Shown here piece after piece: positions 1-64,000 of a stretch of DNA of 64,000 nucleotides (position 1 is the stretch's first letter; every line of letters starts with the position of its first letter). The stretch is from assembly GCF_000517445.1 (NCBI RefSeq), contig NZ_CP006965.1, forward strand, positions 1 through 64,000, given 5' to 3'. Position numbers and translations under genes: made by a program. The notes below the pieces were generated by a model. The model saw only the letters and a list, made by a program, of their open reading frames with translations, had not been told where the DNA came from and ran no database searches. Origin of the DNA: Thermococcus paralvinellae (GTDB lineage Archaea > Methanobacteriota_B > Thermococci > Thermococcales > Thermococcaceae).

Positions 1-53
1 GAGTCAATTAATAAACTTTTTGGAATAGTTAGGTGATGAAAGTAAACTGTTTT

Positions 54-620
54 TTAGCTTTTTATTCGCAGCTCGAACTTAACTTTTCTCAAATTCCTAA
101 TTTCTTTTAGTATCAGCAGTATTGTAAATCCAGTGACTATGGAAACTTGATTCTCTGGGGTGTACAAATATGGATATTTTGTTTTCACAATCCATAGCAT
201 TGAAAGGAGCAGTATTGTACCAACGGCAACATCTCTTAAAGCTCTGAAGCTCAGCCTCTTTTCCCCGGCAATCAACAAAGCTGTTCCCACGAGTAAGAGA
301 TGCTCATACAGCAATCCGGCCGCTAAAACAACTACTCCGATGAGCTGGAGCAAATTAAACTTTATTTTAAGCTCAGCTCCGCTTAAAATTTCCCTAAGCA
401 CGGGTATTGAAGGAACAATGATCACCAGAGCTTTTAAAGATTCATATGAGATAAAATCCCTTACATGAATTTCACCAATCAGCAGAACTCCATAGAAGAA
501 ATATATCAGCAGAGCCAAATCCCTGCTCTTTCTTGAAACTAAATACGCCACAACCAGTAATATCACAGCCCATGCTTTGAACGCTATTCCCCCAATGAGT
601 GAAGCTATCAGCCAGATCAT
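54..620 (-). CDS. Multi-pass membrane protein of unknown function
   Basis: The predicted protein has 188 residues and is almost entirely hydrophobic, with about six membrane-spanning stretches separated by short charged loops and a basic C-terminus (KEIRNLRKVKFELRIKS). I do not recognise a family or any catalytic motif. An upstream in-frame ATG at 653 exists, but the ATG at 620 is preceded by AAAGGGG and begins directly with the first hydrophobic helix (MIWLIASLIGG), so I chose it. The gene lies just downstream of a toxin-antitoxin pair on the same strand, separated by about 40 nt, which gives no clear functional hint. It is probably a genuine gene because the frame is open and codon use looks normal for the window. 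Confidence 0.65.
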   Translation of the reverse strand: MIWLIASLIGGIAFKAWAVILLVVAYLVSRKSRDLALLIYFFYGVLLIGEIHVRDFISYESLKALVIIVPSIPVLREILSGAELKIKFNLLQLIGVVVLAAGLLYEHLLLVGTALLIAGEKRLSFRALRDVAVGTILLLSMLWIVKTKYPYLYTPENQVSIVTGFTILLILKEIRNLRKVKFELRIKS

Positions 621-663
621 TGGTCTAACCCCTTTAAATTGTGTGCATAGCAACCTGAGGTTT

Positions 664-996
664 TCACATTCCTTTCATAGTCTCCTCTTTCAGTTTTTCA
701 GCGCTGTCAATTAGTACTATTCCCTCTCTTTTGCAGGGATACTCAAAATCGTCGTCAAGTGAAACTAAATATTTAACCCCGTAGAACTTGCAAGTTGCTA
801 AAATCAAAGCATCATTTGGGAGCAAACCATATTTATCAATTAAATCGCGAGAAATGCGGTAAACGAACTCGTTAGCTTCTAAAAACTTGAAAAGATTCTT
901 GATTGTTAATTCTTGTAAGAGATTTCTTGCATTCGGATTTCCCTTTAGATGCTCAATTAAGACACTTGAATCAATAAAGGCTTGAAAGCTCTTCAT
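664..996 (-). CDS. VapC-like PIN-domain toxin with internal deletion
   Basis: The 110-residue protein starts with a PIN signature (FIDSSVLIEHLKGN, Asp9) and ends with the third and fourth PIN motifs (GLLPNDALILATC, Asp62; LVSLDDDF, Asp81-83). Family members of this type are usually about 140-155 residues. Here the sequence passes from LLQELTIKN straight to LFKFLEANEF, so the strand and helices that normally carry the second conserved acidic residue appear to be missing. Active PIN RNases need the acidic quartet, so the toxin may be inactive. The ATG at 996 lies inside the antitoxin gene (overlap of 26 nt); a TTG at 1005 is in frame but has no better signal. The call as PIN is firm; the deletion is inferred from family knowledge. 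Confidence 0.75.
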   Translation of the reverse strand: MKSFQAFIDSSVLIEHLKGNPNARNLLQELTIKNLFKFLEANEFVYRISRDLIDKYGLLPNDALILATCKFYGVKYLVSLDDDFEYPCKREGIVLIDSAEKLKEETMKGM

Positions 997-1147
997 ATAG
1001 ATCAACCTTCAGTTCTTTTGCAGATTTTTTAGTTTTAATTAATCCAAAAGTCTTGTCCAAAATATCTTTCCTCCTTTTCAGCTCATTGATCATTCTCTTT
1101 GCCTCTTCTTCAAGACCTTCAGGAACAACAACCGTTATTTCTCCCAT
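971..1147 (-). CDS. VapB-like antitoxin, 58 residues
   Basis: A short frame of 58 codons starts at the ATG at 1147 (MGEITVVVPEGLEEEAKRMI) and stops at 971, overlapping the start of the PIN-domain gene. The N-terminal beta strand followed by a charged amphipathic helix (EEEAKRMINELKRRKDILDK) and the C-terminal segment KTKKSAKELKVDLYEELSS are typical of small archaeal antitoxins that precede vapC. A GGTGGTATAAAA stretch lies just upstream of the ATG. It would neutralise the adjacent PIN protein. It is easily missed because of its size. The assignment rests on position, overlap and sequence character, not on a recognised domain. Confidence 0.7.
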   Translation of the reverse strand: MGEITVVVPEGLEEEAKRMINELKRRKDILDKTFGLIKTKKSAKELKVDLYEELSSLY

Positions 1148-1362
1148 TTTTATACCACCTAAATAGTTCTCCCTTAGTACGTTTGGTCAAAGACATTCAT
1201 AAACTTTGCTGGGATTTCAGAGCTTCCGGAAGAGAAGATTAATAAAGTGAAGGGGATTCTTAAACTTCATTTAAATAATTTCAACACACTTTTTCAGCTA
1301 TAAAGTTTTCAACCAGTTTATTTTATCTGTTCATCGATTAATTAGAGCCTCAACAATTGAAA

Positions 1363-1695
1363 TCATTCTTTCACGATTTTTAATCTAGGGTAGGCTTTTT
1401 GGATAAAATTAAAGTGCTTATCCCGGGTTGCGATGGTGAGATCTCTGTTCAGGGCAACTGCAGCCATCAAAGCATCAACTGCCGGAACAGGAGTACCTCT
1501 CTCCACCATTGTCTGTGAAATCTCAATAGCAAGGAGATAATCATCTAACGATGGAGTTAAAACTATCAGGTCAAGTTCTGAACCTCTGGGAAACTCTACA
1601 AGATTCAGAATTGTCGTGTATCCTTTGAGCCTTTCAGATGACTTTATGGCGTTTATAATTACATTCGTGTCGTAAAGCTTTTTAGGCGCTTCCAT
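1363..1695 (-). CDS. vapC: VapC-type PIN-domain ribonuclease toxin
   Basis: The 110-residue protein carries the full acidic quartet of PIN domains: Asp9 in [10 protein letters not shown], Glu34 in LNLVEFPR, Asp74 in PAVDALMAA and Asp92 in [13 protein letters not shown] toxins of this kind cleave RNA (often tRNA) in a metal-dependent reaction. The gene overlaps the preceding ribbon-helix-helix antitoxin by 37 nt, the usual arrangement for translational coupling, and the start ATG lies within that overlap. Its length is at the short end for VapC but no motif is missing, in contrast to the neighbouring PIN gene at 664-996. The target RNA cannot be read from the sequence. Confidence 0.85.
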
Positions 1696-1940
1696 TCTGC
1701 TTCCCTCGCTTTTTTGTAGTATTCTTCATATTTTTCAACTGGTGTTTCCTTAATCCTTTTTCTAAAATCGTTTCCAAGCATTTTGAGGAGCTCTTCGCTT
1801 GGGATTTCAAGCCCCCCTTTTTCCACTTTCTCCAGGTACTCTATTATTGCTTTCCTTGCAACTTCGCTCCACTTAATCTCTTTGTGTTTCTTCATCTTTT
1901 CGTATATTTCGGGAGGGATTGATAAGGTCATATTGGGCAT
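1659..1940 (-). CDS. vapB: VapB-type ribbon-helix-helix antitoxin
   Basis: The 93-residue protein begins with [20 protein letters not shown] followed by [15 protein letters not shown], a classic ribbon-helix-helix DNA-binding fold (residues 4 to 43), then a variable charged C-terminal tail that would wrap the toxin. It overlaps the PIN-domain toxin gene by 37 nt, so the two form one transcription unit. Such antitoxins normally dimerise, bind palindromes in their own promoter and repress the operon. The start at 1940 gives MPNM; a second ATG four codons on is also possible. A GGTGATATC stretch upstream provides a ribosome binding site. Confidence 0.85.
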
Positions 1941-2078
1941 GATATCACCAGTACTGACTATGTGTATTCACTTATTTAAGTGTTTTCACTACAATATTAA
2001 GAGGCTTGTGAAAAGAGAAAGTTTGATATTATTAAACCATAACAATGATGATGCTGTAGAAATTATTATACTTTGCCA

Positions 2079-3368
2079 TTATTTCTCCATCCTCCTAACA
2101 ATCTCCCTCAAATAATCGCTCGGTCCCAAATCTATCGTTGGAATTACTGAATTAAACTTCTTGACGGTCTTCTCCCTCTCCAAGTACTTCTCGTATAAGA
2201 ACTTCAAAGTTTCTTCATCAAGCTTATCTGAATAAAACAGAATTGGATTTGGAGACAATATTATTCCCTTGTGCTTCTTTCTTATCATGAGCATTAACCT
2301 ATAAAGCTGAGATGTGTTGCTCATCAGGTCTGTTATTAGAATTAGATAAGAAGGGCTCTTAATGTTCAGCAGAGCCTCTGCAACACTCCTTCTTTTCCTC
2401 GGAAAGAGCTTATCCAGAAACTTCCTACCTTTTTCACTGAATTTTACAGTTATGCTTCCTTTGAGGCTCAAAAGGCCTTTTTCTGGCTTAAACCTTATTG
2501 CGTTCCTTATTTTGTTGAGCTGCTCTCTTCCTCTTGAGGGCTTAATTACCTTGAATCTGTCATCCCAATAGATTATCATTCCAACCCTGTAATTCTTCTT
2601 CAGCAGCAGGGTTGCTAGATGCAGAGCTAAAGTTGATGCATAATCAATCTTTGCCCTCTTTATTCCTTTCCTCATTTCCCTTGTAGCATCCAGTACAATG
2701 TAGACATCACCCTCCCTTTCCTTTAAGAACTCCTTAACTATTAGCTTCCCTAAACGTGAGCTCGCTTTCCAGTCTATCCTCCTCAAGTCATCTCCTGGCA
2801 GATACTCCCTCAGTCCATAGAGCTCCATACTCTCTAAACCTAAAAGAATGCTCTTCTTATATACTTCGCTGATCTTAAAGTTGTAATCTTCCTTGGCTGC
2901 TTCCCTTATGGAATCCACAGAAGGTAAAACTTCAATCTTGTACTTTCCAAGGACAATCTCTTCAAAATACAATTCACTCAAGTCATAAACATAAATTTTA
3001 GTCAGCAGCTCGTACTCTCCCTTCTTCTCCGGGATTACGGAATACTCTATGGATTTCTCTTCGCCAGGTTTTAGAACAACTTCATCAGGGATTTTAACTT
3101 TAACTTCCTTAGGAGCTTCTTCTTTTACTTTAACCTTGAGGGCACTTCCCAGATTTTTAACTTTCAGAACAACTCTGCACCTCTTCCCTTCTTCCAAGCT
3201 TCTCTCATATATCCTAGAAACCTCAACCTTTGGATTGAACCTTCTCTGAGAATAAATAATGTACGCACTAATACCCAGCCCAAAGATGGCACTGAATACA
3301 TTACTTGCTAAATATCCATGCAGGAAGCTCAGCCCAGCTAGAGTCCACAGCACATCTTCCCTGTTCAT
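2079..3368 (-). CDS. DUF58 family protein
   Basis: The 429-residue protein has two N-terminal membrane helices (about residues 8-40), a beta-rich CARDB-like region (residues 50-140) with KNLGSALKVKVKEEAPKEVK, and the DUF58 signature in the centre: GLREYLPGDDLRRIDWKASS followed by RLGKLIVKEF (about residues 185-215). The C-terminal half resembles a von Willebrand A-type fold (YIVLDATREMRKG). DUF58 proteins are the standard partners of MoxR ATPases, thought to act in maturation of metal- or envelope-related complexes. The ATG at 3368 overlaps the stop of the MoxR gene by 4 nt and is preceded by GAGGTG, so the two are translationally coupled. The exact substrate is unknown. Confidence 0.85.
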   Translation of the reverse strand: MNREDVLWTLAGLSFLHGYLASNVFSAIFGLGISAYIIYSQRRFNPKVEVSRIYERSLEEGKRCRVVLKVKNLGSALKVKVKEEAPKEVKVKIPDEVVLKPGEEKSIEYSVIPEKKGEYELLTKIYVYDLSELYFEEIVLGKYKIEVLPSVDSIREAAKEDYNFKISEVYKKSILLGLESMELYGLREYLPGDDLRRIDWKASSRLGKLIVKEFLKEREGDVYIVLDATREMRKGIKRAKIDYASTLALHLATLLLKKNYRVGMIIYWDDRFKVIKPSRGREQLNKIRNAIRFKPEKGLLSLKGSITVKFSEKGRKFLDKLFPRKRRSVAEALLNIKSPSYLILITDLMSNTSQLYRLMLMIRKKHKGIILSPNPILFYSDKLDEETLKFLYEKYLEREKTVKKFNSVIPTIDLGPSDYLREIVRRMEK

Positions 3369-4294
3369 ACTGGCACCTCAACACTATCAAGGATTTCCTT
3401 AACTATGTCTTCGCTCTTCACTCCTTCGAGCTCATATTCCGCTCTAACTATGAGCCTGTGAGCCAGAACATTAACGGCAACTTCTTTTATGTCATCTGGA
3501 ATCACATAATCCCTTCCTCTCAGAAATGCGAGGGCCTTTGAGGCATAAAGCAGATGTTCAGCAGCTCTTGGTGATGCCCCCACTAAAAGCCTTTCGTCTT
3601 TCCTTGTTCTCGTTACTATTTCATAGAGATAGTTCAGCACAGCCTCGCTTGTTTTAACTTTCTTGGCCTCCTTTATGAGGGCCAGTATCTGTGCAGGGGT
3701 GAATATCTGCTTGACTTCTCTGAAATCTCCCTTATCCTTTCTCAGCAACATGATGATTTCCTCGTCTCTGTTTGGGTATCCAACTTTTATTTGAAGCATG
3801 AATCTATCAACTTGAGCCTCTGGGAGGTTGTAAACTCCCTCGAACTCAAGCGGATTCTTGGTTGCTATCACTAGGAATGGCTGTGGCAGAGGTATTGTTT
3901 TGCCTTCTATTGTGACCTGCCTTTCCTGCATTGCCTCAAGTAAAGCAGACTGTGTCTTTGGCTGGGCTCTGTTTATTTCATCAGCTAGCACAATGTTAGC
4001 AAATATTGGACCTTTTTTGATTTTGAATTTTCCATCACGCTGATCATAGTATACAGTTCCGAGTATGTCAGCAGGAAGCAAATCCGGAGTGAGCTGGATT
4101 CTCGAAAACTCCAGGCCTGTAGCATTTGCAAAGCTCTTTGCAATTGTTGTTTTTGCAACTCCGGGGATTCCCTCAAGAATGACGTGACCCTCAGCCAGCA
4201 GTGCAACGGCTAAAAGCTCTATAACATCATCCTTACCAACAACAGCGTTATGCATTTCCTTTTTGAGCTTTTCAAGGAATTCTTTTCCGTTCAT
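3365..4294 (-). CDS. MoxR-family AAA+ ATPase
   Basis: The protein of about 309 residues shows Walker A GIPGVAKT (near residue 45), Walker B VLADEINRAQPKTQSALLEA, sensor I ATKNPLEFEG and the sensor II region VGASPRAAEHLL, which together define the MoxR clade of AAA+ ATPases (AAA_3 with lid domain). These ATPases act as chaperones for VWA/DUF58 partner proteins. I chose the ATG at 4294 because GGTGATT lies 4 nt upstream; a GTG at 4303 would overlap that site. The gene sits one nucleotide after DUF4350 and overlaps the DUF58 gene, making a four-gene minus-strand operon from about 7243 to 2079. Confidence 0.9.
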   Translation of the reverse strand: MNGKEFLEKLKKEMHNAVVGKDDVIELLAVALLAEGHVILEGIPGVAKTTIAKSFANATGLEFSRIQLTPDLLPADILGTVYYDQRDGKFKIKKGPIFANIVLADEINRAQPKTQSALLEAMQERQVTIEGKTIPLPQPFLVIATKNPLEFEGVYNLPEAQVDRFMLQIKVGYPNRDEEIIMLLRKDKGDFREVKQIFTPAQILALIKEAKKVKTSEAVLNYLYEIVTRTRKDERLLVGASPRAAEHLLYASKALAFLRGRDYVIPDDIKEVAVNVLAHRLIVRAEYELEGVKSEDIVKEILDSVEVPV

Positions 4295-4295
4295 T

Positions 4296-5306
4296 TTAAT
4301 CACCTAACTTTTTGCCGGTTGTTATTTCTCTTATTATCTTTTTCAAAATTTTTTCATCATAACCCTCATTTTTCAATTCCTCTATTATATCCTCTAAACT
4401 CTTCTCTTTTTCTTTAAAGAATTTGTCTAATAGGAAGGTTATTGTTCCGTTGAAAATTCCTACAGCGGCACCGCTTTCAATGAACAAAGCAAGGACTGCA
4501 ACAATTAAAACAACATAAAATGCCTTCACTCTATCTAAACTTCTGTGTATGACTAAGGTTCCAATATGGTAGGGATTGAAGTTAGAATGATGTGCCTCGT
4601 CGATATATATCACATCCGAGTGTATGTAATCGGCAAAGTTCCTTATGAATGCCTCATTTTCGTCAAACATGTCATTTATAAAAACACTGGGATCTGAAAA
4701 TAGGACTATTCTGCCTTTTCCATACTCTATCTCTGTCATTATTGGGTATTCTCTTTGATTTTTACCAAGCAGAGTTACTTTGCTCGTGTATATCTTTCCT
4801 TCTGCGTTTAATATAGCTGAAGGGACGTTCAAAATCAGCTTATCAACTCCAGCTCCGAGTTTGGGATCTAAAATCCTCACCAGCTCTGGAAAGTTGTAGT
4901 TTTTTGAGTAAAACACATCAATGAAACCTACTCTTGAAAATCTTGCTGTTAAGTTCAGCCCGTTCAATATCCGATTCCCTGTTCCAAAATCGTCTATCAA
5001 CACTAAAGTTCCACCATTTTCCAGGAATTTTCTAATCTTCTCTATCTCAAGGTTTGAATAGCCCATGTCCGGCCCAATAATTAAAAGAGTTCCATTCATT
5101 TTCTCAAAATCTACCACATTAAAGGAAGATATTATCGGCACTATCTCTGATTTCTCATACAGAAGCTTCCCGAACTTTGACACACCATTCCAGTTTGTAT
5201 TAAAGACGCTGAAATCAGCACTTGAAGTGAAGATAGGGATTGATAAGGGCATTATTAGGAGGAATATTCCGAAGGCTATCAGCAAACCATATATTACCCT
5301 TCTCAT
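4296..5306 (-). CDS. DUF4350 domain membrane protein
   Basis: The 336-residue protein has an N-terminal hydrophobic anchor (VIYGLLIAFGIFLLIMPLSI), an extracytoplasmic domain resembling a GATase-like fold with MNGTLLIIGPDMGYSN and ENGGTLVLIDDFGTGN, a conserved YIDEAHH segment at about residue 235, and a second membrane helix near residue 265 (YVVLIVAVLALFIESGAAVG). This is the DUF4350 layout commonly found between MoxR/DUF58 genes and DUF4129-type proteins. The start ATG overlaps the preceding stop by 4 nt and has GGGGAGAG upstream. The cytoplasmic tail is highly charged. Function is unknown; the operon implies an envelope process driven by the MoxR ATPase. Confidence 0.75.
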   Translation of the reverse strand: MRRVIYGLLIAFGIFLLIMPLSIPIFTSSADFSVFNTNWNGVSKFGKLLYEKSEIVPIISSFNVVDFEKMNGTLLIIGPDMGYSNLEIEKIRKFLENGGTLVLIDDFGTGNRILNGLNLTARFSRVGFIDVFYSKNYNFPELVRILDPKLGAGVDKLILNVPSAILNAEGKIYTSKVTLLGKNQREYPIMTEIEYGKGRIVLFSDPSVFINDMFDENEAFIRNFADYIHSDVIYIDEAHHSNFNPYHIGTLVIHRSLDRVKAFYVVLIVAVLALFIESGAAVGIFNGTITFLLDKFFKEKEKSLEDIIEELKNEGYDEKILKKIIREITTGKKLGD

Positions 5307-7243
5307 AACTCTCCCCTCACTATGAAGGAGACTATTATCCTTCCGGCGGATTTTATGTACTCAATTATCTCATTTCTTTTCAGTCTCTTCCTTCCATAAA
5401 AGTACTTCTCATGGAGTTGTGTGAGTCTTTCCAAATCATAGGAAAAGCTTTCATTTCGGAGCTTTCTTAATAATTCCCGGGGAGTCAAAGTTGGCTTTAG
5501 GTTATAATAGCTAATCAACTTGTAATAAACTTCTCTGTAAATATCGCGAAGTCTCTTGACTTTTTTACCTTCTTCTTTGACTTCTAACGCTTCCAAGGAC
5601 TTAATAAGTTCCACAAACTCTTCATCACTTATTCCTTTTCTCCGCTCTTTCCTAGAGGATACAAAAACATAAATTACGAGGAGAGATATAAAAGCCAGTG
5701 CAATTATTAGAATTTCCCTAAAACTGTATTTGATGACACTAATTTTCAAAAGATTTGACCTAGCTGGAGCATAGTACTCGTCTCCAGGGAAATAGGCATA
5801 AATCTCGTGGGTTCCAGTGCTGTTGAAGCGCAGTTTAAAACCAAAGACGGTTTTAGTCAGCCACTGCTGATACAGCTTGCCATCAACATAGACTGAGATT
5901 AAAATTGGTCTTTTCGCTCCCTTTACCTCACCGAAGATATAGAGTTCTTGTCCTATTTTAACTCTGGCTTTATCAGTTTTTATTTTTATATCGATGGGAT
6001 ATCTCATAAAGTAAACATTCAAAGATGCAGAGCTCCCAGCATATATTTCGTTTCCTAGATAAGTGACATTAACTAAATATCTCCCTTCTTTTTTTCTGCT
6101 TACCTCAAAGGAAAAGCTTCCATTTTTCAGTGTTTTTAAGGTAAACTTTTTCCCGTCGAAATTTACCCTGATTTCTTGAGCTCCAACAGGATTTCGGTAA
6201 TAATCCAAGAGAATTCCCTCTATCTTAAGCTTTTGATCAACGTATGCACTTTTTTCCGATGAGAGAATCAAACTTGTCGGGATCTTTGAAACATTTATCA
6301 GAAGAATATTTGAAGTTTCTAATTTGCCCTCCTTCATTCCAGTTGCGAAGACTTTATAACTTCCGACTTGTTTGAAAACATGCTTGAGTGAAAAATAGTT
6401 GTTCTCAATTGGAACTGTAAATGATTCATTCCCTATGTGTATTTCAACCTCATTAAATCCAAGGGCATATCCATAAAAGGTGACGCTCTCATAAACGAAG
6501 GGATTGAGTTTTGAAGCATAGATAGTTAGTTGCTTTGGAATTGGGATTATTTTGTTTTTTTCTAGGAATTCTTTTGTATCTACTGGTTTTCCTGTTTTCT
6601 CTTCTTCTCTTTTGATAAGTTTCTGTAACTCTTCCGGGGGCAACACCTTGTAGGCACTGAGAGTCTTCTCATAAACTAGATACACCCTCTTTATTTCTTC
6701 TAGCTTTTCTCTAAGCTGAGTGGTGTCCAGCTTCACAGTAATGTTGTTTTCATCGAGAAATTCCAGCACGTCTATTTCATCCAAAGCTTCCTCTGAGAGT
6801 GAAATACCCTCTTTTATGAGATTTAAACCTTTGGTGGCGTTCATATAGGCGTAGTAATCCTTCTCCAGTTTTACTTTTTCAATGTTATCTAGGAAAATCT
6901 TCTGCCCTTCTGCGATCTCTTTAATTCCCTCTCCTAACTTCAGAAAAGGAGGCAAGTATTTTTCGATTTTACTTTCAATTCCCATTGTTTTGTAAAATTC
7001 GACTTCTTCTTTTGTCATGTTGAGTCTTTCTTCTAGCTTTAGGGCATAGTTTATTGACTCATTATTTTCATTTATGATATTGTCCAGAGTAATGCCAGAA
7101 TATAGCAAGATTGATTTTAAATAAATGTAAATGCCTTTGTCATTTTCACTCGCACTTTCATAAGGAACATGTCTATCTAGAGCCAACCCTAAGCCGTTTA
7201 CAGCAATGAGGATGATTATCATAAAAACCAAAACTCTCTTCAT
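5303..7243 (-). CDS. Secreted/membrane protein with Ig-like repeats and DUF4129-like tail
   Basis: The protein of about 646 residues opens with a signal peptide (MKRVLVFMIIILIAVNGLGL) and a helical region of about 250 residues with coiled-coil character. Several beta-sandwich modules follow (about residues 245-505) with the style of archaeal Ig-like/filamin repeats (for example KTLKNGSFSFEVS and VNVTYLGNEIYAGSS). One transmembrane helix (ILIIALAFISLLVIYVFVSS) precedes a cytoplasmic domain with KPTLTPRELLRKL and KYFYGRKRLKRNEIIEYI, the DUF4129-like element often found in MoxR operons. I chose the ATG at 7243, which follows GAGG and begins the signal peptide; a TTG at 7258 is also in frame. It is the first gene of the operon and divergent from the gene at 7313. 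Confidence 0.7.
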   Translation of the reverse strand: MKRVLVFMIIILIAVNGLGLALDRHVPYESASENDKGIYIYLKSILLYSGITLDNIINENNESINYALKLEERLNMTKEEVEFYKTMGIESKIEKYLPPFLKLGEGIKEIAEGQKIFLDNIEKVKLEKDYYAYMNATKGLNLIKEGISLSEEALDEIDVLEFLDENNITVKLDTTQLREKLEEIKRVYLVYEKTLSAYKVLPPEELQKLIKREEEKTGKPVDTKEFLEKNKIIPIPKQLTIYASKLNPFVYESVTFYGYALGFNEVEIHIGNESFTVPIENNYFSLKHVFKQVGSYKVFATGMKEGKLETSNILLINVSKIPTSLILSSEKSAYVDQKLKIEGILLDYYRNPVGAQEIRVNFDGKKFTLKTLKNGSFSFEVSRKKEGRYLVNVTYLGNEIYAGSSASLNVYFMRYPIDIKIKTDKARVKIGQELYIFGEVKGAKRPILISVYVDGKLYQQWLTKTVFGFKLRFNSTGTHEIYAYFPGDEYYAPARSNLLKISVIKYSFREILIIALAFISLLVIYVFVSSRKERRKGISDEEFVELIKSLEALEVKEEGKKVKRLRDIYREVYYKLISYYNLKPTLTPRELLRKLRNESFSYDLERLTQLHEKYFYGRKRLKRNEIIEYIKSAGRIIVSFIVRGEL

Positions 7244-7312
7244 TTTCCTCAACTTCAAAAGAGAATGGTAAACATTTTAAAGTTAATGGTTATAAAAGGG
7301 AGGGGAAAAGAC

Positions 7313-8071
7313 ATGAAGGTTGAACGTTTAACAAGTTTGATTCTAATCATGATAGGCTTAGGTATCTTGATATATGGTGCTGTGCATGCTAACCAAACCC
7401 AAGTTAATTTGGGGCTTGCTGGGATCTTTTTGGGCATTATAGTCTTCACTTTTAAAACATCTGAGTATGTAAAGAGGGAATCTTTAGACAATTTGGTTTT
7501 CCCCTATGTTAAAATGCTTCAAAAGATTGTTAGGGATTTGGGATTAGAAGGAAAGGCGGTATATATCCCCCCATATGAAAATTTGCCTGAAGGTGGGACT
7601 TTCATTCCCCTCCATGAAGAATTTGACTTAGATCTGGGAAGATTAGATGAAGAAACAGTTTTTCTAACAAATGTGGGCAATGAGAGACAGATGGGCCTTT
7701 CAATTAGGCCTCTAGGCTTGGACCTTCTCAGGAAATATGAAGAGCACCTGGAGTATTCCCTTGAGAACTCGAATTATAAGGAAGTGGAAAGCGTATCTTC
7801 TTCTGTTTTACGAGCTTTAGGACTTGCCAATACTTTATACATTGAAGAGCAAAACAATAGCTTCAGGATAATTGTATCTCCTACCAACAAGGACATCTGC
7901 AAAAAGAACATAGAGCACTGCGATCAGATAGCGTGTCCAATATGTTCCTCAATATTGTTAAGTCTCGCTAAGGCAACCAATGAGGTAATAATGAGCGAGA
8001 AGTTCTCATTTGGCAAACATGGAATTGAGATAAAAGCTAAGAGGCTCGGAGGGATTAGAGAGTGGATGTAG
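7313..8071 (+). CDS. Two-helix membrane protein with cytosolic Cys-containing domain
   Basis: The 252-residue protein has two closely spaced N-terminal membrane helices (LTSLILIMIGLGILIYGAVH and VNLGLAGIFLGIIVFTF) and a soluble domain of about 190 residues. That domain contains a cysteine cluster (CKKNIEHCDQIACPICSSIL, about residues 200-219) that could bind metal or resemble the conserved tail of V4R-like sensors; I do not recognise the family with confidence. The ATG at 7313 is preceded by GGAGGGG at 7 nt, which decides against an upstream in-frame start at 7265. It is the first gene of a plus-strand operon (7313 to 9296) that shares its upstream region with the divergent MoxR-type operon. 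Confidence 0.65.
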   Translation: MKVERLTSLILIMIGLGILIYGAVHANQTQVNLGLAGIFLGIIVFTFKTSEYVKRESLDNLVFPYVKMLQKIVRDLGLEGKAVYIPPYENLPEGGTFIPLHEEFDLDLGRLDEETVFLTNVGNERQMGLSIRPLGLDLLRKYEEHLEYSLENSNYKEVESVSSSVLRALGLANTLYIEEQNNSFRIIVSPTNKDICKKNIEHCDQIACPICSSILLSLAKATNEVIMSEKFSFGKHGIEIKAKRLGGIREWM

Positions 8072-8304
8072 AGGATTATATTGTTCTCTTCCTATCTTTC
8101 TGGATTTTAATCTCTGCTTTAGCAACGAAAACTGTTGATGTATTCTTGACGTTAACATTGATAGGTCTCCTCATAACTTTGGAAGTTGGGGGATTATTCT
8201 TGAGCAAAGAGCAGAAAGAAAATATGAAGCCAATAGTCGAGCTTTTGCTGTTTATATTTGCATTGATTGTTATGAAAAAGGTGTATGAAGTATTATCAGG
8301 GTGA
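8062..8304 (+). CDS. Small membrane protein, 80 residues
   Basis: The 80-residue protein contains three hydrophobic helices (about residues 5-24, 26-46 and 56-76) and almost no soluble part. It starts with a GTG at 8062 that overlaps the end of the preceding gene by 10 nt, and its stop overlaps the region where the DUF1616 gene begins, so all three are one unit. No family is recognised. The tight overlaps and the hydrophobic pattern support a real gene that probably works with its membrane neighbours. Confidence 0.65.
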   Translation: MDVEDYIVLFLSFWILISALATKTVDVFLTLTLIGLLITLEVGGLFLSKEQKENMKPIVELLLFIFALIVMKKVYEVLSG

Positions 8305-8309
8305 AGGCA

Positions 8310-9296
8310 ATGAAGTGGAAAGATTACTGGGATTTAATAACAATTATTGCTCTTTCACTTCTGTTAGATTTCCTCATAGCATTTTTCCCGGACAGCTTGC
8401 TTAGAAAAGCCTTGGGCTTGGCATTTGTCCTCTTCTTTCCTGGTTATGTCTTTATAACAGCCCTCTTCCCAAATAGGAAAGAGCTTGACAACCTCGAGCG
8501 CTTGGCTTTGAGCTTTGGGTTGAGCATAGCAATCGTTCCCCTCATAGGCTTGGGCTTGAACTACACACCCTGGGGAATAAGATTAATTCCAATATTGGTC
8601 AGCTTAACGATATTCAACTTAGCATTTGGAGTTTTGGCAATCTACAGGAGAGCAAAAGCAATTGATCCGTGGATTCCAAGGATTGACATCGAAAAGCTCA
8701 AAGAAGAGCTCGAATGGGACAAAGCAAGCAAATTGGACAAAGCTTTGACAGTAATTTTGATAGTCGCAATAATTTCTTCAATTGCAACTCTCGGTTATGT
8801 TATAACCCATCCGAAGCCTGGAGAAAAGTTCACTGAATTTTACATCCTCGGCCCAAATGGAAAAGCTGCTGATTATCCAACGGAGCTCTTTGTTGGAGAG
8901 AATGCAACCGTCATTTTGGGAATAGCCAACCATGAATATAGAAACGTCACCTATTATGTTGAAGTCTGGCTTGTTAACTTAACCTATGATTTCAATACAA
9001 ACACCACTCATATTTACAACATGTATCTCCTCGACCGCTTCAACGTTACTCTACCTCATAAACCAGTGAACATTGAAGGTAATTGGACACCTCAGTGGGA
9101 AATGAACTATACATTCAGCATTGATAAGCTTGGAAAATGGCAGCTCTGGTTTTTGCTCTTCAAAGATAAGGAACCTCCTTTGCCTCAGCCAATAAACGGC
9201 GACTATGCCCAAACAAATGCAACTCAGAGAATCCTTGATGCCATTGATGGAAAGATACTGAGCTTAAAGCTGAACATTGAAGTTAAGAAAATTTAA
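8310..9296 (+). CDS. DUF1616 family membrane protein
   Basis: The protein of about 328 residues has four N-terminal transmembrane helices (within residues 5-115), with the DUF1616-type run LALSFGLSIAIVPLIGLGL after GYVFITALFPNRKELD. After a further helix (about residues 140-165) comes an extracellular domain starting FTEFYILGPNGKAADYPTEL. This tail carries many N-glycosylation sequons (NVTYY, NLTYD, NTTHI, NVTLP). DUF1616 proteins are found near S-layer, secretion and SipW/TasA-type genes in archaea, but their role is unknown. The ATG at 8310 follows GGGTG; a GTG at 8301 overlapping the previous stop is the alternative. It ends about 95 nt before the TasA-like gene. Confidence 0.8.
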   Translation: MKWKDYWDLITIIALSLLLDFLIAFFPDSLLRKALGLAFVLFFPGYVFITALFPNRKELDNLERLALSFGLSIAIVPLIGLGLNYTPWGIRLIPILVSLTIFNLAFGVLAIYRRAKAIDPWIPRIDIEKLKEELEWDKASKLDKALTVILIVAIISSIATLGYVITHPKPGEKFTEFYILGPNGKAADYPTELFVGENATVILGIANHEYRNVTYYVEVWLVNLTYDFNTNTTHIYNMYLLDRFNVTLPHKPVNIEGNWTPQWEMNYTFSIDKLGKWQLWFLLFKDKEPPLPQPINGDYAQTNATQRILDAIDGKILSLKLNIEVKKI

Positions 9297-9390
9297 TTCT
9301 TTTTGAATTTTATAGTCTCAAAATTACGAAATCTTTTTATATTGCTATTTTCTATTATTAATTGTAAGAAATTTGAATGGGTGAAGTTGT

Positions 9391-9990
9391 ATGAGAAAAG
9401 TCTTAATGGTAGTGCTATTTGTTGGAATAATCTTAGGGGCAACAGGAATTCAAGTTGGAAATGCTCTTTTCAGTGACAAAAGCATCTCAGAAGACAATGA
9501 GATTTCAACCGGGGAATTTGATATCAGGATAAGCAAGGATGGAAGTAGATTCTATGATGATGTCAAGCTCTTTGAATTTTCCAATTTAAAGCCCGGTGAC
9601 TCTAGAGAATTCAACTTCTATATAAAGAACAGTGGAGATATAAGTATCTCAACATTAATGCTTTCCTTCAACGTTGAGGATCTGGAAAATGGAAAATTGA
9701 CAGATGCTGAATCCCTTGTTGATAACACCACTGACACAGGTGAGCTGAGCAAGAACATAGTTATAACAAAACTCTCCGTAACAAAAGAAGGTCAAACCTA
9801 CACATTGGATCAATACATTGGGAAATCACTGAAAGAGCTTAACAACCAACCAATTTCTTTGCTTAAAGAATCTTTAGCCCCAGAAGAGCAGCTTAAAGTT
9901 GCCATTGGCTTTAAGCTCAAAGAAGAGGCTGGAAATGAGTGTCAAACAGATACAGCAAGAATAACTTTAAACATTTATGCCGAGCAGTGA
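9391..9990 (+). CDS. TasA/camelysin (CalY)-like secreted protein
   Basis: The 199-residue protein has a signal peptide with the style of SipW-processed proteins (hydrophobic core VLMVVLFVGIILGATGI, then GNALFSDKS) and a beta-rich domain with ISTGEFDIRISKDG, LKPGDSREFNFYIKNSGD and a final TARITLNIYAE strand. This matches the TasA/camelysin family of fibre- or surface-associated proteins, including archaeal members. Two cysteines at most are seen and no protease motif. GGGTGAAGT precedes the ATG, and a TATA-like TTTTTATATTG stretch lies near 9330, so it probably has its own promoter. A role in the cell surface is inferred from the signal peptide and the neighbouring DUF1616 operon. Confidence 0.7.
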   Translation: MRKVLMVVLFVGIILGATGIQVGNALFSDKSISEDNEISTGEFDIRISKDGSRFYDDVKLFEFSNLKPGDSREFNFYIKNSGDISISTLMLSFNVEDLENGKLTDAESLVDNTTDTGELSKNIVITKLSVTKEGQTYTLDQYIGKSLKELNNQPISLLKESLAPEEQLKVAIGFKLKEEAGNECQTDTARITLNIYAEQ

Positions 9991-10030
9991 ATTTTTAAAC
10001 CCTCTCCTCCTTTCTCTTTTGGTGTTGGCA

Positions 10031-10831
10031 ATGCTTGGTATAATTTTTGATATGGACGGTGTGATTTATAGAGGAAACACTCTCATTGAAGGAGCCAAAG
10101 AAGTGATTGAGTATTTAAAATCAAAGAACATTCCCTTTGTATTTCTTACGAATAACTCCACTAGAAATGCGGAGATGTATAGAGAAAAACTCTTCAGTTT
10201 GGGAATTGATGTTGAAGAAGAGCGAATAATCACTTCTGGCTATGCAACCGCTCGCTATATGCAAAAGCACTTTAAAAAAGGCAAAGTTTTTGTAATTGGA
10301 GGAAAAGGTCTCGTTGAAGAAATTAAAAACATTGGCTGGGAGATAATAAGCGTTGAAGATGCTAAAGAGAGATGGAAAGAAATAGACTATGTTGTTGTGG
10401 GACTTGATACACAGCTGACTTATGAGAAGTTAAAGTATGGAACTTTAGCAATTAGAAACGGTGCAAGGTTCATTGGAACAAATCCAGATACAACTTACCC
10501 AAGCGAGGAAGGTCTCTTGCCTGGAGCTGGTTCAATTCTGGCAGCGTTAAAAGCGTCAACAGATGTTGAACCTTTAGTAATTGGAAAGCCAAATGAGCCT
10601 GTTTTTGAAGTGGTTAAAGAAAAGCTCACCGCGGATGAAATCTGGGTTGTTGGTGACAGATTGGACACGGATATAGCATTTGCAAAGAGAATTGGGGCAA
10701 AAGCAATAATGGTTTTAACTGGTGTCAGCACTCTAGAGGATGTTGAAAAAAGTGAGATAAAACCCGATTTAGTTCTGCCAAGTATAAAAGAGCTTTTGGG
10801 GTATTTAGAAGTTCACAATGATAGTGGTTAA
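10031..10831 (+). CDS. HAD-superfamily phosphatase, NagD/4-nitrophenylphosphatase type
   Basis: The 266-residue protein contains all HAD motifs of the class IIA (NagD-type) group: motif I FDMDGVIYRG (nucleophile Asp8, acid Asp10), motif II FLTNNSTR, the C2A cap with FIGTNPDTTYPSEEGLLPGA, Lys in VIGKPNEPVF, and motif IV WVVGDRLDTDIAFA. Such enzymes dephosphorylate small sugar or glycerol phosphates, and cytosolic activity is expected. I set the start at the ATG at 10031, which begins directly at the family N-terminus; the longer frame from 9977 would overlap the preceding gene and add a hydrophobic leader that the family lacks. It appears to be a single-gene unit. Confidence 0.9.
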   Translation: MLGIIFDMDGVIYRGNTLIEGAKEVIEYLKSKNIPFVFLTNNSTRNAEMYREKLFSLGIDVEEERIITSGYATARYMQKHFKKGKVFVIGGKGLVEEIKNIGWEIISVEDAKERWKEIDYVVVGLDTQLTYEKLKYGTLAIRNGARFIGTNPDTTYPSEEGLLPGAGSILAALKASTDVEPLVIGKPNEPVFEVVKEKLTADEIWVVGDRLDTDIAFAKRIGAKAIMVLTGVSTLEDVEKSEIKPDLVLPSIKELLGYLEVHNDSG

Positions 10832-10875
10832 GTATTTTAACTTCAACTGCAATATTCTAAACGAGGGGAGCAATT

Positions 10876-11436
10876 GTGAAAGACTTTGAAATTGAGAACG
10901 AGGTTGATGAGAAAGTTAACAGAATTTTGCAAGAACTTATCAAGGAACCCATTGATAGAATACTCAGCTATGCATTAAAGGGTGAAGAAGATGCTGTGCA
11001 GCTTTACACATTTCTATCTGAAAAAATCAATGAACCACATGTAAAGATGAGATTCAAGCAGTTTGTTAAAAGTGAAGAGCAACATAGAGAGACAATTCTT
11101 GATATTCTCAAAGAACTGTCTCCTGACAAAAAGCCACAAAGTGTAAAAGATGAATCATGGTTCGAAATTTCTATTAGAGACAAATGGGAAATAAAATCTG
11201 TTGAGGACTACTTGGATATTTTGAAAATTGCTATAGAGGGTGAAAGGCTAGCTGAAAAAACATATACCTTCATTGCTCAGAACATTCCATATGAAAAATA
11301 CAGGGAGATATTCTTTTCATTGGCTAAGGATGAGAAGGAGCATTATGACTTTGTAAAAAATCAGTATAACTTTTATAAAAGAGCAAGAGTTGCAGATGAT
11401 ATGCAAGATCTTTTAAATAGATTGTTAAAGGAGTAG
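10876..11436 (+). CDS. Ferritin-like (rubrerythrin-type) diiron protein
   Basis: The 186-residue, all-helical protein contains two ExxH-type metal pairs: KGEEDAVQLY with SEEQHRETI in the first half and EGERLAEKTY with DEKEHYDFVK in the second. This is the four-helix ferritin-like fold of rubrerythrin/Mn-catalase relatives. It lacks a rubredoxin CxxC domain, so electron supply must come from another protein. It starts with GTG at 10876, preceded by GAGGGGAG. It stands 13 nt before a second ferritin-like gene in an operon, which suggests a joint role in oxidative stress or iron handling. The fold call is firm and the exact activity is not. Confidence 0.8.
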   Translation: MKDFEIENEVDEKVNRILQELIKEPIDRILSYALKGEEDAVQLYTFLSEKINEPHVKMRFKQFVKSEEQHRETILDILKELSPDKKPQSVKDESWFEISIRDKWEIKSVEDYLDILKIAIEGERLAEKTYTFIAQNIPYEKYREIFFSLAKDEKEHYDFVKNQYNFYKRARVADDMQDLLNRLLKE

Positions 11437-11449
11437 TTCAGGTGATCCA

Positions 11450-11899
11450 ATGAACATTCATAAGCTATTAAAGAAGATAATCGAGCAGGAAAATGAACTG
11501 TACAATCTATATAAGCTCGGCGAGACTTTTGCAGTTTATGAAAATCCCCAATTGGCTGAGCATTTCAACTGGTTAGCAAGTGAAGAGCTTAGACACAGAA
11601 ACACCATCCAAACATTCCTTGAAGAAAAAACACTAGAAAACACCAAAGTCATTGACTATCTAGATGCACTGAGCATTGAGCCTTATTTCACTGATGAAAG
11701 AGCTGAACCAGCTGATCTGGAAGACTTGATACTTGAAGCTCTCATTAGGGAGAAGCACAGCTATGAGCTGTTCCAAAAGCTCAGTGAAATTTTAGAAGGA
11801 TCCCTCTCCCAAATCTTTAGGATGATGAGTCATGAAGAACTTAAACATGCCTATGTGCTTAAGCTCATGTATGAAATGGTGGATCAACAATCTGGATAA
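11450..11899 (+). CDS. Ferritin-like protein, second of pair
   Basis: The 149-residue helical protein has the same repeated metal-binding pattern as its upstream neighbour: EQENELYNLY with SEELRHRNTI, and REKHSYELFQ with SHEELKHAYV. It is shorter by about 35 residues and diverged, so the two are likely ancient paralogues or hetero-partners. The ATG at 11450 follows CAGGTGATCC, and the two genes are separated by 13 nt, which implies co-transcription. A diiron site is plausible; no rubredoxin domain is present. Confidence 0.75.
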   Translation: MNIHKLLKKIIEQENELYNLYKLGETFAVYENPQLAEHFNWLASEELRHRNTIQTFLEEKTLENTKVIDYLDALSIEPYFTDERAEPADLEDLILEALIREKHSYELFQKLSEILEGSLSQIFRMMSHEELKHAYVLKLMYEMVDQQSG

Positions 11900-12060
11900 A
11901 TTATCCGACATATGCCTTTTTCTACCCCTTCCTTTTACGACAGAGTATCAGCATAATATTTGTCATCTTGGCAAACTAGATATGGGCAAGGTATATTTAC
12001 CCCGATTCCCTAATCCTTAGCACTGATATTTCTACTAACACGCATAATAACGCTCAATAA

Positions 12061-15906
<3,846 letters not shown>

Positions 15907-15977
15907 TTTTTTCTCTAACTTCTTAAAATTTCATTATTTGCAAAAAATATTTATTTGAGTTAGGTTTTATGTGATTT

Positions 15978-16724
15978 ATGGGTGGTAAAGTGCCAGTTAA
16001 ATATGAGCTTAATAATTTGTTAGACATAGTTGGTCATAATGAGAATCTCTCAATAATAGAGCGAGATTCACGTTCTCTGGGCTATGCTTTGGGACTTAAC
16101 ATGCTTAAAATTCTCATTGAGCGGGGAGAATTTGTGTGGCTTGTTCTTTTTGAGCCTCTCTCAGTTTTTCGTACAAACCTTAAGACCGTTGGATTGCATC
16201 TCGAAGAGCTTCTCCAGAGAGGAAATTTTTACATATTTGACATCTATGGGAGTGTTGCCAAAATTAAACGAAATTTACCTCACATATATCAAGTAAGGGG
16301 TGATATTACTGGAATAGGTTTTGTTGTAAAATATATGGAGGTTGCCTCTTCTGCACTCTTAGAAACTTTGAGGAATTTAGGAGTTGAGGAAATCAAACGA
16401 GTATGGACACTTGGATTCTTGGACTCCAGCATCGGTAGGTTCTTTGACAATCCTGTTGAAATCTACAAGAGAATGTGGCTTCTCAAGTATTCCCCAAGAA
16501 TAAGACCACCTATAAAGGATATACGGAGTATAATCATCTACAACTCAGCAGAATTTCCTAGGCTGGAGAGCTTTATCTATGATATATCTGATTACGTTCT
16601 GGAAAGCTTTGTAGTGGGTGAAGATGAGCTGAAGCATTTAATAGTGGTCTCAAAGTCCAAGAAGCCAGAGCTGGATAATCTAGTGCTTGAGTATCTCTTC
16701 GGTGGAGGTGAAAATATTGACTAA
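15978..16724 (+). CDS. RecA/KaiC-like protein lacking a P-loop (paralogue 1)
   Basis: The 248-residue protein resembles the KaiC/RecA-like fold in order of strands and helices, but where GxxxxGKT is expected it has LSIIERDSRSLGYALGLNML, so ATP binding by a Walker A motif is unlikely. It is clearly related to the next gene (shared IERDxRSLG, the LxxxGLxLEELLxRGNFYIFD-like stretch and the YQVRGD segment). This looks like the Thermococcales-specific DUF257 group. The chosen start is the ATG at 15978, close to the expected transcription start of a TATA element near 15945. A GTG at 15990 preceded by GGGTGG is an alternative. The molecular function is unknown. Confidence 0.65.
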   Translation: MGGKVPVKYELNNLLDIVGHNENLSIIERDSRSLGYALGLNMLKILIERGEFVWLVLFEPLSVFRTNLKTVGLHLEELLQRGNFYIFDIYGSVAKIKRNLPHIYQVRGDITGIGFVVKYMEVASSALLETLRNLGVEEIKRVWTLGFLDSSIGRFFDNPVEIYKRMWLLKYSPRIRPPIKDIRSIIIYNSAEFPRLESFIYDISDYVLESFVVGEDELKHLIVVSKSKKPELDNLVLEYLFGGGENID

Positions 16725-17466
16725 TCTTGGTATTCCTGAGCTTGACAAAATTATTGGTGACATTGAGAAGGGCTCTTTGATTGTGTTGATTGAAAGAGAT
16801 CCACGTTCATTAGGAAGTTTAATCTCTCTCCTAGTTGCAAAGAAAAAGCTTGAGGGTGGTCACTTGGTTGCCCTTTTCAATAAATCTCTTCCACTTCCAG
16901 TTCTATTGAACAGATTGGAGAGCGTTGGAATTGATGTGGATAAATACTTGGAAAATGGTCAGCTTGCAATACTTGATGTCTTTGATAGCTATTATGAGGT
17001 CAGATATGATATTCCTGGCGTGTTTTACATCAGAGGTGGGGTTCAGGAAGGCTCATACCTTCAAAAGTCCGTGAAAGAAATATTAAATATTAAAAAAGAA
17101 TGGGCTAGGAGAGGATTAATTGAAGAGAACACAGAACTTTGGGGAATTAACTATAAGCTTTCAGATTATCTTGACATATTCAGTGAACGTGGATTGATAA
17201 AAATCATTGAACTCACTTCTGAGATTAGATTTGTCCATGAGGCATATACGCACTATCCGAAAGGAACAAACATCTGGGTATTTTCTGGAGATAACCAAAC
17301 AATAATCAACTTGCTCTACAGGAGAGCGGATTATGTAATCGAGACTAGGAGCATTCTTACTGAGGAAGGCGTAAAAAGGGAGTTATATTTAATTAAGATG
17401 CCAAAAATGGGAAGAATTAGGAAATTCACATATCAGATTAGGGGAAATGAGTTCAGGATATTTTAG
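16717..17466 (+). CDS. RecA/KaiC-like protein lacking a P-loop (paralogue 2)
   Basis: The 249-residue protein opens with TNLGIPELDKIIGDIEKGSL, the usual KaiC-type N-terminus (GIPGLDELLGGGIPKGS in true family members), but the Walker A region is replaced by IERDPRSLGSLISLL. The middle part (GHLVALFNKSLPLPVLLNRL, NGQLAILDVFDSYY) also follows the fold. The start codon is taken as TTG at 16717, since GGAGGTGA lies 4-5 nt upstream; this overlaps the end of paralogue 1 by 8 nt, so the pair is one operon. Both genes probably encode non-ATPase derivatives that could form a heterodimer. Function is unknown. Confidence 0.65.
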   Translation: MTNLGIPELDKIIGDIEKGSLIVLIERDPRSLGSLISLLVAKKKLEGGHLVALFNKSLPLPVLLNRLESVGIDVDKYLENGQLAILDVFDSYYEVRYDIPGVFYIRGGVQEGSYLQKSVKEILNIKKEWARRGLIEENTELWGINYKLSDYLDIFSERGLIKIIELTSEIRFVHEAYTHYPKGTNIWVFSGDNQTIINLLYRRADYVIETRSILTEEGVKRELYLIKMPKMGRIRKFTYQIRGNEFRIF

Positions 17467-17545
17467 ACTGTTTTTGACAAGAATTTGTAAACGCTGAATT
17501 TTTAAATTATTACTCCTATCCTACATTTATCAAGGAGGTGGCAAT

Positions 17546-18007
17546 ATGGATAAGGTTTATCTCACGTGGTGGCAGGTTGATAGAGCGATATTCTCATTGG
17601 CTGATAAACTGAGGGAATACAAGCCCGATGTCATTGTTGGAATAGCGAGAGGTGGTTTGATCCCAGCGGTAAGATTAAGTCATATCCTGGGGGACATAGA
17701 GCTCAAGATAATAGATGTAAAATTCTACACAGACATCAATGAGCATGCAGAAATGCCGAAGATAACGATTCCGATATATGGAGACCTAAAAGATAAGAGA
17801 GTTGTTATCGTTGACGATGTCAGCGACACAGGGAAGACACTGCAAGTCGTCATAAATGAAGTTAAGAGACTTGGTGCAAAAGAAATAAAAGTTGCCTGTT
17901 TAGCTATGAAGCCTTGGACTTCAGTTGTGCCTGATTTTTATGTGTTTAGAACTGACAAGTGGATAGTCTTTCCATGGGAAGAATTCCCAGTGGTGGTGAG
18001 GGAATGA
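17546..18007 (+). CDS. Purine-type phosphoribosyltransferase
   Basis: The 153-residue protein has the PRTase fold with the PRPP-binding motif [17 protein letters not shown] (about residues 90-106), the PPi loop [15 protein letters not shown] and the C-terminal hood FPWEEFPV that stacks on a purine base. This resembles the archaeal xanthine/hypoxanthine-guanine phosphoribosyltransferases that salvage purine bases with PRPP. AAGGAGGTGGCAAT precedes the ATG, a near-ideal ribosome binding site. Its stop overlaps the ThpR start (ATGA), so the two are coupled. The precise base specificity cannot be read. Confidence 0.85.
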
Positions 18008-18561
18008 GGGCCTTCATAGCCATTGATATAGGCGACAACGTTAGAGAAAAGCTCGTTCAAGCTCAGGATAGCATTGCAAGAACAAAAGCTGCTAAAATAA
18101 AGTTTGTCGAGCCGGAGAATCTCCACATCACTCTAAAATTTTTAGGTGAGATAACTGAGGAGCAGGCTGAGGAAATAAAGGAAATTCTCCAGAAAATAGC
18201 GAGTAAGTATAAAAAACATAATGTTAAAGTCAAAGGTATTGGTGTGTTTCCAAATCCAAACTATATCAGAGTAATTTGGGCTGGTGTTGAAGGTGATGAA
18301 ATCATAAAGAGCATAGCCAGTGACATAGAAAAAGAGCTGAGAAAGCTCGGCTTTAAAAAGGATAAGGACTTTGTTGCCCATGTGACAATTGGAAGGGTGA
18401 AGTTTGTTAAAGATAAGATTGGGCTTGCCGTTGTTTTAAAGGAGTTGGCAAACGAAGATTTTGGAATCTTTACTGTTGATGCAATTGAGCTAAAGAAAAG
18501 TACCTTAACTCCCAAAGGTCCAATTTACGAGACACTGGCAAGGTTTGAACTTAAGGATTAG
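18004..18561 (+). CDS. thpR: RNA 2',3'-cyclic phosphodiesterase (LigT/ThpR)
   Basis: The 185-residue protein begins [17 protein letters not shown] and has both catalytic HxT/S motifs of the 2H phosphoesterase superfamily, HITLKFLGE and HVTIGRVK, separated by about 80 residues as expected. It hydrolyses 2',3'-cyclic phosphates at RNA ends and may be connected with tRNA splicing. The start is the ATG at 18004, which overlaps the stop of the phosphoribosyltransferase by 4 nt; the longer in-frame extension from 17959 lies inside that gene and is not family-like. The 3' end overlaps the convergent ATPase gene by 4 nt. Confidence 0.92.
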
Positions 18562-19847
18562 AGCTGAACTAGGAACAGAGGCACAGGGATTATTGCGAGG
18601 TTCCTCTCTTCAATGAAGTCAAGTTTGCCTTTTGACAAAAGGATTTTGTTTTTAATCCCTACTCTTGGAAAATCACTCGGCTTAACTTTATTCTGCCATT
18701 TCACTTCAACGCCAAAATCTTTTGTTACAAAGTCAACTTCCTTTGCATTATGGAAGAAATACGTATCAAAGTTCCTCTTTATGTGCTCTCCCACAATTCC
18801 CTCTACTTTTTTTGCAATTTCAACTTCTATTCCAAACTTCCTTGAAAAGGTTTCTAAAATTAATGGATCCAAAAAGTAGAACTTTCTTTCTTTTCTGAAA
18901 AGCGGTGTCATTAAGTTTGGCTTTGTTTGAAAATAGTTCCTCCCAATAAAGAGCTCCTCAAATATTTCCAAATACTCCCTAACAGTTACATGCGAACCTA
19001 TTTCCATTTCCTTTGAAAGGGTATTTAGAGAAAACTTCTCTCCATATCTCTTTAAAATACCTAAAATTATTGAAAGTGCTATCCTTTCACTTCTCCCAAG
19101 TTTTGTAACATCAAATATTGTCGCATTATAAATCATTTCATATGTGTCTGGGCTTATTTCACCACTCTCAAAGAGCTCAAATATCGATTTTGGATAACCT
19201 CCAGATGATAGGTAAAAATAAAATGCTTCAAAGAGTTCATCCATGTGGGGGTATAACTCTAAGGCATTTTCATAAAGGATTTTAGGAGAAGTTTCTAATG
19301 TTATCTTCTCTAACTCTCTTTTAATCTTTGGATTTAATAACTCAACAACTTTTTTAAAGCTCAATGGCAGGAATTCCTCGACTTTTATTGGTCTTCCAGG
19401 AAAGCTTTCCTTTTTCAAGCCAAGGGATGAGGAGCCAGTTATATAAAGGGTGGTATCCTTCTTTAGAGGAGAATCGAGGAAAAACTTTATCGCTCTCTCC
19501 CAGCCTTCAACAAACGTTACTTCATCAAGAAACACAAACTTCTCTCCTCTCTGCATTCTTGAGAAGAACTTCAGGATTTCAATTATGTCTCTGTAATCTT
19601 TAAGCAAATCACAAGAAAAGTAGAGAATACTCCTTGGGTTGGTTCCTCTTTCAATAAGATCAAGGATTATAAGCTTTAAATATGTGGTCTTTCCAACTTG
19701 CCTTGGACCAACAATTATCTTGTTCCTATTTTCAAATGTGTATCTTATAGGATTTCTTTTTGATAAGGCTTCTTTAACCTTTTCATCCTCATAAATAGCT
19801 TTTTTATCTCGCCACCATGGGTTTTGAAATCCCATCAGCTCTTCCAT
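18558..19847 (-). CDS. AAA_14/DUF4143 ATPase with PD-(D/E)xK-like C-terminus
   Basis: The protein of about 429 residues has Walker [14 protein letters not shown] (residue 46 on), Walker B KFVFLDEV, a sensor-like [12 protein letters not shown], a winged-helix region in the middle ([10 protein letters not shown] to [17 protein letters not shown]) and a C-terminal DUF4143 part with [17 protein letters not shown], which resembles a PD-(D/E)xK nuclease core. Such ATPases are abundant in archaea, often near mobile or defence genes; the cellular role is unknown. I chose the ATG at 19847; a GTG at 19856 is in frame and close to the predicted transcription start, so the mRNA may be leaderless. Two palindromes around its TATA box suggest regulation. 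Confidence 0.85.
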
Positions 19848-19860
19848 TTTTATCACAATT

Positions 19861-19911
19861 GATACTGCAGTATCAAATAATATATAAATATTTTGATACT
19901 AAAATATCAAA
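19861..19911 (-). promoter_or_regulatory. Paired palindromic operators flanking a TATA box
   Basis: GATACTGCAGTATC (19861-19874) is a perfect 14-nt palindrome, and TTTGATA (19892-19898) with TATCAAA (19905-19911) forms a second inverted repeat sharing the half-site TTGATACT. Between them is TTTATATAT in minus-strand reading (about 19880-19888), a TATA box for the ATPase gene. The downstream palindrome would cover the start of transcription and the upstream one the BRE side, so a dimeric factor could block initiation. The factor itself is not identified. Confidence 0.65.
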
Positions 19912-19990
19912 CTGTAGATGAAAAGATAGCAACTTTAAAGAAAGATTAACAAAAACAAACACATACTAGAGGATAAAAGGTGAAGTCAAA

Positions 19991-21349
19991 ATGAAAGAAC
20001 TTTTAGACCAAGTTCTTAAAGAAATCAAGCCAAGTAAAGAGGAGAGAGAGCTTGTTGAGAAGATAAAAGGGGAAGTTGAAGGTATTGCAAGAGAAATAAT
20101 AGCTGCCTTTGGTTATGATGTTGAGCCCTACTTCGTTGGCTCCTTAGCTAAAGATACCTATCTGGCTGGAGATCATGATATTGATCTTTTTTTAGCATTT
20201 CCTCCCGAAACTCCATTGGAAGAGCTGAGGGAGAGGGGTTTAGGACTTGCAAAAGCTATTGGGGAAAAGCTTGGGAAATATGAGGTTGCCTATGCTGAGC
20301 ATCCTTATGTTAGAGCTCTTTATAGGGGATTTAAAGTTGACTTAGTGCCGTGTTATAATGTGAGAGACTGGAGGGAAGTGAAAACTGCTGTTGACAGGTC
20401 AATTCTTCACACAAAATGGATTTTAAAACATCTAAACAGTAAAAATGATGAAGTTAGGCTTTTGAAGAAGTTCTTCAAGGGTATTAATGTTTACGGTAGC
20501 GAGATTTATATCAAAGGATTTTCGGGTTATCTCACCGAACTCTTGATAATAAAATATGGCTCGTTTCTTAAAGTCCTTGAGAACCACGATTTCATGCTTA
20601 GGCAGAAGATCATTGATTTGGAAGGCTGGCTGAAGAAAGAGCCGGAGGTAGCGATGAAAACTGTGAAGAGAGAGGCTGATGCTGATGTTCCGCTAATAGT
20701 AATTGATCCCGTCGATCCAAGAAGAAACGTTGCCTCAGCTTTAAGCTGGGAAAAATTTGGGATCTTTTATTTTAAAGCCAAGCAGTTCCTAGAAAAGCCC
20801 ACAAGAGAGTTTTTCTTCCCGGAACATAAGCAAATTGGGGACTATAAGAAAGTCTTAAGAGAAAAAGGAACAAAGCTTGTAACTTTGCTCTTTAAGAAGC
20901 CAGATTTAATCGATGATTTACTTTTACCCCAGCTGGAAAAGAGTGCGAAAGGATTTATGAAAGCCCTAGAGCTTCAAGGCTTTAGAGTGTTTGAGACTCA
21001 CTGGGGATACAAAGACAAAGCGTTCATAATGCTCGAAGTTGATAGGGTTGAAAGGTCAAGAATTGAGATTAAACCTGGTCCGGAGTTCTTTACGGAGAGA
21101 GGGCTAAGGTTTTACTCAAAGAATCAGAAAGTCTGGATTCGCGGAAAGCGTTTGTATTCAGAGAAGGTGGTAAAGGAGGGTATAGTTGATGTCATTAGAG
21201 AGCTTTTGGAGAAAAATCAGGTTTCTTTAGGAAAACAAGTTAAGGAGTATATAATGAGAGCGGACATCCTAATTAATTTTGTCCCTCCAGAGCTTAGCGA
21301 TGAGGCGTATCTGTTCCTAAGCAGAGAAAAATGGAATTTAAAAGGCTAG
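19991..21349 (+). CDS. cca: CCA tRNA nucleotidyltransferase (archaeal class I)
   Basis: The 452-residue protein has the nucleotidyltransferase signature GSLAKDTYLAGDHDIDLFLAF (Gly-Ser followed by the DxD pair near residue 60), the second acidic residue in FKVDLVPCY and the archaeal tail domain, in agreement with the about 450-residue archaeal CCA-adding enzymes. It adds or repairs the 3' CCA of tRNAs. The ATG at 19991 follows AAAGGTGAAG. The 3' end overlaps the convergent GH57 gene by 4 nt. No unusual features. Confidence 0.95.
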   Translation: MKELLDQVLKEIKPSKEERELVEKIKGEVEGIAREIIAAFGYDVEPYFVGSLAKDTYLAGDHDIDLFLAFPPETPLEELRERGLGLAKAIGEKLGKYEVAYAEHPYVRALYRGFKVDLVPCYNVRDWREVKTAVDRSILHTKWILKHLNSKNDEVRLLKKFFKGINVYGSEIYIKGFSGYLTELLIIKYGSFLKVLENHDFMLRQKIIDLEGWLKKEPEVAMKTVKREADADVPLIVIDPVDPRRNVASALSWEKFGIFYFKAKQFLEKPTREFFFPEHKQIGDYKKVLREKGTKLVTLLFKKPDLIDDLLLPQLEKSAKGFMKALELQGFRVFETHWGYKDKAFIMLEVDRVERSRIEIKPGPEFFTERGLRFYSKNQKVWIRGKRLYSEKVVKEGIVDVIRELLEKNQVSLGKQVKEYIMRADILINFVPPELSDEAYLFLSREKWNLKG

Positions 21350-23136
21350 ACACTTCTGTGCTCACACCATTCCTTGTTTTCCCATTCTCCGTGTCTCTCA
21401 CCGGAAATGTGTCCTGTATCAGCTACTGCTTGCTTTAAATCATAGAGGCTTTCTATAGCACTCCTAATATCCTGCGGCAGATCTTCCTTTCCAATGTATA
21501 AGGCCGCTCTTGTAACTACGTTATACTTGCTGTTGGGGACTTCACTTTCAAGCGAAGCAAACCACGCTTCTTCACTTGTTTCCCATCCTTCCAAACCTTG
21601 CATTCTGAATAAATCATAGTCATAGTAAAGCTGTGGAAATGCTAACAGCTTCATGTATTCAAGCAGTAAAAAGTTTGCCCTTTCGCTATTTTCTTCAATG
21701 TAGATTTCTATTAGCTCAATTAGAGCTTTGCTTATAGCTACAACATTTCCAAAGGTCACCCTCGTGTCTATGTTCTCCCAGAATCTTGGACATGAGTGAT
21801 TTGCCAAAAGCATTATGTAGTAAATCCTTCCAAGTTTTAGGCTTAAAGCTGGATCAACGTCTTTTATTGGTTCAGTTACGTAATCAACGCTTGTATCTAA
21901 ATCAAAATACTCGTAGTGCTCCCTGAAAAATATTCTGGCATATCTTACTAGGAACTCTTCTATGCTGTCGTCATCAGCATTTGAGTACTTTTTGATCAAA
22001 TCCATAACCCCAAAACGAACTGCCCTGTTAAGCTCTCGGAAGAGCTTTGTAAGTGCAAACTTCCAGAGCTGGGATACTTTTTTCCCTTTATGCCAGCGGT
22101 TTATTACTTTGTTATCTTCTCTCCTCACTCCGGTCCATCTCATATCACTAGTCCTTCCATCTATGCTCAAGTCGTAATAGTCGCTCCAGCTGGAGTAGTC
22201 TTTAACGTTTATTCTAAACTGCTCGCTGCATTCTCCCTCTAAACACTTATACTCTGCACTAAGCTTCTTCCTTACGAATTCAACGGCATTTACTGCCTCG
22301 ACTCCCTTTTCCTTCAGCCCTTTGACCCATTTCAAAAATTTATCAAGTTGCTGCGGATTGCTGAGTAAAGCTTCCAAGTCGCTTGAAAGAAACACCAAGT
22401 AGGGAATTCCCTCTTTCTCTTTGAAAACATCCACTCTCCCTTCAGCAACCGCTCTTATGAGTCCCTCAGCGTCCAGGGTATTGAACGCAAAAGCATCACT
22501 CAGCTGGTGGTCTCTACCAAATAGGAATGCTGTTCTGCCATCACATTTGTACGTGTTGCATGAAAACTTTGCTTGGGGCAAGTTTAACCCTACAAATTGC
22601 CTCTCATCCAGCAGAAAAACAATCCCCTTATCCGTTGCTTCTGTAATTATTCCAGCAGTTTTTCTGGTTATCACATTCTCGGGAAGCCAGAAGCCAACGA
22701 CGCTTTTGTCCTTTATAAATGGCTCATAAAAGTCAAAAGAAACCTTGGCTAAAATTTTCTGCTCAAAAATGCTTAAATGGGGCATTATTGGATGAAAAGG
22801 AACCGTTGGAACAGCTTCAACATAGTTTTGAAATGTTTCTACAATCTCCCCATAAATTTTGGGTTTATACCGTAGAACCATATACAATGTGAAAGGCTCA
22901 AAATCAACACTTACACTTCCTTTTTTGAGCAACATTAACGTATCATCCACGTATTCGTAAGCTTTAATGATTGCTCTTGTCCAGTTTCTGCCTTTGACTT
23001 CTATATCTCTGATTCTCAGCGATACTGGGCTTAATCTTTCGGAGTATTTTATCGGATCCCATCCAGAGCCGTCATGGATATAAATTATATCTCCGGGCTG
23101 ATATGCGTGAAAGTGATACCCAAATTTTTGAAACAT
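21346..23136 (-). CDS. Glycoside hydrolase family 57 protein
   Basis: The 596-residue protein has GH57 features: conserved region 1 HFHAYQP (residues 8-14), nucleophile region VVGFWLPEN (Glu153) and the proposed acid/base region YLVFLSSDLEAL (Asp253). The C-terminal 300 residues are mainly helical, as in larger GH57 members. GH57 enzymes act on alpha-glucans (amylopullulanase, 4-alpha-glucanotransferase, branching enzyme), but the substrate of this subgroup is not clear to me. There is no signal peptide, so a cytosolic role in glycogen-like polymers is probable. AAGGTGATATC precedes the ATG. It is distinct from the GH57 branching enzyme at 41146. Confidence 0.8.
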   Translation of the reverse strand: MFQKFGYHFHAYQPGDIIYIHDGSGWDPIKYSERLSPVSLRIRDIEVKGRNWTRAIIKAYEYVDDTLMLLKKGSVSVDFEPFTLYMVLRYKPKIYGEIVETFQNYVEAVPTVPFHPIMPHLSIFEQKILAKVSFDFYEPFIKDKSVVGFWLPENVITRKTAGIITEATDKGIVFLLDERQFVGLNLPQAKFSCNTYKCDGRTAFLFGRDHQLSDAFAFNTLDAEGLIRAVAEGRVDVFKEKEGIPYLVFLSSDLEALLSNPQQLDKFLKWVKGLKEKGVEAVNAVEFVRKKLSAEYKCLEGECSEQFRINVKDYSSWSDYYDLSIDGRTSDMRWTGVRREDNKVINRWHKGKKVSQLWKFALTKLFRELNRAVRFGVMDLIKKYSNADDDSIEEFLVRYARIFFREHYEYFDLDTSVDYVTEPIKDVDPALSLKLGRIYYIMLLANHSCPRFWENIDTRVTFGNVVAISKALIELIEIYIEENSERANFLLLEYMKLLAFPQLYYDYDLFRMQGLEGWETSEEAWFASLESEVPNSKYNVVTRAALYIGKEDLPQDIRSAIESLYDLKQAVADTGHISGERHGEWENKEWCEHRSV

Positions 23137-23296
23137 GATATCACCTTGAGTGAGTTGTTTTAGCTGGTATAAATTACTTTCTTTTCCAAACCTCGCCCTT
23201 TAGGGCGGGGTATAGGAAATCTTCCAACGAGCCCTTTAGCAGGAAAGCAAAAAGTATTTAAACTCCAAGTGCATATCATACATTAGAGGGTTCAAT

Positions 23297-23731
23297 ATGG
23301 AGGATAAACTACCAAAGTTTAGTTCAACTAGGCATGCAAAACACTTAATAATCTATCACTTTATATGGATACCAAAATACAGCAGGGATATTCTTGTTGG
23401 AAAAGTTGCTGAGAGATTAAAGCAAATGCTCAAGGAGTATGCTGAAGAAATTGGCTGTGAGGTAATTTCTCTCGAAGTGATGCCTGACCACGTTCACATT
23501 TTCCTCAGGGCAAAACCTAACCTCTCACCTGCACAAATCGTAAATCACTTGAAGGGGAAGAGTGCAAGAAAACTTTTAATGGAATTCCCCGAACTGAGGG
23601 CAAAAACTACTAGAGGAAGATTATGGTCTCGCTCTTATTTTGTTGCTTCAGTTGGATACATAACTGATGAGATTGTTAAACACTATGTCGAAACCCAATG
23701 GGAGCGTGAGTTAAAACGAAGAGGACGGTAA
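23297..23731 (+). CDS. tnpA: TnpA, IS200/IS605 Y1 HUH transposase
   Basis: The 144-residue protein has the HUH motif in MPDHVHIFLRA (His-x-His) and a C-terminal catalytic tyrosine in KHYVETQWE, with HLIIYHFIWIPKYSRDIL at the N-terminus. These residues define the Y1 single-strand transposases that cut and rejoin the hairpin-bearing element ends as dimers. Length is complete for the family (about 130-150). The start ATG at 23297 is preceded by AGAGGGTTCAAT. It ends at TAA 23729-23731, inside the open frame of TnpB. It looks functional. Confidence 0.93.
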   Translation: MEDKLPKFSSTRHAKHLIIYHFIWIPKYSRDILVGKVAERLKQMLKEYAEEIGCEVISLEVMPDHVHIFLRAKPNLSPAQIVNHLKGKSARKLLMEFPELRAKTTRGRLWSRSYFVASVGYITDEIVKHYVETQWERELKRRGR

Positions 23732-24903
23732 CTGTAAAACTCCAAGCATCGAAAGAAGTTGAAAGAATTCTCTTCGAGTTAGCTGACACTGGAGCAAAAG
23801 TTTGGAATGAAGTGAATTATTTGAGGAGAAGACAATTCTTCAATCATGAAAAAGTTGATTTTAACAAAACGGAAAAAGTAGTCTATGAGAAATACAAAAA
23901 AGAAATTGGCTCCGCAACTGTTCAGCAGATTTGCAGAAAGAATGCTGAAAGCTGGAAGTCATTCTTCTCTCTAATCAAAAAGCGGAGAGAACTTCCCAAG
24001 TGGATGAAACCAAAACCACCAAACTATCAAAAGGAAAACGGGAAGAGAAAGCCGTTGATAGTTTTAAGGAACGACCAATACAAGATTGAGGAAAACAAGC
24101 TGATTTTGAAAGGTCTTGGTAAATTTAAGCAATTGGAAGTCCAATTCAAGGGTAGAATTCACTTGAGGGGCAAACAAGGAAGGCTTGAAATAATTTATGA
24201 TGATGTCAAAAGGAAATGGTATGCTCACATAAGCTTTAACGTTGAGGAAAAGCTAATCCGTGGTGAATGGGTTAAACTTCCAAAAGAACCGTTAGGAAAC
24301 CTTTCAGCGGGAATAGACTTGGGAGTGAACAACTTAATGGCAGTTTACGTCGAGAATGGAGAAAGTTTTCTGGTGAACGGAAGACCGCTAAAAAGCATTG
24401 TCTTTTACTGGCAACGCAAAATTGCCGAGTACCAGTCAAAACTCAACAAGTCAGGCTGTAAGGGGAGCAGAAGATTGAAGAGAATGCACGAAAAAGCTAA
24501 ACTCCAAGCCAAGCATTACATTAACACTGTAGTTAGACAAACTGTTGAGAGGCTTTATCAATTAGGCGTTAGCAGAATCGTGATCGGTTATCCAAAAGAA
24601 ATCGCAAGAAACTCTGACAAAGGGAGGAAGCAGAATTTCATTCTCTCCCACATCTGGCGTTTCAACACGGTGATTCAAAGATTGAAAGAAGTCTCGGAGG
24701 AGTATAGTATTCAAGTTGTCTTGGTTGATGAGGCTTTTACTTCTCAAACTTGTCCCCTCTGTGGGAAGCCCCACAACGGGGCTAGACTCGTTAGGGGATT
24801 ATTCAAGTGTCCCGCAGAGGGGCTTGTAATGAATGCTGATTTAGTTGGTGCTTTTAATATTTTGAGGAAGGTTGTTAGAACGATAACCCCTAGCCTGGGT
24901 TAA
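23710..24903 (+). CDS. tnpB: TnpB RNA-guided nuclease, without a canonical start codon
   Basis: The open frame runs from just after a TGA at 23707 to 24903. The conserved N-terminus is readable (KRTVTVKLQASKEVERILFE) and the RuvC residues are present: Asp in AGIDLGVNNLMAV, Glu in VLVDEAFTSQTCP, and Asp in NADLVGAFNIL. A zinc-binding module is suggested by CPLCGKPHNG and FKCPAEG, the latter lacking the second Cys of the common CxxC. TnpB enzymes cut DNA guided by an RNA from the element's right end. No ATG, GTG or TTG occurs in frame before GTG 23812, which would remove 34 codons including the conserved first strand. The gene may be decayed or start unusually. Confidence 0.8.
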   Translation, partial: VKTKRTVTVKLQASKEVERILFELADTGAKVWNEVNYLRRRQFFNHEKVDFNKTEKVVYEKYKKEIGSATVQQICRKNAESWKSFFSLIKKRRELPKWMKPKPPNYQKENGKRKPLIVLRNDQYKIEENKLILKGLGKFKQLEVQFKGRIHLRGKQGRLEIIYDDVKRKWYAHISFNVEEKLIRGEWVKLPKEPLGNLSAGIDLGVNNLMAVYVENGESFLVNGRPLKSIVFYWQRKIAEYQSKLNKSGCKGSRRLKRMHEKAKLQAKHYINTVVRQTVERLYQLGVSRIVIGYPKEIARNSDKGRKQNFILSHIWRFNTVIQRLKEVSEEYSIQVVLVDEAFTSQTCPLCGKPHNGARLVRGLFKCPAEGLVMNADLVGAFNILRKVVRTITPSLG

Positions 24904-25055
24904 CGGCAGGTAGGGGTAATGGGCTCAAGACCGAGCCCGAGGGGTTCAGGGAACCCTTGAAAGGGTTCCCGATGGAGATCCCTCAAACCTTCCCGCCCAT
25001 GGCGAGGGGTTAACTAGTTGGAACCCTCGCCCATCACGGCAGGGAGGAGGTCAGT
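24850..25055 (+). ncRNA. Candidate omega-RNA (TnpB guide RNA) at IS right end
   Basis: Downstream of tnpB the sequence turns GC-rich and folds into two perfect hairpins: GGGCTC/GAGCCC with loop AAGACC (24921-24938) and GGGAACCC/GGGTTCCC with loop TTGAAA (24949-24970). The subterminal right-end hairpin follows. In studied IS200/IS605 elements the guide RNA overlaps the 3' end of tnpB and ends at the element boundary, with the guide taken from the flanking host DNA, here beginning near 25056. The 5' end of the RNA is not determinable from sequence alone. Confidence 0.5.
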
Positions 25056-25112
25056 TGTGCCCATGTCTTTAACTCGATAACTTAATAAGGGTGCCCTAAT
25101 AAGTTTAGACTG

Positions 25113-25409
25113 GTGGAGTTCGTGGACAAGCTTGAGCTTAAAAACTATCTTACAATGCTGAGAGCTAGAATGAGCTTTGCTGAAGAGCTTTATGGAATTA
25201 GGATGAATTATCTTCCGCTTGTTGTTGAAGATGAGATAATAATCCTTGACAAGAACGATGGTAAAATCAAGAGACTAAGGGACAAAAAGCCTCTCAGTGA
25301 GAGCGAACTTGAGATGGTTTTACCCAAAATCAGGGAGAACATTGAGAAAGGTCTTGTGGATTTGTATCTGACGATGAACTTCCAGTGCATTCATGGTCCC
25401 GGGGAGTAG
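25113..25409 (+). CDS. Conserved-looking hypothetical protein, 98 residues
   Basis: The 98-residue soluble protein (MEFVDKLELKNYLTMLRARM) has alpha/beta character and no transmembrane segment, and includes a charged central part with KNDGKIKRLRDKK. I do not recognise it. The start GTG at 25113 is accompanied by GGTGG just upstream; GTG at 25122 is possible. It lies directly beyond the IS right end, and its 3' end overlaps the convergent MoaD-like gene by 19 nt. The insertion sits in its upstream region, so its native promoter may have been separated by the element. Confidence 0.55.
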   Translation: MEFVDKLELKNYLTMLRARMSFAEELYGIRMNYLPLVVEDEIIILDKNDGKIKRLRDKKPLSESELEMVLPKIRENIEKGLVDLYLTMNFQCIHGPGE

Positions 25410-25627
25410 CCTCCATAAACCACTGGTAGGAGCTTTACATAGTCACTTTCCCTTAACCTATAGCTTTTTCCAACTTTGCGCTCGTTTACGAGTATATGGT
25501 GTTCCTCTGCACTTATCTTTAGCTTTCTAAGCAAATCTTCAACAGTAGAGCCTTCCTCAATTTCAATCTCGAATTCTGGAGAGAATTTTAATGCGAGCTC
25601 TCCATATAGTCTAATCTTTATCTTCAT
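25391..25627 (-). CDS. MoaD/ThiS-family ubiquitin-like sulfur carrier
   Basis: The 78-residue protein has the beta-grasp pattern of MoaD/ThiS (KIKIRLYGELALKF, STVEDLLRKL, ILVNERKV, YVKLLPVVYGG). Sulfur carriers are thiocarboxylated at a C-terminal Gly-Gly, for molybdopterin/tungstopterin or thiamine synthesis or tRNA thiolation. Here GG is followed by YSPGP, so the active tail is not free unless the last five residues are removed or the protein has lost the carrier role. It overlaps the upstream gene by 17 nt, and lies near a tungsten-pterin oxidoreductase, which would use tungstopterin. That functional link is inference. Confidence 0.75.
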   Translation of the reverse strand: MKIKIRLYGELALKFSPEFEIEIEEGSTVEDLLRKLKISAEEHHILVNERKVGKSYRLRESDYVKLLPVVYGGYSPGP

Positions 25628-25940
25628 TTCTCAACCCCTGTAAAAAGCGATTGAGCTTTTCATAAACTTCTTTTGGGGCTTCTCTAATTGGGGACAGCTT
25701 TAGCTTTGGTTTTTCAAGCCCAACTACGAGTTTTTCAAAGAATTCAAGGGCATTTCTCATGGCTTCCTCTTGAGTCATGCCAGGAGGAATGTCATTGTCA
25801 AAGTAGTACCACGTGTCACTCTCCTTGTCATATAAAGCTAAGCTTGGCAAATATTCGCCGCATTCTCCTCCGATCGTGAGCTCAATGAGTATTTCATCGT
25901 TTTCAAGATAGCCTCTTTTTTCAAGTTCTTCTCTCCACAT
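25611..25940 (-). CDS. Hypothetical soluble protein, 109 residues
   Basis: The protein is acidic and soluble (MWREELEKRGYLENDEILIE, then a glycine-containing turn GGECGEYLPSLALYDKES). It has no motif I can identify. Its stop overlaps the MoaD-like start by 17 nt, so they are probably co-translated. The start ATG at 25940 is preceded by GGTGAGATAA. The gene sits within a minus-strand group that includes the OsmC remnant and the tungsten oxidoreductase, though a 70-nt gap precedes it. Confidence 0.6.
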   Translation of the reverse strand: MWREELEKRGYLENDEILIELTIGGECGEYLPSLALYDKESDTWYYFDNDIPPGMTQEEAMRNALEFFEKLVVGLEKPKLKLSPIREAPKEVYEKLNRFLQGLRNEDKD

Positions 25941-26012
25941 TTATCTCACCGATGGAAAAATAAGTGAGAAGAATAAAAGCCTTTTCTGAACCTAAGGTTA
26001 AAAAGAAAACAG

Positions 26013-26449
26013 CTAAGCTTTCTGAACTTCGATCTTAACTGGGGTAGGATTTGCTATAGTGTCGCTTACAGGACACCTTTCTTCAACGTGCTTGATCCAT
26101 TCCTCTAAAGTCTTTTCATCGACCTCAGTGTCAACTATTAAGTTAACGCTCACTTCCTTATAACCTGCCTCTCGCCGCCCTTACCCATGAATTTGGTCGG
26201 GTCTAAAGTCCCTGAGATTTTAATTTTTAGTGAATTGATAGTAAATCCCATCTCTTTTGCTACTAAGTGTCCTACAACGTTTAAACAGCCCGCTAAAGCT
26301 ACTAAAAGGTATTCCACTGGATTAGGCCCGGCATCTGTTCCTCCCAGACTGGGAGGTTCGTCAACGATAACTTCAAAGTTTCTAACTTTTGCGATAGTTT
26401 TCGTCGGGGATACACCTTCGCCTATGATTGAAAACTTCAAATCAGGCAT
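26013..26449 (-). pseudogene. OsmC-family protein split by a frameshift
   Basis: The first part (from ATG 26449) reads as OsmC: FEVIVDEPPSLGGTDAGPNP and VALAGCLNVVGHLVAKEMGF with the peroxidatic Cys, then reaches KFMGKGG and runs into a stop at 26150. From about 26175 the family sequence continues in another frame (EAGYKEVSVNLIVDTEV ... VEERCPVSDTIANPTPVKI) with the second conserved Cys, ending at TAG 26015-26013. Loss of a single base within GGCGGCGAGAGG (about 26170-26185) accounts for this. Both halves keep family-like sequence, so the change is recent or a sequencing error. OsmC proteins detoxify organic hydroperoxides. Confidence 0.85.
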
Positions 26450-26537
26450 TTGAAATCACCAATTTTGGTTTTATCGGGAATGCTTAATAAGATTTTTTAA
26501 ATTAAAACTAAAAGTTAAACAAGAAAAATAAAAATGG

Positions 26538-28421
26538 TTAAACTCCCAAGCGTTTCTTTATTCTCCTAACTTCTCTTTTTGCTTCCTCTAAGCCAATCTC
26601 TTCGAGGACTTCTTCCTTAGGGATGCCGTTTTCATCATAGCCAATCTCTTCATAGTACTGCTTGAGCTTTTCTTTAATATCTTCTCTTGTGGGGGCTTTC
26701 CCTTTCACTGGTCCGCTTGGCAGTGGCTCATAGAATCTTGTTGGATTATCATCATCTTTTCTTGGATCCCAGTAAACATCTGGCCCTCCGAGTAAGAGGA
26801 GAATTCTCTGGAGGTGAATTATTCTCAGTCCAGTTTCATTGAACCACTTATCTGAGGTTAAGTCAAAGCCTGTGACTGCATTCCCAAACTCTATTATTCT
26901 CTCAAATCCGGGTTTTGTAACAAACATACATATCACTGCTGAGTCATAGAAAGCGTTGACCAATTCACCTTCATAGCTCCTCGCAGGCAGTCCAGCGGTT
27001 GCTGTGTGGTCTCCCCCTTGCACAGATGCAGCATAGCTTATATCTTTGGTATAATCGAGGTTACTTCTAATTCCATGTGCACCTACGCCAATGCCCTTAA
27101 CATGAACCGCATATTTTAGGGCATCTGTACCTTTCATTTCACTTATCTTCAACGCCGCTCTGTAAGTTCCTTCAGCCAAGATTTTTCCTATTCCTTCTTT
27201 GTTCACAATCATCTCAATCAGCTTCGCAAATCCCTTTTCATCTCCCCACTTAAGCTCAAAGCCCAAGTCATCTTTCGTCAATATGCCTCTCTGATAAAGC
27301 TCAGCAGCAAAGCCTAAGGTGTTTCCGGCATTTATCCCATCTAGCCCATATTCGTCAACTAAATATGAGAGGTATACAATCTTTTCTGGCTCAAAGATTC
27401 CTAAATTGGTTCCCATATATGCCATGAGTTCATAATCAGGTGCATCTGTGATTGCGCCCTTGTATGGCCCATACCTTAAATATGAAATTTTCATACAGTT
27501 CACTGGACATCCATAATCTGCCCAGTACTTCTTTATCCATGCTTTAAGTTCAAAGTTCACGACACTAATTTCTTCATTATCATGATATTCCTCCTGCCAG
27601 TTCTTTATCGGCTCACTCGAGCGGTCTTTTCCAACGCTGTAGCCACCAGCCCCAGTTCCCCATTGTCTAAACGTTGTAAGTGTCAAAAGCTCTCTTTGAA
27701 ACTCTCTCAGCATAGTTTTGAACTTCTCTTTATCATACACGGGAGGTAAAGCTTTGCTCCCCTTGACCACTACAGCCTTCAGCATCTTACTTCCCATCAC
27801 AGCTCCAAAACCACCGTAGCCAGCAGCGTGCATCAGCTTGGTCATTATCGCCGCAAAGCGGACTTTATTCTCTCCTCCTCTACCAATGTACATAACCGTA
27901 GGCTCCTTGGGAATTCCTCTAAGCTTCTCCTTCTTTTTGAGTTCTTCATGAATGTCTTTTGTTAGGGTCTTAACGACTTCAACACCATTCATTCCCCAGT
28001 ATTTGCTTGCATCCCTGATTTCAATTGTATCATCATTGACGAAGAGATAAACTGGCTCTTTCGCTTTTCCTCTGATGATTATTCCATCGTATCCTGAGGC
28101 TTTGAGCTCAAGCCCGACTTCACTACTTAAAACGCTCCCAACAACTCCATTACTTTCTGGAGACTTAGATACGACGGCAGTTTTCATTCCGGGGTAATAG
28201 CCTGTTAAAGGTCCTGTTAAAATTAGCAGGAGGTTTTCTTCACCAAGAGGATCAACTTTTTCCCATCTATCTCCAAGCTCTCTCCAGAGGATGTAAGTGC
28301 CTAATCCCCTCCCACCATAGAACTTCTTCAATATCTCTTCATTAATTTCGACAACCTCTATTTTTTCCCTGCTTAAATCAACATCAATGAGCTTTCCAGT
28401 ATAGCCGTACATCCTATTCAC
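26538..28421 (-). CDS. Tungsten-containing aldehyde:ferredoxin oxidoreductase family protein (WOR5-like)
   Basis: The 627-residue protein has the AOR fold from the N-terminus (TGKLIDVDLSREK, YGGRGLGTYIL, SKSPESNGVVGSV) and the tungstopterin regions DYELMAYMGTNLGI, EYGLDGINAGNTLGFAAEL and GGDHTATAGLP. The [4Fe-4S] ligands normally follow CxxCxxxC plus a distant Cys. Here the first position is Asp302 (D-Y-G-C305-P-V-N-C309), with Cys498 as the fourth. The gene overlaps a four-cluster ferredoxin gene by 4 nt, the arrangement seen for WOR5 in Pyrococcus furiosus, so electrons may pass to that subunit. These enzymes oxidise aldehydes to acids. The start at 28421 is the one that makes the 4-nt overlap (ATGA type). 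Confidence 0.9.
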   Translation of the reverse strand: MNRMYGYTGKLIDVDLSREKIEVVEINEEILKKFYGGRGLGTYILWRELGDRWEKVDPLGEENLLLILTGPLTGYYPGMKTAVVSKSPESNGVVGSVLSSEVGLELKASGYDGIIIRGKAKEPVYLFVNDDTIEIRDASKYWGMNGVEVVKTLTKDIHEELKKKEKLRGIPKEPTVMYIGRGGENKVRFAAIMTKLMHAAGYGGFGAVMGSKMLKAVVVKGSKALPPVYDKEKFKTMLREFQRELLTLTTFRQWGTGAGGYSVGKDRSSEPIKNWQEEYHDNEEISVVNFELKAWIKKYWADYGCPVNCMKISYLRYGPYKGAITDAPDYELMAYMGTNLGIFEPEKIVYLSYLVDEYGLDGINAGNTLGFAAELYQRGILTKDDLGFELKWGDEKGFAKLIEMIVNKEGIGKILAEGTYRAALKISEMKGTDALKYAVHVKGIGVGAHGIRSNLDYTKDISYAASVQGGDHTATAGLPARSYEGELVNAFYDSAVICMFVTKPGFERIIEFGNAVTGFDLTSDKWFNETGLRIIHLQRILLLLGGPDVYWDPRKDDDNPTRFYEPLPSGPVKGKAPTREDIKEKLKQYYEEIGYDENGIPKEEVLEEIGLEEAKREVRRIKKRLGV

Positions 28422-28951
28422 CTCACAAACTCTTCTCCATACATTTTTCTCGCTAAATCCATGCTCTTCTCAATTGGTTCTTTTGCAAAAGTTCTGTATA
28501 TTGAGCGGTAGTTGCCCTTGACAAGTGTTAGAGCATCATGACCAGCTTCATGACAGACTTCAACACACTTTGGATTCCCGCCGCATAAGTCGCAGATGAC
28601 AACACTGCCTTTTCCAGTTGGAATTCTGGGAACTTTTCCAGGGCAAGCTAAAACACAGGCTCCGCACTCTGTGCACTTTTCCTCATCAACGAGAACAGCT
28701 CCGGTTTTTTCATCAATGCCTAATGCACCAAAATTGCAGGCGTTCACACAAGGATAATCAGGACACTGGACGCAAGTGTGTGGAACGTTTACACCCGGTA
28801 ACAGCTCGTAAATCCTTATACGGGAGGCTTCTGGCCATATTATGCCTTCATGCTCTAAAGAACAAGCGACCTCACACAATCTGCAGCCACTGCACTTATC
28901 TGGGGTTATAAGAATCCAAATCCTTTCCTCATTTTTTGTTTCTTCTCCCAT
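28418..28951 (-). CDS. Polyferredoxin subunit with four [4Fe-4S] motifs
   Basis: The 177-residue protein holds sixteen cysteines in four groups: CSGCRLCEVAC, CVQCPDYPCVNAC, CTECGACVLAC and CDLCGGNPKCVEVC. This is the DmsB/NrfC-type electron-transfer subunit, expected to carry four [4Fe-4S] clusters. It overlaps the tungsten oxidoreductase gene by 4 nt and lies upstream of it, so it is probably its redox partner. I chose the ATG at 28951 because GGTGTATACC precedes it; a GTG at 28960 is in frame but overlaps that site. No signal peptide is present, so the pair should act in the cytosol. Confidence 0.9.
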   Translation of the reverse strand: MGEETKNEERIWILITPDKCSGCRLCEVACSLEHEGIIWPEASRIRIYELLPGVNVPHTCVQCPDYPCVNACNFGALGIDEKTGAVLVDEEKCTECGACVLACPGKVPRIPTGKGSVVICDLCGGNPKCVEVCHEAGHDALTLVKGNYRSIYRTFAKEPIEKSMDLARKMYGEEFVR

Positions 28952-29066
28952 GGTATACACCTAAAAAGATTTTTATGCTTATGAGGTATATATCCTTTAT
29001 GCCAATCAAAGCGTTTAAATTAGAATCTGAAAATACATTTATAACTTAAAGAGTGAGGTCATTTCG

Positions 29067-29900
29067 ATGAAAAAAGCTGAAGCAGTACTTTTGGGCATCA
29101 CTGCAATATGGGGATTCACTTTTCCAGCAATGAAGGTTAGTCTTGACTACATTTCCCCGATTCTTTTCTTAGCATATCGCTTTGGTATTGCATCACTCCT
29201 AATGCTTTTAATCTTTGGAAATAAAGTTCTGCGAAGAGACACACTTAAGGAGGGCTTTATTTTGGGTATAACTCTCTTTTTTGGGCACGGATTCCAAATA
29301 ATCGGCTTAAAATATACGACAGCATCAAATTCTGCATTTATAACATCTCTCTATGTTGTATTTACTCCATTCATAGCTTATTTCATTCTTAAAGATAAGC
29401 TTGAGCTTAGGGATTTTGTTTCGTTAATTATCGCAGTTATAGGGCTCTATTTAATCTCTGGGGCAAGTCTAAAGTTCAACAAAGGAGATCTGCTTACTGT
29501 TTTATGCGCACTCTCTTTTGCTTTTCAGATAGTTTTAGTCCAAAAATTTGGAGAAAAGGATTACCTTAGCCTAGCATTTTGGCAAATATTCTGGAACTTT
29601 GTGTTCTCTTTTACGTATGCTGGAATTGTAGAAGGCTTTAAATTTCCAACCAATTATCTTCCTTGGGTTGGCATTCTTTACACATCGCTTTTTGCCACGG
29701 TTATAGCGTTTACGCTCCAAATTAAGTATCAGAAGGAGACGAAAGCTTATAAAGCAGCTCTGATTTATTCAGCGGAGCCGATATTTGGGCACATTGCATC
29801 TTTTATAACAATTAGAGAAGTGCTAAGCTTAAAGGGCTATGCTGGTGCAGGATTAATTCTAGCCGCTATATGGAATGAAATAAGAAATGAGAAGGATTAA
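29067..29900 (+). CDS. EamA/DMT-superfamily transporter
   Basis: The 277-residue protein consists of ten predicted transmembrane helices, organised as two EamA repeats. The repeat signatures are GITAIWGFTFPAMKVSLDYI at the N-terminus and LLTVLCALSFAFQIVLVQKF in the second half, with the AEPIFG element near residue 235. Drug/metabolite transporters of this family export amino acids or other small metabolites, and the substrate cannot be inferred. The start ATG follows GAGTGAGGTC. Its 3' end overlaps the convergent DUF116 gene by 4 nt. Confidence 0.85.
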   Translation: MKKAEAVLLGITAIWGFTFPAMKVSLDYISPILFLAYRFGIASLLMLLIFGNKVLRRDTLKEGFILGITLFFGHGFQIIGLKYTTASNSAFITSLYVVFTPFIAYFILKDKLELRDFVSLIIAVIGLYLISGASLKFNKGDLLTVLCALSFAFQIVLVQKFGEKDYLSLAFWQIFWNFVFSFTYAGIVEGFKFPTNYLPWVGILYTSLFATVIAFTLQIKYQKETKAYKAALIYSAEPIFGHIASFITIREVLSLKGYAGAGLILAAIWNEIRNEKD

Positions 29901-30514
29901 ACTGGGGTGGGGGTTCCACTTATATCTGAGGACACAGAAGATGCTGTCTTTGGATCTTTGATTCCAATCTGCATGACCTCTTTCACTCTTTCAATGTCAA
30001 CAATAGTGTTTATGCACCCTGCCTTAAGAAGTGGAACCGCTTGGAGAGGTATTTTTAGAATAGAAAGCTTTTCTGCAGCTTCAGCTAGTTCAGGCCAGCA
30101 GGCAATTCCAATTGCTGCTTTTATCTCTCCCTTCGGAACTTTTTCCTTGAGAATCTTTTTGACCAAACTTCCTCCGGGAACTATGTAAAACTGCTTGTAT
30201 CCGAGCTTTTCTCCATACTCAATTATCTCTCCAATTGAGCACTTTCCGCACTTGGTACATTTCCACCCATATTCACCGAATTCTGCTGGACATTCTTTAA
30301 CGTTTCTTAAACATTGTGGGATGAAAACCGCCCTTTTTTCAACTGGAACTTTTGCAAAATCCTTTTTGTAGGCCTTATTCTTAAGCTCAACATAGATTTG
30401 ATCCGTAAGTTCTTCGTCTTCGCTAATTAATGAAAGTGCTATTCTCACGGCATTTCTTGTACTCAAATCTGCACCTAATGCAAAGAGTTTGGCTATTGTG
30501 TTTTCTAAGCTCAT
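29897..30514 (-). CDS. DUF116 family protein
   Basis: The 205-residue protein matches the DUF116 pattern: VFIPQCLRNVKECPAEFGEY, WKCTKCGKCSIGEIIEYG and GGSLVKKILKE, with cysteines that probably bind a metal or Fe-S cluster (CLRN, CPAE, CTKCGKC). The rest (GEIKAAIGIACWPELAEAA) is an alpha/beta domain. No experimental function is known to me. GGTGGAAAACC precedes the ATG at 30514. Its TATA-like region overlaps in space with the upstream element of the H/ACA RNA. Confidence 0.85.
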   Translation of the reverse strand: MSLENTIAKLFALGADLSTRNAVRIALSLISEDEELTDQIYVELKNKAYKKDFAKVPVEKRAVFIPQCLRNVKECPAEFGEYGWKCTKCGKCSIGEIIEYGEKLGYKQFYIVPGGSLVKKILKEKVPKGEIKAAIGIACWPELAEAAEKLSILKIPLQAVPLLKAGCINTIVDIERVKEVMQIGIKDPKTASSVSSDISGTPTPV

Positions 30515-30567
30515 GGTTTTCCACCACTGTGAAAAGCCTTAAATTTATAGGTGCATATAAACTTTTA

Positions 30568-30624
30568 GCCCTCCCCACTCACACCTTCGGGATAAATGAC
30601 CGGAGGTCGGTCGGGGAGGGCACA
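30568..30624 (+). ncRNA. Box H/ACA guide sRNA (single hairpin with K-loop)
   Basis: The segment folds into one hairpin: a perfect 9-bp lower stem GCCCTCCCC (30568-30576)/GGGGAGGGC (30613-30621), an internal pocket ACTCAC (30577-30582) opposite CGGTC (30608-30612), and an 8-bp upper stem ACCTTCGG/CCGGAGGT closed by GATAAATGA, a typical K-loop. ACA follows directly at 30622-30624. From the upper stem to ACA is 14 nt, the spacing required in archaeal H/ACA guides. A TATA-like AAATTTATAG lies about 25 nt upstream. The guide halves match GACCG-U-N-GUGAG, found in the conserved archaeal 23S rRNA 3' region. On the other strand it could also act as a hairpin 3' of the DUF835 gene. Confidence 0.82.
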
Positions 30625-31704
30625 CTACTCTAAGAGCCTTTTTAGGAGCATCCATTCTTTTTTGCTCCAAGCTGAGGGATTAGTCACAATGATGAGGGAA
30701 CCTTTGTATATGATTACAAAATCCCTTAACGAGCTTAGGAACTTGACTATAGACTCAAAGCTGTTATACATAATAAGATATTCAAGACAATCGATTACTA
30801 TAACTCCTTGTTGATTTATCATAGCAGTGGCACGTAGATACCTGTTCGCCAATTCAGCCATTTTTGCTAAATTGGTTGGGGATATTGTTTTCATGTTCTT
30901 TCCAGGTATGTTAGTTATAAAGTATGCTTCCCACTTCTCTGGCACATCTGAGATGTCCCTTAAGAATGCAAGAACTTCAAAATCTCTGATTGACTCCTTT
31001 ATCTGTCTGTATTCACTTTCATCAACAATTAAAACCCCAGTATTCACTTCAATTTTCTGCTCATCATTATCTTTCTTAAGTAGCTCCCGAAATCTTTCAG
31101 TTCTGACGAATTGGATTATTGAATAGGAAGCCATAAATGTAAAAAACGCGCCTAAAATGAACCCGAAGGGAGCGAACCATTCCACTGGTCTTAAAAGTGG
31201 ATAGTCCATTTCATGGACCCCATACAGCATTAAAGAAATTGCTAGTAGTCTTGCCTTTTTGTGATAAATCCTAGAAAGAGAAACTGTTAGGACACCTGCA
31301 AGGAATATGTAAAAACCGGAGAGTCCGTATGGAACTCCTATAGAGATCATCCATTCTGAGGTGTCTCTGAGATTTGTCATACCTATTAAATACAAAGTCA
31401 TTACAAGCGGTACTGATGCGACATAATAGAACTCTGAGGGTATTGGGTGGAATGTTTCTTCTTCACTCACTCTTAAAATCCCATAGAACAGTAGAGATGC
31501 AAAAAGGGCTTCAAAAATGGAGTTCAGATCCTGGATACCAATAATATCAAAAATAATTGAAAACGCTGCTGAAAGCCATGCTAATGCCAAAATGAGAGCA
31601 GATCTTCTGTTTCCAGTATAGAAAATGTAAAGTAAATATCCAGCCGCTATTAGCTTTATAGATAAACTTAGTCCTCTACCAATATCGAGAAATAACTTGT
31701 TCAT
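30625..31704 (-). CDS. Membrane protein with C-terminal DUF835 domain
   Basis: The 359-residue protein has about eight transmembrane helices in its first 220 residues, followed by a cytosolic DUF835 domain (about residues 230-355; VLIVDESEYRQIKESI, ATAMINQQGVIVIDCLEYLI, SLIIVTNPSAWSKKEW). DUF835 is common in Thermococcales membrane proteins and resembles a RecA-like fold without a known activity. The start ATG at 31704 lacks an obvious ribosome binding site; a TATA-like TATATAAATG stretch lies about 15-25 nt upstream, suggesting a near-leaderless transcript. Confidence 0.8.
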   Translation of the reverse strand: MNKLFLDIGRGLSLSIKLIAAGYLLYIFYTGNRRSALILALAWLSAAFSIIFDIIGIQDLNSIFEALFASLLFYGILRVSEEETFHPIPSEFYYVASVPLVMTLYLIGMTNLRDTSEWMISIGVPYGLSGFYIFLAGVLTVSLSRIYHKKARLLAISLMLYGVHEMDYPLLRPVEWFAPFGFILGAFFTFMASYSIIQFVRTERFRELLKKDNDEQKIEVNTGVLIVDESEYRQIKESIRDFEVLAFLRDISDVPEKWEAYFITNIPGKNMKTISPTNLAKMAELANRYLRATAMINQQGVIVIDCLEYLIMYNSFESIVKFLSSLRDFVIIYKGSLIIVTNPSAWSKKEWMLLKRLLE

Positions 31705-31725
31705 AACTATCTTATCATTTATATA

Positions 31726-31815
31726 TTACGACTTCAGAGTATTAAACAATTTCGGCTCATCAGGGCTAGACCTCATCATCTTCTTCAGCTTTTCCGGAGT
31801 CCAATCATTGCCCAA
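31726..31815 (-). other. Possible 29-codon ORF or C/D-box-like RNA downstream of the ITPase gene
   Basis: A short frame (TTG 31815, [20 protein letters not shown] ... TLKS) overlaps the end of the ITPase gene by 11 nt and has peptide-like composition. The same stretch contains CTGA, GATGATGA and CTGA in C/D-RNA order, but the first C box would be AATGATT, far from consensus, and there is no clean terminal stem. I cannot decide between the two, or chance. Confidence 0.25.
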
Positions 31816-32335
31816 AATAGATCTCCTCATTTATCCTCGGTATCATTGCCATTAAAACTGCTAGTTTGTTCAACTCTTTTCTCAGTAACTTTCCTCTTGT
31901 TAAAAAGCCTATCGCCCCTATAGTCTTTTTTAACTCTATATCTCCACTTAGTTCACTCATTGGAACTGCAATTTCCTTTAAAACCTGTTCAACGGCATAG
32001 GGCGGGTACTCAAAGCCTGGCCCGTGACCTAGGGTTATTCTCCCTTCTCTATCAACAATCGCACAGAACTGAATGTCCATATATCCGGTTATGGTGTATG
32101 GGACTTCATAAAGTCCTGCTTCTATCCCAACACCTAAGTCTGCATTAGTCTTATTTAAAGCCTTCCTAGCTCTGTTAATAGCTCCTTCAATTGTTTTTTC
32201 TAGTCCTATTGGTTGATCTCCAACTTCGCTATCAACCTCAACTGCTATGACTTCAACATTTTCGTAAAATTCTCTCATAATTTCTTCAACAGCTTTGACT
32301 TTTGTTGGGTTTGTTGAACCAACTGCTACTCTCAT
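31805..32335 (-). CDS. Non-canonical purine NTP phosphatase (YjjX/DUF84 family)
   Basis: The 176-residue protein starts [20 protein letters not shown] and has [14 protein letters not shown] and [20 protein letters not shown], the hallmarks of the DUF84 inosine/xanthosine triphosphatases. These hydrolyse ITP and XTP to keep deaminated purines out of nucleic acids. The ATG at 32335 follows AAGGTGAGG and lies 5 nt beyond the stop of the permease gene, so the two are co-transcribed. An in-frame GTG at 32344 overlaps the ribosome binding site and is less likely. Confidence 0.9.
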
Positions 32336-32340
32336 GGGCC

Positions 32341-33531
32341 TCACCTTAGCAAGATAGTGTATATTACTCCTAGAATAAACAAAACGGCTCCAGGAACTAA
32401 AAGCTTTCTGTAAACTCTTTCTAATTCTGCTTTATAATATTCAGCTGAGAAAACTAGACAAAGATGCACTGGACTAAATAGCATCCCCATGTAACCGCTG
32501 AGATATGCGAGAGCGATTTTATCAAAGCTTGTGAAGAAAGGAAGTAAAAGCGGAAATGCCATTCCAACGTATGCAAAGCTTATTCCCGTCATTAACCCCA
32601 CAATGAATGGTGTTAGAGTTATCACAAAGGTTACTGGGAGATTTAATTGAATTATTGCTTCTGGCAGTGCACTAACAGCCCCCGTTGTTTGAAGAAGATA
32701 CTTGAAATACATAACAGCAAGAAGCAAAAATACTATTTTTGGCTGGACTCCACGCTTGAGAATCTGCTTTCTATCGAGATTCCTAAAATGGGGTGCTAAT
32801 GCAGAAATAAACCCAATGAGCGCTCCATACACCATGTCATATCCCAAAATAATTGAAACTAGGATAATTACCAATATTGGATAAGTTGCTTTCAAAAGGA
32901 GTTTTGCCCCCTCCTTTCTGTTTCCAGTTTCGGATGTCTCATCTTTTATTGGTCTCAGCAATAGAACATATCCAATGATTATCATCAAAATAGTCAGCGG
33001 GAACATCTTTATGCTGAAATCTCTAACAGCTATTCCTAAAATGGCTGAGGCAATTATGATAGCTTGATACATTGGCCAGGAAAATTCCCAGACATGCCTA
33101 AACCAGTAGTTTACAACGGTTTTTTCTTCTGGCTTTAAGTTGAGCTTATTGGCGACTTCTTCAATCATTGGGGCTGAAACTAAAGCACCAGCTGGCATTG
33201 GCATTAAACCTATCAGAGCTGGGAGCATTGCAAGTGAATATTTAGCTTTAGGAAACAGCTCTTTGATAGCTTTCTCCATGTCTTTGAGATACCCGATTTG
33301 AGAGAAAACATTTGTCATTGCCATTATGAATACGATAATCAAAATCAACCTTACTGTGCTCCAGGCAGTTGAAGAGTAATAAAAGGCTTTAATTAGTTCC
33401 AATGGTGTCAAACCAAAAAGAATTCCCAGTAGAATTGAGCCGGCAAAGATTGAAATCCCCACATGGACTTTTAGGCGAATAAGAATTATTACAAGGACAA
33501 ATGTTATGAGTAGCTTAAGTACCTCGATCAT
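32341..33531 (-). CDS. DUF401-family permease-like membrane protein
   Basis: The 396-residue protein has about ten transmembrane helices and the DUF401 style of ion-transporter-like sequence ([60 protein letters not shown]). The family belongs with gluconate/citrate-type permeases, with unknown substrate. The start ATG at 33531 begins [18 protein letters not shown]. It precedes the ITPase gene in one operon. Confidence 0.8.
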
Positions 33532-33662
33532 TCATTCCCACCGCCATATTAATGTTTAGATGCAAATCTAAAATGTTCCTTATAAGCTTATCTGAGCCAA
33601 ATTTTTAGCAACAAAAAGTTAATAAACCTTTAGACCAAATTTTACAGTGGAGGTGACAATGT

Positions 33663-34040
33663 ATGGTGCACCAATATATTAAGGAGAGAACTAAAGAGTT
33701 TACAAAAGAAGAAAAGGAAAAACGATGCAAGTATCTAGGAAAAGAGGTTATTGACTATGGGGATCCAGGATTGGACAGTATACCAGAGTTCTATGGTATA
33801 GCCAATGCAATCTGGAGGGATTGGAAAGAAGGAGAGATAAGCACAAAAACTGCTTTGGGAAGACTAGCTTTGCTTAAACTTCTCACCTACAAGACCAAAA
33901 ATAAGAAAATCCAAGACATACCAGATGAAGAGCTTGAGGAAGTTAGAAAGTTCATTGATTACGTGATTCAGGTTATCAAGAATGAGAGCAGAAGAAAAGG
34001 TGAGCCAGAGGAAGAGAGAAAGGCAGAAGATAGTGCTTAG
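33663..34040 (+). CDS. Small highly charged hypothetical protein, 125 residues
   Basis: The protein is soluble and rich in Lys and Glu, mainly helical (TKEFTKEEKEKRCKYLGKEV, ELEEVRKFIDYVIQVIKNES), with a central WRDWKEGEISTKTALGRLAL segment. No family is recognised; it resembles the small conserved hypotheticals of Thermococcales. A GGAGGTG at about 33650 precedes the in-frame ATG at 33663, while another ATG at 33659 is out of frame and runs into a stop after seven codons. The gene is isolated between two intergenic regions. Confidence 0.65.
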   Translation: MVHQYIKERTKEFTKEEKEKRCKYLGKEVIDYGDPGLDSIPEFYGIANAIWRDWKEGEISTKTALGRLALLKLLTYKTKNKKIQDIPDEELEEVRKFIDYVIQVIKNESRRKGEPEEERKAEDSA

Positions 34041-34232
34041 ATATTTTTATATTTTCCCACTTCTTTAGGAGCAACAGACAACTATCCAAAAAGCTTATAA
34101 GTAAAGTTCTACAAAAATGGTGCGATGTCCATGAGGGGGGATTTATTTATCCTCAGCTTTGCATTTTGCCCATGATAACTTGGGCTGTTCTGTTAGCTTA
34201 GTCTATTCTACAAACTTTAGGAGGTTTTTAAC
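34041..34232 (+). promoter_or_regulatory. Promoter and structured leader upstream of ileS
   Basis: A TATA-like AAAGCTTATAAG lies near 34090-34102, so transcription should start near 34120 and leave a leader of about 110 nt, long for this genome. The leader contains TGAGG...CCTCA (34139-34163 region) and GCCCA...TGGGC (about 34172-34190) hairpins, then TAGGAGGT before the ATG. No known riboswitch or guide-RNA boxes were found. An RNA-level control of ileS is possible but only inferred. Confidence 0.35.
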
Positions 34233-37200
34233 ATGATAAGGGAACCAGAATTTAGAGAATACAATGCCCAGCTATTGGAAGAAAAGATGGAGAAGTTTTG
34301 GGCTGAAAACAATATATACGAAAAGGTAAAGCAGAGCAGAGCCAATGGGCCGAAGTACTACTTTTTGGATGGACCACCATATGTTAGCGGTGCAATACAC
34401 CTTGGTACAGCTTGGAACAAGATAATCAAGGACATGATAATAAGGTTTAGAACGATGCAAGGTTACAATGTGAGAAGACAGCCAGGTTTTGATATGCATG
34501 GTCTTCCAATTGAAGTTAAAGTGGAGCAGGCTTTAGGACTGAAGATAAAGAAAGATATAGAAGAGAAAATTGGCGTTGATAACTTCATAAAGAAGTGTAG
34601 AGAATTTGCACTCAAAAACCTCAAGATAATGACCGAGCAGTTTAAGATGCTCGGCGTTTGGATGGACTGGGATAATCCATATATGACAATAAAGAACGAA
34701 TACATTGAATCAGCTTGGTTTACTCTTAAGAAAGCTTGGGAGAAGGGCTTACTTGAGAAAGACATGAGAGTTCTTCACTGGTGTCCAAGGTGTGAGACAG
34801 CTTTGGCTGAGCATGAAGTCAGAGGCGAGTATAAGATAAGGGAAGACCCAAGTATATATGTCAAATTCCCACTTGAAGGCAAAGAAAATGAGTATCTCCT
34901 AATCTGGACGACTACACCATGGACTCTGCCAGCCAACCTGGCCGTAGTGGCTCATCCAGAGTATGATTACGTTAAAGTTAAGGTCGAGCTTGACGGAAAA
35001 GAGGAGTACTGGTATCTAGCAAAGGCACTTGTGGATAAAGTTCTTGAGGAGATAGGAGTTAAAGGAGAGATTGTTGAGGAGTTCAAAGGAAAAGACCTTG
35101 AAGGACTCAGATACTTCCACATATTCCTTGAGGAGTATCCAAGGCAAAAAGAGTTTAGAGAGAAGTATGAATGGGCTCACCGCGTAATTCTTGGTGATTT
35201 TGTAACACTCGGGGAGGGTACAGGATTAGTTCATTCGGCACCAGGTCATGGTGAAGAAGACTTTGAGGTTGGAAGAAAGTATGGACTGCCAGTGTATTCC
35301 CCTCTTGATGATGAGGGAAGATATGTAGAAGGCAAGTGGAAAGGCATTTATGTCAAGGATGCAGACCCAGAGATAATAGAGTATCTCAAAGAGAAAGGTC
35401 TTCTCGTGAAAGCTGGAACCATAGAGCACAAGTATCCACACTGCTGGAGATGTAAGACTCCTCTCATATTCAGAGCAACAGAGCAGTGGTTCCTCAAGGT
35501 CAGTAAAGTAAAAGACCAGATAATCAAAGAAAATGATGAGAAAGTCACATGGTATCCAGATTGGGTTAAGATAAGGTTTGACAACGGCGTCAGAGACAGT
35601 GGAGACTGGGTCATCAGCCGTCAGAGATATTGGGGAATACCCTTACCAATATGGCAGAGCGAGGACGGTGAGATATACATTGTGGGCAGCTTTAGAGAGT
35701 TAGTTGAGCTTTCCGTTGCTATTGAAGTGAACGGCGAAAGGATTGAGCTTCCAGAGAGCTATGAAGAAAAGATCAAAGTCATAGAAGAGAAGCTTGGTCC
35801 AGAAGACTTGCACAGACCTTACGTTGATGCCTTCATAATAAAGGTGAACGGCAAAGAAATGAGGCGTGTAAAAGACGTCCTTGACGTGTGGTTTGACAGC
35901 GGAATAGCATCATGGGCTTCTCTCGGCTATCCGAGGGAGAAAGAGCTGTTTGAGAAGCTCTGGCCCGCTGACTTCATAGTTGAGGGTGAAGACCAAGTTA
36001 CAAAGTGGTTCTACTCCCAGCAAGCTGCAAGCGTCATAGCTTTTGACACTGTTCCATACAGACATGTTGCAATGCACGGTTATGTTCTCGATGAAAAAGG
36101 AGACAAGATGAGCAAAAGCCTTGGAAACATCATAAGGCCAGAAGAAGTTGTACAGAAAGAGGGAAGAGATGCTTTTCGCTTTTACATGCTCTGGGCAACG
36201 ACTCCTTGGGAGAACTTGAGATTCAGCTGGAAGGGACTAGCTCAAGTCAAGCGTATGTTGAACATACTCTGGAACGTCTACATACTTGCAGCAACTTACA
36301 TGAGCCTTGACAAGTTTGAACCAGAGAAGGTCAACCCAGAAGAGTTGCCCTTCAGAGAAGAGGATAAGTGGATTTTAAGCAGGGTGAACAGCTTAGTTGA
36401 AACTGTTACAAACGGAATAGAGACATTCTATCTCACAAGAGCGACAAGGGGAATCTATGACTTCGTCGTTGAGGACTTAAGCAGATGGTATGTGAGATTG
36501 ATAAGAAAGAGGCTCTGGGTTGAGGGAGACGATCCAGACAAATTGGCTGCATACTGGACTCTCTGGAAGGTCTTTGATGTGCTGTTGAGGCTTATGGCAC
36601 CGTTCACACCATACATAGCGGAGGCAATCTACCAGAACATGGTTGCCAGAAAGGAGAGCGTTCACCTAGAGGACTGGCCTGTCAAAGAATTCACGGATGA
36701 AGAGCTTGAGAAGGAGATGGCAGTAGTTAGAAAGATAGTTGAGGCGGGAGCGGCAGCGAGACAAAAAGCAAAGATAAAGCTCAGATACCCGGTCAGACAG
36801 ATTCTCATAGAGACAGAGGATGAGCTTACAAAGAAAGCTGTGGAAAGATTGAACAGAATTTTGAGAGCCCAGCTCAATGCTAAGGAAGTCAAAGTCGCAA
36901 AGGTAGAAAGAGAAATAAGGGTCAAACCAAACTTCGCAAAGCTCGGTCCGCACTTCAAAGGCGATGCAAAGCTCATAGCTAAGTGGATTGATGAGCAGAA
37001 CGACAGAGAGCTTTATGAAAAGCTCATGAAGGGCAAGCTCAAAGTTGAGATTGAAGGCAAAGAATTTACTCTCGAGAGAGACCACATAGTTGTTGAAGAG
37101 CAACTCCCAGACTTCCTCGTTGGTGAAGAGTTCGATTACGGAAAGGTCTTTGTGGACAAGACGCTTACAAGAGAGCTCATGATGGAAGGACTTGCAAGAG

Positions 37201-37430
37201 AATTCATCAGAAGAATACAGGAGATGAGAAAGAGGCTTGACTTAGACGTCAACGACAGAATAAAGGTTTACATTGAGACAACCGAGGAGAACAAAGAGTT
37301 GCTTAAGGATATGCTCGACTACGTAAAGAGAGAAACGAGAGCGGTTGAAGTGTTCTTCGAGGAGCCAAAAGGCTACGTCGTTGATTGGGAGGATGTGAAC
37401 GCAAAGATTGGAATTGAGAAGGTTGAGTGA
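34233..37430 (+). CDS. ileS: Isoleucyl-tRNA synthetase
   Basis: The 1065-residue protein has the class I signature GPPYVSGAIHLGTAWNKI (HIGH-type motif, about residues 48-65), the KMSKS motif DEKGDKMSKSLGN (about residues 627-639), the editing (CP1) domain with LIWTTTPWTLPANLAVVAHP, and the anticodon-binding and C-terminal domains of archaeal IleRS. It charges tRNA-Ile and edits valine. Length fits the archaeal/eukaryotic-type enzyme. The start ATG has AGGAGGT in front. Several long antisense frames inside are shadows of its codon bias. Confidence 0.96.
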   Translation: MIREPEFREYNAQLLEEKMEKFWAENNIYEKVKQSRANGPKYYFLDGPPYVSGAIHLGTAWNKIIKDMIIRFRTMQGYNVRRQPGFDMHGLPIEVKVEQALGLKIKKDIEEKIGVDNFIKKCREFALKNLKIMTEQFKMLGVWMDWDNPYMTIKNEYIESAWFTLKKAWEKGLLEKDMRVLHWCPRCETALAEHEVRGEYKIREDPSIYVKFPLEGKENEYLLIWTTTPWTLPANLAVVAHPEYDYVKVKVELDGKEEYWYLAKALVDKVLEEIGVKGEIVEEFKGKDLEGLRYFHIFLEEYPRQKEFREKYEWAHRVILGDFVTLGEGTGLVHSAPGHGEEDFEVGRKYGLPVYSPLDDEGRYVEGKWKGIYVKDADPEIIEYLKEKGLLVKAGTIEHKYPHCWRCKTPLIFRATEQWFLKVSKVKDQIIKENDEKVTWYPDWVKIRFDNGVRDSGDWVISRQRYWGIPLPIWQSEDGEIYIVGSFRELVELSVAIEVNGERIELPESYEEKIKVIEEKLGPEDLHRPYVDAFIIKVNGKEMRRVKDVLDVWFDSGIASWASLGYPREKELFEKLWPADFIVEGEDQVTKWFYSQQAASVIAFDTVPYRHVAMHGYVLDEKGDKMSKSLGNIIRPEEVVQKEGRDAFRFYMLWATTPWENLRFSWKGLAQVKRMLNILWNVYILAATYMSLDKFEPEKVNPEELPFREEDKWILSRVNSLVETVTNGIETFYLTRATRGIYDFVVEDLSRWYVRLIRKRLWVEGDDPDKLAAYWTLWKVFDVLLRLMAPFTPYIAEAIYQNMVARKESVHLEDWPVKEFTDEELEKEMAVVRKIVEAGAAARQKAKIKLRYPVRQILIETEDELTKKAVERLNRILRAQLNAKEVKVAKVEREIRVKPNFAKLGPHFKGDAKLIAKWIDEQNDRELYEKLMKGKLKVEIEGKEFTLERDHIVVEEQLPDFLVGEEFDYGKVFVDKTLTRELMMEGLAREFIRRIQEMRKRLDLDVNDRIKVYIETTEENKELLKDMLDYVKRETRAVEVFFEEPKGYVVDWEDVNAKIGIEKVE

Positions 37431-37465
37431 GCTTTTGTTTTCCTAGTTTCTTTCCTCTTATATTC
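37431..37465 (+). terminator. Pyrimidine-rich terminator region after ileS
   Basis: After the stop codon the strand is rich in T runs (GCTTTTGTTTTCCTAGTTTC TTTCC type, split here by composition), which is the usual archaeal termination signal. It precedes the 3' end of the convergent radical SAM gene. Confidence 0.4.
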
Positions 37466-37496
37466 TACATTTTCTAAGTCAGCTTGTATAGCAACG

Positions 37497-38579
37497 CTAA
37501 TTTATCGGCGTCCTTTCAACCTCAATTCTATCCCAAGTCGGATACTCCTCCAAGATATAAAACCTAACATCCCCCTCTATTGCATCAGCCAATTCAAGGG
37601 CAACTTCAATCGGCATTTCAATCCTTCTCTTTTTCCTGTTTAAGTAAAGCCACTCCTCTGGAACGTCAGCTTCTTCAACTAAAAGGTTGTAGAGCTCGTC
37701 CAAATCTTCATATTCCGCTATTGCAAACTTCAGCGTTCCATCTTCAGTTATCTCCATGTAAGGCTTAGCGACGTTTCTCGCCATCCTTTTCAGCCTGTTC
37801 TTGAGCTGAATCGCGTCCTTCAGCTTTGCAGTGCAGAGATGATAGCTAAGTGAGGTATTCTCTTCACCCCATCTGAGAATTTCAAGTCCGAGCTCTAAGC
37901 TCCCTTTAATTGCTGAACTCTCATTACTTATTGGTTGATATCCTCTGTTGATAAGCGCTCTCAGATTCGTCTCGCTGAACTCAAGCTCATTTATGTTTAG
38001 AAATTTAGCTCCAAGCTTATCTAAAAATTCTGCAAACCACCTTATTCTTTCCCCTTGTCCTGGAACAGCTGGAACTTCTCCGCCAACGTCCCAGTCAAAG
38101 TCAAAAGCGTTCTTTATGTTCTCAATCTCAACTTTGAAAAGCTTCGAGTTCGGATTAAATAAATCTGGGTGAAAGCGAATCTCATCTAAGCCAGCATCGT
38201 AAAGCTTCTTCAAATTTTCCTTTGTTGCTAAAACCCCAGTGGTGTAGAGATGGACGTGGAACTTTTTGCCAAAATTCTCCTTCAAAACTTTGATGTATTC
38301 TACTGTTCTATCCAGCCTCGCCAGAGGGTCTCCTCCGGTAACTCCAGCTCCTAAAGCTTCTTGGATTTTAGCTTCTTCTATAATGTCATCTATGCTTTTT
38401 ATGGGTCTCTCATTTGCATAAGCTACATCCTCTCTACGCCAAGGGCTAAGAGGACAGTAGAAGCAGTCTCTTGGACATACACCTGTAGTAAAAAGCACTA
38501 ACTTGGCCCCTTTAACACAGAGCTTGCATCCCTCGGGTAACTCACCAACGACATATGAGTAATACCTGCTCTCTCTCAT
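37497..38579 (-). CDS. Radical SAM protein (PflA-like)
   Basis: The 360-residue protein has the radical SAM motif CPRDCFYCPLSPW (Cys34-Cys38-Cys41 region), preceded by an additional Cys pair GCKLCVKGAKLV, and the GGDPL element (GVTGGDPLARLDRTVEYI) used for SAM binding. It also has EIRFHPDLF and INELEFSETN in the barrel, as in the archaeal PflA-like group. The reaction is not known. It follows the 147-residue protein and rqcH at 10-nt and overlapping distances, so it is probably in the same operon. Confidence 0.85.
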   Translation of the reverse strand: MRESRYYSYVVGELPEGCKLCVKGAKLVLFTTGVCPRDCFYCPLSPWRREDVAYANERPIKSIDDIIEEAKIQEALGAGVTGGDPLARLDRTVEYIKVLKENFGKKFHVHLYTTGVLATKENLKKLYDAGLDEIRFHPDLFNPNSKLFKVEIENIKNAFDFDWDVGGEVPAVPGQGERIRWFAEFLDKLGAKFLNINELEFSETNLRALINRGYQPISNESSAIKGSLELGLEILRWGEENTSLSYHLCTAKLKDAIQLKNRLKRMARNVAKPYMEITEDGTLKFAIAEYEDLDELYNLLVEEADVPEEWLYLNRKKRRIEMPIEVALELADAIEGDVRFYILEEYPTWDRIEVERTPIN

Positions 38580-38588
38580 TTTATCACC

Positions 38589-39032
38589 TTATGCCACATC
38601 AACCTGCTCATAATGCGGTAGATCTTTCTTGTGCCTTATGAGCATTTCGTAGAAAAACTCCTTCATGTCGGGGCTCATGTCATCATCCATCAGCAAATCA
38701 GCTTTTCCTTTGTATCCGCTCTTTTCTGCCTCTTGTATCAAATTGTTTAGAACTGGTATAAGTTGTTGGATTAATGCTCTTACAAGTTCTGGATACGCAT
38801 CTTCATCAATTTCCTCATCGCTCTCAAGACCGAGGTAAATTATGTATCCTTTCATCTGCAAAGCTAAGACAAATTCAGTCTCTGTTATCTCAACAAATGA
38901 GAAGTTGTAGCTCTTTGAATCAGTTCTTGCAAGCATAACTCCCTTAATTGAAAGCGTAACAATATCATCGTCAATTTCAAAGATTAGATCTTTAGCTAAG
39001 TCTCTCTGAACTATTGCATAGAGGTTTATCAT
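38589..39032 (-). CDS. Conserved hypothetical protein between rqcH and radical SAM gene
   Basis: The 147-residue protein is acidic and soluble (MINLYAIVQRDLAKDLIFEI, then VEITETEFVLALQMKGYIIY and a C-terminal MSPDMKEFFYEMLIRHKKDL). I do not recognise a domain. Its ATG overlaps the rqcH stop (ATGA), and it is followed after 9 nt by the radical SAM gene, so the three are likely translated together. A link to ribosome quality control is inference from this position only. Confidence 0.7.
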   Translation of the reverse strand: MINLYAIVQRDLAKDLIFEIDDDIVTLSIKGVMLARTDSKSYNFSFVEITETEFVLALQMKGYIIYLGLESDEEIDEDAYPELVRALIQQLIPVLNNLIQEAEKSGYKGKADLLMDDDMSPDMKEFFYEMLIRHKKDLPHYEQVDVA

Positions 39033-40981
39033 TCCACCACCTCCACTATATCCCCTTCTCCCGGCGGCAGAATTGCCATTAAATCTTCTTCAGCAACCTT
39101 ATATCCCCATCTTTCAAGAATCTTCTTAATCTTCTTCACAAGCTCGCTCTTCTTCAAGTCGCCGGGTCTTATTACAATGTATCTCTTTGTGTGGGCTTTA
39201 ACAGCATCAACTGGGCCGCACATTACCAAATCTTCTCCCTCGTAGTTTATTACCCCAACTGCCAGCTTGAGGGGAATTCCGTGATACCAGTTTCTCTTTC
39301 CATAAACCATAAATGCACCTTTGCCAAGATACTCTCCGCTTGGAGCTTTCTTTGTAACTTGATTTGGATACGCCCAGTAGGCATCTGCTGAATAAACGCC
39401 TTCGCTCCATGCTTTTGACATTGAAACGGCAAACTGACATGCCTCAAATATAGTCTTTTCACTCGCTTTTTGTCCGTCTTTGATTACAATGTGAGGTGCT
39501 CCGTGAACATCAGCGTGACAATACAAGTCATTTTCGTCCATGTGCTTTTTAACTACCATTTCATTGGTTGTTGCATCCTTCCCTCCTATAACGAGAAATC
39601 CTTCACTGCTTATAAACCATCTAAACTTTTCAAACCACTTCTTCTTTCTTTTCTCTAACTTTTTGACTTTGACCTCCTTTTTCATTTCTTCTTTAATCAG
39701 CTTTTCAATCTCTTGAAGTTTCTTCTTGGTGTCTTCATAAGCCTTCTTTGCTCCTTCGAGCTTGTGTTTGGCTTTTTTAGCTTTCTCATAATAAATCTCA
39801 GCATTTTCGCCAATACTTTTGTTGAGATACAGCCTAATTTTCTTGCCATCAATTTCAATTGTGACAGCCTTTTCCTTGGGGTCTATTGATTTAACCATCA
39901 GGGCTATCTTATTTCCAGCTTTCTTGCCTTCCTCTATGCGTTTTTTGAATTCTTCCCAGCCGAGCTTTTCAACAGCTTTTGAAAACTCTCTCAAAAGATT
40001 ATCAATGAAAGTGAAATTCGCATATATTAAATCGCCAAGCTCTTGATTTTTCTTCATCTCGGCTTCAAAGCCTTTCATCTGCTCTTCCTGCCTTCTAAGC
40101 GTTGCTAATATCTGCCTCTTTTTCTCTTCTAAACGCTTAGTTCTCTCAATTTTTGCTTTTTCCACGGTTATCTTTCCAAAGTACTCATCTAGGGCTTCGC
40201 TGAATGTTTTAAAGTATTTTTTCTCATAATTTTCATACCATTTGAGCTCAATTGGGACTACGTCAATCATTGTCCCATCTTTATATATGATGTTTGGCTT
40301 CTTTGGAGCGTTAAATACCTCTTTCATCTTCTCAAAAATCAGTTTAAGCTCCTCTTCGCTCAGCTTGTTTGCTTTCTTTTTCTTGTCAATTTCAGCTCTC
40401 AGAAGAATTTCCTCTGCGTAGAGACCTCCCATGTTCAGCTTTCTTGCCAGTGCCCTTACAATCTCAACGTCTTCGCTTTTAATTAATTCAAGGAATCTTT
40501 CCCAGCTCACTTCTACAGGGCTCTCCCTTGCTGGGGGGAGTTTATACTCATGCTTTGGCTTTATTGCTCTGTCTCTAAATTCCTCATACCTCAAAGCGCC
40601 AATGATAATGTTGTTTTCATCAACTAGAACTATATTTCCTCTCCTAAAGAGCTCAGCTATGAGGGTATAGTTCCCAACCTTAATCTTTACAATTCTGTCA
40701 AAGTCATGCTGCTCAATATCATCAAAAAAGCCGCCGCTTAAGTGTTTGCGGAGAAGCATCGTGAACGATGAAGGCATCTTTGGAGCTTCTTTTATGTAGC
40801 TCGTCAAGTGAATTCTTTTGCCAGCCTCAATGATTAAATCTTTTCTCCCCTCGCCTGCTTTGTGGAGCTTAATCCTAATCTCACTCTCGTCATGATAAAT
40901 CTTGTCAATTCTCGCGCCTTTAAGGGACTTAAGCTCTTCAACTATGTATTTGATGTCAACGCTGCTCATTTCTTCTTTCAT
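39029..40981 (-). CDS. rqcH: RqcH/NEMF-type ribosome quality control protein (NFACT)
   Basis: The protein of about 650 residues has the NFACT-N domain (SSVDIKYIVEELKSLKGARI), a helix-hairpin-helix region, a long coiled coil (residues 280-450, KRLEEKKRQILATLRRQEEQ) and the NFACT-R/DUF814 domain (WFISSEGFLVIGGKDATTNE, MDENDLYCHADVHGAPHIVI). Homologues (Rqc2/NEMF in eukaryotes, RqcH in bacteria) bind stalled large subunits and direct alanine tailing. The ATG at 40981 with GGTGAGACTT upstream is chosen; a GTG at 40990 sits inside that site. Confidence 0.92.
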   Translation of the reverse strand: MKEEMSSVDIKYIVEELKSLKGARIDKIYHDESEIRIKLHKAGEGRKDLIIEAGKRIHLTSYIKEAPKMPSSFTMLLRKHLSGGFFDDIEQHDFDRIVKIKVGNYTLIAELFRRGNIVLVDENNIIIGALRYEEFRDRAIKPKHEYKLPPARESPVEVSWERFLELIKSEDVEIVRALARKLNMGGLYAEEILLRAEIDKKKKANKLSEEELKLIFEKMKEVFNAPKKPNIIYKDGTMIDVVPIELKWYENYEKKYFKTFSEALDEYFGKITVEKAKIERTKRLEEKKRQILATLRRQEEQMKGFEAEMKKNQELGDLIYANFTFIDNLLREFSKAVEKLGWEEFKKRIEEGKKAGNKIALMVKSIDPKEKAVTIEIDGKKIRLYLNKSIGENAEIYYEKAKKAKHKLEGAKKAYEDTKKKLQEIEKLIKEEMKKEVKVKKLEKRKKKWFEKFRWFISSEGFLVIGGKDATTNEMVVKKHMDENDLYCHADVHGAPHIVIKDGQKASEKTIFEACQFAVSMSKAWSEGVYSADAYWAYPNQVTKKAPSGEYLGKGAFMVYGKRNWYHGIPLKLAVGVINYEGEDLVMCGPVDAVKAHTKRYIVIRPGDLKKSELVKKIKKILERWGYKVAEEDLMAILPPGEGDIVEVVE

Positions 40982-41145
40982 AAGTCTCACCTAAGGGGAA
41001 TCTGCTGGAGACAATATAAACTTTAGGAGAATTATTTCACCACCATAAACCATTTTTAAGCTATAAAAGGCATTTCCATTCCGAAATTGTTAAATACTCA
41101 AAAATAATTAATGATCAATGAAATTTAAGCTTGGAGGTGTATTTT

Positions 41146-42849
41146 ATGGTGAGGGGATATTTTACGTTTGTACTGCACACTCACATCCCTTATGTGAGAC
41201 AGCACGGCAAATGGCCGTTTGGAGAAGAGTGGATATTTGAAGCGATAGCAGAGAGTTATATCCCTCTTTTAATGGAATTTGAGCGCTTAAAAAAGAAAGG
41301 TGTTGAGTTTCAACTGGTTATCGGGATAACACCGATTTTAGCGGAGCAGCTTGCTGATGAGTATATGAAAGCTGAGTTTGAGGAATATATGGAGAGGAAG
41401 CTCAACGCTATGCGTGAGGATTTGAAGAAGTTTAAAGACGCTAAGTTAAAGAAAGCTGTCGAATACATGCTCAATTACTTTGAAGAAGTCTTTGAGTATT
41501 GGAAGAGCATCAATGGTGACATAATTGGGAAATTCAAGCAGTTTCAGGATGAGGGATACATCGAAATCATAACTTCGGCAGCAACTCACGGTTATCTGCC
41601 TCTCTTGGGAAGAGATGAAGCAATTGAAGGCCAGCTCATAAATGGAATATTAACTTATGAGAAGCACTTTGGAAGAAAGCCAAATGGTATATGGCTCCCA
41701 GAATGTGCCTATCGTCCAGAAGGCTTTTGGCAGAGCCCAAGCAGTGGAGAAATTTTGTGGAGAAAAGGTTTGGAGAAGTTCTTGGAAAAGTACAACCTTA
41801 AGTTCTTTTTTGTTGAAAGTCATCTCATTGATGAAGGGCCTGCAAGCTTTGGTTATGGAAAAATCCTTCCAGCCAAGACTCCGAAATCAACGTTGAGACC
41901 ATACTTCATAAAAGGCACAAACATAGCGGTCTTTGCAAGGAACAGGGAAACAGGGTTGCAGGTTTGGAGTGCTGATATTGGATATCCTGGAGATTTCTGG
42001 TACAGAGAATTTCACAAGAAAGCAGAGAAGAGCGGAGGTCAGTACTGGCGTGTTACTGGAAAGCATATTGATTTAGGGGATAAAGAGCCCTATGTTCCAG
42101 AAAAAGCTTTGGAGAGAGTAGAAGAACATGCAAGGCACTTCGTTAGTTTGGTGAAGGAATTGCTTGAAAACTATGAGAAAGAGACGGGAGAGAAAGGCAT
42201 AATAGTTGCTCCATATGATACTGAGCTCTTTGGTCATTGGTGGTTTGAAGGCGTCAAGTGGCTTGGCCGTGTATTGGAGTTAATGAGCGAAGAAGGAATA
42301 GAAACAACTACGATTTCAAGATTCCTTGAGAGTTATAAAGGGGAGAGGTATGAGATAGAACTCCCAGAAGGTTCATGGGGAATGTACGGAACCCATTACA
42401 CATGGTGGAATCCTGAGGTTGAATGGATGTGGGGACACATACACAAAGCCGAGGACAGAATGGTTGCTTTAGTGAGCAAATACCTCCATGAAGATGAGTT
42501 TGGGGATAGGGTCTTAGAGCAGCTTGGAAGGGAGCTTTTGCTGATTGAGAGCAGTGATTGGCCATTCCTTATAACAACTGCTCAGGCTAAAGAGTATGGA
42601 AAGAGGAGACTCCTTGAGCATGTAAATGCCTTCCACCGTCTGGCAAATGCCTTGGAGGAGTACTTTAAGAATAATGAATTCAAGGAGATGAAATTCCTAG
42701 AGGAGATTGAGGAGAAAGACAATCCATTTCATCCGATAAACATTGAGGTCTATGTCAGTGAAGAACCTCCCACTCTTCCTGAATACATAGAACCTCCAGA
42801 GGTTCCAGAAGAAAAAGAGAGTTTCAAGGAAAAGAAAAATCTGGAATAA
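41146..42849 (+). CDS. GH57 1,4-alpha-glucan branching enzyme
   Basis: The 567-residue protein has all GH57 branching-enzyme regions: FTFVLHTHIPYVR (region 1, His11 and His13), nucleophile GIWLPECAY (Glu186), FVESHLID and the acid/base region APYDTELFGHWW, plus WGMYGTHYTWWNPEVEWMW. It closely resembles the Thermococcus kodakarensis enzyme, but it ends in an acidic linker-like tail (PEVPEEKESFKEKKNLE) without the helix-hairpin-helix repeats found at the C-terminus of that enzyme. The ATG at 41146 follows GGAGGTG at 41131-41137. It makes alpha-1,6 branches in glycogen-like storage polymer. Confidence 0.9.
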   Translation: MVRGYFTFVLHTHIPYVRQHGKWPFGEEWIFEAIAESYIPLLMEFERLKKKGVEFQLVIGITPILAEQLADEYMKAEFEEYMERKLNAMREDLKKFKDAKLKKAVEYMLNYFEEVFEYWKSINGDIIGKFKQFQDEGYIEIITSAATHGYLPLLGRDEAIEGQLINGILTYEKHFGRKPNGIWLPECAYRPEGFWQSPSSGEILWRKGLEKFLEKYNLKFFFVESHLIDEGPASFGYGKILPAKTPKSTLRPYFIKGTNIAVFARNRETGLQVWSADIGYPGDFWYREFHKKAEKSGGQYWRVTGKHIDLGDKEPYVPEKALERVEEHARHFVSLVKELLENYEKETGEKGIIVAPYDTELFGHWWFEGVKWLGRVLELMSEEGIETTTISRFLESYKGERYEIELPEGSWGMYGTHYTWWNPEVEWMWGHIHKAEDRMVALVSKYLHEDEFGDRVLEQLGRELLLIESSDWPFLITTAQAKEYGKRRLLEHVNAFHRLANALEEYFKNNEFKEMKFLEEIEEKDNPFHPINIEVYVSEEPPTLPEYIEPPEVPEEKESFKEKKNLE

Positions 42850-42949
42850 AGACGATTGAAGATTTGAGTCAAATTTAAATAAATCTCCCCTTTTTCTTAA
42901 GTCTTTGCAAAATCTTTATTGTAAAAAGGAAACCTTTATCTTTATCTAA

Positions 42950-44016
<1,067 letters not shown>

Positions 44017-44056
44017 AAAATACACCTCCTAAATTTAAAAAGGAAAAGAAGAGGCT

Positions 44057-44167
44057 TTAAGCCTTTTGCTGTTGCTCAGCCTTGAGGAGCTTGGTAATGC
44101 TCCAGTACATCATGAAAAATATTGAACCCCATGCAAAGAGTAGGAAAGCTAAAGCACTGGCCTTCAT
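44057..44167 (-). CDS. MetS-like small subunit of NSS transporter, 36 residues
   Basis: The 36-residue frame (MKASALAFLLFAWGSIFFMM followed by YWSITKLLKAEQQQKA) has one transmembrane helix and a short basic, Gln-rich tail. It lies 11 nt downstream of the NSS-family transporter and has a strong ribosome binding site (GGTGGTGAAAA). This is the layout of MetP/MetS-type transporters, in which a tiny membrane protein accompanies the NSS subunit and is needed for activity in Corynebacterium. It is too short for standard gene finders. The peptide pattern (small residues, TrpGlySer, MetMetTyrTrp) is typical. Confidence 0.8.
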   Translation of the reverse strand: MKASALAFLLFAWGSIFFMMYWSITKLLKAEQQQKA

Positions 44168-44178
44168 TTTTCACCACC

Positions 44179-45765
44179 TCACACCTTGATGATGACTTCG
44201 TTCTTCTCAAGCTCTTCTCCGTACTTCTTCTTGATTGCTAAGTATGCTTCGATAGCACCAATGATGAGGATTATGAGGATTACTATTCTTGCTTTAAGGA
44301 CTAGTGGCACTGCATCTGGGTATGCACCACCAAGGACATTCTCGACATAAGCTTTTGAGACGTGGAAGCTTAACGCACCCATGCTGTAGTAGTCCTTTGT
44401 GTTTCCAATGAGCAATATGGCCATGAATATTGGGGCGATGTACATTATAATTGGCTTGAACCACTCTGGAACGTTGATAAATGCACCCTTGTGGAGCTCC
44501 TCCCAGAAGTTGTCTGGCTTGAAGAGCCATACACCTACGATGACATCGAAGAATCCAAGTAGCACTAGGAAGTATGAACCAACCCACATGTCTAGCTCAC
44601 TCAGGTAGACTAAGCTGCTGTCTAATGCCACTGGCAGTCCGAGGAGGAACAGGAATACAAACACAACCCATGTACCAACTTTTCTGTCAATCTTTAGGTC
44701 TTCTTCAAGCATTGCAACCAGATAGTTGTATGTTGCGATGGCTGATGTGAACCCTGCGAACCAGAGTAAAAGGAACCACATTGCACCGAATATCCTTCCT
44801 CCAGGCATGTGCATGAAAACGTTTGGCAGTGCCATGTAAGCTAATCCGACACCACCCTTGACTGCTTGCTCTGGTCCTAAGTATGCGAATGCGATTGGGA
44901 TAGCTAATGAACCACCAAGGATAACCTCAGCAAACTCGTTAAGTGATACTGTTGCCAAACCGGAGAGAGCAACATCATCTTCTGGTCCAAGATAGCTGGC
45001 ATAGTTGTGAATGATACCCATACCTAAGCTTAACGTGAAGAATATCTGTCCTGCAGCAGCTAAGCTTATTTTGAAGAAGTTCTCCTTCAATGCTGTGAAG
45101 TTGGGTGTCCAAATGTATTCTAAACCTTTGATTGAGCTCCATTCTGGTTTAACTGGTGAACCAAGGGTTAAAGCTCTGATAACTAGTAAGATAGCAAATA
45201 CATACAACAGTGGCATCATTACCTTAACCCATCTCTCAATACCCTTGCTGACACCCTGTCCAACTGCTATGCCTAAGAGAACCATCGTTATACCCCAGAA
45301 GAATATGACTGCCTTGGTGTTTGCCACATAGCTTAGGAAGAACTGAACTGTGTCTTTTCCAAAGTAGGCTCCAGTTAAGCTGTAGTATGTGTAAGCAGCT
45401 GACCATCCGATAACTTGGTAGTAGTATGAGCTTAGCAATGATGAAACTGCGAATGCTAGCATACCGCCGATGATACCAAAGATTAATGCACCCTTTGGCT
45501 TTAGGCTTTCTCTTGCCATCAGGTAGAACATTGGTCCCAATGTACCGTGTCCGTATTTTCCACCGTATCTTCCTGTTGTCCACTCAATCCACATGACTGG
45601 AATTCCAAGGAAGAACAGTGCTATGAAATACGGTATCATGAAGGCACCGCCACCGTTGCTGGCAAGCTGGTAGGGGAATCTCCAGAAGTTACCGAGTCCT
45701 ATGGCGTTTCCCGCCATAGCTAAAATCAAACCAAGTTTGGTTGCCCATCTATCTCTTTGCTCCAT
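44179..45765 (-). CDS. Neurotransmitter:sodium symporter (NSS) family transporter
   Basis: The 528-residue protein has the LeuT-type fold of twelve helices and the NSS motifs LGLILAMAGNAIGLGNFWRF at helix 1 and GGGAFMIPYFIALFFLGIP at helices 2/3, with the helix 6 region FFTLSLGMGIIHNYASYLGP. It should import an amino acid such as methionine or alanine together with Na+. The small MetS-like gene follows at 11 nt. GGGGTGAAGC precedes the ATG. Its promoter lies in the long upstream region shared with the C/D RNA and gdhA. Confidence 0.92.
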   Translation of the reverse strand: MEQRDRWATKLGLILAMAGNAIGLGNFWRFPYQLASNGGGAFMIPYFIALFFLGIPVMWIEWTTGRYGGKYGHGTLGPMFYLMARESLKPKGALIFGIIGGMLAFAVSSLLSSYYYQVIGWSAAYTYYSLTGAYFGKDTVQFFLSYVANTKAVIFFWGITMVLLGIAVGQGVSKGIERWVKVMMPLLYVFAILLVIRALTLGSPVKPEWSSIKGLEYIWTPNFTALKENFFKISLAAAGQIFFTLSLGMGIIHNYASYLGPEDDVALSGLATVSLNEFAEVILGGSLAIPIAFAYLGPEQAVKGGVGLAYMALPNVFMHMPGGRIFGAMWFLLLWFAGFTSAIATYNYLVAMLEEDLKIDRKVGTWVVFVFLFLLGLPVALDSSLVYLSELDMWVGSYFLVLLGFFDVIVGVWLFKPDNFWEELHKGAFINVPEWFKPIIMYIAPIFMAILLIGNTKDYYSMGALSFHVSKAYVENVLGGAYPDAVPLVLKARIVILIILIIGAIEAYLAIKKKYGEELEKNEVIIKV

Positions 45766-46051
45766 AGTGCTTCACCCCAATCTTTATATACCAAAATACT
45801 GCAGCAATGCTCAAATATTTGCAATTACATTATACTCTTGTACCCATTAATAAAGCTTTCTCTTTTTTGATTTCGGCAAAAGACGATTTACTCAAGCTTA
45901 AAAGTAAGTAAATGGCATCTTTGTCATTTTTTCAATACCATAGAGAAAAGTAAAAGATTTTTGGTCTTTTCGGTGGGATTTCCAGACCGTTTCGATATTT
46001 GTTCAACTATATGCATAAAAACTTTTAACATTCAATCCATAATTCCGTACT
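45766..46051. promoter_or_regulatory. Promoter region upstream of NSS transporter, part of 600-nt intergenic
   Basis: This stretch contains no gene. It is AT-rich and carries TTTCGGCAAAAG (45871-45882) and CTTTTCGGTGGG (45966-45977), which look like diverged copies of the motif found three times closer to gdhA. A TATA-like TATGCATAAAAAC stretch (about 46011-46022) is placed suitably for the C/D RNA at 46052. No terminator-like hairpin was seen. Confidence 0.4.
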
Positions 46052-46109
46052 GCCCGATGATTGGAACGAGAGTGAGCTGAGCAATGATGACCGACTTCTC
46101 TCTGAGGGC
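46052..46109 (+). ncRNA. Box C/D guide sRNA (2'-O-methylation)
   Basis: The RNA has all parts in order: a terminal stem GCCC (46052-46055) / GGGC (46106-46109), C box CGATGA (46055-46060, imperfect), a 16-nt guide TTGGAACGAGAGTGAG, D' CTGA (46077-46080), C' ATGATGA (46084-46090, perfect), an 11-nt guide CCGACTTCTCT, and D CTGA (46102-46105). By the fifth-nucleotide rule the predicted methylation sites are in CUCA-C-UCUCGUUCC (D') and AGAG-A-AGUCGG (D). The target RNA was not identified. Length (58 nt) and layout are typical for Pyrococcus/Thermococcus. Confidence 0.8.
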
Positions 46110-46324
46110 TCATATTTTGTTATTTGTCAAAAAATTTCATATATTTGAAATTTTAGAGCATTAGTAATCTTTCATGTACATCGATGTATGTAAAATTAAA
46201 TCTTCAAGCGTTTTTTTCAGCCGAAAAGTTTTGGAAATTTTTTAGTTTTGGCTGAAATTTCCTTATATAACCTTTTGTTTAGAAATAAGAGTTTTCCAGG
46301 CTTTTTCGGCGAAAGGTTTATATA
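46110..46324 (+). promoter_or_regulatory. gdhA promoter with three operator-like motifs
   Basis: The TATA box TTTATATA is at 46317-46324 with GAAAGG in the BRE position. Immediately upstream is CTTTTTCGGCGAAAGG (46301-46316). Further up, TTTCAGCC (46215-46222) and GGCTGAAA (46250-46257) form an inverted repeat with arms of 8 nt; each arm belongs to a copy of a CTTTTCGGCTGAAA-like motif. The nearest copy abuts the BRE and could block factor binding. The protein recognising it is unknown. Confidence 0.55.
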
Positions 46325-46374
46325 GGTAATTGCCCAAAAATGTATCGCCAATCACCTAAATTGGAGGGATGAAC

Positions 46375-47637
46375 ATGGTTGAACAAGACCCATTTGAGAT
46401 TGCTGTTAAGCAACTTGAAAGAGCTGCTCAATATATGGACATAAGTGAAGAAGCTTTGGAATTTTTAAAGAGACCCCAAAGAATTCTTGAAGTAACAATT
46501 CCAGTTGAGATGGACGACGGTTCTGTCAAGGTCTTTACTGGTTTTAGAGTCCAATACAACTGGGCTCGTGGTCCAACAAAGGGTGGAATTAGATGGCACC
46601 CCGAGGAGACACTCAGTACTGTTAAGGCTCTCGCTGCTTGGATGACCTGGAAGACTGCTGTTATGGATCTCCCATATGGTGGAGGTAAGGGTGGTATAAT
46701 CTGTAATCCAAAGGAGCTCTCCGATAGAGAAAAGGAGAGACTTGCAAGAGGTTATATAAGAGCTATTTATGACATTATCAGCCCATACACAGACATTCCA
46801 GCTCCAGACGTTTACACTAACCCACAGATCATGGCTTGGATGATGGATGAGTATGAGATGATTTCAAGAAGAAAGACCCCAGCCTTCGGTATCATCACAG
46901 GTAAGCCACCAAGCGTTGGTGGTATAATAGCAAGAATGGACGCAACAGCTAGAGGTGGAGCCTTCACAGTCAGAGAGGCAGCCAAGGCTCTTGGATGGGA
47001 CACCCTCAAGGGCAAGACAATCGCAATCCAAGGTTATGGTAACGCTGGTTACTACATGGCCAAGATCATGAGCGAAGAGTATGGAATGAAGGTTGTTGCT
47101 GTCAGCGACAGCAGAGGTGGAATTTACAACCCAGATGGACTCAACGCTGACGAAGTCCTTGAGTGGAAGAAGAAGACTGGTAGCGTTAAGGACTTCCCAG
47201 GAGCAACAAACATCACAAACGAAGAGCTCTTAGAGCTTGAAGTTGATGTCCTTGCACCAGCTGCTATTGAGGAGGTCATCACTAAGAAGAACGCTGACAA
47301 CATCAAGGCAAAAATCATAGCGGAGCTTGCTAACGGTCCAACCACACCAGAGGCTGACGAGATACTCTTCGAGAAGGGCATTCTCGTAATCCCAGACTTC
47401 CTCTGTAACGCCGGTGGTGTTACAGTCAGCTACTTCGAGTGGATCCAGAACATAACCGGCGACTACTGGACAGTTGAAGAGACAAGAGCAAAGCTTGACA
47501 AGAAGATGACCAAGGCATTCTGGGACGTCTACAACACCCACAAGGAGAAGAACATCAACATGAGAGACGCAGCTTACGTCGTTGCCGTCAGCAGAGTTTA
47601 CCAGGCAATGCTCGACAGAGGATGGGTCAAGAAGTGA
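46375..47637 (+). CDS. gdhA: Glutamate dehydrogenase
   Basis: The 420-residue protein is a standard hexameric archaeal [23 protein letters not shown] at the start, the substrate region [13 protein letters not shown], the catalytic [14 protein letters not shown] with Lys, and the Rossmann element [15 protein letters not shown]. It converts glutamate to 2-oxoglutarate and ammonia with NAD(P). GGAGGG lies 6 nt before the ATG at 46375; an ATG at 46369 is directly adjacent to the binding site and is less likely. The gene uses a strongly biased codon set (many CTC, AAG, GAC, TAC), consistent with very high expression. It stands alone behind a strong promoter. Confidence 0.97.
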
Positions 47638-47670
47638 TCTTCTTCCTCTTTTCTTATTGTTCTTAGCTTA
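47638..47670 (+). terminator. T-rich terminator downstream of gdhA
   Basis: Following the TGA there are T-rich runs (CTTCTTCCTC, TTTTCTTATTGTTC), a usual archaeal termination signal on the plus strand. The opposite gene ends at 47717. Confidence 0.45.
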
Positions 47671-47716
47671 TGAAATTAGCTTTTCTTTAGGATTAACATA
47701 AAATCAAAGAGAGGAA

Positions 47717-48880
47717 TTAGGCCTTTGCCCAGTATTCCTTTTCTTCAATCATTGCGCTAATCATTTCATCTTCATCTTTGAACATAGTTCTCCTTGACGG
47801 ATTTTGCATCCCATAGAACTCCATAAATGGGCTTGGTCTCCTCTTAAATGGATAGTAGAGGTAAATTGCTGCCAAAGTTCTGTAAGCCTCTGCCATTTCA
47901 CTTATAACTCCAGCTGAAATTCCTTCAGCATAGTGATAGACAGCTATCGCCTTGCTTACGTCAACTAAATTAAAGTCCCTTTCTACTAACTGTCTTCTTA
48001 AAATGTCGGTTGCCTGCTCTATGTCTTCTCTATCAAGTTCCTCAACTTCTTCTCCATCAAAGATGTTCTTGATTTTGATTTTCCTTATTTCTGGATTCTT
48101 TTCGACTTGGTTGTCGTACTCTGCAACAATCCACCAGTCATCCAAAGCACCAGGATCGAGAACAGTAAAGTGCTTGCTGAGCTTTTCATAGAATCCTCTA
48201 ACGCGGTGATAATACTCCTCTTCATGCCCAGTCATCGGGTAGCTGAGGTAAACGAGGGGCTTCTCTTTCTCGTGGAATATTAAATCTATGAACGTTTGAT
48301 AGGGATGTCTTATTCCAAACTGAATGATATAGCGTACTTCTATCCCCTCTTTTTTCAGTTCGTGGATTAGGGTTTTAACGTGGTTTATTGCATCCTCACG
48401 CCACATAACTAAGGTGGTCAGCTTTATGTTATCCTTTTCATTTCCAAATCGTTCGAACCATTCTGGGTCGTTTATAATCCTTCTTCTGACGCTTAGAATA
48501 TCATCAAGCATTATTACAACCCTATCTGGTTTCAACAGTTTTAAATTACTCAGTGTGAAGCCCAAAACGCTCCCGCTTCCCCACCTGAAGAGAGAAGGTG
48601 TTGAGACTAGGTGAAACTTTTTGTCACTTTCGTCTATATCTTTTCTGATTTTCTCAAAAGCTTCATCTCTAATGTCATTCATTAAATCTGGATGGCTTAT
48701 TGCAAAGTCGAGAACATTTTTTCTTGTAATTTTAACCCCTCTGTCCTTTCCTACTTCTTTGAGGTATTCAAAAACATGATAATAAGCATAATTTTCTCCT
48801 TCCGCAAGTCTTAGGGCTTCCTCAATGTACTCATCTCTGCCGTTTAATGGCGGCCCGGTTAAAAGAATAACTTCTTTCAT
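47717..48880 (-). CDS. Nucleotide kinase-like protein with degenerate P-loop
   Basis: The 387-residue protein starts MKEVILLTGPPLNGRDEYIE, a position where a Walker A motif GxxxxGK[ST] would be; here it reads GPPLNGRD, so the Lys and Ser/Thr are missing. The rest contains KPDRVVIMLDDILSVRRRII and a second alpha/beta part with VYLSYPMTGHEEEYYHRV. It resembles the adenylate-kinase-like proteins of Thermococcales that have no assigned role. The start at ATG 48880 is fixed by GGAGGTGGGAAA just upstream; the 49 in-frame codons further upstream overlap the proteasome gene and look non-coding. Confidence 0.7.
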   Translation of the reverse strand: MKEVILLTGPPLNGRDEYIEEALRLAEGENYAYYHVFEYLKEVGKDRGVKITRKNVLDFAISHPDLMNDIRDEAFEKIRKDIDESDKKFHLVSTPSLFRWGSGSVLGFTLSNLKLLKPDRVVIMLDDILSVRRRIINDPEWFERFGNEKDNIKLTTLVMWREDAINHVKTLIHELKKEGIEVRYIIQFGIRHPYQTFIDLIFHEKEKPLVYLSYPMTGHEEEYYHRVRGFYEKLSKHFTVLDPGALDDWWIVAEYDNQVEKNPEIRKIKIKNIFDGEEVEELDREDIEQATDILRRQLVERDFNLVDVSKAIAVYHYAEGISAGVISEMAEAYRTLAAIYLYYPFKRRPSPFMEFYGMQNPSRRTMFKDEDEMISAMIEEKEYWAKA

Positions 48881-49027
48881 TTTCCCACCTCCATTGAAGA
48901 TATTTGAATTTTTGTTAATCAGGTTTATAAATGAAATCCTAAAATGCGAAAACTTTAAATAGTATTTAGAGTTAGGGGGTTTTGTAGGAGTTCTATCTGT
49001 TCTACCATTGCTAAAGGGGTGTTGCAC

Positions 49028-49642
49028 TTGAGTAAATTTAAAGGAACAACGACAGTAGGCATTGTTTGTAAGGGTGGAGTAGTGCTAGCAGCAGATATGA
49101 GAGCAGCCCTTGGAAACATGATTATGGCAAAGAATGTTACAAAAATCTTCCAAATTGATGAGCACTTAGCATTAGCAGGGGCAGGAAACGTTGGGGATAT
49201 CTTGAGCCTTGTCAGAATGCTCAGGGCAGAGGCTAAGCTTTACAGAGCAAGGGTTGGTAGGGAGATGAGTGTTAAGGCTTTGGCAACATTAACAGCGAAC
49301 ATTCTCAATGGAACAAAGTACTTCCCGTATTTTGGTTGGTTCTTAATTGGAGGCTATGATAAAAAGCCGAGGATTTATTCTGTTGATATGGCTGGAGGAA
49401 TGACTGGAGACAATTATGTTTCAGCTGGTTCTGGTATGGAGTTCGCCTATGCAGTTTTAGAAAATGAATACAAAGAGGGCATGAACATTAATGAGGGTGT
49501 TAAATTAGCGGTTAAGGCTATAAATACTGCTATTAAGAGAGATGTTTTTACAGGAGATGGAATAATGGTTGTTAAACTCACAAATAGAGGATACAAGGAA
49601 CTTAGCAAAAACGAAGTTGATAAGATTCTTAAAAGTCTTTAG
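49028..49642 (+). CDS. psmB: Proteasome beta subunit
   Basis: The 204-residue protein has a short propeptide (MSKFKG) and then [20 protein letters not shown], where autocleavage would expose the catalytic Thr; Asp and Lys of the active site follow ([18 protein letters not shown]). The central and C-terminal parts ([36 protein letters not shown]) are typical. It forms the proteolytic rings of the 20S proteasome. The TTG at 49028 is preferred because GGGGTG is 6 nt upstream; the GTG at 49019 overlaps that site. It is followed after 17 nt by fttA, as in related genomes. Confidence 0.92.
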
Positions 49643-49659
49643 CTTCAGAGGTGAGTGAA

Positions 49660-51606
49660 GTGATAAAGAGGGAGAGCTTTGTAGATGACATATTGAAGGA
49701 AATGAGAGAGATTATAAACCAGATAGTCCCAAGAGAAGCAAAGATAACAGATATTGAATTTGAAGGTCCTGAGCTCGTTATTTATGTTAAAAACCCGGAG
49801 GCAATAATGCAAGACGGAGATTTAATTAAGAACCTTGCTAAGGTTCTTAAAAAGAGAATTAGTGTTAGACCTGACCCCGATGTTCTTCTTCCACCTGAGA
49901 GAGCTGAAAAATTGATAAAGGAGATTGTTCCAGCTGAAGCTGAAATCACGAACATAAGTTTTGATCCCTCTGTTGGTGAGGTTATTATCGAAGCTAAAAA
50001 GCCAGGACTGGTTATTGGAAAGAACGGCGAGACATTAAGAAAGATAACTCAAAAAGTTCACTGGGCGCCGAGAGTTGTTAGAACTCCACCTCTACAGTCC
50101 CAGACAATCTATTCAATCAGACAGATACTCCAAACGGAGAGCAGAGATAGAAGAAAGTTTCTCAGAAACGTTGGAAGAAACATCTACAGAAAACCAGAGC
50201 TTAAGAGTGAGTGGATTAGGATTACCGGCCTGGGAGGATTCAGAGAAGTTGGGAGGAGTGCTTTGCTCTTGCAGACAAATGAAAGCTTTGTATTGGTTGA
50301 CTTTGGTATAAACGTTGCGACATTAAACGATCCTAAAAAAGCATTTCCCCACTTTGATGCCCCAGAATTTAGATATATTTTGAATGAAGGACTTTTGGAT
50401 GCCATAATCATTACACACGCTCACTTAGATCACAGTGGATTATTGCCATACCTTTTCCGCTACAACTTATTTGATGGGCCAATTTACACAACACCACCAA
50501 CGAGAGATTTAATGGTTTTGCTTCAGAAGGATTTCATTGAAATACAGCAGAGCAATGGTATTGAGCCTCTTTATAGACCTAAGGATATCAAGGAGGTTGT
50601 AAAACACACAATTACACTTGATTACGGAGAAGTCAGGGATATTTCCCCGGATATGAGACTCACATTGCACAATGCCGGACACATCTTAGGTTCCTCTATA
50701 GTTCACCTTCATATAGGAAATGGACTTCACAACGTAGCTGTCACTGGAGACTTTAAGTTTATTCCAACAAGACTATTTGAGCCCGCTAATGCAAGATTTC
50801 CAAGACTTGAGACATTAGTCATGGAGTCAACATATGGTGGTAGCAATGATTACCAGATGCCAAGGGAAGAGGCAGAGAAAAAGCTCATAGAAGTAATTCA
50901 CCAAACAATAAAGAGGAAAGGAAAAGTGCTTATCCCGGCAATGGCAGTTGGTAGAGCTCAGGAAATTATGATGGTTCTCGAAGAGTACGCTAGAGTTGGT
51001 GGAATTGACGTGCCAATATATTTGGATGGTATGATCTGGGAAGCAACAGCAATTCACACAGCCTATCCAGAATACTTAAGCAAAAGCCTAAGGGATCAAA
51101 TATTCCATGAGGGGTACAATCCATTCCTGAACGAGATATTTAAGCCAGTTGCGAACTCAAAGGAAAGGCAAGATATAATTGACAGCGAAGAGCCTGCAAT
51201 CATAATAGCTTCGTCTGGTATGCTTGTTGGAGGACCAAGTGTTGAATACTTCAAGCAACTCGCTCCAGACCCAAGGAATGCCATAATTTTCGTCAGCTAT
51301 CAGGCAGAGGGAACACTTGGCAGACAGGTGCAGAGAGGTCTTAGAGAGATTCCAACAATTGGAGAAGGCGGAAGGACAGAAGTGATAAAGGTAAACATGG
51401 AAGTTTACACAATTGATGGATTCTCAGGTCACGCTGATAGGAGAGAGCTCATGAGCTATGTCGCAAAGGTTAGGCCAAGACCTGAAAGGGTGATCACAGT
51501 CCATGGTGAGCCTCAGAAATGCCTTGACTTAGCATCCAGCATTCACAAGAAATTCGGACTCTCAACAAGGGCACCAAACAATCTGGATGCAATAAGGTTA
51601 AAGTAA
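49660..51606 (+). CDS. fttA: FttA/aCPSF1 beta-CASP ribonuclease (transcription termination factor)
   Basis: The 648-residue protein has two N-terminal KH-type domains (about residues 1-140, including GLVIGKNGETLRKITQKVHW), then a metallo-beta-lactamase domain with the motif IITHAHLDHSGLLPYLF, NAGHILGSSIVHLH and AVTGDFKF, a beta-CASP insert and a C-terminal GFSGHADRRELMSYV. aCPSF1/FttA cuts RNA 3' ends and terminates transcription in archaea. The GTG at 49660 is chosen since GAGGTG lies 6 nt upstream; a GTG at 49651 is embedded in it. The proteasome beta subunit precedes it, probably in one operon. Confidence 0.95.
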   Translation: MIKRESFVDDILKEMREIINQIVPREAKITDIEFEGPELVIYVKNPEAIMQDGDLIKNLAKVLKKRISVRPDPDVLLPPERAEKLIKEIVPAEAEITNISFDPSVGEVIIEAKKPGLVIGKNGETLRKITQKVHWAPRVVRTPPLQSQTIYSIRQILQTESRDRRKFLRNVGRNIYRKPELKSEWIRITGLGGFREVGRSALLLQTNESFVLVDFGINVATLNDPKKAFPHFDAPEFRYILNEGLLDAIIITHAHLDHSGLLPYLFRYNLFDGPIYTTPPTRDLMVLLQKDFIEIQQSNGIEPLYRPKDIKEVVKHTITLDYGEVRDISPDMRLTLHNAGHILGSSIVHLHIGNGLHNVAVTGDFKFIPTRLFEPANARFPRLETLVMESTYGGSNDYQMPREEAEKKLIEVIHQTIKRKGKVLIPAMAVGRAQEIMMVLEEYARVGGIDVPIYLDGMIWEATAIHTAYPEYLSKSLRDQIFHEGYNPFLNEIFKPVANSKERQDIIDSEEPAIIIASSGMLVGGPSVEYFKQLAPDPRNAIIFVSYQAEGTLGRQVQRGLREIPTIGEGGRTEVIKVNMEVYTIDGFSGHADRRELMSYVAKVRPRPERVITVHGEPQKCLDLASSIHKKFGLSTRAPNNLDAIRLK

Positions 51607-51636
51607 CCTTTTCACTATTTATCTTTTGGTGATAGC

Positions 51637-52965
51637 ATGAGATGTCCAAACTGTGGGAGAGAGTGGATTTCTTTTGTTCCCCCTCAATGCTTATGCGATG
51701 AGCTACTTGAGATAACATATGATTACTCCAATGTTGATCCTAGAAAATGGAAAAAACGCGAGAAAGGAGTATGGAGGTATAAAGAACTTTTACCTGGAGT
51801 TAATGAGATTATAACCCTTAAAGAGGGAGGAACTCCCTTAGTGAAAGCTAAAATCGGTGAAGAGCTAAATCTTAACATCTACATAAAAGACGAGACCCGA
51901 AACCCTACGGGCTCTTTTAGGGATAGGCTTGTAACTGTTGGAGTTTCTTATGGTCTTCCTCATGCTGATAATGGTTTTATAGTTGCAAGTGATGGAAATG
52001 CTGCCGCTTCTTTGGCTGCTTACGCTGCAAGAGCTAACAAAGAGGCTTTTGTTGTAGTGCCAAGGAGGGTTGATAAAGGAAAGCTCATCCAGATGATAGC
52101 TTTTGGTGCGAAGATAATTCGCTATGGGGAGAGTGTTGATGAGTGCATAGATTATGCTAAAGAGCTTGCAAAGCTCAATGGTTTGTATGATATAACTCCA
52201 GAGAACAACATCATTGGATTAGAGGGGCAAAAAACTGTGGCTTTTGAGCTTTGGGAGGAAATAAACCCAACACATGTTGTTGTCCCAACAGGAAGCGGGA
52301 GCAACCTCTACAGCATTTATAAGGGCTTTAAAGAGCTTTGGAATATTGGAGCAATTGATGAGTTGCCGAGACTAATAGCTGTTCAGACAGATAGGTGCAA
52401 TCCAATAGCAAGTGAAATTCTGGGGATAAAACCGAAGAGAGAGTTCACGAAAGCCCTGGGGCTTTATGTTAAAGACCCAGTAAATCGAGAGAGAGCAGTT
52501 AAAGCTGTGAAAGAAAGTGGTGGAACAGCTGTTATAGTGGGGGAAGATGAACTTGACTTAGGGGAGAGGATGTTAGCCAAAGAGGGAGTTTTCGCTGAAT
52601 ATGCTTCTGCTGTTGTAGTTCCAGCTCTCCTTAAGCTCAATGATGATGGATATTTTGAAAAAGATGACAGAATTGTCCTCATTGTCACTGGCTCTGGGCT
52701 CAAGAGCTACTACATAGAGGAGCGTGAGAAGTTTTCAATTGGTGGGACCAAACTTAAAATCCTAAAATTGCTGAAAGAAAAACCTATGTATGGTTATGAA
52801 ATATGGGAGAATTTAGAAAAGCCAATGAAATATCAGGCTGTTTACCAGCACATTAAAGAGCTTGAGAGCTTAGGGCTCATAGAAGAAGCGTATAAGAAGG
52901 GAAGGAGAATTTACTATAAATTGACTGAGAAGGGACAGCGTTTATTGGAGAACTTTGAAGAATAG
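51637..52965 (+). CDS. Threonine-synthase-like protein without PLP lysine, fused to winged helix
   Basis: The 442-residue protein begins with a zinc-ribbon (MRCPNCGREW, then QCLCDE) followed by the PLP fold type II region of threonine synthase (IYIKDETRNPTGSFRDRLVT, ASDGNAAASLAAYAARANK, PTGSGSNLYSIYKGF, and VTGSGLKSY). The catalytic Lys of SFKDR is Arg95 here, so Schiff-base formation with PLP is unlikely. Residues about 370-442 form a winged-helix domain of PadR style (KILKLLKEKPMYGYEIWENL, VYQHIKELESLGLIEEAYK, GRRIYYKLTEKGQ). The combination suggests a ligand-sensing transcription regulator. The frame is intact. A canonical threonine synthase would have to be elsewhere. The ATG follows GGTGATAGC. 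Confidence 0.85.
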   Translation: MRCPNCGREWISFVPPQCLCDELLEITYDYSNVDPRKWKKREKGVWRYKELLPGVNEIITLKEGGTPLVKAKIGEELNLNIYIKDETRNPTGSFRDRLVTVGVSYGLPHADNGFIVASDGNAAASLAAYAARANKEAFVVVPRRVDKGKLIQMIAFGAKIIRYGESVDECIDYAKELAKLNGLYDITPENNIIGLEGQKTVAFELWEEINPTHVVVPTGSGSNLYSIYKGFKELWNIGAIDELPRLIAVQTDRCNPIASEILGIKPKREFTKALGLYVKDPVNRERAVKAVKESGGTAVIVGEDELDLGERMLAKEGVFAEYASAVVVPALLKLNDDGYFEKDDRIVLIVTGSGLKSYYIEEREKFSIGGTKLKILKLLKEKPMYGYEIWENLEKPMKYQAVYQHIKELESLGLIEEAYKKGRRIYYKLTEKGQRLLENFEE

Positions 52966-53012
52966 AAAGAATTTTAAAGACCTTTAAATACTAAGCCTTT
53001 TAGGTGGGAAAC

Positions 53013-53336
53013 GTGAGAGTTGAAAATAAAGTGTCACTCGTCATCTATGCAATGGGAGCTTTAGGTGGAGTAATCAGTGGTGTGCTTTCTGCTAACGCTA
53101 ATCTCGGCTACGTTGCTGGTTTACTTCTGTATTTCCTGACTCCCAAAGTGATTAAAGCAACCATTAAGGACCTCCCTGGAGAGCTGCAAGACGACAATGT
53201 TCTCCTTAGGAAATCATTTTGGGGCTTCCTGTTGTTCTGGTTCTACTTCACAATACTTGTATACAACATAGTGCTTCCACAACAACCTGTGTTCTACTCA
53301 AATCAGAGCTTATTGTATAACGCAACAAAGGGATGA
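53013..53336 (+). CDS. EMC6/DUF5379-like small membrane protein
   Basis: The 107-residue protein has three membrane helices (about residues 8-25, 29-45 and 75-95). The end of the soluble loop, LRKSFWGFLLFWFYFTILVY, resembles the archaeal EMC6-like family. Members of that family are thought to help insert or stabilise membrane proteins. A GTG at 53013 follows AGGTGGG; the alternative GTG at 53004 overlaps that site. The stop overlaps the start region of rpiA. Confidence 0.6.
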   Translation: MRVENKVSLVIYAMGALGGVISGVLSANANLGYVAGLLLYFLTPKVIKATIKDLPGELQDDNVLLRKSFWGFLLFWFYFTILVYNIVLPQQPVFYSNQSLLYNATKG

Positions 53337-54029
53337 ATGATGAATACTGAGGAGATGAAAAAGCTGGTTGCAAAGGAGGCTTTGAAATATATTGAGGACG
53401 ACATGATAGTTGGATTAGGTACTGGTTCCACAACAGCGTATTTCATCAAAATGTTGGGCAAAATGATTATGAACGAAGAGCTTTTTGATGTTTATGGATT
53501 GCCAACTTCATATCAAGCGAGAATTTTGGCTTTGGAAAGTGGAGTTCCTGTTGTCAGCTTAGACGAAGTTGATGCAATAGATATAGCCGTTGATGGGGCA
53601 GATGAGGTTGACCCGCATTTGAATCTAATTAAAGGCAGGGGAGCAGCTTTAACAATGGAGAAAATTATCGAGTACAGAGCTGGAACTTTTCTCGTTCTCG
53701 TTGATGAGTCCAAGCTTGTAGAATATCTCGGCCAAAAAATGCCTGTTCCGATTGAGGTAATTCCAGCAGCTTGGAGGGTTATAAAGGAAGAGCTTGAAGT
53801 TTTCAATGCTACAGCTGATCTCAGAATGGGTGTTAAGAAAGACGGCCCTGTAGTTACGGACAACGGAAACTTCATACTTGATGCTAAGTTTGAAAGGATT
53901 GAAGACCCTCTGGATTTAGAGATTGAACTCAACAATATTCCTGGCGTTGTGGAGAATGGAATCTTCGCAGATATAGCTGATATTGTCTTAGTTGGCACTA
54001 AAGAGGGAGTTAAGAAATTAGAGCGTTAA
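53337..54029 (+). CDS. rpiA: Ribose-5-phosphate isomerase A
   Basis: The 230-residue protein shows the RpiA signatures GLGTGSTTAYFIKMLG (phosphate loop), IDIAVDGADEVDPHLNLIKG with catalytic Asp residues, RGAALTMEKIIEYRAG, VDESKLVEYLG and TDNGNFILDAKF. It interconverts ribulose- and ribose-5-phosphate in the cytosol. The start ATG at 53337 follows immediately after the previous stop with an ATGATG pair, so 53340 is equally plausible. A long antisense frame (53513-53998) is a shadow. Confidence 0.95.
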   Translation: MMNTEEMKKLVAKEALKYIEDDMIVGLGTGSTTAYFIKMLGKMIMNEELFDVYGLPTSYQARILALESGVPVVSLDEVDAIDIAVDGADEVDPHLNLIKGRGAALTMEKIIEYRAGTFLVLVDESKLVEYLGQKMPVPIEVIPAAWRVIKEELEVFNATADLRMGVKKDGPVVTDNGNFILDAKFERIEDPLDLEIELNNIPGVVENGIFADIADIVLVGTKEGVKKLER

Positions 54030-54096
54030 AAAGAGAAAATTAAAAAGACTTGGGTTTTGATTATTCTTAACCTGTCCATTTGGATTATGGGTTCAG

Positions 54097-54402
54097 TCAC
54101 ATAAAGAATTCATCTCCGCTCTTGTTTTCTAGGCCAGGGTGTATATCAAATCTAACAACACCTACTGGCACTTTGCCTCCTACAGCTTCAGCGATTTTTG
54201 CTACCCCAACATGTCCAAATCCGCCGCAAAGTTCAATTGCGGCAATTCCTTCATCCACAAGTTCTTTTGCCACCTCACAAGCTTCATTATAATTTTTAAC
54301 TCCAACTACGTGGAGTTCTACAATCGGTGTTGCAACTACAGCTCTGTGCTTTTTAGGGTCTGCCTTAGGAGCTACAAATATAAAAGCAGCTTTCAACGCC
54401 AT
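54097..54402 (-). CDS. DUF6506-like small protein next to acetoin dehydrogenase genes
   Basis: The 101-residue protein (MALKAAFIFVAPKADPKKHR ... VATPIVELHVVGVKNYNEAC ... IELCGGFGHVGVAKIAEAVG) is a compact alpha/beta protein, resembling the small DUF6506 family; I am moderately sure of the name. It includes a FDIHPGLENKSG tail. GGTGGAAAG precedes the ATG at 54402, while the first 24 codons of the longer frame overlap the end of E1 beta and are not family-like. It is 32 nt downstream of the E1 beta stop, so it is the last gene of the acoA-acoB unit. Function unknown. Confidence 0.65.
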   Translation of the reverse strand: MALKAAFIFVAPKADPKKHRAVVATPIVELHVVGVKNYNEACEVAKELVDEGIAAIELCGGFGHVGVAKIAEAVGGKVPVGVVRFDIHPGLENKSGDEFFM

Positions 54403-54433
54403 CTTTCCACCACCAAAAATTAAATAGGAAAGG

Positions 54434-55417
54434 TCAAAGAATTTCTTTGACAGCTTTTTCGATCTTTTCAGCACTTGGAATCCATTCTTTTTCTAGGGCC
54501 GGACTAAATGGAATTGGGGTTGCTGGGGGAGTTACAAGTTTAACAGGAGCCTTTAAGTATTCAAATGCTTTACTTGCAGCTATTGCCGCTATATCTGTTG
54601 CAAAGCTACATCTTGGATAACCTTCATCGACAACAACTAACCTTCCAGTCTTCTTTATTGAATTGACTATTGTATCGACATCTAAAGGAACTAAAGTTCT
54701 TGGGTCAACCACTTCGACGCTTATTCCTTCTTCCTCAAGCTTCTTTGCGGCTTCTAATGCTTTGTGAACCATTGCCGCTGTTGCAACAATTGTAACATCT
54801 TTTCCTTCCTTCTTAACGTCAGCTTCTCCCAATGGGATTGTGTATGGTTCTTCAGGAACTGGTCCTTTAATCCCGTAAAGGCCTTTATGTTCTATAAAGA
54901 TTACGGGGTCGTCGTCCTCTATTGATGAAATTAGCAACCCTTTTGCGTCATAGGGTGTGGATGGCATGACCACTTTTAGTCCAGGGACATGAACAAAGAG
55001 GGCGTGAAGTGATTGTGAGTGTTGAGCTGCAGCTGCAAAGCCGGCTCCACAGGTTGTTCTTAGAACCATCGGAATTTTTGCTTTTCCACCAAACATATAC
55101 CTCATTTTTGCTGCTTGGTTGAATATCTGATCGAATGTAACTCCGAGGAAATCTATAAACATGAGTTCTACTACCGGTCTTAGAAGACCTGTAGCAGCGG
55201 CTCCTATAGCGGCTCCAATAAAACCAGCCTCACTTATTGGTGTGTCTCTTACTCTTTCGGGACCGTATTTCTCATAAAGCCCTGCAGTTGCTCCAAAAAT
55301 TCCTCCATATCTTCCTACATCTTCACCCATAATTATTACTTTTTCATCTTTTGACATTTCGTAATCCAATGCTTCGTTTATAGCTTGAGCGAAGGTAATT
55401 TCTCTCACCATTGCCAT
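54434..55417 (-). CDS. acoB: 2-oxoacid/acetoin dehydrogenase E1 component, beta subunit
   Basis: The 327-residue protein is a transketolase-like E1 beta subunit: ITFAQAINEALDYEMSKDEK, IMGEDVGRYGGIFGATAGLY, DTPISEAGFIGAAIGAAATG, LRTTCGAGFAAAAQHSQSLH and the C-terminal transketolase_C part with VVDPRTLVPLDVDTIVNSIK. It pairs with E1 alpha to decarboxylate a 2-oxoacid or cleave acetoin using thiamine diphosphate. It overlaps the E1 alpha gene by 13 nt, and GGGGGTG precedes the ATG. The presence of AcoX- and Lin0512-like genes nearby makes an acetoin-type substrate more likely than pyruvate. Confidence 0.9.
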   Translation of the reverse strand: MAMVREITFAQAINEALDYEMSKDEKVIIMGEDVGRYGGIFGATAGLYEKYGPERVRDTPISEAGFIGAAIGAAATGLLRPVVELMFIDFLGVTFDQIFNQAAKMRYMFGGKAKIPMVLRTTCGAGFAAAAQHSQSLHALFVHVPGLKVVMPSTPYDAKGLLISSIEDDDPVIFIEHKGLYGIKGPVPEEPYTIPLGEADVKKEGKDVTIVATAAMVHKALEAAKKLEEEGISVEVVDPRTLVPLDVDTIVNSIKKTGRLVVVDEGYPRCSFATDIAAIAASKAFEYLKAPVKLVTPPATPIPFSPALEKEWIPSAEKIEKAVKEIL

Positions 55418-56409
55418 ACTAACACCCCCTTAGTTGGGGTAGAAAACACGTCTTCCGTTAAATCCTCCTTTGTGGGCCATGGACTTTCCTCTGCAAATTT
55501 CACGGCTTCTTCAATTTCTTTCCTTGCTCTTTCCCAAACCTGCTCAAGTTCTTCTTTTGTAAATATTCCCTTTTCTAAGAGAACTTTCTCAAAGATCTTT
55601 ATTGGGTCTTTGTTTTCTTTCCACCATTCAATTTCTTCTTTTGACCTGTAAACTTGTGGATCACCCTCAAAGTGTCCTCTAAACCTGTAGGTCTTTACTT
55701 CTATCAGTGTTGGACCTTCCCCTCTTCTTGCCCTTTCAATGGCCTCTTTTGCAACTTCATAAACTGCTAAAACATCCTGGCCATCAACAGCAACTCCAGG
55801 AATTCCATATGCCTTTGCTCTTTCAGCGATGTCTTTAACATTTGTATGCTCTTTTGCTGGAAGGGATATTTGGTATTGGTTATTCTCACAAACAAAAACA
55901 ACTGGAAGTTTCCATATCGATGCTAGGTTCAAAGATTCATGAAAAGTCCCTTGGTTAGCTGCACCATCCCCAAAGAATGCAACTGCCACGCTATCGAGAC
56001 CATTTAGTTTTATCCCCAATGCTGCTCCCACTGCATGGGGGATTCCACCACCGACAATACCATTTGCTCCTAATTCTCCTACATCTAGATCGGCAATATG
56101 CATTGAGCCACCCTTGCCCTTACAGCTTCCCGTCTTTTTTCCAAAAAGCTCAGCCATTGAGGCTTTAATGTCTCCTCCCTTTGCTATATAGTGCCCATGT
56201 CCTCTGTGGGTGCTTGTAATAAAGTCGTCTTTTCTCAAATGGGCCATAATTCCTGCTGCAATGGCTTCTTCTCCAGTGTATAGGTGTACAAAGCCTGGAA
56301 CTTTTCCTTGAGCAAAGAGTTCTGCTACTCTTTCTTCATGAACCCTTATCCTAACCATAGTCTCGTACATCCACAAGAGAGTCTCTTTTGGGATTTCTTC
56401 CACTGGCAT
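55405..56409 (-). CDS. acoA: 2-oxoacid/acetoin dehydrogenase E1 component, alpha subunit
   Basis: The 334-residue protein has the E1 alpha thiamine-diphosphate motif (AVAFFGDGAANQGTFHESLN followed by CENNQYQISLPAKEH), and FVHLYTGEEAIAAGIMAHLR, HRGHGHYIAKGGD and FRGHFEGDPQVYR around the active site. The start ATG at 56409 is preceded by GGAGGGAAAC; upstream in-frame codons to 56475 lie in the intergenic promoter region. It begins a minus-strand operon with E1 beta and the DUF6506-like gene, divergent from the lipoyl/E2 operon. The shared 150-nt region holds TATA-like elements for both directions. Confidence 0.9.
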   Translation of the reverse strand: MPVEEIPKETLLWMYETMVRIRVHEERVAELFAQGKVPGFVHLYTGEEAIAAGIMAHLRKDDFITSTHRGHGHYIAKGGDIKASMAELFGKKTGSCKGKGGSMHIADLDVGELGANGIVGGGIPHAVGAALGIKLNGLDSVAVAFFGDGAANQGTFHESLNLASIWKLPVVFVCENNQYQISLPAKEHTNVKDIAERAKAYGIPGVAVDGQDVLAVYEVAKEAIERARRGEGPTLIEVKTYRFRGHFEGDPQVYRSKEEIEWWKENKDPIKIFEKVLLEKGIFTKEELEQVWERARKEIEEAVKFAEESPWPTKEDLTEDVFSTPTKGVLVWQW

Positions 56410-56559
56410 TTCGTTTCCCTCCAGTAGGTTTAGATTATACCCAAGAATAGATTTTACCAATGTCATTATCTGCAAAATTTATATATACGTTTTTCGCAAG
56501 AATTATATACAAATCACGAGTCAGTAACCTAAGAAAATTGTTATTTCGAGGTGACAACA
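56410..56559. promoter_or_regulatory. Divergent promoter of the acetoin-dehydrogenase-like cluster
   Basis: Between acoA and the lipoyl gene there are 150 nt. On the minus strand a TATA-like TATATATAAAT (about 56474-56486) should direct transcription of acoA. On the plus strand AATTATATACAAA (about 56501-56513) should direct the lipoyl gene, leaving a short leader with GAGGTGACAAC before the ATG. No clear palindromic operator was seen. Confidence 0.45.
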
Positions 56560-56805
56560 ATGAAAAAAGTAAATGTTATCATGCCAAAATTTGGTCTAAC
56601 AATGACGAAAGGAACAATAGTAGAATGGAAAAAGAAAGTAGGTGAAAGAGTAGAAAAAGGAGAAGTTATTGCAACAGTAGAGTCAGAAAAAATAACTGGG
56701 GAAGTGGAATCCCCAGCAAGCGGTATTTTAGTTGAGATTTTACATGATGTTGGAGATGAAGTTCCTATAGGAGAACCTATTGCAATTATTGAAGTGGAAG
56801 AGTGA
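56560..56805 (+). CDS. Stand-alone lipoyl domain protein
   Basis: The 81-residue protein is a complete biotinyl/lipoyl domain: MPKFGLTMTKGTIVEWKKKV, then GEVIATVESEKITGEVESPA with the lipoylated Lys44 in ESEKI, and GILVEILHDVGDEVPIGEPI. Normally this module is the N-terminus of E2, but here it is a separate gene, ending 5 nt before the E2 core. GAGGTGACAAC precedes the ATG at 56560; a GTG at 56551 overlaps that site. It would be the swinging arm of the complex, modified by the LplA encoded at 58979. Confidence 0.92.
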   Translation: MKKVNVIMPKFGLTMTKGTIVEWKKKVGERVEKGEVIATVESEKITGEVESPASGILVEILHDVGDEVPIGEPIAIIEVEE

Positions 56806-56810
56806 TAGTG

Positions 56811-57635
56811 ATGGAGAATATTAATGAACAAATTAGGATAATAGCAGAGCAATATGACATAGATTTGTCTAAGATAAAGGGTTCTGGACCAAATGGAGAA
56901 GTTACCCTCCACGACCTTGAAGCTTACATAAAAGAGCACTACTTTCCAAAAGTGAAGCAAGAAGTCAAGATTTTTGGAATTAGAAAGGTTATAGGGGATA
57001 GGCTTTCCAGAAGCTACAGAGAAGCAGTTCATGTAACTCTTAACATGGAGGTTGAGATGGACAAGATTATTGAAATAAGAGAAAAATTAGCAAAAAAACT
57101 TGAGAAGAAACCCTCATACACTGTTTTAATGCTTAAGTGTATTGCAAAAGCAATTAGAGATTTCATAGAGATAAATGCAACAATGGAAGGCAACAAGATA
57201 ATGATTTACGACAATATAAACATCAACATAGCTGTTGATAGTCCAATAGGTCTTATCACACCTGTTATTAGAGATGTGGACAAAAAAAGCTTGGAAGAAC
57301 TTTTAAGTGATTATCAAGATTTGGTTGAGAGGGCCAAAAAGGGCATTCTCAAGGAGAAAGACTTTGTTGGAGGGACTTTTACAGTGACAAACCTTGGCAT
57401 GTTTGGAATTGATTCTTTCACCCCAATAATTAATCCTCCACAGATAGCAATTTTAGGACTTAACAGAATTGTGAAAAAACCTGTAATAAAAGATGGGGAG
57501 ATTAAGATTTGCAACGTCATGAATCTATCTTTAAGTTTTGATCATAGGGCAATAGATGGAGCTCCAGCGGCTAGATTTCTACAAAAGGTTAAGCACTACC
57601 TGGAAAACCCAGAGGAAGTGTTTGAAGTTGAATGA
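56811..57635 (+). CDS. acoC: E2 acyltransferase core (peripheral-subunit-binding domain + catalytic domain)
   Basis: The 274-residue protein has a peripheral-subunit-binding domain at residues about 5-40 (IRIIAEQYDIDLSKIKGSGP, NGEVTLHDLEAYI) and the catalytic domain with MMEGNKIMIYDN-type strands, GGTFTVTNLGMFGIDSFTPI and the active-site HRAIDG in LSFDHRAIDGAPAARFLQ. It lacks the N-terminal lipoyl domain and linker of ordinary E2 proteins (about 400 residues), which are provided by the preceding gene. The ATG at 56811 is the most probable start; an in-frame GTG at 56802 overlaps the previous stop. It transfers the acyl group to CoA. Confidence 0.92.
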   Translation: MENINEQIRIIAEQYDIDLSKIKGSGPNGEVTLHDLEAYIKEHYFPKVKQEVKIFGIRKVIGDRLSRSYREAVHVTLNMEVEMDKIIEIREKLAKKLEKKPSYTVLMLKCIAKAIRDFIEINATMEGNKIMIYDNININIAVDSPIGLITPVIRDVDKKSLEELLSDYQDLVERAKKGILKEKDFVGGTFTVTNLGMFGIDSFTPIINPPQIAILGLNRIVKKPVIKDGEIKICNVMNLSLSFDHRAIDGAPAARFLQKVKHYLENPEEVFEVE

Positions 57636-58005
57636 GTGGAAAAGATATGTCATAGAAATTGGTATGGGAATTGATCAGCATGGCCAAGACTCAACAAAGG
57701 CCGCTATAAAAGCAGTTAAAGACGCTATAAGTAGAGTTTGTACAGTTGGATTGCTTGAGTTGTTTGAGCTTGATTTTGAAAGAGATGTAAGAGTCGAGGT
57801 TATTATAGGCGGTCCATATCCAGAAAAAGTCGATGTTGAAAAAGTTCGTAAGGCTATTCCACTAAAATGTGAGAAGGTCATTAACGTTGTTAATGGCGGA
57901 TTAAAAGGCCCAGGGATAGCCCTTGAAGAGTTTGGAGATAAGACGAACGAGATGTTAATAGCAGTAGCATTTATTACGATTTATGTAAGGGGAGAGCACA
58001 AATGA
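57622..58005 (+). CDS. Lin0512-family protein
   Basis: The protein of about 127 residues carries the Lin0512 signature close to its N-terminus (KRYVIEIGMGIDQHGQDSTK, then AAIKAVKDAISRVCTVGLLE), followed by VRVEVIIGGPYPEKVDVEKV and GLKGPGIALEEFGDKTNEM. No activity is known; family members occur beside acetoin-type dehydrogenase genes. The likely start is a TTG at 57622, preceded by GAGGAAG and overlapping the E2 stop by 14 nt; a further TTG at 57628 is an alternative. The 3' end overlaps acoX by 4 nt, so the genes are coupled. Confidence 0.75.
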   Translation: MKLNEWKRYVIEIGMGIDQHGQDSTKAAIKAVKDAISRVCTVGLLELFELDFERDVRVEVIIGGPYPEKVDVEKVRKAIPLKCEKVINVVNGGLKGPGIALEEFGDKTNEMLIAVAFITIYVRGEHK

Positions 58006-58982
58006 AAAAAGCGACCGTTGGGATTATTGCAAATCCGGAATCTGGAAGAGATATAAGAAGATTAATTGCTCATGCAAGTGTTTTTGACAACATGGAAAAG
58101 GTGAGCATAGTTAAAAGATTATTAATGATACTTCAAAGCTTTGGTGTTGAAAAAGTCTTAGCTATGCCAGAGACATTTGGGATTGTTCCAGCGGCAATGC
58201 ACTTAATAGAAGAGCATTTGAATTTGGAAGTTGAGTTTCTTCCTATAAAGGTCTTTGGAACTTGGAGGGACACTTATGAAGCAACAAAGCTAATGAAAGA
58301 TAAAGTGAGTGTCATAATTGTTATTGGAGGGGATGGGACTAATAGAGTAGTAGCAAAAGTCTGTGGGGATACACCAATAATGCCAATCTCAACAGGAACT
58401 AACAACGTTTTCCCATACATGATAGAAGCAACAATAGCAGCTGAAGCAGTTGTAGCAATAGCTACGGGTATCGTAAAGCCTGAGGAAGGAACTTACAAAG
58501 CTAAAAGGGTCGAAATTTTTGAAGAGGGTGAGCTAAAAGATATAGCGTTGATAGACGCTGCTGCAACCACACACTCTTTTGTTGGTTCGAGAGCTGTTTG
58601 GAAGCCTGAATATCTAAAGGAAATTGTTGTGAGCATATGTTCGCCTTCAAATATTGGACTAAGCTCAATTCCGGGGATAATAAAAGAGATACGTGAAGAT
58701 GAGGATTTGGGTTTATATGCTGAGCTTGGAGAGGGAAAGAAGATAAGGGCACCAATAGCTCCTGGAGTTTTAAGAGAAGTTAGTATTAAGAGCTATAGAA
58801 CCTTAGAGCTCGGAGAAGAAGTTGAAATAAAAACTACACCCTCTTTATTTGCTTTGGATGGTGAGAGAGAAGCTGAAGTAAAGGGAGAAGTTACAGCAAG
58901 AGTTACGAGAAATGGACCGAGGGTTATAGATTATCAGAAGACACTGAAGATTGCAGCTGAGAGGGGATTCTTTGACGGCTAA
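58002..58982 (+). CDS. acoX: AcoX-like ATP-NAD kinase-fold protein
   Basis: The 326-residue protein has the NAD-kinase fold: VGIIANPESGRDIRRLIAHA, the GGDGTNR motif (IIVIGGDGTNRVVAKVCGD) and PISTGTNNVFP. These match AcoX, encoded in bacterial acetoin-catabolism operons, where its substrate is unresolved. The C-terminal beta-rich half (AELGEGKKIRAPIAPGVL) is as in the family. The ATG at 58002 overlaps the preceding stop (ATGA) with GGGGAG upstream. The 3' end overlaps the convergent lipoate ligase gene by 4 nt. Confidence 0.88.
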   Translation: MKKATVGIIANPESGRDIRRLIAHASVFDNMEKVSIVKRLLMILQSFGVEKVLAMPETFGIVPAAMHLIEEHLNLEVEFLPIKVFGTWRDTYEATKLMKDKVSVIIVIGGDGTNRVVAKVCGDTPIMPISTGTNNVFPYMIEATIAAEAVVAIATGIVKPEEGTYKAKRVEIFEEGELKDIALIDAAATTHSFVGSRAVWKPEYLKEIVVSICSPSNIGLSSIPGIIKEIREDEDLGLYAELGEGKKIRAPIAPGVLREVSIKSYRTLELGEEVEIKTTPSLFALDGEREAEVKGEVTARVTRNGPRVIDYQKTLKIAAERGFFDG

Positions 58983-59776
58983 CTTTCTAGAATCTCATTT
59001 ATTTCCTTTTCAATTTCTTTTTCATCTATTTTAGGTGGCACTTTGAAGTTCCATTCGTCTTTCGAGTACTTTTCTTTGAGAAGAATATTGGCAATGTTGA
59101 GTTCCTCCTTTCTTGGCTCATCAAAATAGTAATCACTCATGAGTATTTTTGAATAGCTGGAGATTAAGGCATTCATAATTTCATCAACACTAACATTTCC
59201 AAGAAATGATGAAAGGTTGGCAACCCGGTATTTTACGGGATCTATTGACGGTTTAATAGTTTTTGGAATTTTCAAAAGAAGGTAAAGCATTTTTAAGTCT
59301 GAATTTACCAAAATTGAACCATGCAAAAACAATACAGCCCATTTTATGCTTGCTGCAGTGCCAGAAACTTTTCTTTCGTTCACTACGATGTCATTAGTGT
59401 TCCTCACATATGCATTAACTCCTAGCTTTTTTAGAGCAAGCAACGTGCCTTTTAGGAGTTCATTATAAAGATAAGAGATTGGGAACTTAACGTCTCTTTT
59501 TATTACCAAAGAATAATTGACACAGCCAATATCATGATAAACAGTTCCTCCTCCGCTGAAGCGTCGAACTATCGGGATTTTTCTCTCCCTAGCCACTAAA
59601 AGATTGATGTCTTCCTCGGGATTTCTAAAGTACCCTAAAATCAGAGCTTTTTCATTTTTCCATATCCTTAACGTATCATCAACTAAATCCTTTGACCTAG
59701 CTCTCGCTAAAGCTTCTTCAAAAGCCAAGTTTAGATAGGGATTCTTTGGAGTTTCATAAGTGAGTATTCTTAGCAT
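58979..59776 (-). CDS. lplA: Lipoate-protein ligase A family protein
   Basis: The 265-residue protein shows the lipoate-protein ligase/transferase pattern: NLAFEEALARARSKDLVDDT, the signature RRFSGGGTVYHDIGCVNYSL, and NDIVVNERKVSGTAASIKWA with the catalytic Lys in RKVSG. It attaches lipoate to the Lys of the lipoyl domain encoded 2 kb away. A C-terminal part (IDEKEIEKEINEILES) completes the protein. The gene is convergent with acoX. No lipoyl synthase is present in this window, so lipoate must be taken up or made elsewhere. Confidence 0.9.
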   Translation of the reverse strand: MLRILTYETPKNPYLNLAFEEALARARSKDLVDDTLRIWKNEKALILGYFRNPEEDINLLVARERKIPIVRRFSGGGTVYHDIGCVNYSLVIKRDVKFPISYLYNELLKGTLLALKKLGVNAYVRNTNDIVVNERKVSGTAASIKWAVLFLHGSILVNSDLKMLYLLLKIPKTIKPSIDPVKYRVANLSSFLGNVSVDEIMNALISSYSKILMSDYYFDEPRKEELNIANILLKEKYSKDEWNFKVPPKIDEKEIEKEINEILES

Positions 59777-59920
59777 GTTTTAGAGTTTGGGAGTTGTGGG
59801 TTAAATAGTTTGATGATCTCAGTTATGATAAATCAAAGCCTTAAAAGTGAAAATTTAGAATTCTCGAAAATGTAAACCATAAGGTTTTTAAAACTGCACT
59901 ATTGTATAGAGAGATGGAGT

Positions 59921-60008
59921 GCGGGGGTTGCCGAGCCTGGTCAAAGGCGGTGGACTCAAGATCCACTCCCGTAGGGGTTCCGGGGTTCAAATCCCCGCCC
60001 CCGCACCA
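59921..60008 (+). tRNA. tRNA-Leu (CAA anticodon), class II
   Basis: The 88-nt sequence folds as a class II tRNA: acceptor GCGGGGG pairs with CCCCCGC (59998-60004), an anticodon stem GTGGA/TCCAC encloses the loop CTCAAGA (anticodon CAA), a long variable arm follows, and the T-arm CGGGGTTCAAATCCCCG is canonical. CCA is encoded at 60006-60008. A TATA-like GTTTTTAAAAC lies at 59884-59894, about 30 nt upstream. No intron is present. Confidence 0.97.
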
Positions 60009-60044
60009 CAACAAACTCTCAAACTCTTCTGAGAAAAATTTACT

Positions 60045-61442
60045 CTAATTAGCAGTTTTTCTGATATCTCCTTCGATAATCCTCTTCATCCAAGAGCCTT
60101 TGAAGAACCACAGCAACGCTACCCCAGAAGCTATAAAGTTACTCAATCCCATGCCCAAGAAAACACCTTTTGAAGACATGAAGATGTGGTATCCTAAAAT
60201 ATAGCTTAAAGGAATTCTAAGCCCCCAAAGCCTTAGAATTCCCAATATCATGCTCTTCTTTGTATGCCCTGAACTCCTAAAGACATTATCAACAACCATG
60301 AAAATGCCGTTGAAAAACGGCACTGAAATGAGGAAGTACTTCAGCACTATTGCGCTCTCCGATATTACCGCGGGATCATTTAGGAATACCCTAAAAACTT
60401 GAACCCTAAAAATCCCAATTAAAAGAATCGCAATGCTGGCAAGAGTAAAGTTAACCATCATGGTCCTTTCAGCGATTTTCTTTGCCCTCCCATACTTCTC
60501 TGCCCCAATATTTTGGGCAATCATCGTTCCCATTGCCATTGAAATTCCTCTTGAAATGCTCGTCAGAAAGTTCACCAAACGGGTTGTTATGGTGTAAGCG
60601 GCGTAAGTAACGTCTCCAAATCCAAAGATAATTCTAGTTAAAATTACAAATCCAAAGCTGTTGGCTGAGGATCCTATGCTTGAAGGCAGACCCACTCTGA
60701 ATATTTTTGCGTAGAAGCTCCAGTCTGGTTTTAAATCTTCTTTTGTTAGGTGAATGCCCACTTTTCCAGCTAACAGAAGGTATGCTCCAATTATTGAGCC
60801 GGTAGTGTTTGAGATTATTGTAGCTAATGCAGCTCCCGCTACACCAAGTTCTGGGAAGCCGAACAAGCCGAAAATTAAGAGGGGGTCAAGAACTATATTC
60901 AAACCCACTGTGAAAAAGCTTATCTTAACAGGAGTTTTCGTGTCTCCAGTTGCTCTCATGAGGAAGCTGAATGACATGAAACTGAAGGCAAATGGTATTC
61001 CAGCAAAGATTATCCTCGTGTAGCTTAAGGAATACGGATATACGTTTTCGGTAACCTTCATGAACCTCAAGGCATAGGGGACTATCAGGTAGCCAACAAC
61101 AGCGACGATGGAAGCAAAGATAAACATTAGCGAATACAGTGCTCCAGCAGCTCTTTCAGCTTTCTTGTATTCTTCTGCTCCTATGTACTGTCCCACAAAT
61201 GCAAATCCCGCTGTTGCAAAGCCCATTCCGAGGCTCATGAGTGTTCCAATTAGAGGCCATGCAACACCCGGGGCAGATAGTGCTTCTCTCCCAATTCTGC
61301 CTAACCAAAAAGTGTCTGTTATATTATAAAGCACTTGGATTATGTTGTTCACTATTAAAGGCCAAGCTAGTCTAAAAAGGGTCTTTTCTATATTGCCTTC
61401 AACGATTTCTTGTCTCATCTTGTGTATTTTTGGTGCCGTCAT
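60045..61442 (-). CDS. MATE-family multidrug efflux transporter
   Basis: The 465-residue protein has twelve predicted helices and MATE signatures (FRLAWPLIVNNIIQVLYNIT, DTFWLGRIGREALSAPGVAW, and GTMIAQNIGAEKYGRAKKIA in the second half). It should export cationic drugs or metabolites with Na+ or H+. The ATG at 61442 (MTAPKIHKM) lies about 25-28 nt from a TATA-like CTTATATCT near 61470 on the minus strand, so the mRNA may be leaderless. No regulator is adjacent. Confidence 0.9.
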   Translation of the reverse strand: MTAPKIHKMRQEIVEGNIEKTLFRLAWPLIVNNIIQVLYNITDTFWLGRIGREALSAPGVAWPLIGTLMSLGMGFATAGFAFVGQYIGAEEYKKAERAAGALYSLMFIFASIVAVVGYLIVPYALRFMKVTENVYPYSLSYTRIIFAGIPFAFSFMSFSFLMRATGDTKTPVKISFFTVGLNIVLDPLLIFGLFGFPELGVAGAALATIISNTTGSIIGAYLLLAGKVGIHLTKEDLKPDWSFYAKIFRVGLPSSIGSSANSFGFVILTRIIFGFGDVTYAAYTITTRLVNFLTSISRGISMAMGTMIAQNIGAEKYGRAKKIAERTMMVNFTLASIAILLIGIFRVQVFRVFLNDPAVISESAIVLKYFLISVPFFNGIFMVVDNVFRSSGHTKKSMILGILRLWGLRIPLSYILGYHIFMSSKGVFLGMGLSNFIASGVALLWFFKGSWMKRIIEGDIRKTAN

Positions 61443-61595
61443 TATTACTCAAATGACTATCGAAATGTTAAGATATAAGCTTTGTGGAACTTGAAAGTGG
61501 TAAAGTGATAGTATGGAAAAGCACGTCAATACTGCACTAAATGTTATATAGCAGAATCCAGAGAGAATCAAAATGTGGAAAAAAGAGAACAAAAA
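61443..61595. other. Short intergenic region between MATE gene and ppsA
   Basis: These 153 nt are AT-rich and carry the MATE promoter. I see no guide-RNA boxes, tRNA or hairpin of note. Confidence 0.3.
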
Positions 61596-63962
61596 TCAGA
61601 AGAGGTCTTCTTCGTCCTTAAAGATTTGCCTTCTTGCAGCCTCGAGCATTATCTTGCGCTCTTCTTGTGCAACGACCTTTCTGATTAATTCAACGGCATC
61701 TGGGTTGGCTGAGATGCTGTCAATTCCAAGTCTGACAAGGATTCTTGCCATCTTTGGATCACTTCCTGCCTGTCCACAGATGCTTGTCTCAACGCCGTAC
61801 TTCTTACAGACCTTAATGACGTGCTTGATGAGCTTAAGCACAGCTGGGTGTGTCTCATCGTAGAGCTTTGCAACTCTCTCGTTGTCTCTATCAAGAGCGA
61901 GTGTGTACTGGGTGAGGTCGTTTGTACCGAAGCTTATGAAATCAATTCCCTCCTTGATAAGGTCCTCAATGATTATTGCAGCTGCTGGAACCTCAATCAT
62001 GACACCAAAGGCAACATCCTTGTGTGGCTCAAGGCCGACTTCTCTTGCAATCCTCTTTGCTTCTCTGATCTGGTATGGATGGCTGACGAGTGGGAGCATT
62101 ACACCGACGTTGTTGTAGCCTTCCTCAACGACCTTCTTGATTGCAGTGAACTCTGCCTTAAGGAGCTCTGGCTGGTCGAGGCTTCTTCTAATTCCTCTCC
62201 ATCCGAGCATTGGGTTTCTCTCGTCTGGCTCGTCTTCTCCACCTGGCATCTCCTTGAACTCGTTTGTTGGAGCATCTAATGTTCTATACCAGACTGGTCT
62301 TGGATAGAATGCAGCTGCAACTGTTCTGATGCCATCAGCGAGCTTCTCAACGAGCTCGTCGAACTTTCCTTCCTTGATGAACTTGATTGGGTGCTGTCCG
62401 ATTGTGAGGATCATGTGTTCAGCTCTAAGCAGTCCAACACCGTCTGCACCTGTTGCAGCAGCTCTCTCAGCGACCTCCGGCATTGAAACATTGACCTTGA
62501 CCATTGTTCCTGTGACGAGTGGAGCGCCTGCAACGACAACCTTTCCTTCGGCCTTCTCTTCTTTCTCCTTCTTGACAAGGCTCTTGACGATTCCCTTGTA
62601 AACGAGACCTCTTGTACCATCAACTGTGACGTAATCACCAGTCTTGAGTTTCTTGGTCGCCTCCTTTGTACCAACAACACATGGAATTCCAAGCTCTCTT
62701 GAAACGATTGCAGCGTGGCTTGTTCTTCCACCTTCATCTGTTACAATTGCAGCAGCTCTCTTCATTGCTGGAACCATATCTGGGTTTGTCATGGTTGTAA
62801 CAAGAATGTCTCCTTCTTTGACCTTGTCGATCTCACTGGCATCAAAGATTACGACAACTTTACCTGCACCAATTCCGGGTGAAGCGCCGAGACCCTTGAG
62901 AATAACCTCTGCCTCTTCAACTTCCTCAACTTCTTCTCCGCTGACTTCTTCTTTGAGTGTTGTAATTGGTCTTGATTGGACAATGTAGAGCTTTCCATCA
63001 TCCTTGTCATAAGCCCACTCGATGTCCTGTGGCCATCCGTAGTGCTCCTCAATCTTTGCACCAATCTTAGCGACTTCAATTATCTGTTCGTCTGTGAGGA
63101 CTTGCTTCTCAACCCACTCTGGGCCGAGGTACTCAGCAACCTTAACGTAAACGGTTCCTTTTTTAGTCTCTGGGTTTCTAACAACCATAACTTCCTTCTT
63201 TGCGATGAACTTCTCCTTAATCTTCCATGTTCCCTTCTCGACGATGTACTCGTCTGGTGTAACTGAACCGCTAACGACAGCTTCACCAAGTCCCCAAGAA
63301 GCGTTAATCATAATCTCATTTCTGTTGTTTGTAACTGGGTTAGCTGTGAACATAACACCGCTCTTCTCGCTGTTGACCATCTTCTGAACCACTGCTGAGA
63401 GGTAAACCTTCATGTGATCAAATCCTTGCTTCTCTCTATAGAAGGTAGCTCTTGCAGTCCAGAGTGAAGCCCAACACTTCTTAACTTTATCAATAACGTC
63501 ATCAGCACCGAGAACGTCTAAGTATGTCTCCTGCTGACCAGCGAATGAAGCCTCAGGTAAGTCTTCAGCGGTAGCTGATGATCTGACAGCAACGTAAACC
63601 TCATCCTTACCAAATCTTTGACTAAGCTCTTTGTAAGCTTCTCTAATTTCCTTTTCAATTTCTTCTGGCATTGGAAGTGAAATGATCTTCTCTCTAATCT
63701 TGGCGGTGTTTTCTTGTAATTGCTTTGAGTCGTCAACGTTGGTCTTGCTGATTATGTCCATAATCCACTCTTGGAGTGTTCTTCCATCTTCGACCTTAAC
63801 ATTTTCAACAAAGTACTTGTATGCCTCAGCTGTAACACAGAACCCTGGTGGAACTGGAATTCCAGCCCTTGTCATTTCTCCAAGGTTTGCACCCTTTCCA
63901 CCAACAAGTGGCACATCTTCCTTGCTCAGTTCCTCAAACCACTTTATGAATTTGTACGCCAT
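61596..63962 (-). CDS. ppsA: Phosphoenolpyruvate synthase
   Basis: The 788-residue protein has the N-terminal ATP-grasp domain (VPLVGGKGANLGEMTRAGIP, YVAVRSSATAEDLPEASFAG), the phosphohistidine swivelling domain with GGRTSHAAIVSRELGIPCVV, and the C-terminal TIM barrel with the active-site GVETSICGQAGSDPKMA. It interconverts pyruvate + ATP and PEP + AMP + Pi, used in gluconeogenesis and perhaps glycolysis in Thermococcales. The ATG at 63962 has AAGGAGGGATTG upstream. Codon bias is strong, suggesting high expression. The promoter is partly beyond the window end. Confidence 0.96.
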   Translation of the reverse strand: MAYKFIKWFEELSKEDVPLVGGKGANLGEMTRAGIPVPPGFCVTAEAYKYFVENVKVEDGRTLQEWIMDIISKTNVDDSKQLQENTAKIREKIISLPMPEEIEKEIREAYKELSQRFGKDEVYVAVRSSATAEDLPEASFAGQQETYLDVLGADDVIDKVKKCWASLWTARATFYREKQGFDHMKVYLSAVVQKMVNSEKSGVMFTANPVTNNRNEIMINASWGLGEAVVSGSVTPDEYIVEKGTWKIKEKFIAKKEVMVVRNPETKKGTVYVKVAEYLGPEWVEKQVLTDEQIIEVAKIGAKIEEHYGWPQDIEWAYDKDDGKLYIVQSRPITTLKEEVSGEEVEEVEEAEVILKGLGASPGIGAGKVVVIFDASEIDKVKEGDILVTTMTNPDMVPAMKRAAAIVTDEGGRTSHAAIVSRELGIPCVVGTKEATKKLKTGDYVTVDGTRGLVYKGIVKSLVKKEKEEKAEGKVVVAGAPLVTGTMVKVNVSMPEVAERAAATGADGVGLLRAEHMILTIGQHPIKFIKEGKFDELVEKLADGIRTVAAAFYPRPVWYRTLDAPTNEFKEMPGGEDEPDERNPMLGWRGIRRSLDQPELLKAEFTAIKKVVEEGYNNVGVMLPLVSHPYQIREAKRIAREVGLEPHKDVAFGVMIEVPAAAIIIEDLIKEGIDFISFGTNDLTQYTLALDRDNERVAKLYDETHPAVLKLIKHVIKVCKKYGVETSICGQAGSDPKMARILVRLGIDSISANPDAVELIRKVVAQEERKIMLEAARRQIFKDEEDLF

Positions 63963-64000
63963 TTCAATCCCTCCTTTTTAGAATAACCGATGGTGATATA

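Follow-up and report, generated by a model that had tools for sequence, protein, structure and literature searches.

Among archaeal regulators, ThiR and RbkR are winged-helix or helix-turn-helix proteins with a vitamin-enzyme sensor domain, and they differ from the protein described here in the enzyme fold employed and in the vitamin concerned. The bacterial PdxR/MocR regulators have a sensor domain derived from a PLP enzyme fused to a winged helix, the sensor being of fold type I and the DNA-binding domain being N-terminal and of the GntR family. Genes for vitamin B6 uptake of the pdxU type belong to the MocR regulon (PMC5320631; PMC11619246). For example, PdxR of group A Streptococcus controls pdxKU, which encodes a kinase and the PdxU permease, and acts as an activator (PMC11619246). 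MocR has been reported to be absent from Archaea (PMC5320631). We found no description, in the open-access literature, of the family treated below or of any regulator derived from threonine synthase.

The gene studied here encodes a 442-amino-acid protein of Thermococcus paralvinellae and lies in the window, i.e., the whole stretch of 64,000 nucleotides that was analysed (C1:1-64000). Its features are collected in Table 1. Most likely, this database "threonine synthase" is a DNA-binding switch rather than an enzyme, descended from a vitamin-B6-dependent enzyme and devoid of the catalytic residue. In contrast to MocR, its sensor would be of fold type II, its winged helix is C-terminal and PadR-like, and the PLP lysine is lost in most members of the family.

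Table 1. Features of the proposed regulator gene and its neighbours in the window.
Feature	Position	Strand	Basis or remark
Proposed regulator gene, PALP plus winged helix, 442 aa	51637..52965	+	NCBIfam NF004170/PRK05638 "threonine synthase"
Four-Cys N-terminal segment (C3, C6, C18, C20), zinc-ribbon-like	51637..51756	+	Thermococcaceae alignment
PALP domain (fold-type-II PLP enzyme), residues 59-352, proposed ligand-sensing	51811..52692	+	Pfam PF00291, 2.1e-69
Arg95 codon AGG where the PLP lysine is expected (NPTGSFRDR)	51919..51921	+	Alignment, codon reading
Asparagine loop S118-D119-G120-N121 (canonical threonine synthase: STGN)	51988..51999	+	Alignment
Phosphate-binding loop G219-S220-G221-S222-N223, retained	52291..52305	+	Alignment
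Interdomain linker, residues 357-368, low confidence	52705..52740	+	pLDDT <50
PadR-like winged helix, residues 370-441, proposed DNA-binding	52744..52959	+	Pfam PF03551, residues 375-438
Beta-CASP RNase, upstream neighbour, ends 30 bp before the gene; context only	49651..51606	+	
110-aa membrane protein, downstream neighbour	53004..53336	+	Kept in 32 fetched Thermococcaceae loci

NF004170/PRK05638 covers the protein over its full length (801 bits, cut-off 421), and the ThrC model TIGR00260 is also passed (172.7 bits, cut-off 167.1). The AlphaFold2 model has a mean pLDDT of 89, with the linker disordered, and its best structural matches are threonine synthases (1v7c, Z 45.2, rmsd 3.9 over 331 residues; 6nmx, Z 44.8, rmsd 2.3 over 320). 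With ThrC the protein shares the fold, the NPTGSFxDR frame, the Gly-rich loop, TGxGLK and the N-terminal Cys segment, whose four cysteines are invariant in the Thermococcaceae alignment and which also occurs in canonical archaeal threonine synthases, including the canonical paralogue L001. It departs from ThrC in the replaced catalytic lysine, in the asparagine loop, which reads SDGNA where solved threonine synthases have STGNT, and in the added winged helix. The latter scores 41.3 bits (1.6e-10) against the PadR model with a cut-off of 27, and its QAVYQHxxELE helix is conserved across phyla, whereas no GntR or aminotransferase domain is listed by Pfam in the protein. Unlike PadR-family regulators, it carries the winged helix on a large enzyme-derived domain, which would presumably provide dimerisation. 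A first-pass annotation, made from the window alone, had reported the Arg at the lysine position (SFRDR), the intact PTGSGSNL phosphate-binding element and a winged helix behind the fold domain; all three readings hold, and the altered asparagine loop and the four-Cys segment can now be added.

Since SFRDR is common to the orthologues, through differing Arg codons, a sequencing error at codon 95 is excluded. It occurs in all nine aligned Thermococcaceae proteins and at every further orthologue locus inspected. Across Thermococcaceae genes the residue is specified by AGG, AGA, CGA or CGC, and this diversity of codons suggests that selection maintains it. In the T. paralvinellae genome, all six remaining PALP paralogues retain the lysine. 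In the alignment of the main class, 132 of 139 members have Arg and five have Lys, i.e., 134 of 139 are without Lys, while N89, D96, R97, G120, G219, G221 and G354 are invariant (G219 and G221 in 140 members). A similar picture is given by the 62 top loci of the profile search (L143-L204: 57 Arg, three Lys, one Met, one Ser). A second subclass (L209-L219, L221), with proteins of approximately 470-510 amino acids, has Ile, Val, Leu, Met, Thr or Ala at this position, and the lysine is lost in all 12 of its members.

Lysine is found in some Asgard members, and these form a supported clade among Arg-bearing ones in the PALP-domain tree, in which the deep forks are not resolved; the lysine was therefore either lost early and then regained, or lost several times. 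Close to the Thermococcaceae there is a single exception to the Arg: a truncated Thermococci MAG contig (L099, 3046-3444) combines SFKDR with the regulator-type SDGN loop, and may be a genuine Lys-bearing member or an assembly effect.

The family could still be enzymatic, as a threonine synthase or another PLP enzyme that uses Arg95, with the winged helix as an accessory. Its NCBIfam name, the retention of the fold and most pocket residues, and the lysine in a few Asgard members and in L099 would agree with this. However, catalysis by fold-type-II enzymes requires the PLP lysine, and across the family this residue is replaced mostly by Arg but also by Met, Ser, Ile, Val, Leu, Thr or Ala. Further, a canonical ThrC, the second threonine synthase for which the first-pass annotation had advised a search, is encoded in the same genome (C1:443070-444164), and a survey of 15 genomes, archaeal and other, found canonical-length homologues in almost every one. 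We consider an enzymatic role highly improbable. In NCBIfam, NF004170 has "equivalog" status under the name threonine synthase, and nearly all of the members examined are without the catalytic lysine; the name is likely a systematic misannotation.

Members of the family were found in 66 of 94 Thermococcaceae genomes. A pattern scan, which is biased toward SFRD members, places the fusion in Bathyarchaeota, Desulfurococcales, Methanomethylicia, Heimdallarchaeota and Lokiarchaeota. A search with a profile that does not depend on that pattern, albeit built from Arg members, picked up 82 of 398 Thermoproteota and 90 of 195 Asgard genomes at E 1e-110; lone canonical enzymes account for a few of these matches.

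In the window, the upstream beta-CASP RNase, which we take to be FttA/aCPSF1-like, is followed by the regulator gene and then by the 110-amino-acid membrane protein, for which no match was found in Pfam or NCBIfam; most Thermococcaceae share this downstream gene, the exception being Pyrococcus-like genomes, in which a predicted uridylate kinase replaces it. Farther downstream (54434-57635), translations resemble 2-oxo-acid dehydrogenase E1 beta, E1 alpha, lipoyl protein and E2 acyltransferase.

A gene for an ECF S component of PF07155 (hereafter S) is near the regulator gene in 76 fetched loci (52 distinct S proteins), with linkage in Desulfurococcales, Bathyarchaeia and Asgard archaea. In the main class it usually lies downstream in the same orientation, at a distance of 44-150 bp, which widens to 530-680 bp in Heimdallarchaeota and a few other cases, and in the second subclass it is often adjacent too. 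In Desulfurococcales and Heimdallarchaeota, S is followed by a double ABC ATPase and a T-like membrane protein, the latter with no Pfam match. In Thermococcaceae, S is away from the regulator gene; in T. paralvinellae it follows a thioredoxin-reductase-like gene and a class-III aminotransferase-family gene.

The S gene of T. paralvinellae, outside the window, has TTTCAAGTTTTAACTTGAAA at its promoter (G000:C1:1437376-1437395), a palindrome with the core AGTTnnAACT. It lies 6 bp past a TATA-like TTTTAAA and ends 25 bp before the likely ATG. This site is the sole exact match in the 1.96 Mb genome. The same core is present in 30 of 47 non-redundant S-upstream regions of archaea other than Thermococcaceae, e.g., as ATTCAAGTTGTAACTTGAAT in Heimdallarchaeota, CTTAAAGTTTTAACTTTAAA in Thermogladius and AGTATAGTTACAACTATACT in Bathyarchaeia, and its exact form is absent from the other 17. 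A chance palindrome is ruled out: among the 256 palindromes of the control, the next best occurs in 9 of the 47 regions and the 11 palindromes of the same letters (composition-matched) in none, and the S-upstream windows hold 36 sites while the other 325 kb of those loci hold five, with five expected by chance. Where S is apart from the regulator gene (L206, L170, L222), the site accompanies S. Lys-bearing members (L200, L203, L204, L220, L222) share the operator, which indicates a regulatory role independent of the loss of the lysine. The core was not found at the S genes of five loci of the second subclass.

Within the Thermococcaceae, 46 of 57 genomes with the regulator have a site (at most 4 mismatches of 18) in front of S, compared with one of 12 genomes without it (Fisher 4e-6, with relatedness not taken into account); the single regulator-negative genome with a site is a MAG of 78% completeness. 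Ten of the other 11 regulator-negative genomes belong, together with G069, to one S-protein clade, and the independent co-losses are consequently few. No site accompanies the regulator in G069; the sites of G029 and G041 are degenerate, and those of Pyrococcus are weak.

Neither autoregulation nor a wider regulon is apparent. No palindrome is common to the regions upstream of the regulator genes, the core outside S promoters is at chance level, and the window has no copy at up to 3 mismatches. In the T. paralvinellae genome, matches with 3 mismatches are fewer than in the reversed control and are thus noise.

A different transcription factor might bind the palindrome, with some other cause for the linkage between regulator and S, and the small number of independent losses behind the co-absence in Thermococcaceae leaves room for this. 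However, the palindrome is common to archaea of different phyla that share the linked winged-helix gene, and we regard a different factor as quite improbable. It is instead very probable that the 442-amino-acid protein regulates the S gene, and its action on a B6-family S gene through the AGTTnnAACT palindrome, whichever effector is involved, is probable.

The S proteins are assigned to PF07155 with 88 to 136 bits (cut-off 26.7), a family that includes PdxU and PdxU2/HmpT (PMC9997740), and when two archaeal S proteins were compared with the PDB, HmpT (4hzu_S) alone was matched significantly. HmpT binds pyridoxamine, and was first named for hydroxymethylpyrimidine (HMP) (PMC4860826). Regarding its B6-contacting residues, Glu41 is aligned with Glu and His84 with Lys in the S alignment. 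The PdxS gene has no match in the near-complete T. paralvinellae genome, and the organism is predicted from its gene content to be a vitamin B6 auxotroph. PdxS has been lost repeatedly within Thermococcaceae.

The distribution of PdxS and ThiC bears on the substrate, with the reservation that each of the following counts is modest alone and that absences are inflated by MAG incompleteness: among 74 Thermococcaceae genomes of good quality, S is found in each of the 11 that lack PdxS, and the ten without a strong S match all have PdxS, three of them being without ThiC; in Thermoproteota, PdxS is absent from 31 of 35 regulator-positive genomes vs. 6 of 11 regulator-negative ones. Four regulator-positive Thermoproteota and many Thermococcaceae also have PdxS.

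The transporter could serve another vitamin (HMP/thiamine or some further one), with a matching effector for the regulator. The original naming of HmpT and the non-retention of its His84 are compatible with this, as is a gene for an AIRS-fold protein related to ThiL and HypE beside S in 12 loci. However, since ThiC is missing in three of the ten S-less genomes, as opposed to PdxS, which none of the ten is without, HMP is disfavoured as the S substrate, and another vitamin appears unlikely. B6 is the likelier substrate of S, and we hold it to be a good, if not a strong, probability. The AIRS-fold ATPase follows or adjoins S in both subclasses (e.g., L062, 7202-8230; L216, 5502-6515; L214, 1781-2803), and its best NCBIfam matches, HypE and ThiL, are all below cut-off; by analogy with the PdxR-PdxK-PdxU arrangement, it is a candidate for a missing archaeal B6 kinase.

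The regulator might also control S in response to a metabolite of amino acid metabolism, such as threonine or phosphohomoserine, and an amino acid or phosphohomoserine was the ligand considered in the first-pass annotation. The descent from threonine synthase is in line with this, and in some Bathyarchaeia (L205-L208, L154, L160, L161, L164) a canonical thrC with SFKDR and the regulator gene are divergently oriented at a distance of 59-1677 bp; this may point to a threonine-pathway signal, or perhaps to a past tandem duplication or an additional target. By contrast, the conserved target is a vitamin-family ECF S component, the operator core exceeds chance only at S promoters, and the asparagine loop, to which the amino acid carboxylate binds in the enzyme, reads SDGNA in place of STGNT. 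We therefore consider an amino-acid-pathway signal unlikely. The earlier proposal of an enzyme-derived sensor with a DNA-binding domain, MocR-like in another fold, is supported by the loss of the lysine, the separate ThrC, the transporter linkage and the palindrome, while its choice of ligand gives way to B6, which the PF07155 target and the PdxS/ThiC distribution favour.

That the effector is PLP or a PLP adduct is an evenly balanced proposition. PLP would fit the retained Gly-rich loop and Thr351, and, going by the title of PDB entry 1d6s, a Lys-to-Ala mutant of a fold-type-II enzyme holds PLP as an external aldimine, and a pocket devoid of Lys can thus accommodate PLP in aldimine form. Heimdallarchaeota members are without the Asn that contacts PLP, and this calls for caution regarding PLP as the effector.

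Taken together, we hypothesize that a threonine synthase became a transcription regulator, probably a repressor, in which the fold-type-II domain, deprived of its PLP lysine, would act as the ligand sensor while the winged helix would contact AGTTnnAACT upstream of a PdxU/HmpT-family S gene, controlled in trans in T. paralvinellae. The most likely signal would be vitamin B6 status, and the protein would bind PLP or a PLP-amino-acid aldimine but form no Schiff base with the ligand. Because the operator is just downstream of the TATA-like element, the bound protein should block polymerase recruitment; we infer that the ligand-bound form represses S and that repression would be released, and expression of S increased, when B6 is scarce. 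If B6 is right, the protein would work like PdxR, with the same logic as in group A Streptococcus except that PdxR is an activator there, although it is not a member of MocR, since the sensor fold, domain order and winged-helix family differ. The broadest proposal, an archaeal B6-sensing family derived from a fold-type-II PLP enzyme in Thermococcota, Thermoproteota and Asgard archaea, as an independent counterpart of PdxR/MocR with a cross-phyla operator, an ECF target and possibly a B6 kinase of ThiL/HypE fold, is put forward tentatively, at slightly short of even chances.

If this is true, Archaea, in which MocR is reported absent (PMC5320631), would gain their own PLP-enzyme-derived regulator on a different fold. 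The family also offers an example of a catalytic lysine exchanged for eight different residues within an otherwise fixed motif. The proposal would further correct the function of a family named threonine synthase in the curated library of NCBI, and would suggest a likely B6 importer in a field in which few B6 transporters have been identified (PMC9997740). Regulator and importer would both be testable through one 20-bp operator.

Follow-up and report, generated by a model that had tools for sequence, protein, structure and literature searches.

Textbook lipoate-dependent E1-E2-E3 complexes need E3 to recycle their lipoyl arm. A gene cluster in Thermococcus paralvinellae, at 54097-59776 of the 64,000-nucleotide stretch analysed here (the window; contig NZ_CP006965.1), encodes E1, E2, an arm and a ligase, with no E3. 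It raises two questions: what does the complex act on, and how is its arm re-oxidised? The answer we favour, at a probability of about 0.55, is a complex of the acetoin dehydrogenase type (AcoABC-like) with separated parts, whose arm would be re-oxidised without a classical E3.

The eight genes are all intact and have Pfam matches far above cut-off (Table 1). E1 alpha starts at the ATG at 56409, with GGAGG ahead of the start codon, and E2 at either GTG 56802 or ATG 56811. The AcoX and LplA genes are convergent, with a 4 bp overlap. The promoter region has TATA-like boxes on both strands, either side of a TTTCGCAA element kept in approximately 9 of the 15 aligned loci. The sequence-only reading had described a complete lipoate-based acetoin-type cluster with its own lipoate ligase; the genes, their Pfam matches and the recurring gene order bear out both points.

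Table 1. Features of the cluster, with coordinates in the window.
Feature	Coordinates	Strand	Evidence
DUF6506 protein, 101 aa	54097..54402	-	PF20116 6.6e-42
E1 beta subunit, 325 aa	54434..55411	-	PF02779/PF02780: Transket_pyr 5e-46 + Transketolase_C 5.8e-43
E1 alpha subunit, acetoin-type, 334 aa	55405..56409	-	PF00676 (E1_dh) 1.6e-98
Divergent promoter region	56410..56559	.	Sequence and alignment of 15 Thermococcaceae loci
Lipoyl protein, stand-alone, 81 aa	56560..56805	+	PF00364 2.4e-19
E2 acyltransferase core with acidic E3-binding-like domain	56802..57635	+	PF00198 (2-oxoacid_dh) 6.5e-82, PF02817 (E3_binding) 2.5e-7
Lin0512-family protein, 117 aa	57652..58005	+	PF09585 1.5e-32; TIGR02058 over cut-off
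AcoX-like protein, NAD-kinase/diacylglycerol-kinase fold, 326 aa	58002..58982	+	NAD_kinase/DAGK match 3.5e-11
Lipoate-protein ligase LplA, single-domain, 265 aa	58979..59776	-	PF21948 (LplA-B_cat) 2.7e-50

In terms of distribution, the cluster is present in 20 of 94 Thermococcaceae genomes, as fits the earlier claim that such a complex is unusual for Thermococcales. The gene order, complete or cut by contig ends, recurs in the 19 others, some of which have lost accessory genes. Every cluster gene is under strong purifying selection (dN/dS 0.02-0.18). The patchy distribution and the missing accessory genes would suit a decaying, unused remnant of a transferred operon, yet this is very improbable: the ORFs are all intact, the dN/dS values contradict it, the promoter region is conserved, and E1/lipoyl modules appear to have been exchanged between lineages.

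As for the substrate, the motifs and the tree place E1 alpha and E1 beta in the AcoA/AcoB type, dependent on thiamine diphosphate (TPP). In E1 alpha, the TPP motif GDGAANQ...N, MHIADLDVGELGANGIVGGG and GHFEGD are common to bacterial AcoX loci; STHRGHGH, MHIAD..GxLGANGIVG and GHFEGD are common to AcoX-linked E1s, including one at a butanediol dehydrogenase locus. The human pyruvate dehydrogenase (PDH) is without the MHIAD/LGANG form. In the tree, E1 beta falls in a group with aco-type E1 from Proteobacteria and Chloroflexota (support 99/94). The E2 active site DHRAIDG, of the HxxxDG type, is retained on residue comparison, and no loss of catalytic residues was found in either E1 or E2.

The complex could also be a true 2-oxoacid dehydrogenase for pyruvate or branched-chain substrates, working beside the ferredoxin-dependent enzymes, with AcoX and Lin0512 as general helpers. 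Among solved structures, those of PDH and BCKDH come nearest to E1, and the closest PDB chains to E1 beta are 2-oxoacid/pyruvate dehydrogenase E1 beta, although this result is biased if the PDB holds few acetoin enzymes. The NCBIfam names lean the same way: E1 beta is assigned to the subfamily PRK09212, named “pyruvate dehydrogenase E1 beta”, and the score of E1 alpha lies just below the TIGR03182 PDH cut-off (390.6 vs 393.85). Some relatives have additional E1 pairs with differing signatures, so several substrates may be served. We nevertheless regard this as unlikely, given E1 alpha signatures common to AcoX-linked E1s and unlike human PDH. The acetoin dehydrogenase type is the best reading of the sequences, because the E1 alpha signatures, AcoX, Lin0512 and DUF6506 match bacterial clusters associated with AcoR-type regulators and, in a single instance, with butanediol dehydrogenase.

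Among 78 other AcoX loci, 59 have AcoX in linkage with both E1 subunit genes, and 37 of those 59 also have Lin0512 or DUF6506; DUF6506 is found in 24 of the 78. The AcoX has 32-40% identity to AcoX of plasmid aco-type loci and approximately 40-50% to the best bacterial ones. Its model (pLDDT 89.5) has NAD kinase as best PDB fold match (E 8e-11). The Lin0512 protein matches 3c8l, an “FtsZ-like protein of unknown function” (1.6e-21), and a search of the accessible literature found no paper on the family. For DUF6506, a PDB match with aldose reductase (E 0.009) was judged to be chance. The roles of these three proteins in the complex are putative, and they gain here a new, compact context.

The bacterial acetoin clusters compared (acoXABC, acoABCL) included those of Pelobacter carbinolicus, Paracoccus denitrificans (L118), Thermoanaerobacter wiegelii (L149) and Sporomusa ovata (L138). 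They share with the archaeal cluster the E1 alpha/beta signature, AcoX with Lin0512, sometimes DUF6506, in anaerobes a CAT-type E2, and in some cases a nearby lipoate ligase or synthase. Bacterial AcoX loci adjoin sigma-54/GAF AcoR-like activators, and the Paracoccus locus adjoins 2,3-butanediol dehydrogenase. The Pelobacter cluster has acoX together with a methylmalonyl-CoA-epimerase-family gene (PMC3543383), to which we liken a VOC gene in the clusters of T. paralvinellae relatives. They differ in that their E2 carries the lipoyl domain within the same protein, E3 (acoL) can occur in them and an AcoR regulator commonly does, whereas the T. paralvinellae lipoyl domain is a separate protein, its genome has no detectable E3 and no AcoR-type gene lies inside the cluster.

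Acetoin as the substrate is suggested by homology and context. No acetolactate synthase passed the cut-off in the T. paralvinellae genome, which argues against endogenous acetoin by that route. No butanediol or acetoin gene was seen in the cluster either, and acetoin would therefore need an outside source or a side reaction. In Pyrococcus, P. furiosus produces acetoin at 70-80 C (PMC5658578).

We infer the following course for the assembled complex. The E1 subunits, with thiamine diphosphate, would cleave acetoin or a related alpha-hydroxyketone and pass the acetyl group to the free-standing lipoyl protein. The E2 core would transfer it to CoA, and the products, acetyl-CoA and acetaldehyde, would enter the normal energy metabolism of Thermococcales. 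The arm would receive its lipoyl group from the cluster LplA together with genome-encoded LipS1/LipS2, and would most likely be re-oxidised by a thioredoxin-reductase/protein-disulfide system with NAD(P)+ as acceptor.

The lipoyl protein keeps its predicted lipoylated lysine, within VESEKITGEVE. Wherever the contig includes its gene, the domain is an ORF of its own in all Thermococcaceae and Thermoproteota loci; the other AcoX-linked loci examined that have E2 all show it joined to E2 in one protein. The haloarchaeal AcoX-linked loci (L117/L120), very distant from this one, have the fused form. Aerobic archaea (Thermoplasma, haloarchaea) have 2-oxoacid dehydrogenase complexes likewise built from E1 alpha/beta, a lipoyl domain and a CAT-type E2, but with fused E2s and with E3. 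The detached lipoyl protein, universal in the archaeal loci of this clade, looks new. So does the acidic change of the peripheral PF02817 domain of E2, as seen by residue comparison. The E1 and lipoyl genes appear to travel together as a swappable module.

All genome-level statements here rest on family (profile) searches. In terms of lipoate supply, the earlier claim that lipoyl synthase is lacking proved wrong at genome level: outside the window are LipS1 (NF053742, 355 bits, cut-off 230), LipS2 (NF053743, 417 bits, cut-off 270) and a second, LipS1/LipS2-linked LplA (NF053750, 524 bits, cut-off 480). Of the 94 Thermococcaceae genomes, 90 encode a LipS1 that passes its cut-off, and for T. kodakarensis biochemical work has proved that LipS1/S2 act as lipoyl synthases (PMC9585515). 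The cluster LplA has RRFSGGGTVYHD and KVSGTA motifs and 37% identity to the second LplA. As with the GcvH and LbpA lipoate-binding proteins, a free carrier would visit its enzymes and be lipoylated via LplA and LipS1/S2; this carrier, however, would have E1 and E2 as partners and, unlike GcvH, has a lipoyl domain typical of E2 (PF00364).

The absence of E3, claimed earlier, holds for the whole genome and extends across the family. None of the 94 Thermococcaceae genomes or three Thermoproteota MAGs has a protein over the TIGR01350 cut-off, and the cluster, itself not universal in the family, never occurs with E3. Full-length high scorers (approximately 315-402 bits), inspected in nine genomes, are either MerA-like, with a vicinal CC at the C-terminus, or GGTCALRGCDPKK reductases that lack the His-Pro-Thr end of E3; neither type is in T. 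paralvinellae. Their co-occurrence with E2 is weak (7/20 vs 10/74, Fisher p=0.045).

Only two proteins of the T. paralvinellae genome have the E3-type dimerisation domain (PF02852), both flavoproteins resembling CoA-disulfide reductase/NADH oxidase (G000:C1, 82 kb and 995 kb). That either is an undeclared E3 is improbable: their active sites are single-cysteine (PCGVPY, PCALPF) against the CxxxxC of E3, the best E3-model score in the genome is approximately 157 bits, far under the cut-off of 408.8, and similar scorers are found in genomes without E2. The genome has no PF02754 protein, so an HdrB/GlcF-like Fe-S partner of the kind found in Sporomusa clusters was rejected.

Thermococcales are sulfur-reducing as a group, and OsmC, with both cysteines, adjoins the cluster in several relatives. 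Together with an E3 missing from every family genome, this would fit a complex that chiefly supplies reducing power, its dihydrolipoyl arm oxidised by sulfur/polysulfide or an OsmC-type lipoyl-dependent peroxidase and not by a flavoprotein. This seems rather doubtful, as the T. paralvinellae cluster has no OsmC and thioredoxin reductase is available, its gene unlinked to the cluster. Thioredoxin reductase is our leading guess for the re-oxidant; a thioredoxin-reductase-like NAD(P)+ route is described in anaerobes that use glycine, for their atypical lipoamide dehydrogenases. More tentatively, at somewhat under even odds, the complex may represent a natural E3-independent design of hyperthermophilic archaea: a diffusible arm, interchangeable E1 modules, one E2 core, a lost E3 docking surface and a non-E3 re-oxidant.

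Judged on the genomes, an anaerobic hyperthermophilic lineage keeps all the parts with their residues (E1, E2, detached arm, ligase, lipoyl synthase) under purifying selection without E3, which makes Thermococcus a genetically tractable setting for finding alternative arm re-oxidants. Anaerobic bacteria are probably the source of the cluster. All-archaeal vertical descent of AcoX, also considered, was not rejected as a single clade (AU test, p 0.334), which leaves the direction of transfer undecided. In the sections accessible to us, Borziak et al. 2014 (PMC3904984) noticed the E2 of OADHC in three Thermococcus species, linked E2 lipoylation to aerobiosis, said nothing of acetoin, and proposed lipoate-dependent archaeal complexes as a marker of aerobic life. 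The present lineage cautions against lipoylation genes as a marker of this kind.

Lastly, a lipoylated H protein is also encoded in the T. paralvinellae genome, and the same re-oxidation question applies to it.

Judged from its sequence, the eight-gene cluster is real and looks functional, and it probably specifies a complex of the acetoin dehydrogenase type: a known kind in a new archaeal form, with a detached lipoyl arm and without dihydrolipoamide dehydrogenase (E3). The open reading frames, strands and Pfam families first proposed for it were all borne out (see table), in a genome that is one contig of 1,957,742 bases and 99.9% complete. A conserved TTTCGCAA element, flanked by two divergent TATA-like boxes, lies at 56470-56520 of the window, in front of both E1 alpha and the lipoyl gene, and is possibly a shared operator of both divergent units. 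At 51637-52965 there is a threonine synthase with a PadR-like winged-helix domain fused to its C-terminus (NF004170).

Genes of the cluster, in window coordinates
Gene	Position	Strand	Support
DUF6506	54097-54402	-	Pfam
E1 beta	54434-55411	-	Pfam
E1 alpha	55405-56409	-	Pfam
Stand-alone lipoyl protein	56560-56805	+	Pfam
E2 core	56802-57635	+	Pfam
Lin0512	57652-58005	+	Pfam
AcoX	58002-58982	+	Pfam
LplA	58979-59776	convergent with AcoX	Pfam

The loss of catalytic residues in E1 or E2 that could have undone the sequence-only reading is not seen in the alignments. E1 alpha retains the thiamine-diphosphate motif, the RGH/GHFEGD loop and the MHIAD..GxLGANGIVG stretch, and solved E1 beta subunits align with the cluster E1 beta across its full length. 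Also retained are DHRAIDG in E2, the ESEK lysine in the lipoyl protein, and RRFSGGGTVYHD and KVSGTA in LplA. In pairwise comparison with three relatives, dN/dS stays at 0.02-0.18 for each gene, which shows that the operon is no relic; judged by these features, cluster function is intact.

The absence of E3 holds for the whole genome and, at the profile cut-off, for the family, with lipoamide dehydrogenase found in 0 of 94 Thermococcaceae genomes. Only two T. paralvinellae proteins have an E3-type dimerisation domain; each resembles CoA-disulfide reductase/NADH oxidase and has a single cysteine in its active site. Near misses of full length, where inspected, were MerA-like or GGTCALRGC reductases, neither of which occurs in T. 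paralvinellae. Several Thermococcaceae carry mercuric-reductase-like genes with a C-terminal CC (loci L210, L211, L215, L216 and L218), some near ArsR and metal-ATPase-like ORFs; scoring near the E3 model, these could be misannotated as lipoamide dehydrogenase. E3 was not found either in three Thermoproteota MAGs bearing the same cluster, which may be incomplete.

As for re-oxidation of the arm, the genome has a thioredoxin reductase (395 bits, cut-off 343) unlinked to the cluster. The AcoX clusters of Sporomusa and Syntrophomonadaceae continue with two GcvH-like carriers and a FAD-oxidase/CCG iron-sulfur pair (L138:15607-19139, also L129), which in bacteria could oxidise lipoyl arms independently of E3; no CCG protein is encoded in the T. 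paralvinellae genome. Lipoyl groups can serve OsmC/Ohr proteins as reductant, and an OsmC-family protein with both cysteines adjoins the cluster in several genomes (e.g. L078:11964-12410).

All Thermococcaceae and Thermoproteota loci having the lipoyl gene on the contig encode the lipoyl domain as an ORF of its own, whereas it is fused to E2 in every other AcoX locus with E2. In the peripheral-subunit (E3-binding-like) domain of E2, all 21 Thermococcaceae sequences (redundant copies among them) have Glu where 57 of 63 others have Arg/Lys (p 7e-11, not an independent test because the sequences are related). Mean net charge of this domain is -5.7, versus -0.1 in other matches, and its motif match is gone in two Thermoproteota E2s. 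The acidic shift is in line with a lost E3 docking surface: in Geobacillus PDH it is the corresponding basic residues that bind E3.

The claim that lipoyl synthase is missing is true of the window; the genome encodes both LipS1 (355 bits, cut-off 230), adjoining a second LplA (524 bits, cut-off 480), and LipS2 (417 bits, cut-off 270). The two LplA proteins are distinct (37% identical). LipS1 is above cut-off in 90 of 94 Thermococcaceae genomes, and the Thermococcus kodakarensis pair are proven lipoyl synthases (PMC9585515, PMC12442378). GcvH is also encoded, so lipoylation serves more than this cluster.

The complex could be either a 2-oxoacid dehydrogenase or of acetoin type. The cluster AcoX shares 32-40% identity with AcoX proteins from plasmid loci of bacteria and haloarchaea, which lie next to E1 and E2 genes; in Paracoccus the locus includes a sigma-54 activator and 2,3-butanediol dehydrogenase as well. 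When 84,980 genomes were scanned, the 80 best AcoX loci came chiefly from Bacillota, Chloroflexota and Desulfobacterota-type bacteria, anaerobes in many cases. Among these 80, both E1 genes occur in 59 of the 78 loci outside Thermococcaceae, 37 of the 59 with Lin0512 or DUF6506. In Sporomusa ovata a GAF/sigma-54/Fis regulator lies immediately upstream. The majority of the Pelobacter carbinolicus acetoin cluster, which includes an acoX "of unknown function", is upregulated on acetoin (PMC3543383). This context, the regulators and the likeness to Pelobacter favour an acetoin-type complex over a 2-oxoacid dehydrogenase; acetoin or a related ketone, as first suggested, stays a predicted substrate. 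No acetolactate synthase is encoded in the genome; acetoin formation by P. furiosus at 70-80 C is reported (PMC5658578).

The Pelobacter cluster has a VOC protein of a kind also found in several relatives but missing from the window. In those relatives (L067:4132-5806, L068, L069, L071, L085) E1 beta and DUF6506 are separated by this protein, methylmalonyl-CoA-epimerase-like (TIGR03081, 3e-14), and by a Pfam-less membrane protein, likewise missing here.

Borziak et al. 2014 (PMC3904984) report that three Thermococcus species have E2 and that LplA occurs in all Thermococcales, and they take lipoylated E2 as a sign of an aerobic lifestyle. Our literature search found no paper on AcoX in Thermococcales and none naming Lin0512.

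The cluster is not universal in Thermococcales: E2 is present in 20 of 94 Thermococcaceae genomes, and the 21 strong AcoX matches among 115 genomes of the phylum are all Thermococcaceae. In the AcoX tree, Thermococcaceae (100/99) and Thermoproteota form a single clade (100/98), whose neighbours are Halanaerobium (99/93) and further Bacillota (92/88). The E2 and E1 beta trees have well-supported archaeal clades amid bacterial sequences. These trees suggest transfer from anaerobic bacteria, then loss, but monophyly of all archaeal AcoX sequences is compatible with the AU test (p-AU 0.334).

Most cluster-bearing Thermococcaceae have, next to the cluster, another set of E1 alpha, E1 beta and lipoyl genes with a different E1 signature, GKGGHMHLFD...SCSGIVG (L069-L080 and L084, e.g. 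L078:12465-14717). Its E1 beta is sister to Chloroflexota (100/100), and the set therefore looks like a separate acquisition. Between the window and the relative G089, the E1 beta-E1 alpha-lipoyl segment (54434-56805 versus L067:5781-8173) is highly diverged (dS 1.2-2.6), whereas the flanks on either side and DUF6506, E2, Lin0512, AcoX and LplA differ little (dS 0.2-0.45). In G089 the E1 alpha and lipoyl genes are nearer to those of another genome, G093 (dS 0.63 for E1 alpha, 0.38 for the lipoyl gene), and the dS contrast marks the segment as swapped between lineages. We infer that E1 and its lipoyl carrier may move jointly as a specificity module, with the E2/AcoX/LplA core constant.

The AlphaFold2 model of AcoX (mean pLDDT 89.5) has NAD kinases and lipid kinases of the diacylglycerol-kinase type as its structural matches (best E 8e-11, TM about 0.5), and the invariant GGDGT and DGERE motifs are retained. 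AcoX probably acts as a kinase of small molecules or as a helper that binds nucleotides.

Lastly, in one genome, genes for a TRAP-type transporter, an HTH_10 regulator and one more E1 alpha/beta pair lie just upstream of the cluster (L070:35-5458), which hints that a small organic acid or ketone is taken up. PCC-domain, PEP-utilizer-like (PRK08296 type) and UPF0261 (Tm-1-like) proteins recur jointly beside the cluster (L070:12119-15980, L072, L077).
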